This document shows, piece by piece, positions 1 to 36,751 of a stretch of DNA of 36,751 nucleotides. This DNA is from Chloroflexota bacterium. Lineage in GTDB: Bacteria; Chloroflexota; Limnocylindria; P2-11E. Every line of letters begins with the position of its first letter. The first letter of the stretch is position 1. Position numbers and translations under genes: made by a program. Below the pieces are notes generated by a model that was given only the letters and a program-made list of their open reading frames with translations, was not told the DNA's origin and did not search any database. The stretch covers positions 1 to 36,751 of the forward strand of contig VBIL01000028.1 in assembly GCA_005879975.1 (NCBI GenBank), written 5' to 3'.

Positions 1-534
1 TCGCTCGAGGATCGCGTCCTCGCGATCGCCGATGCGACCGCGCGGGAGATTCGTGGGTTAAGTGAGGCAGGCGCGCGGATGGTCGACATCGAGGATCCGG
101 CAGTGGTGGCATCTCCGCGCCACATCGAGCTCGCGCGCGAGGCCTACCGCCGGCTCGCCGATACAGCCCACGCGCTCGCTCTCGTGACGTACTTCTTCCC
201 GCCGGACGCGGTCCTCGAGTCTCTGGCCTCGTTTCCGGTCGCGGCGATCGCGATCGACGTGCGTAGCCGCGACACGACGACCTTCGAACGGCTCGACGCG
301 TTCCGCAACAAGTACGTGCTCCTTGGCGTCGTCGACGCTCGCAACACTCGACTCGAAACGGCTGCGGAGGTCGCGGGCTACGCCGAACGTGCCCTGAAGC
401 TCGTGCCCCTGGACCATCTGAGGCTGACCCCCACGACATCGCTCGAATATCTGCCTCGCGACGTCGCCCGCGCGAAGCTCAGGGCGCTCGTCGAAGGCGC
501 GCGGCTCGTCACCGGAGAGAAGGTGCCCGCATGA
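1..534 (+). CDS. MetE-like (cobalamin-independent methionine synthase superfamily) protein, 5' end missing
   Basis: The frame is open from base 1, so the N-terminus lies outside the window; 177 residues are visible. The end resembles the last part of the UroD/MetE-like barrel, with a VDIEDPA segment near residue 28 and a closing stretch LEYLPRDVARAKLRALV, which in catalytic MetE domains follows a zinc-binding Cys-Gly pair. Here that place reads LTPTTSLEYLPR, so the zinc cysteine is absent and this copy is probably not the metal-binding half. Its stop overlaps the start of the next gene (ATGA at 531-534), implying translational coupling and a two-subunit enzyme like the separately encoded N- and C-terminal MetE halves of some archaea and bacteria. 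The family is fairly clear; the exact role is inferred. Confidence 0.7.
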   Translation, partial: SLEDRVLAIADATAREIRGLSEAGARMVDIEDPAVVASPRHIELAREAYRRLADTAHALALVTYFFPPDAVLESLASFPVAAIAIDVRSRDTTTFERLDAFRNKYVLLGVVDARNTRLETAAEVAGYAERALKLVPLDHLRLTPTTSLEYLPRDVARAKLRALVEGARLVTGEKVPA

Positions 535-1520
535 CGGAGAACATCCTGCCCACCACGACCGTCGGGTCCTTCGGAAAGCCCGACTATCTGACCAAGGCGC
601 GCGGCCAGCACGCGCGCGGCAAGCTGGGCGCGACCGAATTGCAGGACCTCGAGCGCAAGGCGACGGCGGAGTGGATCCGCCGTCAGGAGGACATCGGTCT
701 CGACGTGCTGGTCGACGGCGAGATGTATCGCGGGGACATGGTCGCGTACTTCGCCGAGCGTCTCGAGGGCTTCAAGCTTGGCGGCCTCGTGCGGTCGTAC
801 GGCAATCGCTATTACCACAAGCCGGTGATCGCCGGCAAAGTGCAGCGGCTGCAGCCGATGACGGTGAGCTGGTTCGAATACGCGCAGTCGCTGACCACGA
901 GACCGGTGAAAGGCATGCTCACCGGTCCCTACACGCTGCTCGACTGGTCGTACAACGAGGCGTATCCGACCCGGCGCGACGCCGCGCTCGCGCTCGCCGA
1001 GGTCGTTCGCGACGAAGCGCGTGATCTTGAGCGCGCGGGCGCGAAATACATCCAGATCGACGAGCCGGCGATCCACGCGCGACCGGAGGAGATCGAGATC
1101 GCTATCGAGGCCATGGGTATCGTCACCGCCGGACTCTCCGCGAAGACGATCTCGCACATCTGCTACGGCGACTTTGCAGCGATCTATCCGCAGGTGCTCG
1201 ACCTGCCCGTCGATCAGCTCGACCTCGCGATGGCCAACTACGGCTACCGCTGGCTCGAGCTGTTCGATCGTGATCCCTTCACCAAGGAGCTCGCGATCGG
1301 CATCGTCGACGCGCATACGCACGAGACCGAGACGGTCGATGTCGCAGCCGAGGGGATCCGCAAGGGCCTGCGCTACGTCACGCCGGAGAAGCTCTGGCCG
1401 CACCCCGACTGCGGGCTCAAGACGCGGACCATCGAGGAGTGCGTCGAGAAATGCACGGCGGTCGTCGAGGCCACCAAACTGGTTCGAAAGGAGCTCGCGA
1501 AGACGAAAGTTCCGGCCTAG
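531..1520 (+). CDS. MetE C-terminal-type methionine synthase (zinc methyltransferase domain)
   Basis: A 329-residue single-domain MetE/UroD-barrel protein, about the size of the catalytic half of MetE, expected to transfer a methyl group to homocysteine or a related thiol in the cytoplasm. Visible zinc-site elements are H209-x-C211 (HICYGDF) and C294 in HPDCGLKTR, matching the His, first Cys and last Cys ligands of E. coli MetE. The acidic ligand expected about 22 residues after the first Cys is not obvious; the aligned segment reads DLAMANYG. The segment IQIDEPA at 175-181 is the usual barrel motif. The ATG overlaps the upstream MetE-like gene by 4 bp. It could be a folate-independent core methionine synthase rather than classical MetE, since no folate-binding N-terminal domain is fused to it. 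Confidence 0.8.
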   Translation: MTENILPTTTVGSFGKPDYLTKARGQHARGKLGATELQDLERKATAEWIRRQEDIGLDVLVDGEMYRGDMVAYFAERLEGFKLGGLVRSYGNRYYHKPVIAGKVQRLQPMTVSWFEYAQSLTTRPVKGMLTGPYTLLDWSYNEAYPTRRDAALALAEVVRDEARDLERAGAKYIQIDEPAIHARPEEIEIAIEAMGIVTAGLSAKTISHICYGDFAAIYPQVLDLPVDQLDLAMANYGYRWLELFDRDPFTKELAIGIVDAHTHETETVDVAAEGIRKGLRYVTPEKLWPHPDCGLKTRTIEECVEKCTAVVEATKLVRKELAKTKVPA

Positions 1521-1569
1521 CGACCGAGCGCCCGCCCCACTAACGAAATCGGCCCGACGGTGGCATTAC

Positions 1570-2046
1570 ATGGTGGTGATCACCGCGGAGCGCTGGGCCG
1601 AGCTGTACCGACTGGAATTCCCACGTCTTTATCGAGCGCTCCTCGCGGTCTTGCGCGACCGGGACCGCGCGCTCGACGCGCTGCACGACGCCTTCGTCGC
1701 GGGTCTGCGTCGCCCTCCGGCCCATGACGCCGACCTCGCCGGCTGGCTCTTCATCGTTGCGGTCCGGAGCGCTCGGCGAGGATTCCGTCTTCCGTCACTG
1801 CCGCTCGACCTGCTCAGCGTCAAGAGCGGCAACGACGAGATCGAAGCGCTCCTTGACCGGATGGAAGTCGGCCGGCTCCTCGCCGGGCTGAGCGAGCGTC
1901 AGCGGGCCATGGTCGTCGCGCAGTTCTACCTCGGCCTCGATCACCGGGAGATCGCCCGGCACTTCGGCGTGAAGACGGGGACGGTAAGCGCGACCCTCGC
2001 GCAAGCTAAAGCGCGAATGCGTGCGGAGGTGCGGAATGCTTCCTGA
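1570..2046 (+). CDS. ECF-type RNA polymerase sigma factor
   Basis: A small (158 aa) sigma-70 family protein. Residues about 5-60 have region-2 character (LYRLEFPRLYRALLAVL, then DALHDAFVAGLRR), and residues about 98-150 form region 4 (LSERQRAMVVAQFYLGLDHREI, then the helix-turn-helix VKTGTVSATLAQAKARMR). No region 3 is present, as expected of extracytoplasmic-function sigmas. The ATG at 1570 was chosen because region 2 begins at once; the open frame extends far upstream but only as a shadow of the metE-like gene. The next gene starts inside this one (ATG 2036), the usual sigma/membrane-partner layout, so that partner may control the sigma. The regulon is unknown. Confidence 0.85.
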   Translation: MVVITAERWAELYRLEFPRLYRALLAVLRDRDRALDALHDAFVAGLRRPPAHDADLAGWLFIVAVRSARRGFRLPSLPLDLLSVKSGNDEIEALLDRMEVGRLLAGLSERQRAMVVAQFYLGLDHREIARHFGVKTGTVSATLAQAKARMRAEVRNAS

Positions 2047-2655
2047 GCTCAGCATCGAACGGATCTTCCGACGGGAGATCGATTCACTCCCGTTGCCGCC
2101 CGAAGGATCCTGGATCCCGGACCGGCACACCGCGCGGCGCTCGATCCAGTTGACCGCGCTCGTTCTCGCCGCCACGGTCGTGCTCGTCCTCGGCGCGGTC
2201 GTGACCGCCCGCGACGTTGGAGACGCCGCGGCATCGGGCCGACGCGTCACCACCCCTCTCGTGATCATCCCACGCCCCACGTGCTTGCGCGGCGGCTGCA
2301 GCGTCTATCGCAGCGACGCCTTTGGCTACGGCATCGTGATCCCCGGGAATTGGCGAGTACAGGATTCGTCGCGCCTCGGTCGGTCGGATCCCAGCCTGCT
2401 CGACCGGGTCGAGTTCACGGCGCGGACATCTGAGGAATGGCAACTGCTGGTCGGTGTCCGGCGACTCTGAGTCAATCGCCGGCGTACGTGGCGTCCTGGG
2501 CGGTGACCCCCTCGTTGGAAATGCACGCCTATTACGTCGAGCGTGGCGAGCGGATGCTGGTCCTCCGGTACGTCATCGGTCCCGGTAGCGAAGGGCCGCA
2601 CGGAGAGACCGAGCAAACGCTGGAGCAGATCGTTGGTTCGATCGCCCTCGACTAG
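2036..2655 (+). pseudogene. sigma-linked single-pass membrane protein, frameshifted
   Basis: The ATG at 2036 overlaps the sigma gene by 11 bp. The frame gives an N-terminal cytoplasmic stretch, one membrane helix at about residues 42-60 (LTALVLAATVVLVLGAVV) and an extracytoplasmic domain (FGYGIVIPGNWRV), then stops at 2470. A second frame from about 2440 to 2655 continues with plausible sequence (AYVASWAVTPSLEMHAYYV, ending TLEQIVGSIALD) that lacks its own start signal and looks like the missing C-terminus. Restoring one base near 2466 would join RRL to SQSPAY and give a protein of about 205 aa. Position suggests an anti-sigma or sensor partner, but no zinc anti-sigma (HxxxCxxC) motif is present, so the function is unassigned. 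Confidence 0.65.
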
Positions 2656-2658
2656 GGC

Positions 2659-3042
2659 TTACTTCCGCCGGCCCTTCGTGCTCTTCTTCTTGTTCTTCTT
2701 GCTCTTCTTCTTTTCCGCTCGGGCGCGGCGCGACCTTGCATCCGGCGCGGGCTTTGGCGCGGAGGCCGCGATCGGCGGGGCGCTGACCGGCGGGGCGCTG
2801 ACCGGCGGGGCGCTGACCGGCTGGGCAGCCCGGCTCTCCAAGGCGACGGTCGTTCGCTGGACGAAGTAGACGGTCCCTGTCGCTGCGAGCCCGTTGAGGT
2901 AGCGCACCTCGAGCTCCGCGTCGGCCAGGCTCGAGACGACCTTCTTTACGGTCACGTTCTCTGGACGGGGAGTGAAACCGCGGAACGAATCGAGACGGAC
3001 GACGGCGTAAGACTCGCGCTGCTCCGCCTGCCCACTCGCCAC
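2659..3042 (-). CDS. hypothetical protein with PVSA repeats and lysine-rich tail
   Basis: A 127-residue protein with a GTG start, lying 9 bp after the DEAD-box helicase stop on the same strand and so probably co-transcribed with it. Residues about 10-72 look like a small folded domain (YAVVRLDSFRGF, then VKKVVSSLADAELEVRYLNGL, then TVYFVQRTTVAL). Residues 75-95 are a proline/alanine linker with three PVSAP-type units encoded by a 15-nt tandem repeat, and residues 103-127 are almost all Lys/Arg. No family recognised. The basic tail resembles RNA-binding tails that many DEAD-box helicases carry in cis, so an accessory RNA-binding role is possible but is inference. Confidence 0.7.
   Translation of the reverse strand: MASGQAEQRESYAVVRLDSFRGFTPRPENVTVKKVVSSLADAELEVRYLNGLAATGTVYFVQRTTVALESRAAQPVSAPPVSAPPVSAPPIAASAPKPAPDARSRRARAEKKKSKKNKKKSTKGRRK
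2774..2818. repeat. three tandem copies of a 15-nt unit inside a CDS
   Basis: The unit GGCGGGGCGCTGACC occurs three times without change and in frame. It encodes the repeated VSAPP segment of the minus-strand protein at 2659-3042. Copy number could vary between strains by slippage without changing frame. Confidence 0.9.
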
Positions 3043-3051
3043 GCCGTGAGC

Positions 3052-4194
3052 CTAGTGGCGGTCGTACAGCTCCAGGATCTCTCGCCGGAAGGGAACGCCG
3101 GCCTTGGCACGAAGTTGATCGAATTGATCGAAGTCCCACTCCCCCACAAAGGTGACCGCCACCCCCGTCTTCCCCGCTCGCCCGGTCCGGCCGACCCGAT
3201 GCGTGAAGACGTCGGCGTCCTCGGGGAGGTCGTAGTTCACGACGTGGCTGATGTCCTCGATGTGCAGGCCGCGGGCGGCGACGTTCGTTGCGATCAGGAC
3301 ATGCAGGTCGCCTTCGCGGAAGCGCTGGAGGGTCCGCTCCCGCTCGCGCTGCGTCAGATCCCCGTGGATCGCGGCCACGTCGTGCTTCCGTCTGCGCAGC
3401 TTGTCCTCGAGGTCGTCGACGCCGCGCTTGGTGTGGCGGAAGACGAGCACCTGATCGGTCTCGTACCGGCGCAGAAGCTCTTCAAGCGCACGCACCTTGT
3501 CCTGCTCGAGAACTTCGACGTAGACCTGCTCGACGCTGTCGACGTTCTGCTGTTCCGGCTCGATCGCGACCTGCACGGCATCGTGCGTGAAGCGTTGCGC
3601 GAGCTCGCGCACGTCCGCCACGAGCGTCGCGCTGAAGAGGGCGGTCTGGCGCTTCGCCGGACACCGACGGAGAAGACGACGGACCTCCGGCGCAAAGCCC
3701 ATGTCGAGCAGCCGGTCGGCCTCGTCGAGGATCACGACGGTCACCCCTCCGAGGTCGAGCTTGCCGCGCTCGATGTGATCGAGCAGCCGCCCCGGCGTTC
3801 CGACCACGATCGCCGCGCCGCGGGCGAGGGCACGCTCCTGCGGGCCGTAAGGAACGCCGCCGTAGATCGCGACCTCGTGCGCGTGCCGGTACTTTCCGAT
3901 CGCCCCGAACTCGCGCGTTACCTGCAGCGCGAGCTCCCGCGTTGGCACGACGATCAGCGCCTGCGGGCGTTTGAGCCCCGGATCGACCTTCTCGAGGATC
4001 GGGATCGCGAACGCGGCGGTCTTCCCGGTCCCGGTCTGCGCCTGTGCGAAGAGGTCACGGCCTTGCTGCAGAACGGGGATGGCGCGGACCTGCACAGGCG
4101 TCGGCGCCATGAAACCAAGCTCATCAATGGCTCTCGAGATGTCGGGGTGGATCGCGAGCTCGCCGAAGCGAGCGGGGGAAGGTGCGAGGGTCAA
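3052..4194 (-). CDS. DEAD-box ATP-dependent RNA helicase
   Basis: A 380-residue two-RecA-domain helicase that unwinds RNA duplexes in the cytoplasm. Motifs in order: Q motif PTPVQ at 31-35, Walker A AQTGTGKT at 52-59, PTREL at 84-88, GG at 112-113, TPGRL at 133-137, DEAD at 157-160, SAT at 188-190, ARGLHIE at 307-313 and HRVGRTGR at 332-339. All catalytic residues are present. The protein is short, ending soon after domain 2, with none of the C-terminal extension seen in DeaD/CsdA or RhlE; the basic protein encoded just downstream may supply one. The start is a TTG, supported by a GGAG 5 nt upstream and by the Q motif falling at a normal distance. The subfamily (RhlE/CshA-like) is not certain. 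Confidence 0.95.
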   Translation of the reverse strand: MTLAPSPARFGELAIHPDISRAIDELGFMAPTPVQVRAIPVLQQGRDLFAQAQTGTGKTAAFAIPILEKVDPGLKRPQALIVVPTRELALQVTREFGAIGKYRHAHEVAIYGGVPYGPQERALARGAAIVVGTPGRLLDHIERGKLDLGGVTVVILDEADRLLDMGFAPEVRRLLRRCPAKRQTALFSATLVADVRELAQRFTHDAVQVAIEPEQQNVDSVEQVYVEVLEQDKVRALEELLRRYETDQVLVFRHTKRGVDDLEDKLRRRKHDVAAIHGDLTQRERERTLQRFREGDLHVLIATNVAARGLHIEDISHVVNYDLPEDADVFTHRVGRTGRAGKTGVAVTFVGEWDFDQFDQLRAKAGVPFRREILELYDRH

Positions 4195-4215
4195 TCAGTC
4201 TCCGGTTTTCGTTTC

Positions 4216-4221
4216 ATTGTA
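4216..4221 (-). promoter_or_regulatory. candidate -10 element for the helicase operon
   Basis: TACAAT on the minus strand, followed by about 21 nt to the TTG start with a GGAG ribosome site between them. No convincing -35 is seen 16-18 bp upstream. It lies between the nitroreductase stop and the helicase start. Confidence 0.4.
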
Positions 4222-4231
4222 CGACCCGTGC

Positions 4232-4774
4232 TCACGCCTTGAAACGCTCGTAGCCGACGATCTCATCCAGTGGAAGGCGATTGACACGCGCGAGCACCTT
4301 CTCGGGATCCGCTTTCGCTCGCGGACGCGGCTGGCCGGGCGCGGGATAGCCGAGCGTGATCACCGTCGCGATGGCGGCCTCGCTTGGAATGCCGAGATCC
4401 GCGCGCATCGCGTCGTGCTGGTCCGGCCGCACCGAGTTCGGGCAGCTCCCGACGCCGAGCGCCCACGCGCTGATCATCATGTTCTGCGCGACCCGCCCGG
4501 CATCGAAGCGAAGCCGCTCGTTCGACAGCACGATGGCGACCGCGGTCGCGCAGCTCTCCAGGTTTCGAGGCGCCATGATCGAGCCGGCGAGCTTTCTTCG
4601 ATGCTCGCGGTCCCGCAGGACGACGAAGCGCCAGGGTTGGGTGTTCTTGCTGCTCCCGCTGGCCCGTCCCGACTGCAGGATCTTCCTCAAGAGTTCGTCG
4701 GGGATCGGACGTTCCGTGTACTCACGGACCTCACGCTTGGAGACAACCGCTAGGTAGGCGTCCACTCCGAGCAA
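4232..4774 (-). CDS. nitroreductase family protein (FMN-dependent)
   Basis: A 180-residue protein with the nitroreductase fold pattern: REVREYTERPIPDELLRKIL near residues 14-33, the FMN-phosphate segment GRASGSSKNTQPWRFVVL near 36-53, the central AGRVAQNMMISAWALGVGSC and the C-terminal VITLGYPA. The length fits the short members of the family. It would use NAD(P)H to reduce nitro, quinone or similar compounds; the natural substrate cannot be read from sequence. The first possible start is TTG at 4774; a GTG at 4765 is an equally good alternative. It is transcribed away from the CHRD gene, and a perfect inverted repeat sits between the two starts. Helicase and nitroreductase are separated by 37 bp and may be independent. 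Confidence 0.9.
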   Translation of the reverse strand: MLGVDAYLAVVSKREVREYTERPIPDELLRKILQSGRASGSSKNTQPWRFVVLRDREHRRKLAGSIMAPRNLESCATAVAIVLSNERLRFDAGRVAQNMMISAWALGVGSCPNSVRPDQHDAMRADLGIPSEAAIATVITLGYPAPGQPRPRAKADPEKVLARVNRLPLDEIVGYERFKA

Positions 4775-4781
4775 GTATCGG

Positions 4782-4798
4782 TGACTTGATCCAAGTCA
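4782..4798. promoter_or_regulatory. operator-like perfect inverted repeat
   Basis: TGACTTG-ATC-CAAGTCA is a 7-bp perfect inverted repeat with a 3-nt centre, placed between the divergent nitroreductase and CHRD genes, 8-17 bp from the nitroreductase starts and just upstream of the CHRD -10. The size and symmetry fit a dimeric HTH regulator such as MarR, HxlR or MerR types. No regulator gene lies beside it. Confidence 0.55.
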
Positions 4799-4810
4799 GT
4801 TCGCGTTGCG

Positions 4811-4816
4811 TATCTT
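4811..4816 (+). promoter_or_regulatory. candidate -10 element for the CHRD gene
   Basis: TATCTT lies 30 nt before the ATG, with TTGATC upstream at a long 19-bp spacing that overlaps the inverted repeat at 4782-4798. A strong ribosome site GGGAGG follows at 4833-4838, 8 nt before the start. A regulator bound to the repeat would cover the -35 region. Confidence 0.4.
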
Positions 4817-4846
4817 GCACGGCCACGACTCAGGGAGGTAACAGCG

Positions 4847-5368
4847 ATGCCCAACATCAAGCTTGGCCTACTCGCTTTCGCGATCGCAGCTCTCACATTC
4901 ACACTCATTGCCGGTGTCGTCGCCGGCAACGACAAGAGCCGCTTCAAGACGACGCTCATCGGTTACGAGGAGACCCCGGCGGTCTCCAGTGCCGGAAGCG
5001 GCGACTTCACGGCCACGATCGACGATGAAAATCAGACGATCCACTACTCGCTCACCTTCGCGAACCTCAACAGCAACGTACTCTTCGCTCACGTCCACTT
5101 TGGACAGCGTGGCGTCGCAGGCGGAGTCGCCGCATTCCTCTGCGGTGGCGGAACGAAGCCTGCGCCGTGTGTTCCGGGCACCGTGATCACGGGCACGATC
5201 ACACCGGCCGACGTACAGGGCCCCACGGGCCAGGGCATCGCTCCCGGCGAGTGGGCGGAGCTGGTTGCCGCGATTCGTGCGGGCGTCGCGTACGCGAACG
5301 TTCACTCGTCGACTCAACCTGCCGGCGAGATTCGCGGCCAGATCAACGACAAGAACGAGCGCGACTAA
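4847..5368 (+). CDS. CHRD domain-containing secreted protein
   Basis: A 173-residue exported protein. Residues 1-27 are a signal peptide (LGLLAFAIAALTFTLIAGVVAG). Residues about 32-168 match a bacterial CHRD domain: FKTTLIGYEETPAV at the start, a GSGDFTATID strand, an AHVHFGQRG motif, a Cys pair (FLCGGG and APCVPG) likely to form a disulfide, and the closing YANVHSSTQPAGEIRGQI. CHRD proteins are extracytoplasmic beta-sandwich proteins of poorly defined function, and binding to surfaces or metal has been suggested. The ATG has a clear GGGAGG site. The gene is monocistronic and converges on deoC, with a strong GC hairpin after the stop. Confidence 0.92.
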   Translation: MPNIKLGLLAFAIAALTFTLIAGVVAGNDKSRFKTTLIGYEETPAVSSAGSGDFTATIDDENQTIHYSLTFANLNSNVLFAHVHFGQRGVAGGVAAFLCGGGTKPAPCVPGTVITGTITPADVQGPTGQGIAPGEWAELVAAIRAGVAYANVHSSTQPAGEIRGQINDKNERD

Positions 5369-5376
5369 GTCAGCAT

Positions 5377-5400
5377 GGGGGGCGGCGCCAGCCGCCCCCT
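5377..5400. terminator. GC-rich hairpin between convergent CHRD and deoC genes
   Basis: GGGGGCGGC pairs with GCCGCCCCC around a GCCA loop (9 bp plus a G-T closing pair). It starts 8 nt after the CHRD stop and reaches into the deoC stop codon. No T-tract follows on either strand, so it may act as a bidirectional 3'-end protector or a Rho-assisted terminator rather than an intrinsic terminator. Confidence 0.5.
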
Positions 5401-6088
5401 AGACCTCTCCGCGTCTCTTGCGGAGCTCCATGAGGATCTCGCCGGTCGACGACGTGCCGAGCCGCGTTGCGCCCGCGCCGATCATCGCCAGCGCATCGTC
5501 GAGCGTGCGAATCCCGCCGGACGCCTTCACGCCCATGTCCGGCCCCACCACCTGGCGGAGGAGCCGCACGTCCTCGACGGTCGCGCCCTCGGGACCGAAG
5601 CCCGTCGACGTCTTCACATAGTCCGCGCCCGCGGCGGCTGCGATCTGCGCGGCGATCGCCTTCTGGGCGTCGTCGAGGTAGCCCGTCTCGAGAATGACCT
5701 TGACCTGCGCCTCGCTGGCGTGCGCGAGTCCCACGACGAGCGCGACCTCGCGTTCGATCGTCGCGTAGTCCTTGTCGATGAGCGCACCGATGTTGATGAC
5801 CATGTCCAGCTCCGTCGCGCCGTCGTGAAGGGCGGTCGTTGCCGTCGCGACCTTCACCTCGGGTGACTGCCCACCGTGCGGGAAGCCGATCACCGTGGAC
5901 GTCAACACGCCGGAGTCCTTCAACAGCCGAGCCGTGACCGGAACGTAGAACGGCTTTACGCAGACCGACGCGATGTGCCAGCGCAGCGCGAGGGTGCACG
6001 CGTCGACGACGTCCCGCTCGGTTTGCGTTGGCTTGAGGACCGCATGGTCGATCATGCCCGCCAGTTCTGGAACGGTCGGCAGTTCCAC
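5399..6088 (-). CDS. deoC: deoxyribose-phosphate aldolase
   Basis: A 229-residue class I aldolase that splits 2-deoxyribose 5-phosphate into glyceraldehyde 3-phosphate and acetaldehyde. Key segments: MIDHAVLKP near 12-20, VIGFPHGG near 67-74, ELDMVINIGAL with the catalytic Asp near 95, the Schiff-base lysine K159 in VKTSTGF and K188 in VKASGG. The open frame runs further upstream into the M50 gene region, but that extension is arginine-rich shadow; GTG at 6088 gives the usual family length. It is divergent from the M50 protease gene, with only 23 bp between the starts. The motifs leave little doubt about the family. Confidence 0.95.
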   Translation of the reverse strand: MELPTVPELAGMIDHAVLKPTQTERDVVDACTLALRWHIASVCVKPFYVPVTARLLKDSGVLTSTVIGFPHGGQSPEVKVATATTALHDGATELDMVINIGALIDKDYATIEREVALVVGLAHASEAQVKVILETGYLDDAQKAIAAQIAAAAGADYVKTSTGFGPEGATVEDVRLLRQVVGPDMGVKASGGIRTLDDALAMIGAGATRLGTSSTGEILMELRKRRGEV

Positions 6089-6099
6089 GGGTCGACCAG

Positions 6100-6105
6100 T
6101 ATGCT
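6100..6105 (+). promoter_or_regulatory. candidate -10 for a leaderless M50 protease transcript
   Basis: TATGCT (TANNNT) lies exactly 6 nt before the ATG at 6112, a spacing that would place transcription start at or next to the start codon. No good ribosome site is present (only CGGAAG directly abutting the ATG). Confidence 0.4.
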
Positions 6106-6111
6106 CGGAAG

Positions 6112-7293
6112 ATGCCCGGCTCGATACGCGTCGCTCGCCTCTTCGGGATCGACATTCGCATTCACGTTTCGTGGATCCTGATCTTCTTCCTCGTCGTCTT
6201 CTCGCTCTCGGAGTCCGTCTATCCGGATCAGTTCCCGCAGTGGTCACGAGAAAAGGTCTTGATCGTCTCGGCTGTCACTGCCGTGCTCTTCTTTGCGTCG
6301 GTCCTCGCACACGAGCTCGCGCATTCGCTCGTGGCGCGACGCTTCCGCATGTCGGTCTCGTCGATCACACTCTTCCTCCTCGGCGGGGTCGCGAATCTCA
6401 CACGAGAGCCGCCCTCGGCAAAGGCCGAGTTCTTCATGGCCGCGGCGGGTCCGCTAACCAGTTTGGTCATCGGGGGAGTCGGATTCGCGATCGCGATCGC
6501 CGCTGGTGCGTCGCTTGCAACCGCCCCGTGGCTTGAGGTGATCGGCGGGGTGGCCGGCTATCTCGGCTTGATCAACATCGCGGTCGCCTTGTTCAACATG
6601 ATCCCCGGCTTTCCGCTCGACGGCGGACGCGTGCTGCGATCGGCCATCTGGGGGATCTCTGGTGAGCGCTTGCGGGCGACGCGGATCGCCGCACGGGGCG
6701 GTCAGATCGTCGCGGGTATCTTTCTTCTCCTTGCGGCCAACTTCCTATTCGGGTGGAACTTCGAGGTCTTCGGGATCCGCCTCGAGTCGAACCAGTTTCA
6801 GGGCTTCTGGTACGGGCTGATCGCATATTTCTTGTTCAACGCGGCGACATCGACGCTCCAGCAGGAGCGACTCTCGTCGATGGTCGGCACCGTACGCGTC
6901 GGACAGCTGATGACGACCGACGTCCGCACCGCCCCAGCCGGCAGCACGGTCGGTTCGCTCATTCGCGACCTCGTCCTGCCCCTGAACCTCCGTGCGATCC
7001 CGGTCGTGTCGGGCGACCGGGTGATCGGCCTGGTCACGATCGGCGACCTACGCAAGGTGGAGCAGGAGCGCTGGGCGGTCACACCGGTCGACGAAGTGAT
7101 GACGCGCATCGAGGATCTCCCAACGGTGAGCCCGGACGATCCGTTGACGACGGCGCTCGAGCGTTTCGGCGCCACTGACCTTCCGCTGGTTCCCGTGATG
7201 AAGGGCAGGTCGCTCGCGGGGCTTCTCTTCAAGGAGTCGGTGATCGGCTACGTGCGCATGCGCGAGATGCTCGGTCTCGAAGGGCGCCGCTGA
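6112..7293 (+). CDS. site-2-protease-like M50 metallopeptidase with two CBS domains
   Basis: A 393-residue integral membrane zinc protease. The zinc motif HELAH is at 67-71 and the second metal motif is in NMIPGFPLDGGR at 162-173, with Asp170 as the third ligand. Hydrophobic helices lie near 20-34, 50-66, 85-95, 108-135, 143-162, 197-212 and 230-245. Residues about 264-390 form a CBS pair (LMTTDVRTAPAG ... VIGLVTIGDLRKV and VDEVMTRIEDLPTVSPDD ... SLAGLLF), which in this family usually binds adenine nucleotides and controls activity. Family members cut membrane-bound substrates such as anti-sigma factors. The ECF sigma gene at 1570 is about 4 kb away, so a link is only speculative. Confidence 0.93.
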   Translation: MPGSIRVARLFGIDIRIHVSWILIFFLVVFSLSESVYPDQFPQWSREKVLIVSAVTAVLFFASVLAHELAHSLVARRFRMSVSSITLFLLGGVANLTREPPSAKAEFFMAAAGPLTSLVIGGVGFAIAIAAGASLATAPWLEVIGGVAGYLGLINIAVALFNMIPGFPLDGGRVLRSAIWGISGERLRATRIAARGGQIVAGIFLLLAANFLFGWNFEVFGIRLESNQFQGFWYGLIAYFLFNAATSTLQQERLSSMVGTVRVGQLMTTDVRTAPAGSTVGSLIRDLVLPLNLRAIPVVSGDRVIGLVTIGDLRKVEQERWAVTPVDEVMTRIEDLPTVSPDDPLTTALERFGATDLPLVPVMKGRSLAGLLFKESVIGYVRMREMLGLEGRR

Positions 7294-7294
7294 C

Positions 7295-8581
7295 CTACGC
7301 CGAGCCCCGCTCGGCCGCGATGAGATCAAGGACGAGCGTCGTCCACCCGAAATCACGCGCGCCTTCTCCGTCGCCCGTCCGCGGGTCGTAGAACTCGCGG
7401 ATGCCGTTTCGGTCGATCATCTCGATCGTCCGCTCGACGATGCGACTCGCGACATCACCCCGCCCGTGCGCGCGAAGTCCCCAGTACAGGTACCAGTTCA
7501 CGTTGACCCAGGAAGGCCCGCGCCAGGTGGTCTTTGCGCGCCAGCCCGGATCGAATGCCCGCTCGCTGGCGGCGACGCTCGGGATCGGGTAGGGGAGCCA
7601 GAACTCCTTTTCGTTGAGGAGATGCTCGTCCACAAGTCGTTTCGCCTTTCGCGGGTCGAGGTCCTCGAGGATGAGTGGAAAGAGGCAAGAGAACGTGAGC
7701 GACCGCGCGGGCTTCTCTGCCCGGCCCGCAAGGTCCCAGAAGACCCCCGTGTCCTCGTCCCAGCATTTGGTCTCGAGCGCGCGGCGCACGCGTTCCGCAC
7801 GCGCGGAGAACTCGTCCGCCTCGCCCGGTAGGTCGCCGGCGATCGCTGTGAGCTTCGCGAGGCATCGGAGACCATCCGCGTAGATCGCATTCACCATGAC
7901 GTCCTCCCACGTGAAGACGTCGAGCGCGGGAAGGCGTGCGGGCTCGCCCCGATAGGGCGCGTAGGCGTCGTAGAGCCGCTGCATCGACCGCTGGAGCTCC
8001 GGGAGAGTCTCTTCAGTCGACTCCGGCGTGATGCCCATGAGCGCGTCGTACTTGGGACTGGCATCGAGCCCCGACTCGTCGGGCTGGATCAACGCGACGA
8101 GCCCGTCATCGTCGGGGTCGCGCACCGCCTTGAGCCAGCGGAAGAAGCGGCGGATCGGCGGGAGCACCTCGCGGACGAAGCCGGCGTCGCCGGTCGCCTC
8201 ATGGATGCGCAGGACCGCCCGTGCGACGACCGGTGGCTGGATCGTCGCGGTGAAGAAGGGGTCGGCCAGCCAGATCGGTTGGACCTCGCGCAGCGCCTCC
8301 TCGTGCGTGCCCTTCTCCCACAGGATCATGTGCGGGATGAAGCCATCGGGCTGCGCGCCCTGCATCAAGCAGCGGATCTCCTGCTTGGCGAGCTCGGGAT
8401 CGACGTGCAGCAGCGCGATCGCGTGGAACGCGCTATCCCAAAACCATTGGAACGGGTAGGTCGTCGGTGACGGACAGATGAAGTCATAGCGACGACCTCC
8501 CCATTGCGAGATCCCGCGCTGCCGATTGCCAGATAGAACGCGGCGAGCCTCCGCGATGACGCGCGTCTGGTCTACGGGCAT
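7295..8581 (-). CDS. GH63-like (alpha/alpha)6-barrel glycoside hydrolase
   Basis: A 428-residue protein with the features of bacterial GH63/MGH-type glycosidases: FQWFWDSAFHAIALLHVDPELA near 48-69, QPDGFIPHMILWE near 80-92, a catalytic-acid region around LIQPDESGLDASPKYD near 164-179 (Asp/Glu), and the C-terminal WRGPSWVNVNWYLYWGL. Related enzymes hydrolyse glucosylglycerate, mannosylglycerate or short alpha-glucosides in the cytoplasm. ATG 8581 was chosen over the longer frame because the upstream extension overlaps the divergent transporter promoter. It is read divergently from the ABC transporter binding-protein gene 46 bp away, so a transported oligosaccharide or glycoside may be its substrate. 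It has no signal peptide. Confidence 0.85.
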   Translation of the reverse strand: MPVDQTRVIAEARRVLSGNRQRGISQWGGRRYDFICPSPTTYPFQWFWDSAFHAIALLHVDPELAKQEIRCLMQGAQPDGFIPHMILWEKGTHEEALREVQPIWLADPFFTATIQPPVVARAVLRIHEATGDAGFVREVLPPIRRFFRWLKAVRDPDDDGLVALIQPDESGLDASPKYDALMGITPESTEETLPELQRSMQRLYDAYAPYRGEPARLPALDVFTWEDVMVNAIYADGLRCLAKLTAIAGDLPGEADEFSARAERVRRALETKCWDEDTGVFWDLAGRAEKPARSLTFSCLFPLILEDLDPRKAKRLVDEHLLNEKEFWLPYPIPSVAASERAFDPGWRAKTTWRGPSWVNVNWYLYWGLRAHGRGDVASRIVERTIEMIDRNGIREFYDPRTGDGEGARDFGWTTLVLDLIAAERGSA

Positions 8582-8595
8582 GGTCGACCCACTCC

Positions 8596-8601
8596 TATAC
8601 T
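8596..8601 (+). promoter_or_regulatory. candidate -10 for the first ABC transporter operon
   Basis: TATACT is a near-consensus -10, 26 nt before the binding-protein ATG. A purine-rich ribosome site AAAAGGGGG follows at 8612-8620. No clear -35 is visible, so an activator may be needed. Confidence 0.45.
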
Positions 8602-8627
8602 CCGGGCGCTCAAAAGGGGGAACACCG

Positions 8628-9989
8628 ATGTCCAAGTATTCTCGTCGAACATTCCTGAGGGCTGCTGCGGCCACGGGCATCGCCGTGGCCTGCGCACCGG
8701 CGGCGCAGCCCTCCGCCGCGCCGCCGACGGGCGCGGCGCCCAGTCAGGCCAAAGGCCTGACGGGCACGATCACCGTGTCCTATCCCGACGAGCTCGGAGT
8801 CAAACCGAAGTACGTCGACCAGGCCGCGCAGGCGGTCCAGACCGCGAACTCCGGCGCGACGGTGAAGGTCGATCTGCAGAAGGTTTCGGACGACCTCTAT
8901 TACCCCAAGCTGCTGCTCGCTCTCCAGAGCGGGGGCGACGTGCCCGACGTGTTCCACTTCGGCGGCGACAGCATCGGCGAGCTCGCCGATGCGGGATACA
9001 TCGAGCCGCTCGACACATATGTGAACGCGTGGGCGGACTGGAAGTTCTACCCCGACTCCATCAAGAAGGGCGCGACGTACAAGGGCAAGGTCTGGGCGAT
9101 CCCGTACGGGATGGACACACGTTGGCTCTATTTCCGAAGGGACGACCTGCAGAAGGCCGGGCTGGCGGCGGACTGGTCTCCGTCGAAGCTCGACGACGTC
9201 CTCGCCGCGGCCTCGGCGGTGAAGTCAAAGGTCTCGAGCGTCGTTCCGTACGCGCTCTACGCCGGCGCCGCGGCTTCGGACGGCGCTCGCGACCACGCCT
9301 TCGTGCCGCTCGTATGGGCGTACGGGGGCGATGTGATCACAAGCGATGGCAAGTGGGTCGGCAACAGCCCGGCGATCCGCAAGGCCCTCGCCTATTACCA
9401 GAAGGTGTACGGCCAGGGCCTCTCGCCGAAGGAGATCCTCACGTCGACCAAACCCTGGACCGCCATGCGCGCGAAGCTCGGCGACGGAAGCCTCGCGCTC
9501 CTCTTCGAGGGCGGCTGGGTCTACGGCGGCTGGGCATCAAAGGACAAGGCCGGCACGGAGAAAAATGTCGGCTACCTGCTGCATCCGACGGAGACCGGCG
9601 GGCCTTCATTCACCATCGGCGGCCTCGGCACGTGCTGGTACATCACCGCGAGGTCCAAGAACAAGGAGCTCGCCTGGGAGTTCATCAAGACCTGGAACAA
9701 CAAGGACACCGTCGCGAAGATCAACATCGAGGACCCGCACCCGGTCGCACGCAGCGACTCCGCGGAGGTCCCGGAGTTCAAAGCGCAGCAGTACCTGGTG
9801 GACTCGACGAAGTCACTCGAGAAGGCGAAGTTCGTGCCTCCTGATCCCAACCTCAGCAAGATCACGACGGCGATCCAGAAAGCGACCGGCCGCGTCGCGA
9901 ACGGTGACTCGAGCCCGGATGACGCCGCGAAGCAGTACTCCGCGGACTTGAAGCAAGCCATCGGCGCGGACAAGGTCGTCGAGCAGTAA
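8628..9989 (+). CDS. ABC transporter substrate-binding lipoprotein (CUT1/UgpB-like)
   Basis: A 453-residue binding protein. The N-terminus has a twin-arginine motif (SRRTFLR at 5-11), a hydrophobic stretch and a Cys at position 22 (AVACAP), so it is probably a Tat-exported lipoprotein. The body matches family-1 solute-binding proteins for sugars or glycerol phosphate: SGGDVPDVFHFGGDSIGELADAG, then GKVWAIPYGMDTRWLYFR, LLFEGGWVYGG and the C-terminal FIKTWNN. ATG 8628 was chosen for its ribosome site and because the Tat motif falls at the N-terminus; the frame is open further upstream. It is followed by two permeases, an ATPase, a PHP enzyme and a GDPD. The order suggests a Ugp-like glycerol-phosphate system, while the divergent glycosidase suggests a sugar; the substrate is unresolved. 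Confidence 0.9.
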   Translation: MSKYSRRTFLRAAAATGIAVACAPAAQPSAAPPTGAAPSQAKGLTGTITVSYPDELGVKPKYVDQAAQAVQTANSGATVKVDLQKVSDDLYYPKLLLALQSGGDVPDVFHFGGDSIGELADAGYIEPLDTYVNAWADWKFYPDSIKKGATYKGKVWAIPYGMDTRWLYFRRDDLQKAGLAADWSPSKLDDVLAAASAVKSKVSSVVPYALYAGAAASDGARDHAFVPLVWAYGGDVITSDGKWVGNSPAIRKALAYYQKVYGQGLSPKEILTSTKPWTAMRAKLGDGSLALLFEGGWVYGGWASKDKAGTEKNVGYLLHPTETGGPSFTIGGLGTCWYITARSKNKELAWEFIKTWNNKDTVAKINIEDPHPVARSDSAEVPEFKAQQYLVDSTKSLEKAKFVPPDPNLSKITTAIQKATGRVANGDSSPDDAAKQYSADLKQAIGADKVVEQ

Positions 9990-10000
9990 GCGAATAGGCG

Positions 10001-10028
10001 CGGAGCGGGGGCTTCCGCCTCCGCTCCG
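10001..10028 (+). terminator. stable hairpin between binding-protein and permease genes
   Basis: A 12-bp stem, CGGAGCGGGGGC with GCCTCCGCTCCG and one G-T pair, around a TTCC loop, beginning 11 nt after the binding-protein stop. No T-run follows. Such hairpins between binding-protein and permease genes usually keep the binding-protein message abundant (as between malE and malF). Confidence 0.65.
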
Positions 10029-10043
10029 GCGCCCGTCCCGGCC

Positions 10044-10049
10044 TATTCT
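10044..10049 (+). promoter_or_regulatory. candidate internal -10 (leaderless) for the permease genes
   Basis: TATTCT lies 7 nt before the GTG at 10057, just after the hairpin at 10001-10028. There is no ribosome site before this GTG, so a leaderless transcript starting here is plausible. Confidence 0.35.
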
Positions 10050-10056
10050 CTAAAAC

Positions 10057-10938
10057 GTGGTGGCGAGGAACTCCACGTACCTCGTCGGGGTCACCCCGGC
10101 CGCGCTGCTCCTCGCGCTCTTCTTCGTCGGGCCCGCGCTCTGGGCCCTGTATTCCAGCCTCACGAACCTCGCGCTGGTCGGCATCGACGCCGCGAATCCG
10201 CGCTTTGTCGGGCTCGACAACTACGCGCGGCTCTTCGCCGATCCGGATTTCTGGACCGTGATCAGAAACTCGGTCGTGTTCGTGGTCGGCTCCGCGGTGA
10301 TCGGGCAGTTCGTCCTCGGCCTCGCCCTGGCGCTCCTGATCGACCATGCGGAGCACCGGGGCTGGTGGCTGGGCGCCCTCGCGTACGGCGCGGTCCTGCT
10401 CGCGTGGGTCAACCCGGCGCTCATCGCCGGCTTCCTCTGGGTCGCGATGTACGACTTCTTCTTCGGCTCGCTGAACCACGTCTTTCTGAGCTCGCTGGGG
10501 TTCGGGCCGGTCGACTGGATCGGCTCGTTCCCGATGCCCGCGGTGATCCTCGCGAACATCTGGCGTGGGACGGCCTTCACCATGATCATCTTCCTCGGCG
10601 CTCTGAAGACGATCCCGCCCGACATCTATGAGGCGGCGCGCATCGACGGCGCCAACGCCTGGCGCCGGTTCTGGGACCACACCCTGCCGAGCCTCAGGCC
10701 GATCGCGGCGCTCGCGCTCTTGTCCATCACGATGTCGACGTTCGGCACGTTCATCGTCATCCAGGCGCTCACGAACGGGGGACCGGGCATCGCGACGGAG
10801 GTCATCGCGCTGTACGCGTTCCACACCGCGTTCAAGTCGTTCTCGATCGGGTACGGGTCCGCCATCGCAGTCGTCATGCTGGCCCTGAACTTCGCTTTCG
10901 CCGTGGTCTACCTCAACTGGTCGAGGGCGCGCGCGTGA
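10057..10938 (+). CDS. ABC transporter permease, MalF/UgpA type
   Basis: A 293-residue inner-membrane permease with about six helices, the first at residues 8-33 and others near 70-95, 108-130, 157-180, 215-237 and 262-285. The cytoplasmic EAA loop reads YEAARIDGANAWRRFWDHTLPSLRP at about 191-215 and contacts the ATPase. NWSRARA closes the protein. The GTG start is the only reasonable one. The stop overlaps the next permease start by 4 bp (GTGA), as usual for heterodimeric CUT1 transporters. The substrate is set by the binding protein at 8628. Confidence 0.93.
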   Translation: MVARNSTYLVGVTPAALLLALFFVGPALWALYSSLTNLALVGIDAANPRFVGLDNYARLFADPDFWTVIRNSVVFVVGSAVIGQFVLGLALALLIDHAEHRGWWLGALAYGAVLLAWVNPALIAGFLWVAMYDFFFGSLNHVFLSSLGFGPVDWIGSFPMPAVILANIWRGTAFTMIIFLGALKTIPPDIYEAARIDGANAWRRFWDHTLPSLRPIAALALLSITMSTFGTFIVIQALTNGGPGIATEVIALYAFHTAFKSFSIGYGSAIAVVMLALNFAFAVVYLNWSRARA

Positions 10939-11813
10939 CCACGCGAGCCGCGTCGCGCGTCACACGCACGGCCGCGGCGCCGCGCGGCGCCTCGTGGATC
11001 GAGGCCCTGGCGGTCCACGTCGTGTTCGTGCTGGTCGCCGTCTTCTTCCTGGTGCCGTTCCTCTGGCTGTTCACCGCCGCTTTCGACGCCAACGCCGAGG
11101 CGTACATCCGATTTCCCGCGCAGCCGACCCTCAACAACTTCGTGCGCATCTTCACGGAGCACGACTTCGGACGCGCGCTCGCGAACTCGGTCTTCGTCGC
11201 GGGCGCCACCATGCTCCTCGACGTCGTCGCCGTCGCGCTCGCCGGCTACTCCTTGTCGCGCCTGGAGTGGCGGTTCAAATCCTGGATCACGTACGCGGTC
11301 CTGTTGCTCCAGACGATGCCGCTCTCGGCGACGATGGTCCCGATCTACGGCCTGGCGCGGGCACTTGGCCTGCGCAACTCGTATCTCGGCCTCATCCTCA
11401 TTCACGCCGCGATCGAGCTGCCGTTCCTCATTTGGCTCATGAAGGGCTTTTTCGACAACGTGCCGCGCTACTTGGAGGAGGCCGCCTGGCTCGACGGACG
11501 CTCCAAGCTGCGCGCGCTCGCCGAGGTGGTGTTGCCGGTGGCGCGCAACGGCATCGGCGTCGTCGCCGGTCTCTCGTTCCTCGCGGCATGGGCGGAGGTC
11601 CTGATGATGATCATCCTCATCGATACGCAGGATCTGAAGACCGTGCCGCTCGCGTTCTACGAGGCCCTGCGGACGCGGGGCGGCTACACCGAGGTGCAGT
11701 ACGGCATCGTGGCCGCCATGGGCGTGCTCTATGCCGTTCCCGTCATGGCCATCTTCCTCGCCACTCGGCGAATGATGGTGCGTGGTCTCATCGCGACATC
11801 GCGGGGTCTCTAA
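10935..11813 (+). CDS. ABC transporter permease, MalG/UgpE type
   Basis: A 292-residue partner permease. Residues 1-20 are a polar, basic N-terminus, then membrane helices near 27-50, 90-112, 120-140, 150-165, 205-225 and 262-280. The EAA loop is LEEAAWLDGRSKLRALAEVVLPVAR at about 180-204. The family pattern IYGLARALGLRNSYLGLIL is present near 135-154. GTG start overlapping the upstream permease. Only 4 bp separate its stop from the ATPase start. Confidence 0.93.
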   Translation: MTTRAASRVTRTAAAPRGASWIEALAVHVVFVLVAVFFLVPFLWLFTAAFDANAEAYIRFPAQPTLNNFVRIFTEHDFGRALANSVFVAGATMLLDVVAVALAGYSLSRLEWRFKSWITYAVLLLQTMPLSATMVPIYGLARALGLRNSYLGLILIHAAIELPFLIWLMKGFFDNVPRYLEEAAWLDGRSKLRALAEVVLPVARNGIGVVAGLSFLAAWAEVLMMIILIDTQDLKTVPLAFYEALRTRGGYTEVQYGIVAAMGVLYAVPVMAIFLATRRMMVRGLIATSRGL

Positions 11814-11817
11814 GGAA

Positions 11818-12781
11818 GTGTCGCGTGTCGAATACGCCGACGTGTCGAAGCGCTTTCCGACGCAGGATCGGGCCGCCGTCGATCGTCTCACGCTGGACGT
11901 CGCCGACGGCGAGTTCCTCGTCCTGCTCGGGCCATCAGGGTGCGGCAAGACGACCGCGCTCCGCATGCTCGCCGGCCTCGAGCACCCCGATCGCGGCGAC
12001 ATCCTGATCGACGGCGCGAGCGTCATCCGCCTTGAGCCCAAGGATCGCGACGTCGCGCTCGTGTTTCAGAGCTACGCGCTGTACCCGCACATGTCGGTGC
12101 GCGACAACATCCAGTACCCGCTGCGCGTGCGGCAGCTCAGCGCGGCCGAGCGAGGGCGCAAGGTCGAACGCGTCGCGGAGCTCCTAGGCATCGTGAACCT
12201 GCTGCCCCGACGGCCGGCCCAGCTCTCCGGCGGCGAGCAGCAGCGCGTCGCCCTCGCGCGCGCCATCGTCCGCGAACCGCGCGTGTTCCTGATGGACGAG
12301 CCGCTGTCGAACCTCGACGCGAAGCTTCGGACCCACACCCGCACGGAGCTCAAGGCGCTCCAGCAGCAGCTCGGCGTCACCACCATCTTCGTGACTCACG
12401 ACCAGGCCGAAGCGATGACCATGTCGGACCGTATCGCCGTGCTCGAACGCGCATCGCGATGGCGAGTCGCTCGTGCTCACCGGCGGCTGGCGCCTCGACG
12501 CGCCGCGAGGGGTCGCAGGCGCCGACGGCCTCAAGGTCGGGCTGCGGCCTGAGGCGATCGAGCTCGAGCGCACATCCGTGTCCGGGGCGCATCCCGCCGA
12601 GGTGCTCGTGTCGGAGCCGCTCGGGAGCGAGGTCATCGTCAACGTCAAGCTCGGCGACGCCCTGCTCAAGGTGCGCACCCTGCCCGACGTGCGTCCCGAT
12701 CCGGGCACGCGTGTCTTCCTGCGCGCTCGCCCGGACGCCCTGCGCGTCTTCGATGCGTCGAGCGGCGCCGCCCTGAATTGA
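11818..12781 (+). pseudogene. ABC transporter ATPase (MalK/UgpC type), internal deletion and frame change
   Basis: The first frame (GTG 11818) encodes a full nucleotide-binding domain: Walker A GPSGCGKT at 38-45, Q-loop VFQSYALYPHM near 82-92, signature LSGGEQQR at 136-143, Walker B FLMDEP at 157-162 and H-loop THDQAEAM at 193-200. After DRIAVL (residue 209, base about 12445) it turns into arginine-rich out-of-frame sequence ending at 12552. Another frame, from about 12452 to 12781, encodes the typical C-terminal TOBE region (HRDGESLVLTGGW, then VGLRPEAIEL). The roughly 35-40 residues normally between these (the GxxxQxGTPxxVYxxP ... GSPxMN block) are missing. So about 110 bp, not a multiple of three, appears lost. 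The ATPase core could still be made, but without its regulatory domain. Confidence 0.8.
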
Positions 12782-14148
12782 GGGCCGACGAGCTCCCGAA
12801 GGCGGACCTCGTCCTCGAGGGTCACTTCGACAAAGATCACGAGCGGCGCTACGCCCACGTGCCGTTCGAGGTCCCGAGCGGCCGGCGCCAGCTGCACATC
12901 CGCTATGCCTACAGCGATCAGATCGATTCCGACCCGCTCATCACCGGCGGCAACACGCTCGACATCGGCCTCTTCGACGAGCGCGGGATCGCGGCATCGA
13001 GCGCGGGGTTCCGCGGCTGGAGCGGAAGCAACAAGATGGAGCTCACGATCGATGAGACGTGGGCCACGCCGCCCTATCGCAAGGGAAGGATCGGCGCCGG
13101 CACGTGGCACGTGCTCCTCGGCCCGTACAAAGTCGGACCGCGCGGGTGCGACTGGAAGGTCGAGGTCTGGTTCGATCCCGGACTCCGCTCGCCGTGGCGG
13201 ATGAGCGGCGCCGTGCGCCGGGTCGATCCCGATCCGCTGCCCGCAGCGCGGGAGGGCTGGCTGCGCGGCGATCTCCACTGCCACACGCTCTATTCCGACG
13301 GCGACTCGTGGCCACAGGAGATGCTGATCGCGGGATCAGAGGCGGGCCTCGATTTCCTCGGCGTGACCGACCACAACAACGTCGGCCATCAGCTCGCCTA
13401 CGGACCGGGCGGCGACGGCCTGCCGATCGTCCTTCCCGGCGTCGAGGTCACGACCTACGGTGGCCACTGGAACGCCTGGGGGACGGATCGCTGGTGGGAA
13501 TTCCGCGAGCCGGAGGCACAAGCGGTGGAGCGGACGATGCGGGCCGCGGCCGAGAGCGGCGCCGTAGTGAGCATCTGCCACCCGAAACCGTTCGGGCCTC
13601 CGTGGGAATACGCCGTCGACGGTGGCTTCCACGCCGTCGAGGTGTGGAACGGACCCTGGGCGCAGCTGAATGCCGCCTCTCTCGCGTACTGGGAGGAGCT
13701 GTTACGTCGCGGTGTGCGCCGCGCGGCCGTCGGCGGCAGCGACACGCACTACCTGCATCGAAGCGGTGTCCCAGCAGGTCATCTCGACGCGCTCGGTACG
13801 CCGACGACGTGGGTCGATGCGGGAGATCGGCCAACGGTCGCCACGATCCTCGCCGCGCTGCGCGACGGCCGGTCATTCGTCTCCGCGTCGCCGCGCGGCC
13901 CGCAGCTGTACCTCGAGCCGGACCGCGGCCGCGCCGGGCGCGTGGCCCTGGAGGTGCGCAACGGCGCGGGCGCGAGGCTCGAGCTCATCACCGCTGCCCG
14001 CTCCCCGCAGCGGCTCGTGGTCGACAGCTCCGCCTGGGACGCCACGTTCGACGTCCCCGCGGGCGCAGGATTCGCGCGCGCGCAGCTCGTCTCAGAGAGG
14101 GGTGATGTGGTCGCCCTCTCGAACCCGGTGTGGGCGGACCGTCTCTGA
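12778..14148 (+). CDS. CehA/McbA-type PHP-domain metallohydrolase
   Basis: A 456-residue protein. Residues 1-155 are a beta-rich N-terminal domain; residues about 160-375 form a PHP (polymerase and histidinol phosphatase) metal-binding barrel with DLHCHTLYSDGDS near 164-176, GVTDHNNVGHQ near 196-206, ICHPKPFG near 265-272 and GGSDTHY near 321-327. The C-terminal 80 residues are a beta domain. Related enzymes hydrolyse phosphate or carboxylic esters. The TTG start overlaps the ATPase stop (TTGA at 12778-12781), so it is coupled to the transporter genes. A role in processing a transported phosphoester, ahead of the GDPD encoded next, is an inference. It has no signal peptide, so it is probably cytoplasmic. 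Confidence 0.85.
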   Translation: MRADELPKADLVLEGHFDKDHERRYAHVPFEVPSGRRQLHIRYAYSDQIDSDPLITGGNTLDIGLFDERGIAASSAGFRGWSGSNKMELTIDETWATPPYRKGRIGAGTWHVLLGPYKVGPRGCDWKVEVWFDPGLRSPWRMSGAVRRVDPDPLPAAREGWLRGDLHCHTLYSDGDSWPQEMLIAGSEAGLDFLGVTDHNNVGHQLAYGPGGDGLPIVLPGVEVTTYGGHWNAWGTDRWWEFREPEAQAVERTMRAAAESGAVVSICHPKPFGPPWEYAVDGGFHAVEVWNGPWAQLNAASLAYWEELLRRGVRRAAVGGSDTHYLHRSGVPAGHLDALGTPTTWVDAGDRPTVATILAALRDGRSFVSASPRGPQLYLEPDRGRAGRVALEVRNGAGARLELITAARSPQRLVVDSSAWDATFDVPAGAGFARAQLVSERGDVVALSNPVWADRL

Positions 14149-14149
14149 C

Positions 14150-15055
14150 GTGAGCGGCGCCCCGAACCCCGACTCGTTCCTCCAGACCGACGGCCGTGTC
14201 GTCGAGCTGAAGGTCCACCGCTGCCTGTGGAGCGGGACCTATTCCGAGAACTCGCCGCTCGCGATCGAGGAGTGCGCGCGCGAGAACGTCCTCCGCGTTG
14301 AGATCGACCTCCAGCTCCTGCGGGACGGCGAATTCGTCATCTTTCACGACGATCGTTTCGATCGCGTGACCGACAGGCGCGGTCTGGTGCGCGACGCCAC
14401 GGCGGCCGAAGCGACGCGCGCGCGACTCAAGGACGGGTCGCACCCCCTTCTTTTTTCCGAGGCCGTCGCGCTCATCGCCGCGCACGAGTACCCGAGGCGC
14501 ATCGAGCTCGACCTCAAGGACCTCGCCCCTTATGCCTGGCCGCAGGCGGCGGCGCTCGCGCGCGCGGTGCAACCGGTCAAGGACCGCGCGCACTTCAGCT
14601 GCTCCGCGGACTGGAATCTCCGTCGTCTCCAGAGCGTGGATCCCACACTTGGGGTGAGCCTCAACCCGCACGCGTACATCGACAGCGAAGCGGAGAAGGA
14701 GATCGGTCTCCCGAAGGGCGCGTATGGCTATTTCGACGCACATCCGCTCGCGAAGCGCCGTGACTCGACCACGGCCGATTACTTGCGCGACCGCTTCGGC
14801 GGGATCATGCGCCTCGTGCCCGGTGTGACGGAGACGCATCTCCGCCTTTCGATGTTCGAGCGCATGCTCGACGACGGCGTCGCGGATGTGGCGGAGATCT
14901 TTCACGCGCTTGGTCTGAAAGTCGATGTCTGGACGCTGGATGCGGAGACCCCGCGTTGGCGCGAGCGACTCGCTCGTGTCGTCGCCGCGGGGGTCGACAT
15001 CGTCACCACGAACACGGCCCGCGCGTTCGCCGCTGCGGGCCGCGCAGAGACCTAG
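14150..15055 (+). CDS. glycerophosphodiester phosphodiesterase family protein (UgpQ-like)
   Basis: A 301-residue GDPD-fold enzyme that splits glycerophosphodiesters into an alcohol and glycerol 3-phosphate. The active-site pattern is present: HR near 18-19 (normally HRG, here HRC), EIDLQLLRDGEFVIFHDDRFDRVTD near 49-73 with Glu, Asp and the HD pair, and a late TLDAETPRW ... DIVTTNTARAF segment. GTG 14150 follows the PHP stop by 1 bp. It closes an operon ordered like ugpBAEC-Q. The second residue after the catalytic His is unusual (Cys follows Arg where Gly is expected), so activity on the classical substrate is not guaranteed. Its stop shares CTAG with the convergent ATPase gene. Confidence 0.88.
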   Translation: MSGAPNPDSFLQTDGRVVELKVHRCLWSGTYSENSPLAIEECARENVLRVEIDLQLLRDGEFVIFHDDRFDRVTDRRGLVRDATAAEATRARLKDGSHPLLFSEAVALIAAHEYPRRIELDLKDLAPYAWPQAAALARAVQPVKDRAHFSCSADWNLRRLQSVDPTLGVSLNPHAYIDSEAEKEIGLPKGAYGYFDAHPLAKRRDSTTADYLRDRFGGIMRLVPGVTETHLRLSMFERMLDDGVADVAEIFHALGLKVDVWTLDAETPRWRERLARVVAAGVDIVTTNTARAFAAAGRAET

Positions 15056-16110
15056 CTCCGATCGCCCTCGTCACTCGTGAAAGCGCGGGCTCGCGTGAAC
15101 CGCAGGTACACCGGCTCCTTCCCGAGGGCGAACGCCTTCGGTACGCGCGCCTCGAGCTGGCCGAACGCGGGATGCCGCCCGAGAAGTCGCTTGTAGGCGC
15201 CGAAGTTCACAAGCCGCGGATCCTCCAGCCGGAACGCGTCCGGGGCCGGTGCGCGCAGGACCTCCATGTCCTCCGGGCGCGCCGACACGGTGACCGCCGC
15301 TCCATCCGGTAGTCCATCCGCCTCGACCGGCACGCGCGCTTCGCCGACCTGCGCGACGGCACTCGTGCCCCCGAGGCGCAGCGTCCCGCTCAGAAGATTG
15401 CTCGAGCCGATGAAGTCCGCGACGAACGCGGTCGCCGGTCGGTCGTAGATGTCGAGAGCATCACCGACCTGCTGGAGGATGCCTTTGTTCATCACCGCGA
15501 TACGGTCGGCCATCGTGAGTGCCTCCTCCTGGTCGTGCGTCACATAGACCGTCGTGATCTGCAGCTCCTGCTGGATCCGCCGGATCTCGTCGCGCATCCG
15601 CACGCGAAGCTTCGCGTCGAGATTCGAGAGCGGCTCGTCCAATAGAAGGATCTTCGGGCCGAGGACGAGGGCTCGTGCCAATGCGACGCGCTGCTGCTGG
15701 CCGCCGGAGAGCTGCGACGGGTAACGCCTCATGACACCGGGGAGACCCACGACCTCGAGCATCCTTGCGGTCCGGTCGTCCACTTCGGACTTCGGGAGCC
15801 TGCGGAGACGCAGACCGAAGGCGATGTTGTCGGCGACGGTCATGTGCGGCCAGAGCGCGTAGCTCTGGAAGACCATTGCCGTCGGGCGGCGCTCAGGCGG
15901 CACGTCCGTAACGTCTCTCCCGTCGATGAGGATCTGTCCGCTGTCCGGACGGATGAACCCGGCGAGCATGCGCAGCGTCGTCGTCTTCCCGCAGCCCGAT
16001 GGCCCGAGAAGAGCAACGAACTCGCGGTCCTTGATGTGGAGCGAGAGGTCGTCGACCGCGGTCGTGTCCTTGTATCCCTTCGAAACGCCCCGAAGATCGA
16101 CCTCGGCCAT
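15052..16110 (-). CDS. ABC transporter ATP-binding protein (PotA/FbpC/MalK type)
   Basis: A 352-residue complete ATPase: Walker A GPSGCGKT at 36-43, Q-loop VFQSYALWPHM near 80-90, signature LSGGQQQR at 134-141, Walker B LLLDEP at 155-160, H-loop THDQEEAL near 191-198, then the conserved QQVGDALDIYDRPATAFVA linker and a TOBE domain (VSARPEDMEVL). It couples ATP hydrolysis to import through the two permeases encoded upstream. ATG 16110 lies 2 bp after the permease stop; a longer open frame upstream is only shadow. Having the full linker, it is a useful in-window comparison for the damaged ATPase at 11818. The last residues overlap the convergent GDPD gene. Confidence 0.94.
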   Translation of the reverse strand: MAEVDLRGVSKGYKDTTAVDDLSLHIKDREFVALLGPSGCGKTTTLRMLAGFIRPDSGQILIDGRDVTDVPPERRPTAMVFQSYALWPHMTVADNIAFGLRLRRLPKSEVDDRTARMLEVVGLPGVMRRYPSQLSGGQQQRVALARALVLGPKILLLDEPLSNLDAKLRVRMRDEIRRIQQELQITTVYVTHDQEEALTMADRIAVMNKGILQQVGDALDIYDRPATAFVADFIGSSNLLSGTLRLGGTSAVAQVGEARVPVEADGLPDGAAVTVSARPEDMEVLRAPAPDAFRLEDPRLVNFGAYKRLLGRHPAFGQLEARVPKAFALGKEPVYLRFTRARAFTSDEGDRS

Positions 16111-16112
16111 CG

Positions 16113-16973
16113 CTAAACGCGTCCGAGTCCCGCGGCAACGTACTCGCTGTGGAGATAGCGCTGCGCGACGATCAGTAGGAGCAATGAGGGGAGCGCGAGC
16201 AGCACGCTGAATACGGCGGCGACGGGCCGCTGGAAGCTCGAGATGAGCGTGTACAGAAGCACCGGCATGGTGATGTAGTGGGGCGTGCCGACGATCAAGG
16301 TGCCCTGCGCCTCGTCGACCGATGCGAGGAAGCTGAAGAGCGAAGCGACGATGATTCCAGGCATCGCCAGTGGCAGCACGACCGAGAAGAAAGCGCGGAG
16401 CGGCGAGGCGCCCGCGTCGCGCGCGGCCTCCTCGAGATGCGGGTCGATCGAGCGGAAGGTCGCGGTCGTGATCCACGTCATGTAGACCATCGTGCCGATC
16501 ATGTGCAGGAAGACGATGCCCCAGTACGTGTCGATGAGGCCGATCTGGTAGTAGAGAACGGCGAGCGAAACGTAGAGGCCGATCCTTGGGAAGGCGTTCG
16601 GGATGAGGAACAGCAGAAGCAGCGTGCGTCGAAACGGGACGTCCAGCCGTGCGAATGCGTAGCCCGCCGGGATCGCGACGAGGGCGGTGAGCAGCGTGAC
16701 GACCGGCGCGATCGTGAACGACAGGAACATCGCGTTCGTGACCCGCGGGTTCTCGAGAACCTCTTGCCACCACCGCAGCGACCACTGGCTGGGGATGAGG
16801 TTCGGCCAGAACCATTCACCTGCGAACGACCAGAGCACGAGCGTAAGCAGCGGGATCCCGATGAAGACCGCGAGCGCGGCGGCGAACAGGCGCAGCAGCA
16901 TCCGCCGGATCCGCGGGTCGTCGATCCACCACGTGAGCCGGATCGCCGGCAGCGCTGGGACCTGGGCGGCCAC
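16113..16973 (-). CDS. ABC transporter permease (PotC/FbpB second-permease type)
   Basis: A 286-residue inner-membrane permease. Helices lie near 24-45, 80-105, 118-142, 150-165, 200-225 and 252-275. The EAA-type loop reads LEEAARDAGASPLRAFFSVVLPLAMPG near 175-200. GTG 16973 overlaps the stop of the upstream permease by 1-3 bases. It belongs to the group of permeases that serve iron, polyamine, thiamine or phosphonate-type importers. Together with the permease at 16973-17783 it would form the channel. Confidence 0.92.
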   Translation of the reverse strand: MAAQVPALPAIRLTWWIDDPRIRRMLLRLFAAALAVFIGIPLLTLVLWSFAGEWFWPNLIPSQWSLRWWQEVLENPRVTNAMFLSFTIAPVVTLLTALVAIPAGYAFARLDVPFRRTLLLLFLIPNAFPRIGLYVSLAVLYYQIGLIDTYWGIVFLHMIGTMVYMTWITTATFRSIDPHLEEAARDAGASPLRAFFSVVLPLAMPGIIVASLFSFLASVDEAQGTLIVGTPHYITMPVLLYTLISSFQRPVAAVFSVLLALPSLLLLIVAQRYLHSEYVAAGLGRV

Positions 16974-17783
16974 TAGCGGATCTCCCGCTTGAACTGCTGC
17001 CGGACGTAATAGACCGCGGCGACGAGCGACAAGAGGAAGATCGCGACCGCCTGCGTGCTCGCGATGTACGGTTCGAAGTAGTTCGTCATGTAGTAGACCA
17101 TCGACACACCAAGCATCTGCGGCGCGTTCGGTCCAAGCAGGTACGGAACGGTGAACCCGCCGATCACTCCCAGGAATATGAACGTGACGCCGATGAGCGC
17201 TCCCGGCGCCGAGAGCGGCAGCACAATGTGCCGGAAGATCTGCCACGAAGACGCGCCGACGTCGCGCGCGCTCTCGATCAGCGAATCGGAGATCTCGAGT
17301 AGGACAGAAGAGAGCAGCACGGTCATGAACGGCAGCGAGAGCCACACCTGCGTGATGACGATCCCCTTCCAGTCGAAGACGATCTTCGGGAAGGCCCCAT
17401 CGGGAAGTCCGACCGCCTGGAGGATGCCGTCGACGAAACCATGGTTCGCGAGGAATGTGATCATCGCGTAGCTCGCGATGACCGACGGGATGAAGAGCGG
17501 GACGATGTAGATCCGCCCAAGGAAGCGCGCGCTCGGGCCTCGGCCGAAGCGCAGAGCGAGAGCGATGACGTAGGCGATAATCGAGCCCGACCCGATAGGT
17601 GTAGTTCCCCGCATCGTCCCGGTCGCGGACGGTGAACGACGTGGCGAACGCCTTGATGACCGGGATGAAAACGAAGACCGTGAGGTAGAGGAGTGAAGGC
17701 AGGACCAGAAGAACGCCTGCCACCCGGGAGCGGTCGAGCCGCCGCGGGCGACCGACGGCGCGAGCGGATGTGACGACCGCCAC
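16973..17783 (-). pseudogene. ABC transporter permease (first permease), internal deletion and frame change
   Basis: The N-terminal frame (GTG 17783) gives the cytoplasmic tail and first helix (VLLVLPSLLYLTVFVFIPVI) and continues to DRDDAGNYTY at about 17594. A different frame then carries SIIAYVIALALRFGRGPS onward to the stop at 16973, including the EAA loop LIESARDVGASSWQIFRHIVL and the last helices. Family permeases have about 45-50 residues between the TSF after helix 1 and the start of this helix; only about 18 are here. So around 30 codons plus a frame-changing remainder seem missing near 17590-17600. If the sequence is right, no complete first permease is made; a start at ATG 17614 would give a 213-residue product lacking helix 1. 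Confidence 0.78.
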
Positions 17784-17811
17784 GCCGTCGGCTCCCGGGC
17801 CTACTTTCGCC

Positions 17812-18984
17812 CTACTGCGCCACCTTCTCGTGCCATAGGCGCTGCATGTCCTGGCCATACGTCCCGCCCGGCCAGAGGCGGTACTCCTTGTCCGCGCCGG
17901 AGAAACGAGTCCGCGCGTCGGAGGGCATGTACTGCCAATCGATGCCGGGGTACCCGGACATCGCTCCGGTCACGATGAGCGACTGCTGCGCGGGCTCGAG
18001 CAGGAAGTTGAGGTACTTCATCGCGGCCTGCTTGTGCGTGGCGTTCTTGGTTATCCCGATGTACGCGGCGCCACCGTTGAAGGCCGGGTTGATCTGCGTG
18101 ATCTTGACCGATTTCGGGAGCTGGCCCGCCGCGAGCGCCTGCGTCGACTGATCGGACCAGACCGAGCCCATCCAGATCTCACCGCGATTAAGCAGGTCGA
18201 GCGTGCCGGCGTTCCCCTTCGGGTAGACGCCCTTGCTGTACAGCGACGGGGCGAGGGCCTTGAGCGCGGTGAAGGCCGCGTCCCAGTCCTTCTCGTTCGC
18301 CGCGCTGAACGGCTGGGTCACGTACTTCTGGTAGTCGCTGTACTTGTAGATCATCGAGATGACGAACGCGTCGCCGGACCCGCCGGTGGAGGGCTCGTTG
18401 TACGCGAACTTGCCCGGGTTCGCCTTGATCCATGCGAGCAGGTCGTCGTACGTCTGCGGCGGGTTCGTCACCTTGTCGGAGTTGTACGCGAGGACGACGC
18501 TCGAGCCGCGATAGGGGATCGCCTTGTTCTGGACGAAGTCGAGCGTCGGCTTCGGGACCTTCGCTACGTTCGGGATATCGCTCGCGCCGACCTGCAGGAA
18601 GAGATCATCGGGCCGCGTGTAGTAGCCGGTGTCCGACTCCCACAGATCGATGTCCCACTGCGTCTTTCCCGCGTCCTTCTGGGCCTTGATGCGGTCGTAG
18701 ATGCCCTGGGCGCCGGTGCCGTGCTCGAGGAACGTGAAGGTGACCTTGATCCCGGTCGCCTTCTCGTACGCCGGGATGATCTGCTTGACGTGCAGGTCCT
18801 GGACGTTGGTGTCGCCTCCGCTGTAGAAGACGAGCTCCTTGTCCTCCGGCGCGGCGCTCGTTGCCGCGCTCCCGGCCGCACTCGGCGCCGCGCTCCCGCC
18901 CGCGTTCGGCGTCGAACCGCCGCATGCCGTGACGATGAAGAGCGCCGCGATGATCGGTGTGATGGGTCGAAGCCATCGCTTCAT
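17812..18984 (-). CDS. ABC transporter substrate-binding lipoprotein (PotD/AfuA/YnjB-like)
   Basis: A 390-residue lipoprotein: signal peptide 1-20 and lipobox VTAC with Cys21, then a Ser/Ala-rich linker to about residue 46. The mature part begins KELVFYSGGDTNVQDLHVKQIIPAYEKATG and contains WDIDLWESDTGYY, IPYRGSSVVLAYNSDKV and WMGSVWSDQSTQALAAG, typical of periplasmic proteins for metals, polyamines or small organic acids. The ligand cannot be read from the motifs. The ATG has a strong GGGGGAGG ribosome site and a clear promoter. It is followed by two permeases and an ATPase and is divergent from the HAD/IolE/IolG-like genes, so the imported compound may feed that pathway (inference). Confidence 0.9.
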   Translation of the reverse strand: MKRWLRPITPIIAALFIVTACGGSTPNAGGSAAPSAAGSAATSAAPEDKELVFYSGGDTNVQDLHVKQIIPAYEKATGIKVTFTFLEHGTGAQGIYDRIKAQKDAGKTQWDIDLWESDTGYYTRPDDLFLQVGASDIPNVAKVPKPTLDFVQNKAIPYRGSSVVLAYNSDKVTNPPQTYDDLLAWIKANPGKFAYNEPSTGGSGDAFVISMIYKYSDYQKYVTQPFSAANEKDWDAAFTALKALAPSLYSKGVYPKGNAGTLDLLNRGEIWMGSVWSDQSTQALAAGQLPKSVKITQINPAFNGGAAYIGITKNATHKQAAMKYLNFLLEPAQQSLIVTGAMSGYPGIDWQYMPSDARTRFSGADKEYRLWPGGTYGQDMQRLWHEKVAQ

Positions 18985-19020
18985 GCTGTTCGCCTCCCCC
19001 TGATGCGAGTCGCGGCGCTT

Positions 19021-19049
19021 ACCCTAGGAGCGGCCAATTGGGCCGTCAA
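19021..19049 (-). promoter_or_regulatory. sigma-70-type promoter of the second ABC transporter
   Basis: Minus-strand TTGACG (19044-19049) and TAGGGT (19021-19026) with an optimal 17-bp spacer. The spacer contains the palindrome CCAATTGG. Transcription would start about 30 nt before the ATG at 18984, leaving room for the GGGGGAGG site. The -35 lies close to the divergent HAD start. Confidence 0.6.
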
Positions 19050-19060
19050 GGAATCGAGCA

Positions 19061-19807
19061 TTGATCCGCGCGGCGCTCTTCGACGTCGGCGACACGATCT
19101 TTCGCGTCCAGGGGGACGCCGCCGCACAGCGGCGGGCTGTGCTCGCTCGCCTTGTCGCACGATTTGGACTTCGCGACTGGTACGAGGAGCTCCTCGAAGC
19201 CGATCTTCTCACCGAGCTCCTCCGCGACGATCCCGACGAGCCGATGCGGCAGCGCACGCTCGTCGTCCTCGAGCACTGGCTCGGGGCAAAAGATCCGCGG
19301 ATCGCCGGCGCGCACGTCGATGAGCTACGCGGGATCGTCGCGGTGCCGCGCGCGATCGGTACCGAGGTCGCGCCCGGGGCACGGGAGACGCTTGAGCGGC
19401 TGCGCGCCGATGGCCTGCGCATCGTCCTCGTGAGCAATACGCTCTGGACGGGCGATGACGAGCTTCGCGCCGATATCGGCGAGCTCGGGCTCGGGGCTCT
19501 CATCGACGGCGTGGTGACCTCACACAGCACCGGATACCGCAAGCCGCACCCGGCGATCTTCGAGCGCGCGCTCGCCCTCGCCGGCGCGACCGGGCGCGAG
19601 GCTTTGATGGTCGGCGACGAGCCTTACCAGGACGTCTTCGGCGCGCAGCGCGCGGGCATGCGCGGCGTCTGGCTGCGGCATCCGCCGCCGCGTCCGCATC
19701 CCGTCGGCGCTCCGCGTGCCTTCGACGTTCGCGCGGATGCGGAGATACGCTCTCTCGCCGAACTCCCGGAGGTCTATGAACGATGGCGGCGAACGGATCG
19801 GGGATGA
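19061..19807 (+). CDS. HAD-superfamily hydrolase
   Basis: A 248-residue HAD phosphatase-like protein with a cap inserted after motif I. Motif I is FDVGDT near 7-12 (nucleophile Asp and, two residues on, Gly in place of the usual second Asp), motif II LVSNT near 126-130, motif III KPHPAIFERAL near 160-170 and motif IV GDEPYQDVFGAQRAGM near 186-201. The non-Asp residue at the +2 place of motif I is typical of members that are not straightforward phosphatases, though some HADs with DxGxT-type motifs are active. The start is TTG with AAGGA 9 nt upstream. The gene overlaps the IolE-like gene by 4 bp. The substrate is unknown; the context suggests a sugar or polyol phosphate. Confidence 0.85.
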   Translation: MIRAALFDVGDTIFRVQGDAAAQRRAVLARLVARFGLRDWYEELLEADLLTELLRDDPDEPMRQRTLVVLEHWLGAKDPRIAGAHVDELRGIVAVPRAIGTEVAPGARETLERLRADGLRIVLVSNTLWTGDDELRADIGELGLGALIDGVVTSHSTGYRKPHPAIFERALALAGATGREALMVGDEPYQDVFGAQRAGMRGVWLRHPPPRPHPVGAPRAFDVRADAEIRSLAELPEVYERWRRTDRG

Positions 19808-20697
19808 AGCTCGGCACGGCGCCGATCACCTGGGGCGTATGCGAGCTCGCCGATTGGGGCGTGATGCTTCCGAGCGACCGCGTGCTCGATGAGATGGCCG
19901 AGATCGGCTACGCGGGCACCGAGCTCGGACCATCGGGTTACCTACCGAAGGACGCCGCCCGCCTTGAACGCCAATTGCGCAAGCGCCGACTCGCGCTCGC
20001 TGGAGCGTTCTGTCCGGTCACGCTTCACGACCCCGGCCGGTACGACGAGCAGTTCGCCTACGCGATGGAGACCTCGCGGCTCCTCGCCGATCTCGGTGCG
20101 CCCGTCCTCGTGCTCGCGGAGGCGGGCGGCGCCGAGCGCGAGCGTATCGCTGGGCGGGTGAGCGCGACTGATCCGCGCTTCTCCGAAGACGACTGGAAGC
20201 GCTTCGCCAATGGCGCGAACGAGATCGCACGGCGAGCGAAGGAGATGGGGCTCATCTGCGCGTTCCATCCCCACGCCGGGACATACGTCGAGACGCCGCG
20301 CGAGGTAGACGAGCTGCTTGGACGCACGGACCCGTCGCTCGTCGGTCTCTGCCTCGACACCGGGCACGTCTATTACGGCGGCGGCGATCCCGTCGCGCTC
20401 GCGCGCCGTGATCCCAAACGTGTCCGGCACGTGCACCTCAAGGACATCTACCGCGACCGGTACCGGCGCGCGCTGGACCGCAAGCTCGATTTCACCGCGG
20501 CTGTTGGCGAGGATGTCTTCGCGCCGGTCGGCGCGGGCTCGATCGACATGGCGGGAGTGCTCGGCACGCTGCGCGACGCGGGCTTTGATGGCTGGCTCAT
20601 AGTCGAGCAGGACATTCGCATCGCGCCGGGCTCGACGCGCCAGCCGAAGCTCGACGCGGCGAAGAGCTACGCCTTCGTCACCGCCGAGCTCGGGTGA
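19804..20697 (+). CDS. sugar isomerase/epimerase TIM-barrel protein, IolE (inosose dehydratase)-like
   Basis: A 297-residue xylose-isomerase-like barrel. The N-terminus KLGTAPITWGVCELADWG resembles inosose dehydratases, and metal-site elements follow: TELGPSGYLP near 39-48 (Glu), CAFHPHAGTYVE near 150-161 (two His), LCLDTGHVYYGGGDP near 178-192 (Asp, His), VHLKD near 205-209 and VEQD near 266-269. Expected reactions are dehydration of scyllo-inosose or a related keto-polyol, or sugar epimerisation. ATG 19804 overlaps the HAD stop (ATGA); an ATG 21 bp upstream is possible. It overlaps the IolG-like gene by 4 bp, supporting a shared pathway. Confidence 0.85.
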   Translation: MKLGTAPITWGVCELADWGVMLPSDRVLDEMAEIGYAGTELGPSGYLPKDAARLERQLRKRRLALAGAFCPVTLHDPGRYDEQFAYAMETSRLLADLGAPVLVLAEAGGAERERIAGRVSATDPRFSEDDWKRFANGANEIARRAKEMGLICAFHPHAGTYVETPREVDELLGRTDPSLVGLCLDTGHVYYGGGDPVALARRDPKRVRHVHLKDIYRDRYRRALDRKLDFTAAVGEDVFAPVGAGSIDMAGVLGTLRDAGFDGWLIVEQDIRIAPGSTRQPKLDAAKSYAFVTAELG

Positions 20698-21701
20698 CGA
20701 CCGAGCGCGTCGGGGTCGGCGTCGCGGGCGTCGGCCTCATGGGACGCCGGCATGCTGAGAACGCGGCATGGCACATACCTGGCGCACGCCTTGTCGCGGT
20801 CTTCGACGCCGACCGTACCGTCGCGTCACGCGTCGGACAGGAGCTCGGCGCTCCCGCGTGCGCCTCGCTCGACGAGCTGCTCGAGAACGACGGCGTACGC
20901 GTCGTCGTCGTCGCATCGCCGTCGCGCTTCCATGCCGATCAGGCGGTGGCGGCGCTCACACGGGGGAAGGACGTGTTGCTCGAGAAGCCGATGGCGCACT
21001 CGCTCGCCGACTGCGACCGCGTCATACACGCCGCGGAGCGCGGATCGGCTCGGCTGCAGATCGGCTTCATGCGGCGCTACGACGCGGCGTACGCCGAAGC
21101 GAAGCGGCTCATCGTGTCGGGCGCTCTCGGCGAGCCGCTGTTCTTCCGCGCCACCCATCGCGATCGGGAGGCTACGCACCTGCCGGCCGCGCGTGGCGTC
21201 GTCGACATGATGTTCGAGTCGGCCATTCACGATTTCGACCTCTCGCGCTTCTTCCTGGCCGACGAGATCGCGACGGTCGCGACGTCGGCGGCCGTGCTCG
21301 GCCACACCCCCGATGCCCACGAGCGCGCGCCCAACGCCGCGCTCAATGCGGTGCGCTTCGTGCGTGGCGCGCTCGCGGACATCGAGACCTATTGGGGAGC
21401 GCTGTACGGGTACGACGTGCGGAGCGAGATCGTCTGCGCGACCGGGACCGCGATGGTCGGTCAGCAGCAGGGCACGCGGCTCGAGGTCTACACGCCCGGC
21501 GGCGCGATACACGATCTCTTCCCGGGATTCCTTGAGCGCTTCGGCGATGCCTATCGGGAGGAGCTCGCGGACTTCGTCGGCGGCACGCTCGAACGCCGTC
21601 CGCCTCCCGTGACCGGGCTCGACGGTCGGGCCGCGGTCGCAGCGGCGCTCGCCGGGATCGCGTCGTACGCGAGCGGACGGGCAGAGGGCGTGGCGCGCTG
21701 A
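20694..21701 (+). CDS. Gfo/Idh/MocA oxidoreductase, inositol 2-dehydrogenase (IolG)-like
   Basis: A 335-residue NAD(P)-dependent dehydrogenase. The Rossmann motif GVGVAGVGLMGRRHAENAA is near 6-24, the family EKP motif is in LLEKPMAHSLADCD near 94-107, and GFMRRYDAAYAEAK near 123-136 is the form seen in inositol dehydrogenases. The catalytic His-x3-Asp region reads ESAIHDFDLSRFFL near 175-188. It would oxidise a polyol or sugar hydroxyl to a keto group, upstream of the IolE-like dehydratase in the pathway. GTG start within GTGA overlapping the upstream stop. IolB, IolC, IolD and IolJ are not in the window. Confidence 0.88.
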   Translation: MTTERVGVGVAGVGLMGRRHAENAAWHIPGARLVAVFDADRTVASRVGQELGAPACASLDELLENDGVRVVVVASPSRFHADQAVAALTRGKDVLLEKPMAHSLADCDRVIHAAERGSARLQIGFMRRYDAAYAEAKRLIVSGALGEPLFFRATHRDREATHLPAARGVVDMMFESAIHDFDLSRFFLADEIATVATSAAVLGHTPDAHERAPNAALNAVRFVRGALADIETYWGALYGYDVRSEIVCATGTAMVGQQQGTRLEVYTPGGAIHDLFPGFLERFGDAYREELADFVGGTLERRPPPVTGLDGRAAVAAALAGIASYASGRAEGVAR

Positions 21702-21702
21702 G

Positions 21703-22635
21703 CTAGGGGGTCGCTCGGCCGGCGAGCCAGGCGTGCAGACGCTCCCGGCAGAACCGCTCTCGCTCCGGGAGCTCGTTCTGGCGGTACCAGACGATCCCCG
21801 CCAGCAGGAGATAGACCTCGTAGATCTCCGACCGCCGGCGGGACTGGTCGTCCTCGAAGTGGGCGTACGCGTCCTTGAACGGCGCGACCATCGCGGGACA
21901 GGCGGGTAGCGTCCAGCTCTCGAGACGAACGAGGTCGAGAAGTGGGTCGCGCCCGCGCGCGCGCTCGAAGTCCAGGAACGCGACGAAGTGCCACCCGTCG
22001 TCGCGCCGCTGGAGCAGGAGGTTCGCGAGGTTGAGGTCGTCGTGCGTCAGGCGTCGCGCGACGCCCTCGAGGGCGTCGCGGCGTTCCTCGTAGTAAGCGA
22101 TGACGGTGGCATGCGACTCCTGATCGAGCGCGTCGAGGAAACGACATTCGGCCGCGCGCGTGCGAAGCCGATCATCGAGCTCGGTCGACCACGGCATCGG
22201 GGTGTCGACGTATTCGACGTGGTGCATCGTCCGAAGCCCCTGGCCGAGCTCCGCGCCGACGCGGTGCTGGTCGGTGAACGAAACGGTCCCGAGCGAGCGC
22301 GCGGCGTCCTCGCCGCTGATGAAGTCCTGGATGTAGTACGGCACCTCCAACGTGCGCTTCTCGACGTCGAACCAGCGGACGGTCGGATGCGGGACCTGTT
22401 TCGACCGCAGGAGCTCAGCGAGGTGCAAGAAGCGACGCATGCGACCGGCGTGCGGCCTGCGGTGCACCTTGAAGAGGAACTTCTCCTCACCGGGCGTGGT
22501 GAGCACATAGGCGTGATGCGATCGGCCGCGCGGCCAGGGCTCGACCGTGACTCGCGCGAGCGCGCCGCCCGAGATCTCGTCGGCCGCCTGCGCGACTTCG
22601 TCCTGCGAGGGCGGGATCGTGAGTATGCGCTGCAT
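21703..22635 (-). CDS. APH-family (aminoglycoside phosphotransferase-like) small-molecule kinase
   Basis: A 310-residue kinase-fold protein. The N-lobe has FLFKVHRR near 53-60 with the ATP-binding Lys; the catalytic loop is LTHDDLNLANLLL near 199-211 (HxDxxxxN pattern) and the metal motif is FLDFERARGRDPLLDL near 223-238. It is expected to phosphorylate a hydroxyl of a small metabolite; these genes in environmental bacteria seldom act on antibiotics. It lies 30 bp downstream of psuG on the same strand, and its stop is 1 bp from the IolG-like stop. The neighbours suggest a sugar or nucleoside substrate, but this is not shown. Confidence 0.85.
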   Translation of the reverse strand: MQRILTIPPSQDEVAQAADEISGGALARVTVEPWPRGRSHHAYVLTTPGEEKFLFKVHRRPHAGRMRRFLHLAELLRSKQVPHPTVRWFDVEKRTLEVPYYIQDFISGEDAARSLGTVSFTDQHRVGAELGQGLRTMHHVEYVDTPMPWSTELDDRLRTRAAECRFLDALDQESHATVIAYYEERRDALEGVARRLTHDDLNLANLLLQRRDDGWHFVAFLDFERARGRDPLLDLVRLESWTLPACPAMVAPFKDAYAHFEDDQSRRRSEIYEVYLLLAGIVWYRQNELPERERFCRERLHAWLAGRATP

Positions 22636-22665
22636 GGCCGCGAGAAAATCTAGCGGCGGATGACT

Positions 22666-23562
22666 CTAGGTGCAGAGAGCAAGAGCGAGCTGCGCCGCTA
22701 CGCGCGCGTTCAAACGTAACAGCGCGATGTTCGCGTCGAGCGCGCGGCCTCGTGTGGATTCGCCGAGCGCGCGGAGAAGATATGGGGTGAGCTCGGCGCC
22801 GCGGATCCCCTCACGCTCGGCCACCCCGATCGAGCGCATAACGTCGGTCTCCACCTCGTCGTGATCGAGCGCCATCTCGAGGGGCACAGGAACTGCCAGG
22901 ACCATGCCTGAGCCGCGCGAGAACTGCTCGCGGGCGATGCGTGCCGCGCCGAGCGCGTCGTTGACGCGGTGCGACAGGCGAAGGCCGCTCGAGCGGACGT
23001 AAAAGGCGGGGAGATCATCGGTGCCGAATCCGATCACCGGCACCCCGAGCGTCTCGAGCCGCTCGAGAGTCAAGGCGAGATCGAGGACGAGCTTCGCGCC
23101 CGCGCTCACGACGCAGACCGGATTACGCGCGATCGCTTCGAGGTCCGCGGATTCGTCGAAGCTTCGCTCTGCGCCCCGGTGCACGCCGCCGATTCCACCG
23201 GTGGCCACTACGTGGATGCCCGCGCGGGCCGCGATCTCCACCGTCGCGGCGACCGTCGTCGCACCCAGACCGCGCGACGCGAGGACCGGAGCGATGTCGC
23301 GGAGTGAGGTCTTCGTCACGCCGTCCTCGTTCGCGAGTCGATCGAGAAGGACATCGCCGGCGCCGACCACGGCGCGGCCGTCGCTTAAAGCGATGGTCGC
23401 TGGTACCGCGCCGAGCGCGTGGATGTCGGCCTCGAGCGCGCGCGCGGTCTCGAGATTCCGCGGGCGCGGCAGCCCGTGCGCGATGACCGTGGATTCGAGC
23501 GCCACCACCGCCTCGACCGCGGCGAGCGCCTTGCTGACCTCGGGGGCGATCGCGAGCTTCAT
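22666..23562 (-). CDS. psuG: pseudouridine-5'-phosphate glycosidase
   Basis: A 298-residue enzyme that reversibly splits pseudouridine 5'-phosphate into uracil and ribose 5-phosphate. Conserved parts: VVALESTVIAHGLPRP near 19-34 with the catalytic Glu, ATGGIGGVHRGAE near 120-132, the Schiff-base lysine K157 in VVSAGAKLVLDL, and TPYLLRAL near the C-terminus. The length is normal. The ATG overlaps the mog stop by 4 bp, so psuG is coupled to the cofactor operon, an unusual place for it. The usual partner kinase PsuK (PfkB family) is not present; an APH-type kinase gene follows instead. Confidence 0.95.
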   Translation of the reverse strand: MKLAIAPEVSKALAAVEAVVALESTVIAHGLPRPRNLETARALEADIHALGAVPATIALSDGRAVVGAGDVLLDRLANEDGVTKTSLRDIAPVLASRGLGATTVAATVEIAARAGIHVVATGGIGGVHRGAERSFDESADLEAIARNPVCVVSAGAKLVLDLALTLERLETLGVPVIGFGTDDLPAFYVRSSGLRLSHRVNDALGAARIAREQFSRGSGMVLAVPVPLEMALDHDEVETDVMRSIGVAEREGIRGAELTPYLLRALGESTRGRALDANIALLRLNARVAAQLALALCT

Positions 23563-24062
23563 CGCCTGCCTGCGGCGTGCCCTCGCTCGCCGCTCCCGCC
23601 GGCGAGGAGCTCGACGGCGTGGGGGAGCACCGGGAGCAGCACCTCGAGCGACTCGCGCACCGCGCGCGGCGATCCCGGAAGATTCACGACGAGCGCCTGG
23701 CCCACGGCGCCCGCGACGCCGCGGGAGAGCATCCCGTGCGTCGTCTTCTCGAGCGACTTAGCACGGAGCGCCTCGGCGATGCCGGGCACCTCGCGGTCGA
23801 TGACCCGCCGCGTGGCTTCAGGCGTCACGTCGTTCGGGGAGAGGCCCGTCCCGCCCGTGGTCAGGACGACGTTCGCGCCCGCGCGCAGGGCTCCGAGGAT
23901 CGCGGTCGCGATGCCCTCGACATCGTCGGGCACGATCGTGCTCTGGACGACCTCGCATCCCGCGGCGACGAGCGCGTCGCGCATCGCCGGGCCGCTCTCA
24001 TCGGTCCGTTCTCCGGCAGCGCCCCTCGTGCTCACGGTGATGATGCCCGCGCGCACATTCAC
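23559..24062 (-). CDS. mog: molybdopterin adenylyltransferase-type protein (MogA/MoaB)
   Basis: A 167-residue MoCF-domain protein that would adenylate molybdopterin before metal insertion. Key motifs: [20 protein letters not shown] near 6-25, the pterin-phosphate loop [20 protein letters not shown] near 64-83 and [11 protein letters not shown] near 123-133. The length matches MoaB/MogA. The sequence does not separate MogA from MoaB. It overlaps moaC by 4 bp upstream and psuG by 4 bp downstream. Confidence 0.92.
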
Positions 24063-24637
24063 GAGGCGCGATACGTCCCGGATTTTCCGCCCGTCTTCTC
24101 GACGAGCCGGATGTCGGTGAGGCGCGCCCCGCGCTCGACCGACTTCAGCATGTCGTAGAGCGTGAGCCCCGCTACGGAGACCGCGGTCAACGCCTCCATC
24201 TCGACGCCGGTCCGGGCCGAGGTCGAGACCGTCGCCTCGATGGTGATGCCGTCCTGCCCGATCGTCAGCTCCACCGCGGCGTGCGTGAGCGGCAGCGGGT
24301 GGGTGAGGGGGATCAGCTCGCTCGTCTTCTTCGCGGCCATGATCCCAGCGAGCCGCGCGGCGGCGAGCACGTCGCCTTTGGGCGTGGCGCCGTCGCGCAC
24401 GAGCGCCCGGGTGGCGGGCGACACGCGGAGCAGTCCTCGTGCGACCGCGCGCCGTTCTGTCACGCCTTTCGCGCCGACGTCCACCATGCGGGCCGCGCCC
24501 TTCGTATCGAGGTGCGTGAGAACGGCCGTGCTTCGGCGGCTCGTCTTCGCCTTCCGGGGTCGCGTCGAGACCGCCTGATCTTTGATCCGTTCCAGGTACG
24601 CGGCCTGTCGCGCCTTTCTGCCCGAGGGCGGCGGCAT
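24059..24637 (-). CDS. moaC: cyclic pyranopterin monophosphate synthase
   Basis: A 192-residue MoaC, forming cPMP together with MoaA (not in this window). Conserved segments: [16 protein letters not shown] near 42-57, [19 protein letters not shown] near 87-105, [10 protein letters not shown] near 108-117, [23 protein letters not shown] near 143-165 with the catalytic Asp162 and Lys165, and KTGGKSG near 181-187. The first ~38 residues (many Arg/Lys) have no counterpart in standard MoaC; the ATG abuts the moeA stop, so the extension may be real, or a later start may be used. Confidence 0.95.
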
Positions 24638-25888
24638 CTACCGCGGCTCCGGCTGCTCGGTGAGGATCACGTCGACGCTCTCGCCGGCCTCATAGCGATC
24701 CCTGCCCGCCGGCAGGTCGATGAGGCAGTTCGCGAGCGACATCGAACGAAGGATCCCGGAGCCTTGCGGCCCAGTCAGCCGCACGGTGCCCGCTCCCGCA
24801 TCGTGGATGCCGCGCGCGAAGAAGCGGAGCGACGGGATCTTCTCGATCGGCTCGAGCAGCCGGGCGGTGGTGCGCGGACGGCTCACGTGTTCGCGGCCCT
24901 GCATCCGCAGAAGCGCGGGCCGGACGAAGATCTCGAACGTCAAGAGCGCGGAGACCGTATTGCCCGGGAGGCCGAAGATCGGGACGCGCCGCTCGCCGTC
25001 TTTCAGCGCGCCGAACGCGAGCGGCCGCCCGGGACGGATCGCGATGGCCCAGAAGTCGATGGTGCCGAGCTCCGACAGCACCGGCTTCAGGTGATCGTGG
25101 TCTCCTACGGACACGCCGCCGCTCGTCACGATGGCGTCGGCGGCCATCGCTTCGCGGAGCGCCGCGTGCAGCGCGTCGGGCGAATCCGGCACGATCCCGC
25201 GCACCCATGGCTCGGCACCCATAGCGCGGATCGCCGAGGCGAGCGTGTAGCGATTGGAGTCGCGGATCTGTCCTTTGCCGAGCGGTGCGTCAAGATCGGC
25301 GATCTCATCGCCGGTCGAAAACACCGCGACGCGCGGGCGCTTGCGAACGCGCACCCTCGCGCGACCGACGGACGCGAGCAGGCCGATCTCCGCCGGCCGG
25401 AGCACCGTGCCCGTCCCGAGGATCGTCTCGCCTGCGCGAAGATCCTCCCCCGCCTGCCGCACGGAGATCCCCTTCGGGGTCGGCGCGGTGATCGTCACGA
25501 CGTCGCTTGCGTTGTCGGTGTCCTCGACGCGCACCACGGTGTCGGCGCCCTCGGGCATCGGCGCGCCGGTCATGATCCGGAGCGCCTCACCTTTGCCGAT
25601 CGCGCGGTCGGGGAATCCGCCTGCCGCGACCTCGCCCACCACACGCAGCCGCGTGGGAGCGGTCGCGACGTCATCGCCGCGCACCGCATAGCCGTCCATC
25701 GCGGAGTTGCGGAATGGCGGGACGTCGCGGTCGGCGGAGATCTCCTCGGCGAGCACAAGACCGAGCGCATCGAGGAGCTGGACGTCGACCGCCGGCAGCG
25801 CCGGGACGCCTGCGAGGATCCGCGCGAGCGCGTCGTCCGCGCTCATGAGGCGCTGTGCGGGACGCGCTGAGGTCGCGCTGATCGGCAC
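24638..25888 (-). CDS. moeA: molybdopterin molybdenumtransferase
   Basis: A 416-residue MoeA that inserts molybdate (or tungstate) into adenylated molybdopterin. Order: PPFRNSAMDGYAVRGDD at 57-73, MTGAPMPEGADTVVRVED near 106-123, the MoCF domain with VFSTGDEI near 190-197 and VTSGGVSVGDHDHL near 255-268, FGLPGNTVSALLTFEIFVRPAL near 310-331, and a beta-barrel C-terminal domain. All usual motifs are present and the length is typical. It lies 9 bp after tupC, linking uptake of the oxyanion to its insertion. Confidence 0.96.
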   Translation of the reverse strand: MPISATSARPAQRLMSADDALARILAGVPALPAVDVQLLDALGLVLAEEISADRDVPPFRNSAMDGYAVRGDDVATAPTRLRVVGEVAAGGFPDRAIGKGEALRIMTGAPMPEGADTVVRVEDTDNASDVVTITAPTPKGISVRQAGEDLRAGETILGTGTVLRPAEIGLLASVGRARVRVRKRPRVAVFSTGDEIADLDAPLGKGQIRDSNRYTLASAIRAMGAEPWVRGIVPDSPDALHAALREAMAADAIVTSGGVSVGDHDHLKPVLSELGTIDFWAIAIRPGRPLAFGALKDGERRVPIFGLPGNTVSALLTFEIFVRPALLRMQGREHVSRPRTTARLLEPIEKIPSLRFFARGIHDAGAGTVRLTGPQGSGILRSMSLANCLIDLPAGRDRYEAGESVDVILTEQPEPR

Positions 25889-25897
25889 GGAGCGAGT

Positions 25898-26977
25898 TTA
25901 GTTGCGGCGGTGGCGTGGGAGGAGATGCGGGACCGTCGCCTTGAACGACGCGACGACATCGTCTCCTGCACGCAGTTCGAGCTCGCGCGCGGAGCGATGC
26001 GTCACATGGGCCACCAGCGGAAAGCCGCAATCGAGCACCACTCGCACGCGCCGGCCGATCGGCTCGACCCGGAGGATCCGACCGTCGAACGTGTTCCGAG
26101 CGCTCGTCGCCGGCGCGACACGAGCGATGACCACGTCGTCGGGTGGGATTCCCACAAGGGGGAACTCCTCTCCGGGCGGAGCGCTTGCGGTGACTTCGAG
26201 CAGGTGCCGACCAACTTCGAGGTGGGTGAGCTCGTCGTCGGATGAGGCCACCCGAGCCGGAAGGATGTTCTCCACGCCGACGAAGGCCGCCACATCGGGA
26301 TCAGCGGGCGTTGCGAACACGACCTCGGCACGATCAGCCTGCCGCACTCGGCCATCGATGAGCACCGCCACGTGCTCGGCGAGCGACAAGGCCTCATCGC
26401 GATCGTGAGTCACGAGTACGGTGGTGAGGCCGTCGACCCGCACGGCATTGCCCAGGTCCGCTATGGCGCTCTCGCGTGTGGGCGCGTCAAGACCGCCGAA
26501 TGGCTCGTCGAGGAAGAGAACCTCAGGACGGACCGCGAGCGAGCGTGCGATCGAGACACGTTGAGCCTCGCCGCCCGAGAGCGCCCACGCGGGGCGCCGC
26601 CCGAGACTTCCGACCCCGATCCGCGTCAGAGCCTCGTGGGCGCGGCGCTCGCGTTCGGGGCGAGGTACGCCACGCAGCTCGAGGCCGAGCGCGACGTTAT
26701 CGAGCACGGAGCGATCGAGCAAGAGAGGGCGCTGGAACGCGACGGCGATCCGACGTCGATACGCGACGTGGTCGCGAACGACCTCACCCCGGAAACGGAG
26801 CTCGCCGCTCGCCGGGAGGAGCGAGGCAAGGGCGAAGACGAGAGAGCTCTTGCCGGCCCCATTCGGACCGAGCAGCGCGAGTGTCTCACCCTCTTCGATG
26901 TCGATCCGGGGGACGCGAACGACCTCGCGTCCGCCGCGCGACACGACGAGATCCGTTGCTTCGATGATCGCCGCCAT
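25898..26977 (-). CDS. tupC: tungstate/molybdate ABC transporter ATPase with C-terminal Mop/TOBE domains
   Basis: A 359-residue ATPase: Walker A GPNGAGKS at 37-44, Q-loop AFQRPLLLD near 80-88, signature LSGGEAQR at 133-140, Walker B VLFLDEP at 153-159 and H-loop THDRDEAL at 190-197. After residue 236 come two TOBE/Mop-like segments (ILPARVASSDDELTHLEVG and FDGRILRVEPIGRRVRVVLDCG) that in ModC-type proteins bind the oxyanion and feed back on transport. ATG 26977 shares one base with the permease stop; the longer upstream frame is shadow. It would pair with TupB and TupA. Confidence 0.92.
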   Translation of the reverse strand: MAAIIEATDLVVSRGGREVVRVPRIDIEEGETLALLGPNGAGKSSLVFALASLLPASGELRFRGEVVRDHVAYRRRIAVAFQRPLLLDRSVLDNVALGLELRGVPRPERERRAHEALTRIGVGSLGRRPAWALSGGEAQRVSIARSLAVRPEVLFLDEPFGGLDAPTRESAIADLGNAVRVDGLTTVLVTHDRDEALSLAEHVAVLIDGRVRQADRAEVVFATPADPDVAAFVGVENILPARVASSDDELTHLEVGRHLLEVTASAPPGEEFPLVGIPPDDVVIARVAPATSARNTFDGRILRVEPIGRRVRVVLDCGFPLVAHVTHRSARELELRAGDDVVASFKATVPHLLPRHRRN

Positions 26978-27675
26978 CAGAGTGGTCTCCGGCGCTGCTG
27001 CGCCCAGGTCGTCACCGCGTTCACCGCGAAGACCAAGAGCAAGAGGATGAACGCCAGCGCGAAGGCCGAGCCGAACTCGCCTTTGCTCGTGTCGAGTGCG
27101 ATCGCCGTGGTCAGGATGCGGGTGTCGCCTTTGATGTTGCAGCCGACCATCAGCGACGCCCCGATCTCGCTGATCACGGCGCCGAAGCCGGCCATCGCCG
27201 CGGTCAGGATGGGCAACCGCGCCTCCCGGACGAGGATGCCGAGCGTCTGGAGCCGCGTCGCCCCGAGGGCGGACAGCTGCAAGCGCAGCATCGGATCGAT
27301 CGACTGGATGGCGATCGCGGTGAGTCCGACCACCGTCGGCGCGGCGAGGAGGTATTGAGCGGCCACCATCGCTTGCCGCGTGCAATACCAGTCGAGAGCG
27401 CCGAAGGGTCCGCTGCGCCAGACGAGGACCGCGACAAAGAGACCAACGACGACCGGTGGGAGACCCATGCCGGTGTTGACGATCGAGAGAAGGAACTTCC
27501 GGCCCGGGAAGCTGCTGAGGCCGAGCCATGCACCGGCGGGAACTCCCGTGACCACCGAGAGCATCGTCGCGATCCCGCTGACGACCAGCGCCGCAGAGGT
27601 CGCCTCGCGAACGTCCGGATCGAGCGACACCAGCCGTGACGCCGCCTCGCCAAGGCCCTGAACGATCAGGTCCAC
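26977..27675 (-). CDS. tupB: tungstate-type ABC transporter permease
   Basis: A 232-residue permease with about five helices. The segment GASLMVGCNIKGDTRILTTAI near 170-190 is characteristic of TupB/tungstate permeases. The EAA-like loop is LRLQLSALGATRLQTLGILVREAR near 130-153. The start is GTG, directly after the tupA stop. Selectivity for tungstate over molybdate is judged from family resemblance and the TupA-type binding protein; I did not test it. Confidence 0.92.
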   Translation of the reverse strand: MDLIVQGLGEAASRLVSLDPDVREATSAALVVSGIATMLSVVTGVPAGAWLGLSSFPGRKFLLSIVNTGMGLPPVVVGLFVAVLVWRSGPFGALDWYCTRQAMVAAQYLLAAPTVVGLTAIAIQSIDPMLRLQLSALGATRLQTLGILVREARLPILTAAMAGFGAVISEIGASLMVGCNIKGDTRILTTAIALDTSKGEFGSAFALAFILLLLVFAVNAVTTWAQQRRRPL

Positions 27676-28512
27676 CTAGTGCACCTCGGCGTCGCTCTTC
27701 CCGGCGTCGGGGAAGAAGAGCGGCTCGCCGTACTTGTCCACGCCGAACGCGGCGATGAATCGCTGGGTCTCGGCCGAGACCATGTAGTCAGCGAAGGCAT
27801 TCGCTCCGGCAGCGTTCACGTTCGGAAACTTCTGCGGATCGACCGTGATCACGTGATAGACGTTGATCAGCGGAGGGTCGCGCTGCACCAGGATCTCGGC
27901 CTCGATCTGACCACGGCGGGCGAGGAACGTCCCGCGATCTGACAGGGTGTACGCGCGCTTCTCGGATGCGACGGTGAGGGTCTGCCCCATGCCGGTCGCG
28001 GCCTCCACGTACCAGGGCCCGGCCGGAGCGATCCCGGTCTGCTTCCAGAGGTTCTTCTCGAAGATGTCCGTGCCGGACTTGTCGCCGCGCGAGATGAACG
28101 TCGCGCGCGCGGCGGCGATCGCTCGCAATGCGTCGAAGATGTTCTTGCCCCGAACGTGTGCCGGGTCGCCGGGCGGACCGAGGAGGACGAAGTCGTTATG
28201 CATCACCAGCAGGCGACGCTCGCCGTTTCCCTGCTGCATGTACGCGAGCTCTTCGTTGGGCGCATGCACGAACACCACATCGGCGTCGCCCCGAGCGCCG
28301 ATGGCCAGCGCCGCCCCGGTCCCGACGGCGGTCGCCCGCAGCCGGTAGGGCGTGCGTTTCTGGAAATCGGCGGCAAGAACATCAAGCAGCCCTGAATCCT
28401 GGAAGCTGGTCGTGGTCGCGAGCAGTACCTCCGGGCGATTCACGCTCGTCTGAACCAGCGGACCGCATGCGACGAGAGCGCAAGCGAGGAGCGCGCCGAA
28501 CGCTCGGATCAT
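27676..28512 (-). CDS. tupA: tungstate-binding lipoprotein (TupA type)
   Basis: A 278-residue binding protein. Residues 1-15 are a signal peptide with lipobox LVAC (Cys16). The mature start VLLATTTSFQDSGLLDVLAADF carries the TTTS motif of TupA proteins, followed by GTGAALAIGARGDADVVFVHAP, FISRGDKSGTDIFEKNLW (anion-binding Ser/Arg/Gly region) and VITVDPQKFPNVN. ATG 28512 overlaps the HTH-Mop gene stop by 4 bp (ATGA) and was preferred to a longer frame because the signal peptide then begins correctly. Confidence 0.93.
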   Translation of the reverse strand: MIRAFGALLACALVACGPLVQTSVNRPEVLLATTTSFQDSGLLDVLAADFQKRTPYRLRATAVGTGAALAIGARGDADVVFVHAPNEELAYMQQGNGERRLLVMHNDFVLLGPPGDPAHVRGKNIFDALRAIAAARATFISRGDKSGTDIFEKNLWKQTGIAPAGPWYVEAATGMGQTLTVASEKRAYTLSDRGTFLARRGQIEAEILVQRDPPLINVYHVITVDPQKFPNVNAAGANAFADYMVSAETQRFIAAFGVDKYGEPLFFPDAGKSDAEVH

Positions 28513-28940
28513 CTGCCCGCCGGCACCTCGACCACGACGTTCGTCGCCTTGATCACGCACACGACGCTCCGGCCTGGCCCCAGGCCTAGCTCGGTCGCCG
28601 CCTCCGCCGTCATCAGGCTGACGAGCCGATGCGGCCCCGCCTGGACCTCTACGACCGCCGCAACGCGGTCTTTCTCGACGCGCGTGACGATCCCGGGAAA
28701 GCGGTTGCGCGCGGACTGCGCGACGATCGGCCGCTGCTTGGTCCGCTCGCGCCTTTCGCGCTGAAGCCGGCGCAGCTCCGTGAGGCCGACCAGGCGCTGC
28801 CCGCCGGATGACCTTCGGACGCGGATCCTTCCAGAGGCCGCCCAGCGCCGCAGCGTGTCGGTCGAGACGCCCAGCAGCTCGGCCGCCTGGCCGATGCGCA
28901 TTGGTTGTCCATTCCTATGTTCCTTCGGAGTCTTTGCCAT
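28509..28940 (-). CDS. MerR/BldC-like HTH protein with C-terminal Mop (TOBE) domain, probable oxyanion-responsive regulator
   Basis: A 143-residue two-domain protein. Residues 14-60 form a MerR/excisionase-type winged HTH (MRIGQAAELLGVSTDTLRRW, then GRIRVRRSSGGQRLVGLTEL). Residues about 78-142 form a single Mop domain (NRFPGIVTRVEKDRVAAVVEVQ, then VVCVIKATNVVVEV), the molybdate/tungstate-binding fold. It heads the tup-moe-moa operon and overlaps tupA by 4 bp, so it probably senses intracellular oxyanion and controls the operon, replacing ModE. A perfect palindrome lies just upstream. The start is uncertain: ATG 28940 or ATG 28901 (Met14), the latter matching the domain boundary better. Confidence 0.88.
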   Translation of the reverse strand: MAKTPKEHRNGQPMRIGQAAELLGVSTDTLRRWAASGRIRVRRSSGGQRLVGLTELRRLQRERRERTKQRPIVAQSARNRFPGIVTRVEKDRVAAVVEVQAGPHRLVSLMTAEAATELGLGPGRSVVCVIKATNVVVEVPAGR

Positions 28941-28942
28941 GA

Positions 28943-28954
28943 ATACCTAGGTAT
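28943..28954. promoter_or_regulatory. perfect 12-bp palindrome upstream of the Mo/W operon, probable operator
   Basis: ATACCTAGGTAT is fully self-complementary and begins 2 bp upstream of the first possible ATG of the HTH-Mop gene. It overlaps the end of the candidate -10 and covers the predicted transcription start. A bound dimer there would block initiation, consistent with autoregulation by the HTH-Mop protein (inference). Confidence 0.6.
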
Positions 28955-28982
28955 CTTAACTGCCATATCGGGCCGGTCGCAA
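28953..28982 (-). promoter_or_regulatory. candidate promoter of the Mo/W uptake and cofactor operon
   Basis: Minus-strand TTGCGA (28977-28982) and TAAGAT (28953-28958) with an 18-bp spacer. It is the only good promoter-like pair between the stop of the winged-helix/GGDEF-like gene and the HTH-Mop gene. Confidence 0.45.
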
Positions 28983-29000
28983 AAGCGATCGCGCGGGTCG

Positions 29001-29831
29001 TCAGGCCGCGTCGCGGCGTTCGCCATCGGCGGCCAGCGCCGCTTCCGCGGTGCGAAGCAGCACCGTGCTCGTCTGCATGCTGTCGCTCCACGTCGCCGCC
29101 CCGGCGCGCACACTCCAGCGTGCCGCCCCGAAGACGCGCACTGTCGATGTCATCGTCCGCACGAGCTCGTCCAGCCGCGCGCGCACCAGCGCGGCAAGCC
29201 GCTCTCCCCGTGCCACGTCTCGTCCGACCGGTGCGAGCGCCGCGACACCGCTCTCGCCGTACCGATAAGCGGAGACGTCACCGCCGAAGAGCGTCGCGGT
29301 CGCGCCCAGCGTCGCCCGGATTGCGCGATGAACCATCGCGCGGCGGTTGGCCTCAACGACCCCGTCCACGTCGAGCTGCGCTAGCACCACTGCGAAGCTC
29401 GGACCGCCATCGCGCGCCGCCGCGATCCGCTCGCGCACCGAGGCGACGAGGACGCGATCGAGATACGCCTCGGCGACCGGCTGCGCGCGCGGTGGCGCGG
29501 TCTCGGCGACCAGCGGGAACGGACGAGCCTCGGCGTCGCCGAGCAGTCGCCGGAGCGTCGGCAGCATCGCCGACCAGCGCTCGCGCTCGGCCATGCGCTC
29601 CGCCGCGCCGAGCGCGCTGAGGCAGACCATCGCCGCCGCGGCAGGCGCGATGTAACCGCCCTCGATCAGCGACTGCAGCGCCCGGCCGAACGCGCCCGAG
29701 GCGAACGGCAGCCGCTCGGCCGCGATCGCGGCGAGAAGCGCCGCCGGGCGCGCGGGCCCAGACGCCAGGCCCTCCAGGAGGTACAGACGGAAGAACGCAG
29801 TCGCCAGCCCGGTCGCGGCCGCCCGGACCAT
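29001..29831 (-). CDS. PadR-like winged-helix protein fused to a degenerate GGDEF-like domain
   Basis: A 276-residue soluble protein with no clear single family. Residues about 13-85 resemble a PadR-type winged helix (RLYLLEGLASGPARPAALLAAI, then GAFGRALQSLIEGGYIAP, then LSALGAAERMAERERW). Residues about 144-272 follow the GGDEF fold pattern: FAVVLAQLDVDGVVEANRR, RYGESGVAAL at 190-199 where the GGDEF signature would be, and VRAGAATWSDSMQTSTVLLRTAEAAL like the closing helices. The signature and metal-binding acidic residues are absent, so diguanylate cyclase activity is unlikely; it could bind a nucleotide and act as a sensor. The start ATG has a strong GGAGGGGGAG upstream. It is 60 bp upstream of the Mo/W operon and divergent from the lipid kinase. 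Both domain calls are by pattern only. Confidence 0.6.
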   Translation of the reverse strand: MVRAAATGLATAFFRLYLLEGLASGPARPAALLAAIAAERLPFASGAFGRALQSLIEGGYIAPAAAAMVCLSALGAAERMAERERWSAMLPTLRRLLGDAEARPFPLVAETAPPRAQPVAEAYLDRVLVASVRERIAAARDGGPSFAVVLAQLDVDGVVEANRRAMVHRAIRATLGATATLFGGDVSAYRYGESGVAALAPVGRDVARGERLAALVRARLDELVRTMTSTVRVFGAARWSVRAGAATWSDSMQTSTVLLRTAEAALAADGERRDAA

Positions 29832-29910
29832 CGCTCCCCCTCCGATGGTTTTCCGTCAAGACGAACGGCTCGGCCTTGAGGTGGCCCGTCACGTGCCCTG
29901 GGCTCGCGCG

Positions 29911-30780
29911 ATGGGTGAGCGCGCGCTTCTGATCCACAACCCCGCAGCCGGAAAACGGACCGCGGATGACGGGGACCTGGCCGAATGCGTTCGGCTGCTC
30001 CTCGCCGCCGGATTCGACATCGAGACACGCGAGACCGGCGCCGAGCATCCGACGTCTGCGGAGCTCGCGAAGGCCGCGATAGCCGAGGGTTTCCCGTCGG
30101 TGATCGTTGCGGGTGGCGACGGCACGGTCGCGCCCGCAGCCGAGGCGCTTCTCGACGGTCCGGTCAGCCTGGGCATCCTGCCGTTCGGCAGCTTCATGAA
30201 TGTGGCCAACGGTCTGGGCATACCGCTCAAGCCGATCGACGCCGCGCGGGTGATCGCGGAGCGAAAGGTGAAGCGCTGCGACGTCGGCGAGGTGGGGAAG
30301 AAGGTCTTCTTCGAGACCTGCGGCATCGGACTCGACGCCGACGCGTTCGGCGCGGCCCGGCACGCCGAACGTGGACGCTGGGCCCGCGCCTGGCGGCGTG
30401 TGGTGCGTTGGGCGACGGCGAGCCCGCACCGAATCGAGATCGCCATCGACGGACAGACCGCGGGGTATGAGGTTCTTCAGGTCCTCATCGTGAATAGCCC
30501 TTACTACGCGTGGGCGCTGCCGGTGGTGCCAAGAGCGGACATGACGGACGGCGAACTCGATGTCGCGATCTTCCCGCGGATGGGACGGCGCGATCTCATC
30601 CGCTCGCTGGTGGAGATCTGGTTGCGCGGCAGACCAGGAACGCCGCCGCGGATCCAGCGCGGCAAGGTCATTGAGATCTCGTCCTCGGAACGGATGCCCG
30701 TGCACGCCGACGGTCAGATCGCCGGAGAGCTCCCGGTCACGGTGCGCTGCCGCGCAGGCGCGCTACGCGTGTACGGATGA
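29911..30780 (+). CDS. diacylglycerol kinase family lipid kinase
   Basis: A 289-residue DagK-catalytic-domain protein (DgkB/YegS-like). Segments: LLIHNPAAGK near 6-15, the nucleotide-binding VIVAGGDGTVAPAAEAL near 65-81, LGILPFGSFMNVANGLGIP near 88-106, GIGLDADAFGAAR near 138-150, MTDGELDVAIFP near 211-222, and a closing VHADGQIAGELPVTV. It would phosphorylate diacylglycerol or a related lipid at the membrane surface. ATG 29911 was chosen because the motif begins at once; 22 further residues upstream are possible but look unlike coding sequence. Its 3' end overlaps the convergent PHP gene by 44 bp. Confidence 0.92.
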   Translation: MGERALLIHNPAAGKRTADDGDLAECVRLLLAAGFDIETRETGAEHPTSAELAKAAIAEGFPSVIVAGGDGTVAPAAEALLDGPVSLGILPFGSFMNVANGLGIPLKPIDAARVIAERKVKRCDVGEVGKKVFFETCGIGLDADAFGAARHAERGRWARAWRRVVRWATASPHRIEIAIDGQTAGYEVLQVLIVNSPYYAWALPVVPRADMTDGELDVAIFPRMGRRDLIRSLVEIWLRGRPGTPPRIQRGKVIEISSSERMPVHADGQIAGELPVTVRCRAGALRVYG

Positions 30781-31426
30781 GCTTTCGTCCCATGTCGATC
30801 CACGTCCGGACGTGGATGCCTACACCCGTGAGGGTCCCCGTGACCTTTCCCTCGCGGAGCGCGATGAGCAGCTCCTGCGGGGTCGTGAACGGCGGGACGT
30901 CGACGTAGGCGCGACCGATCTCGATGCGCCTGTGTGCGTCGCTGCCGACGCCACCGGGGAGATCGTGCGCTCGCGCGAACTCGAGGGCCCGCACATTGCT
31001 TGACGAAACGACCTCACGCGCGTTGAAGACCTCGACGATATCGATGGCGGGTATGAGCCGCTCGAGGACACTCCGCCGCAGGTGCCGCCGGCGGTTGCGG
31101 CTGAAGGGGTGCGGAACATAGGCGAGGCCGCCCTGCTCGTGGATCATCGCGACGGTCTTCTCGGCGCTGTGGCCCGGGGAAATACGGCGCTCCAGATAAA
31201 GTCCGACGACTTCGCCCTCGGCCGTGGTGATCTCTTCGCCGACGATCACCTGCAAGCCCGTGTTCATCTCGCGCAGTCGCAGCCCACCCTCGATGGTGTC
31301 GTGGTCGGTGATGCACACCGCACCGAGCTGCGCCTTTCGTGCGAGCTCGGCGAAGTCGGCAAGCAGAACCCGGCTGTCGCGGGAGTACTCCGTGTGCATG
31401 TGCATGTCGAGGCGTGTCTGCTCCAC
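30737..31426 (-). CDS. PHP-domain phosphoesterase (TrpH/YciV-like)
   Basis: A 229-residue PHP protein. Metal-binding motifs: DMHMHTEYSRDS near 7-18, VCITDHDTIEGGLRLRE near 37-53, YVPHPFSRNRR near 101-111 and GGVGSDAHRRIEIG near 157-170. Proteins of this kind include 3',5'-nucleotide phosphatases and 5'-3' exonucleases acting on short RNA. The GTG start follows from the first motif being at the N-terminus. It is separate from the larger PHP enzyme at 12778. It is divergent from the TMEM175 gene (49 bp between starts). Confidence 0.9.
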   Translation of the reverse strand: MEQTRLDMHMHTEYSRDSRVLLADFAELARKAQLGAVCITDHDTIEGGLRLREMNTGLQVIVGEEITTAEGEVVGLYLERRISPGHSAEKTVAMIHEQGGLAYVPHPFSRNRRRHLRRSVLERLIPAIDIVEVFNAREVVSSSNVRALEFARAHDLPGGVGSDAHRRIEIGRAYVDVPPFTTPQELLIALREGKVTGTLTGVGIHVRTWIDMGRKLIRTRVARLRGSAP

Positions 31427-31475
31427 GGTCAGCGACCTCGCATGCGCCGTGCCGGGGCTCGGTCAGACTGTCGCG

Positions 31476-32072
31476 GTGCGCACGAGCCGCCTCGAAGCCT
31501 TCAGCGACGGGGTCTTCGCAATCGCGGCGACGCTCCTGGTCCTGGAGCTGCGCGTCCCCCCGGGGGAGGGGGACCTCGTTCGCGCGCTGATCGGCCTGTG
31601 GCCGGCATATGCGGCGTATCTGATCAGCTTCCTGACCATCGGCATCATCTGGGTGAATCACCACACACTGCTCGAGCATTGTCGACGCGTCGACCGGCCC
31701 TTCCTTTATCTGAACCTATTCCTCTTGGTCGCCGTGGGGATCGTTCCCTTCCCGACCGCACTGGTCGGCGAGTACATCCTGTCCGAGCGTGGCGCGACGG
31801 CCGCGCTCGTCGTCTACGGGTTAGGCGCGGTCCTCATCGCGCTCGCCTTCACGGGTGTCTTCCTGTACGCCACCTATGACCATCGCCTGGTGGGCGACCA
31901 CGCGGCGGCGCGGCGCATTCGCGAAGAGGGTCGCTTCTTTCCGATCGGGCTCGGCGCGTACACGCTCGGCATTGCTCTCGCCTTCGTCGCGCCGGTCGCG
32001 AGCCTTGCGGTGTATGGCCTCACGGCGGTCTTCTACGCGTTCCCGCGCTTGCCTCTTCCGCCTCAGCGCTAG
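31476..32072 (+). CDS. TMEM175-family (DUF1211) potassium channel-like membrane protein
   Basis: A 198-residue, six-helix membrane protein. The first helix carries the family signature RLEAFSDGVFAIAATLLVLEL near 4-24 (RxxxFSDG), followed by WPAYAAYLISFLTIGIIWVNHH near 42-63. Bacterial members are tetrameric K+-permeable channels. GTG 31476 was chosen because the signature falls right after it, as in the family; the frame is open upstream only as shadow. CAGACT lies 6 nt before the GTG, a weak match to the TANNNT-N6-start pattern seen at other genes here. Confidence 0.9.
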   Translation: MRTSRLEAFSDGVFAIAATLLVLELRVPPGEGDLVRALIGLWPAYAAYLISFLTIGIIWVNHHTLLEHCRRVDRPFLYLNLFLLVAVGIVPFPTALVGEYILSERGATAALVVYGLGAVLIALAFTGVFLYATYDHRLVGDHAAARRIREEGRFFPIGLGAYTLGIALAFVAPVASLAVYGLTAVFYAFPRLPLPPQR

Positions 32073-32095
32073 AGCTCTTTCGCTCTTTACGAGGC

Positions 32096-32101
32096 TAGAG
32101 T
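32096..32101 (+). promoter_or_regulatory. candidate -10 for a leaderless transcript of the 32108 gene
   Basis: TAGAGT (TANNNT) lies exactly 6 nt before the GTG at 32108; no ribosome site is present. Confidence 0.4.
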
Positions 32102-32107
32102 TCGCCC

Positions 32108-32902
32108 GTGGTCAGCAGATTCTTTCGCGCGGCCGGGATCGGCAGTCTCGCCGGAGCGTTGTCGGGGCTGATCGCCGGTGGGATCGGTGGTCGCATCGCG
32201 ATGCGGATCGTGGCGATCGTCGCCGGGCTCGACAAGGTCGGATTCACGACCGACAACGGCAACCGCGTCGGCGACATCACTCTGGAAGGTACCGTGGGGC
32301 TGGCCCTCTTCGGCGGCGTCTTCGCCGGGATCTTTGGCGGCCTGGTCTACGAGACCGTGCGGCCGTGGTTCGCGTCGTTTGGACGCTGGCAAGGACTCGT
32401 GTTCGGACTGGCGCTCCTCGCAGCCTTGGCTTCGGTGATCATCTCTCCGGACAACGTCGACTTTCGGCGCTTTGGGTCACCAGCACTCAACGTATTGCTC
32501 TTCGCACTGGTCTTCATCGTGTATGGCGTCGTGCTCGCGCCCATCGAGGAGCGTCTGCGGAAGGCCGTGCCCGAGTTGCTGACGCGGCCTCGCGGCATCC
32601 GGGCGACGATCGCGGAGGCCGCCGTGATCCTCGCGCTTCTGCCGGCTGGATTGCTCGTTGTCTCGGGGATCGTCGAGCTGGTGAGTCTCGCTCGTGGGCC
32701 ACTCGATGCATCCGCCCTCGGACCGATACTCATCCTGGTGCTTGTCGTGATGGTGCTCGCGCTTCGCTGGCTGCTCGACAGACGCGAACGCGCCCCCAAC
32801 GGTCGCACCGGAGTCGGCGCATTGGGCTACGCGATACTGGCTGTGCCAATCGCGGTCGGCGCGGTCGAATCGCTTCGCGCGATCGGTACGATCCTCCGCT
32901 AA
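32108..32902 (+). CDS. multi-spanning membrane protein of unknown function
   Basis: A 264-residue hydrophobic protein with a GTG start. About seven helices can be seen, near 7-42 (glycine-rich, GIGSLAGALSGLIAGGIGG), 62-82, 93-112, 125-147, 168-190, 203-220 and 237-260. The first two segments are rich in GxxxG-type spacing, suggesting close helix packing. No recognised domain, no signal for a specific substrate. It is 35 bp after the TMEM175 gene and could be co-transcribed or have its own leaderless start. Confidence 0.8.
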   Translation: MVSRFFRAAGIGSLAGALSGLIAGGIGGRIAMRIVAIVAGLDKVGFTTDNGNRVGDITLEGTVGLALFGGVFAGIFGGLVYETVRPWFASFGRWQGLVFGLALLAALASVIISPDNVDFRRFGSPALNVLLFALVFIVYGVVLAPIEERLRKAVPELLTRPRGIRATIAEAAVILALLPAGLLVVSGIVELVSLARGPLDASALGPILILVLVVMVLALRWLLDRRERAPNGRTGVGALGYAILAVPIAVGAVESLRAIGTILR

Positions 32903-32932
32903 GGTCCCGGCACCCGAGCGCTGTGCCCGCGC

Positions 32933-33082
32933 TCAGCCGAGCTTGGGCAGACCGTCCAGCGCGTGGCCGATGTAGCCGAAGGCGATGAAGCCGAGGACCG
33001 CGAGGCAGACCAGAAACGCGAAGATCCAGAGCAGGAACGCGCTGTTCCGGACGTCGGTGCTGTCGTCCCTAACGCGTTTCGC
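32933..33082 (-). other. membrane-helix reading frame directly after the rho stop, no standard start
   Basis: In the same frame as rho, immediately after its TAA, 49 codons run to a TGA at 32933-32935. They encode a polar N-part (KRVRDDSTDVRNS), a convincing single membrane helix (FLLWIFAFLVCLAVLGFIAF) and a short tail ending LPKLG. There is no ATG, GTG or TTG in the frame. It may be a small membrane protein with a mutated or unusual start, a C-terminal extension reached by stop readthrough, or a gene with a base-call error. Not counted as a firm gene. Confidence 0.35.
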
Positions 33083-34495
33083 TTATTTCTCCTCCATCGA
33101 CTTCGCGATGGCGGCGAGGAACTCCTTGTTCGTCTTCGTCTTCGCGAGCCGCTGTAGCAGCAGCTCGGTCCCTTCGATCTGACCGACAGCGGAGAGCATC
33201 TTGCGCAGCAGGATGACCTGCCGCATGACCTCTGGTTCGAGGAGCATCTCCTCGCGTCGGGTGCTCGAGCCTGGGATGTTGATCGCCGGGAACGTGCGGC
33301 GCTCCTGCAGCTTACGGTCAAGGATCATCTCGGAGTTGCCGGTGCCCTTGAACTCTTCGTAGATGACGTCGTCCATCCGGGAGCCGGTGTCGACGAGACA
33401 GGTCGCGAAGATCGAAAGCGACCCGCCTCCTTCGATGTTCCGGGCGGCACCGAAGAAGCGCTTCGGCGGATAGAGCGCGACCGGGTCCATACCACCGGAG
33501 AGCGTGCGTCCGGACGGCGGCACGGCCAGGTTGTACGCGCGCGCGAGTCGAGTGATCGAGTCGAGGAGGATGACCACGTCGCGGTCAGTCTCGACGAGGC
33601 GCTTCGCGCGTTCGAGCGCAAGCTCGGCCACGCGAGTGTGATTCTCCGTCGGCTCGTCGAATGTGGAGGCGAAGACCTCCGCCTTCACCGAGCGGCGGAA
33701 GTCGGTGACCTCCTCAGGTCGCTCACCCACGAGCACGACCATGACGTGCGTGTCGGGGTGGTTGCCCAGGATGCCGTTCGCGATGTCTTTGAGGACGGTG
33801 GTCTTCCCGGCCTTGGGCGGCGAGACGATGAGCGCGCGCTGTCCCTTGCCGAGGGGGTTGACGAGGTTGAGGAGCCGCTGCGTGAGGTTCGCGCCCGGGA
33901 CCTCGAGATTGAACATCTCGTCCGGGAAGACCGGGACGAGGTTCTCGAACACCGGTCGGCGTTTGGCCTGCTCGGGATCGATACCGTTGACGGCCTCGAC
34001 GCGTAGCAGGCTGAAGTACTTCTCGCTGTCCTTCGGCGGACGCGTTTGTCCGGTGACGAAGTCGCCCGTGCGCAGGCCCAAGCGGCGGACCTGGCTCGAG
34101 CCGACGTACACGTCTTCGGGGGAGGGCAGCAGCGTGCGGCGTCGGAGGAAACCGAATCCGTCCTCGACTATCTCGAGGATGCCCTGGGCGAAGATGTTGC
34201 CCTGCGCTTCGGTCTGCGCCTGCAGGATGCGCGTGATGAGGTCCTGCTGGCCGAGATCGGCGGCGTCTTCGACGTTGAATTCCTTGGCGATCGGGACGAG
34301 CTCTTTGGGCTTTTTCTCGTTGAGCTCGGTGATCGTGTAGTACTTGCGCGCCGGCGCTGCTGGTGGCGGCTCGCGGCGCTGCGCGGTGACGGTGCCGCCG
34401 CTGTTGCCATTGGTGGGTCCATTGGTCGTGGTCGCGACCGGGGTGGTCGGAGATTCTTTGATGGGTTGCTCTGGGGTGGGTTCTGGGTTTTCCAA
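33083..34495 (-). CDS. rho: transcription termination factor Rho
   Basis: A 470-residue hexameric RNA helicase that ends transcription. Residues 1-50 are a Pro/Thr/Asn-rich extension; residues about 51-95 are the Rho N-terminal helical domain ([20 protein letters not shown]); about 100-170 is the cold-shock RNA-binding domain ([30 protein letters not shown]). Motor motifs: Walker [16 protein letters not shown] near 225-239, Walker [19 protein letters not shown] near 304-321, the Q-loop region [20 protein letters not shown] and [17 protein letters not shown] near 384-400. The start is TTG with AAGGAG 12 nt upstream. The N-terminal low-complexity extension is longer than in E. coli Rho and is common in high-GC phyla. 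Confidence 0.97.
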
Positions 34496-34620
34496 GCGGT
34501 GTGTTCGCTCCTTAGCTTGCCTGTGGCCCTAGGTGGGTCTTCGGCTTCGTGGGTTCCGGGGGGCGCACGAGGTGCGCACGCACCCGGCTGGTGAGAAAGG
34601 GGAAAGTGTTCGTAGGACAG

Positions 34621-34626
34621 TATACA
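34621..34626 (+). promoter_or_regulatory. candidate -10 of the M20 amidohydrolase genes
   Basis: TATACA lies 5 nt before the ATG at 34632, near the leaderless spacing. The rest of the 136-bp gap between rho and this gene (34496-34631) shows no ORF or strong hairpin; it must also contain the divergent rho promoter. Confidence 0.35.
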
Positions 34627-34631
34627 GCGCG

Positions 34632-35759
34632 ATGCCCGCGCTCACCAGCGCAGAGACCTCGGAGCTTGTGACGCTGTCACGCGACATCCACGCTCATCCC
34701 GAGCTCGCATATCAGGAGCGTCACGCCGCCGGGTCGATCGCCGTCCTGCTCGAAAGGCACGGCCATACCGTCGAACGCGGGATCGGCGAACTCGAGACCG
34801 CGCTTCGTGCCCGCGTCGGACCCAAGGGCGGGCCTGCGGTCGCGCTCCTCGCGGAGTACGACGCGCTGCCCGACGTCGGACATGGGTGTGGTCACAACCT
34901 GATAGCGATCAGCAACGTCGGGGCCTTCCTCGTCGCAGCCGCACAGGCGAGCCGACTCGAGGTGGGCGTGGAGCTCATCGGCACCCCCGCCGAGGAGAGC
35001 GGCGGGGGCAAGATCGACCTGTTGCGCAAGGGGGTGTTCGACAAGATCGTCGCGGTGCTCTCGTCGCATCCCGCGTCGGGCGAATGGGCCGTGAGCGGCA
35101 CCGGCCTGGGGGCAGTGGGCAAGCGCGTCACGTTCACCGGCGTCGCTTCACACGCCGGGGCCGCTCCCGAGAAAGGGCGCAACGCACTGAACGCGGTCAT
35201 TCGCCTGTTCGTGGGCGTCGACGGCTGGCGGCAGCAGCTCGAGGGCGACGCGCGCGTGCATGGCGTGATCACCGACGGCGGAAAGGCCATGAACGTCGTG
35301 CCCGCGCGTGCCGAAGCGATCTTCGGACTGCGCGCGAAGGAACGGGCAACGCTCGACGGCATGGTCGAGCGGTTCGGCGAGATCGCCCAGGGCGCCGCGC
35401 TGCTCACGGGCACGAGCGTGGAGGTCTCGGAATACCTGCCCTACTACGCCCCGGTCAAGGCGAACATGCCGCTCGGCGACGTCATCAGTGAGGAGCTCGG
35501 CCGCCTTGGAATGAGTCCGGTGCGCGGGGTGCTGGTCGCGGCATCGACCGATCTGGGCAACGTCTCGCAGAGGATCCCGACAGACTGGGTGCGGTTCCCG
35601 GTGAGCGAAGCGCTGATCGCCGGACACTCCGACGCGATGCGCGAGGCGAGTGTCACCGAGCTCGCGAACCGAAACGCGCTGATCGCCGCCGAGGCGCTGG
35701 GTGCAGCCGCGGTGCGCGTCGCGACGGATAAGGCTCTTCGCGAGCGGATCGCCAAGTGA
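34632..35759 (+). CDS. M20-family amidohydrolase (AbgB/PM20D2-like)
   Basis: A 375-residue dinuclear-zinc peptidase/amidohydrolase, likely cytoplasmic. N-terminal HAHPELAYQE near 18-27, metal-site segments LLAEYDALPDVGHGCGHNL near 76-94 (Asp, His, Cys), IGTPAEESGGGKIDL near 116-130 (Glu pair), SSHPASGEW near 140-148, the lid/dimer domain VASHAGAAPEKGRNAL near 174-189, and a final AGHSDAMREAS with the last metal His. Substrates of relatives include p-aminobenzoyl-glutamate, aminoacyl-dipeptides and N-acyl amino acids. ATG 34632 was chosen because the family start follows closely. The stop overlaps the start of a close paralogue. Confidence 0.93.
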   Translation: MPALTSAETSELVTLSRDIHAHPELAYQERHAAGSIAVLLERHGHTVERGIGELETALRARVGPKGGPAVALLAEYDALPDVGHGCGHNLIAISNVGAFLVAAAQASRLEVGVELIGTPAEESGGGKIDLLRKGVFDKIVAVLSSHPASGEWAVSGTGLGAVGKRVTFTGVASHAGAAPEKGRNALNAVIRLFVGVDGWRQQLEGDARVHGVITDGGKAMNVVPARAEAIFGLRAKERATLDGMVERFGEIAQGAALLTGTSVEVSEYLPYYAPVKANMPLGDVISEELGRLGMSPVRGVLVAASTDLGNVSQRIPTDWVRFPVSEALIAGHSDAMREASVTELANRNALIAAEALGAAAVRVATDKALRERIAK

Positions 35760-36751
35760 GCGCCGTCGATCCCTTCCGCGACGACCTGGTGCGGCTGTCG
35801 CGGGACATCAACGCCGATCCCGAGCTTGCGTACGAGGAGCACCGCGCGGTCGCGCGCATCGCGGGACTCCTTGAAAAGCATGGCCACCGCGTGGAGCGGA
35901 ACCTCGGCGGCTTGCCAACGGCGTTCCGCACACGGGTCGGACCTCCTGGCCCGGCCGTGGCGCTGCTCGCGGAGTACGACGCGCTTCCGGAGGTCGGGCA
36001 CGGGTGCGGCCACAACCTCATCTCGATGACCATCGTCGGCGCCTTCCTCGTCGCGGCCGCGCAGGCGAAGGACCTTCAGGTCGGGATCGAGCTCATCGGC
36101 ACGCCCGCCGAGGAGAAGGGCGGCGGGAAGATCGACCTTCTGGAGAAAGGCGTGTTCCGGGATAGCGTCGCGGCGCTCTTCTCGCATCCGGGCTCCGGCG
36201 GCGAGTGGAGCGTCAGCGAGCGGCTCCTCGGCATCAGCGTGAAGCGGGTGATCTACGAGGGGCTCGCGTCGCACGCGGCGGTGTCTCCGGAGAAGGGCCG
36301 GAACGCGTTGACCGCGCTCATCGCGCTCTTCGTCGCGGTCGACGGCTGGCGGCAGCATCTGCCCTCGACGGCGCGCGTGCACGGGATCGTCCGCGAGGGC
36401 GGCGTCGCATCGAACATCATCCCCTCGCGGGCGGTCGGCGACTTCGGGCTGCGCGCGGCGGACATGAAGCGCCTGGAGGAGATGATCGCCATGTTCACCG
36501 ACATGGCCAAAGGTGCAGCGCTCCAGACGGGGACGAAGGTGAAGATCGAAGACGAGATGCGCCCATACCTGCCGGTCGAAGCGAACCTCAAGCTCGGTGA
36601 AGCGCTCGCGCAGGAGCTCGACCGTCGCGGAAAGAGCCCTTCGCGCGGCGAGCTCGTCACAGCGTCGGGCGACATCGGCAACGTCTCGCAGAAAGTCCCC
36701 ACCGATTACATCGGCTTCCCGGTGAGCACCGAACGGATCCCGGGGCACTCG
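35756..36751 (+). CDS. second M20-family amidohydrolase, cut by the window end
   Basis: The GTG at 35756 overlaps the previous stop (GTGA). The frame is open to the last base, giving 332 residues. It is a close paralogue of the preceding protein, with the same landmarks: DINADPELAYEEH, LLAEYDALPEVGHGCGHNL, IGTPAEEKGGGKIDLLEKGVF, LASHAAVSPEKGRNAL and SGDIGNVSQKVPTD. The active-site residues match the first copy. The window ends at the PGHS that carries a late metal His, so only about 40 residues are missing. A tandem duplication that diverged in the specificity regions is likely. Confidence 0.92.
   Translation, partial: MSAVDPFRDDLVRLSRDINADPELAYEEHRAVARIAGLLEKHGHRVERNLGGLPTAFRTRVGPPGPAVALLAEYDALPEVGHGCGHNLISMTIVGAFLVAAAQAKDLQVGIELIGTPAEEKGGGKIDLLEKGVFRDSVAALFSHPGSGGEWSVSERLLGISVKRVIYEGLASHAAVSPEKGRNALTALIALFVAVDGWRQHLPSTARVHGIVREGGVASNIIPSRAVGDFGLRAADMKRLEEMIAMFTDMAKGAALQTGTKVKIEDEMRPYLPVEANLKLGEALAQELDRRGKSPSRGELVTASGDIGNVSQKVPTDYIGFPVSTERIPGHS

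Follow-up and report, generated by a model that had tools for sequence, protein, structure and literature searches.

The gene at 29831..29001 on the minus strand encodes a 276-residue protein in which a predicted PadR-type winged helix is joined to a GGDEF domain that has lost its catalytic and I-site residues. By sequence comparison, such proteins form a small conserved family in some Chloroflexota and are usually encoded after rho. Our preferred reading, to which we assign a probability of roughly 45%, is that the protein is a dimeric winged-helix regulator, probably autoregulated, whose dead GGDEF domain acts as a dimerisation or ligand-sensing module. Throughout, the window denotes the whole stretch of DNA analysed (36,751 nucleotides), which corresponds to contig C15 in an assembly of 2.66 Mb and 83% completeness. 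It contains the following features:

29001..29831, minus strand: winged-helix–GGDEF gene, coding for a PadR-type winged helix and a catalytically dead GGDEF domain (open reading frame, orthologues, alignment, purifying selection)
29535..29831, minus strand: predicted winged helix, residues 1–99 (AF2, VIA-align to 9qbc, hhalign to PadR relatives)
29004..29474, minus strand: GGDEF fold without an active site, residues 120–276 (AF2, VIA-align, hhalign)
29244..29264, minus strand: RYGESGV, residues 190–196, equivalent to the RxGGDEF hairpin (hhalign register, model hairpin, invariant residues)
29863..29878, minus strand: candidate cis element with the sequence CAAG-N6-CCGTTC, located 47 nt upstream of the start codon
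33083..34495, minus strand: rho, the conserved upstream neighbour (TIGR00767, 600.4 bits against a cut-off of 509.45; synteny; co-absence)
23559..28940, minus strand: Mo/W cluster downstream of the gene, with MerR-TOBE, TupA, TupB, ABC ATPase, MoeA, MoaC and MogA/MoaB types (Pfam and NCBIfam profiles, several of the assignments scoring below NCBIfam equivalog cut-offs)
28509–28940, minus strand: gene heading the Mo/W cluster, coding for a MerR/excisionase-type helix-turn-helix joined to a TOBE/Mop domain

Distribution and conservation of the gene

According to the open reading frame list and the translation of the window, the gene starts with ATG. A search of 177 genomes of the class yielded orthologues of its product in 22 (E up to 0.001), all belonging to two families of a single order (genera, families and orders are labelled as in the search tool). 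They comprise 11 of the 11 genomes searched from the window's genus, 10 of the 17 other genomes of its family, and one genome of the second family (G028); loci L028–L041 were assigned to genomes through identical proteins. A sample of 400 genomes from the phylum (E up to 0.01) yielded ten matches, eight of them in genomes already counted and two weak ones covering part of the N-domain (G396 and G408). The latter, together with the weak class matches G037 and G051, were kept out of the membership count. A Rugosimonospora protein (L042), which presumably resembles a DnaJ-type DUF1992 protein, was dropped as a family member because the rest of the protein is missing.

Within an 18-member alignment, which leaves out the broken copies L034 and L040 and the partial L032, identity to the window protein ranges from 41 to 85%. 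For 36 pairs drawn from nine members of the window's genus, median pN/pS was 0.28 over the whole gene and 0.26, 0.47 and 0.23 over the N-domain, linker and C-domain, respectively; by this measure, constraint is stronger on the two domains than on the linker. The occurrence of orthologues in 22 genomes of the class, combined with low pN/pS, indicates that the reading frame is a real gene and more than a chance one. Broken copies are present in three of the 22 genomes and reflect either decay or assembly error: L040 (G016) has an in-frame TAG, L034 (G004) a 36-residue internal gap, and L009 (G005) a disrupted N-terminus.

Predicted folds and lost sites of the two domains

The full-length AF2 model is good in its C-terminal part (block pLDDT 77–92 at residues 131–276, and 62 at 121–130). 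Structure comparison of the C-domain with VIA-align matched 6et7_B, a diguanylate cyclase, with Z 15.8 (rmsd 2.9, 141 aligned residues). The 50 rows of this search include entries titled as GGDEF or cyclase proteins, and we take the rows without such a title (PA3702/WspR, DosP, SadC and the like) to be GGDEF or cyclase proteins too. In hhalign, the C-domain scored 38.6 against eight GGDEF sequences from the window's own genome (eight of ten matches, with L063 and L064 dropped), compared with 19.6 for the best of 100 column shuffles. Model, structure comparison and profile alignment thus agree on the GGDEF fold that the original prediction had placed in the C-terminal half. Sequence searches gave fainter signals: Pfam PF00990 matches residues 126–166 weakly and locally, below its cut-off (15.8 against 23.8 bits), and is matched up to E 1 by nine of the 18 members (best E 0.0011); a search of PDB sequences returned two matches only (E 0.065 and 0.23), and a viral fold library returned two GGDEF-type proteins below E 0.001.

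The register implied by Pfam was rejected, since hhalign and the model both put the GGDEF hairpin at residues 190–196. Over 130 columns, hhalign aligns R190-Y-G-E-S-G-V on R-x-G-G-D-E-F, and the AF2 model forms a beta hairpin there (187–191/195–201), which bears out the earlier proposal that RYGESG stands in place of the GGDEF loop. In this register, the loop reads RYG[ED]xG in nearly all members and RYG[EDA]xG overall, and the GG[DE]EF motif is absent from 18 of 18. The position of the catalytic Glu is occupied by Gly in every member, and the metal Asp position, which we assume to be D327 of PleD, by Q, V, A or R in 17 members and by D in one. The I-site Arg (RxxD) is absent from all 18 in either register, the residue being F or L at 182 by spacing and Gly at 176 by hhalign, and hhalign shows a shortened substrate-binding stretch following beta-1. 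Residues R169, R172, D185, R190, G192 and G195 are invariant in the 18 members, and D185 lies near the I-site Asp.

With the catalytic Glu, the metal Asp and the I-site Arg lost, diguanylate cyclase activity appears very unlikely, in line with the dead cyclase domain first proposed, and reception of c-di-GMP through the I-site appears unlikely. The nucleotide response suggested at the outset is thus unlikely in the form of c-di-GMP bound at the usual inhibitory site. The low pN/pS of this dead domain points to selection for something other than catalysis. PopA is a receptor that uses a dead GGDEF domain, and a comparable receptor for c-di-GMP or GTP would be compatible with the retained fold, with the invariant D185 and R190, and with the true GGDEF and EAL proteins encoded in the same genome, from which c-di-GMP is probably present in the cell. 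The loss of all three site residues and the shortened substrate-binding stretch argue against such a receptor, which we consider unlikely.

The N-domain has a pLDDT of 30–53 in the full-length model, where it was left uninterpreted, and a separate AF2 prediction of residues 1–99 was used (14 sequences; pLDDT 90.3, pTM 0.82). It has the order H-H-H-E-E-H, with helices at residues 6–22, 29–37 and 47–57, wing strands at 61–63 and 69–71, and a long helix at 73–96. The best VIA-align match was the PadR protein 9qbc (Z 12.2, rmsd 2.4, 94 aligned residues). PadR titles make up nine of the first 16 rows, the other seven being titled as transcription factors or regulators, unnamed proteins, or LmrR. 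Past rank 16, MarR and further winged-helix proteins appear among the PadR entries; the closest winged-helix relatives are thus PadR proteins, with others also related. Foldseek found no match to the N-domain below E 0.001, its first row being 2hr3, a putative regulator, and its second a PadR protein.

The PadR-like N-terminus of the original prediction thus agrees with the predicted fold. An hhalign score of 23.3 against nine PadR relatives (nine of ten extracted sequences, with L082 dropped) exceeds the best of 100 column shuffles (21.6) by a thin margin, but Pfam PadR (PF03551) has no match up to E 1 in the window protein or in any of the 18 members, four of which weakly match Pfam HVO_A0261_N (best E 0.004). 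The wing (residues 59–73) contains no Lys or Arg in 16 of 18 members and one in the other two, whereas the final 15 residues of the corresponding segment carry three to six in the nine PadR relatives. Acidic residues are also fewer, and over the entire helix-turn-helix–wing stretch the two groups have a similar net charge (−2 to +2 in the family, −1 to +5 in PadR). A wing almost without basic residues suggests that DNA binding, which had been assumed from the start, may be weak or lost, though the similar net charge tempers this point.

Upstream element and gene neighbourhood

The pattern CAAG-N6-CCG[TA] occurs in 13 of 21 upstream regions, and the relaxed form CAAG-N6-[CT]CG in 19 of 21, located 24–59 nt ahead of the start; the element is absent from L035 and from L022, a locus of the second family. 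Strict copies span five genera and relaxed copies six. The spacing of the element is constant against variable flanking sequence, and the gene upstream of it may be rho, the lipid kinase or another. In 500 dinucleotide shuffles of 20 regions (13 strict and 19 relaxed copies; L035 was left out and checked later), the strict pattern appeared 0.12 times on average (maximum 2) and the relaxed one 0.62 times (maximum 4), figures that flatter the element because it was first spotted by eye in these very sequences and because the regions are not independent, nine of the 20 coming from one genus. Across the window's own genome, GCAAG-N6-CCGTTC has five matches, compared with seven for a reversed control (the window's own copy, with T before CAAG, is excluded from this count), and with matches at control level the element is not a regulon motif. 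Within the window, CAAG-N6-CCGTTC occurs seven times with one mismatch, against 2.7 expected, and once as an exact copy. Rfam searches found nothing close to the gathering score near the gene and no match reaching that score in 12 loci. The element could be an operator, a promoter or a leader RNA.

In the regulator that we favour, the PadR-type domain would be the DNA-reading and dimer part, through helix alpha-3 together with its long C-terminal helix. The GGDEF domain, no longer making c-di-GMP, would dimerise or sense a ligand, and a change in it would alter the spacing of the two winged helices. CAAG-N6-CCGTTC would be the best candidate for the protein's own operator, through which it would control its own gene. 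We infer DNA binding, dimerisation, autoregulation and a ligand; the predicted folds of both halves, the profile alignments, the lost catalytic and I-site residues, the constraint on both domains, the fixed spacing of the element between varied flanks and the precedent of MabR, a transcription factor with a dead GGDEF-like domain, speak for this regulator. Against them stand the wing without basic residues, the missing Pfam and Foldseek matches of the N-domain, and the element itself, which is not palindromic, unlike the usual operator of a dimer.

The steadiest neighbour of the gene is rho. In the window, the two are separated by four predicted genes (3.25 kb). Both genes are known from 20 genomes, 19 in the family and G028, and in 17 of these rho lies upstream on the same contig and strand, at a distance of 69–3773 nt (ten genomes of the window's genus, the window included, and G011, G015, G016, G019, G020, G022 and G028). 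The two are on different contigs in G005, G012 and G024, and clearly apart in G012. Among the 28 genomes of the family, rho (PF07497) and the gene are both present in 19 and both missing from six, with the gene alone in two and rho alone in one (Fisher 0.0005, a value that ignores kinship). The gene-only genomes are G013, which is 66% complete, and G026, where the gene lies 120 nt from a contig end; in the rho-only genome, G018, MoeA was also not found, and the genome may be incomplete. Genus g8 (G017, G021, G023, G025 and G027; loci L106–L110; 70–95% complete) lacks the gene in five of five genomes and, with no PF07497 match up to E 0.01 and no Rho match up to E 1e-100 in any of them, appears to lack the transcription terminator Rho. 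The co-absence may go back to one or two events, possibly a single deletion. All four genomes tested from other families of the class have rho and lack the gene.

These data could also be read as pointing to a protein-binding Rho adaptor, whose winged helix would have become a module for contacting protein or RNA and which would tune termination; this would account for a gene that follows rho and is lost with it. The conserved order, the pattern of co-occurrence, the wing without basic residues, and genus g8, which is without both genes and keeps MoeA in five of five genomes, are in keeping with this idea. However, the joint loss of neighbouring genes may be a single deletion, the genes lie on different contigs in three genomes, and the four genomes tested from other families have rho without this gene; an adaptor is, in our judgement, an unlikely explanation. 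Rather improbable is the more specific scenario of a lineage-specific Rho companion that modulates Rho-dependent termination on a nucleotide or partner signal and was lost as useless when g8 lost Rho. A literature search on rho with GGDEF neighbours turned up no paper.

On its other side, the gene adjoins the Mo/W cluster, and it is divergent from a lipid kinase gene (DAGK_cat/YegS_C), both as originally described. The lipid kinase gene lies on the plus strand and starts at 29845 or 29914, leaving 13–82 nt to the start of the winged-helix–GGDEF gene depending on the start chosen. The MerR-TOBE protein at the head of the cluster resembles a ModE-like sensor of unusual build. Mo/W genes also lie downstream of the gene elsewhere in the window's genus and in G012, G013, G016, G022 and G026, and G028 has none within about 4 kb downstream. 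Genus g8 retains MoeA-MoaC-MogA in five of five genomes, with uptake genes beside them in four. Near the Mo/W cluster of this genus, we also observed nickel superoxide dismutase genes (PF09055, 141–142 bits; L106:15312-15740 and L107:16913-17398, both on the minus strand).

A molybdate- or tungstate-linked regulator of the downstream uptake and cofactor genes would fit the position of the gene in the window, where it immediately precedes the cluster and shares its strand, and the recurrence of this arrangement in several genera. Yet g8 keeps the Mo/W genes without the gene, G028 shows no such neighbour within about 4 kb downstream, and a likely Mo/W sensor is already present in the MerR-TOBE protein with its Mop domain, which makes this role improbable. 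A link to Mo/W genes thus does exist in several genera, yet the gene is found beside rho more consistently, and g8 keeps the Mo/W genes in the absence of both. Taken together, the original prediction is supported in its PadR-type winged helix and in a GGDEF fold that has lost its active site; DNA binding was assumed in it, and a c-di-GMP response by way of the I-site is unlikely. Finally, a decaying gene without function, as the three broken copies might suggest if they are not assembly errors, is very improbable, given that pN/pS is low in the N- and C-domains alike and that the protein is conserved in two families.

Comparison with known regulators

Judged by profile matches, the protein is a member of neither PadR nor PucR. 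With PadR regulators (PF03551; 9qbc, 7wjp, 5x13) it shares a winged helix with a long C-terminal helix, but it has no Pfam PadR match, its wing is short with almost no basic residues, and the winged helix is fused to a GGDEF domain. With diguanylate cyclases (PF00990) it shares the GGDEF fold over 141 residues, but RYG[EDA]xG replaces RxGGDEF, and the metal ligands and the I-site Arg are lost in the family.

The nearest working parallel is offered by the PucR/CdaR factors, such as MabR (Rv2242; PF17853 GGDEF_2 and PF13556 HTH_30), which are regulators with a dead GGDEF-fold domain (PMC11617747). MabR is described as a transcription factor with a GGDEF-like domain lacking A- or I-site motifs beside a helix-turn-helix, which forms dimers and tetramers and whose effector remains to be identified (PMC11617747). 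The helix-turn-helix of PucR/CdaR factors is a C-terminal HTH_30, whereas the protein studied here has an N-terminal PadR-type winged helix and ends with its GGDEF domain; up to E 1, GGDEF_2 (PF17853) has no match in it or the 18 members, and HTH_30 none in the family. The C-domain profile scored 38.6 over 130 columns with canonical GGDEF and 26.8 over 46 columns with a hand-trimmed GGDEF_2 set, a blunt test, since canonical GGDEF itself reaches only 19.7 against that set. The same genome encodes a PucR/CdaR-like protein (G000 contig C58, L122:1300-2154, plus strand; GGDEF_2 26.2 and HTH_30 74.5 bits, both over the cut-off), which showed no close kinship to the winged-helix–GGDEF protein in our comparison.

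GdpP, too, retains a degenerate GGDEF domain in a different role, with a weak ATPase reported for the E. faecalis protein (PMC10243994). GdpP is, however, a c-di-AMP phosphodiesterase and not a winged-helix protein. Titles and abstract openings in the literature contained no report of a PadR-type winged helix–GGDEF fusion, and an apparent link between PadR and c-di-GMP proved to be the plasmid name pAdrA. The function of this family is directly testable, since a candidate operator is at hand and genus g8, which has neither the gene nor detectable Rho, provides a natural control. Dead GGDEF domains are already known from transcription factors, and the present protein adds a compact case of 276 residues with a different DNA-binding-type domain.
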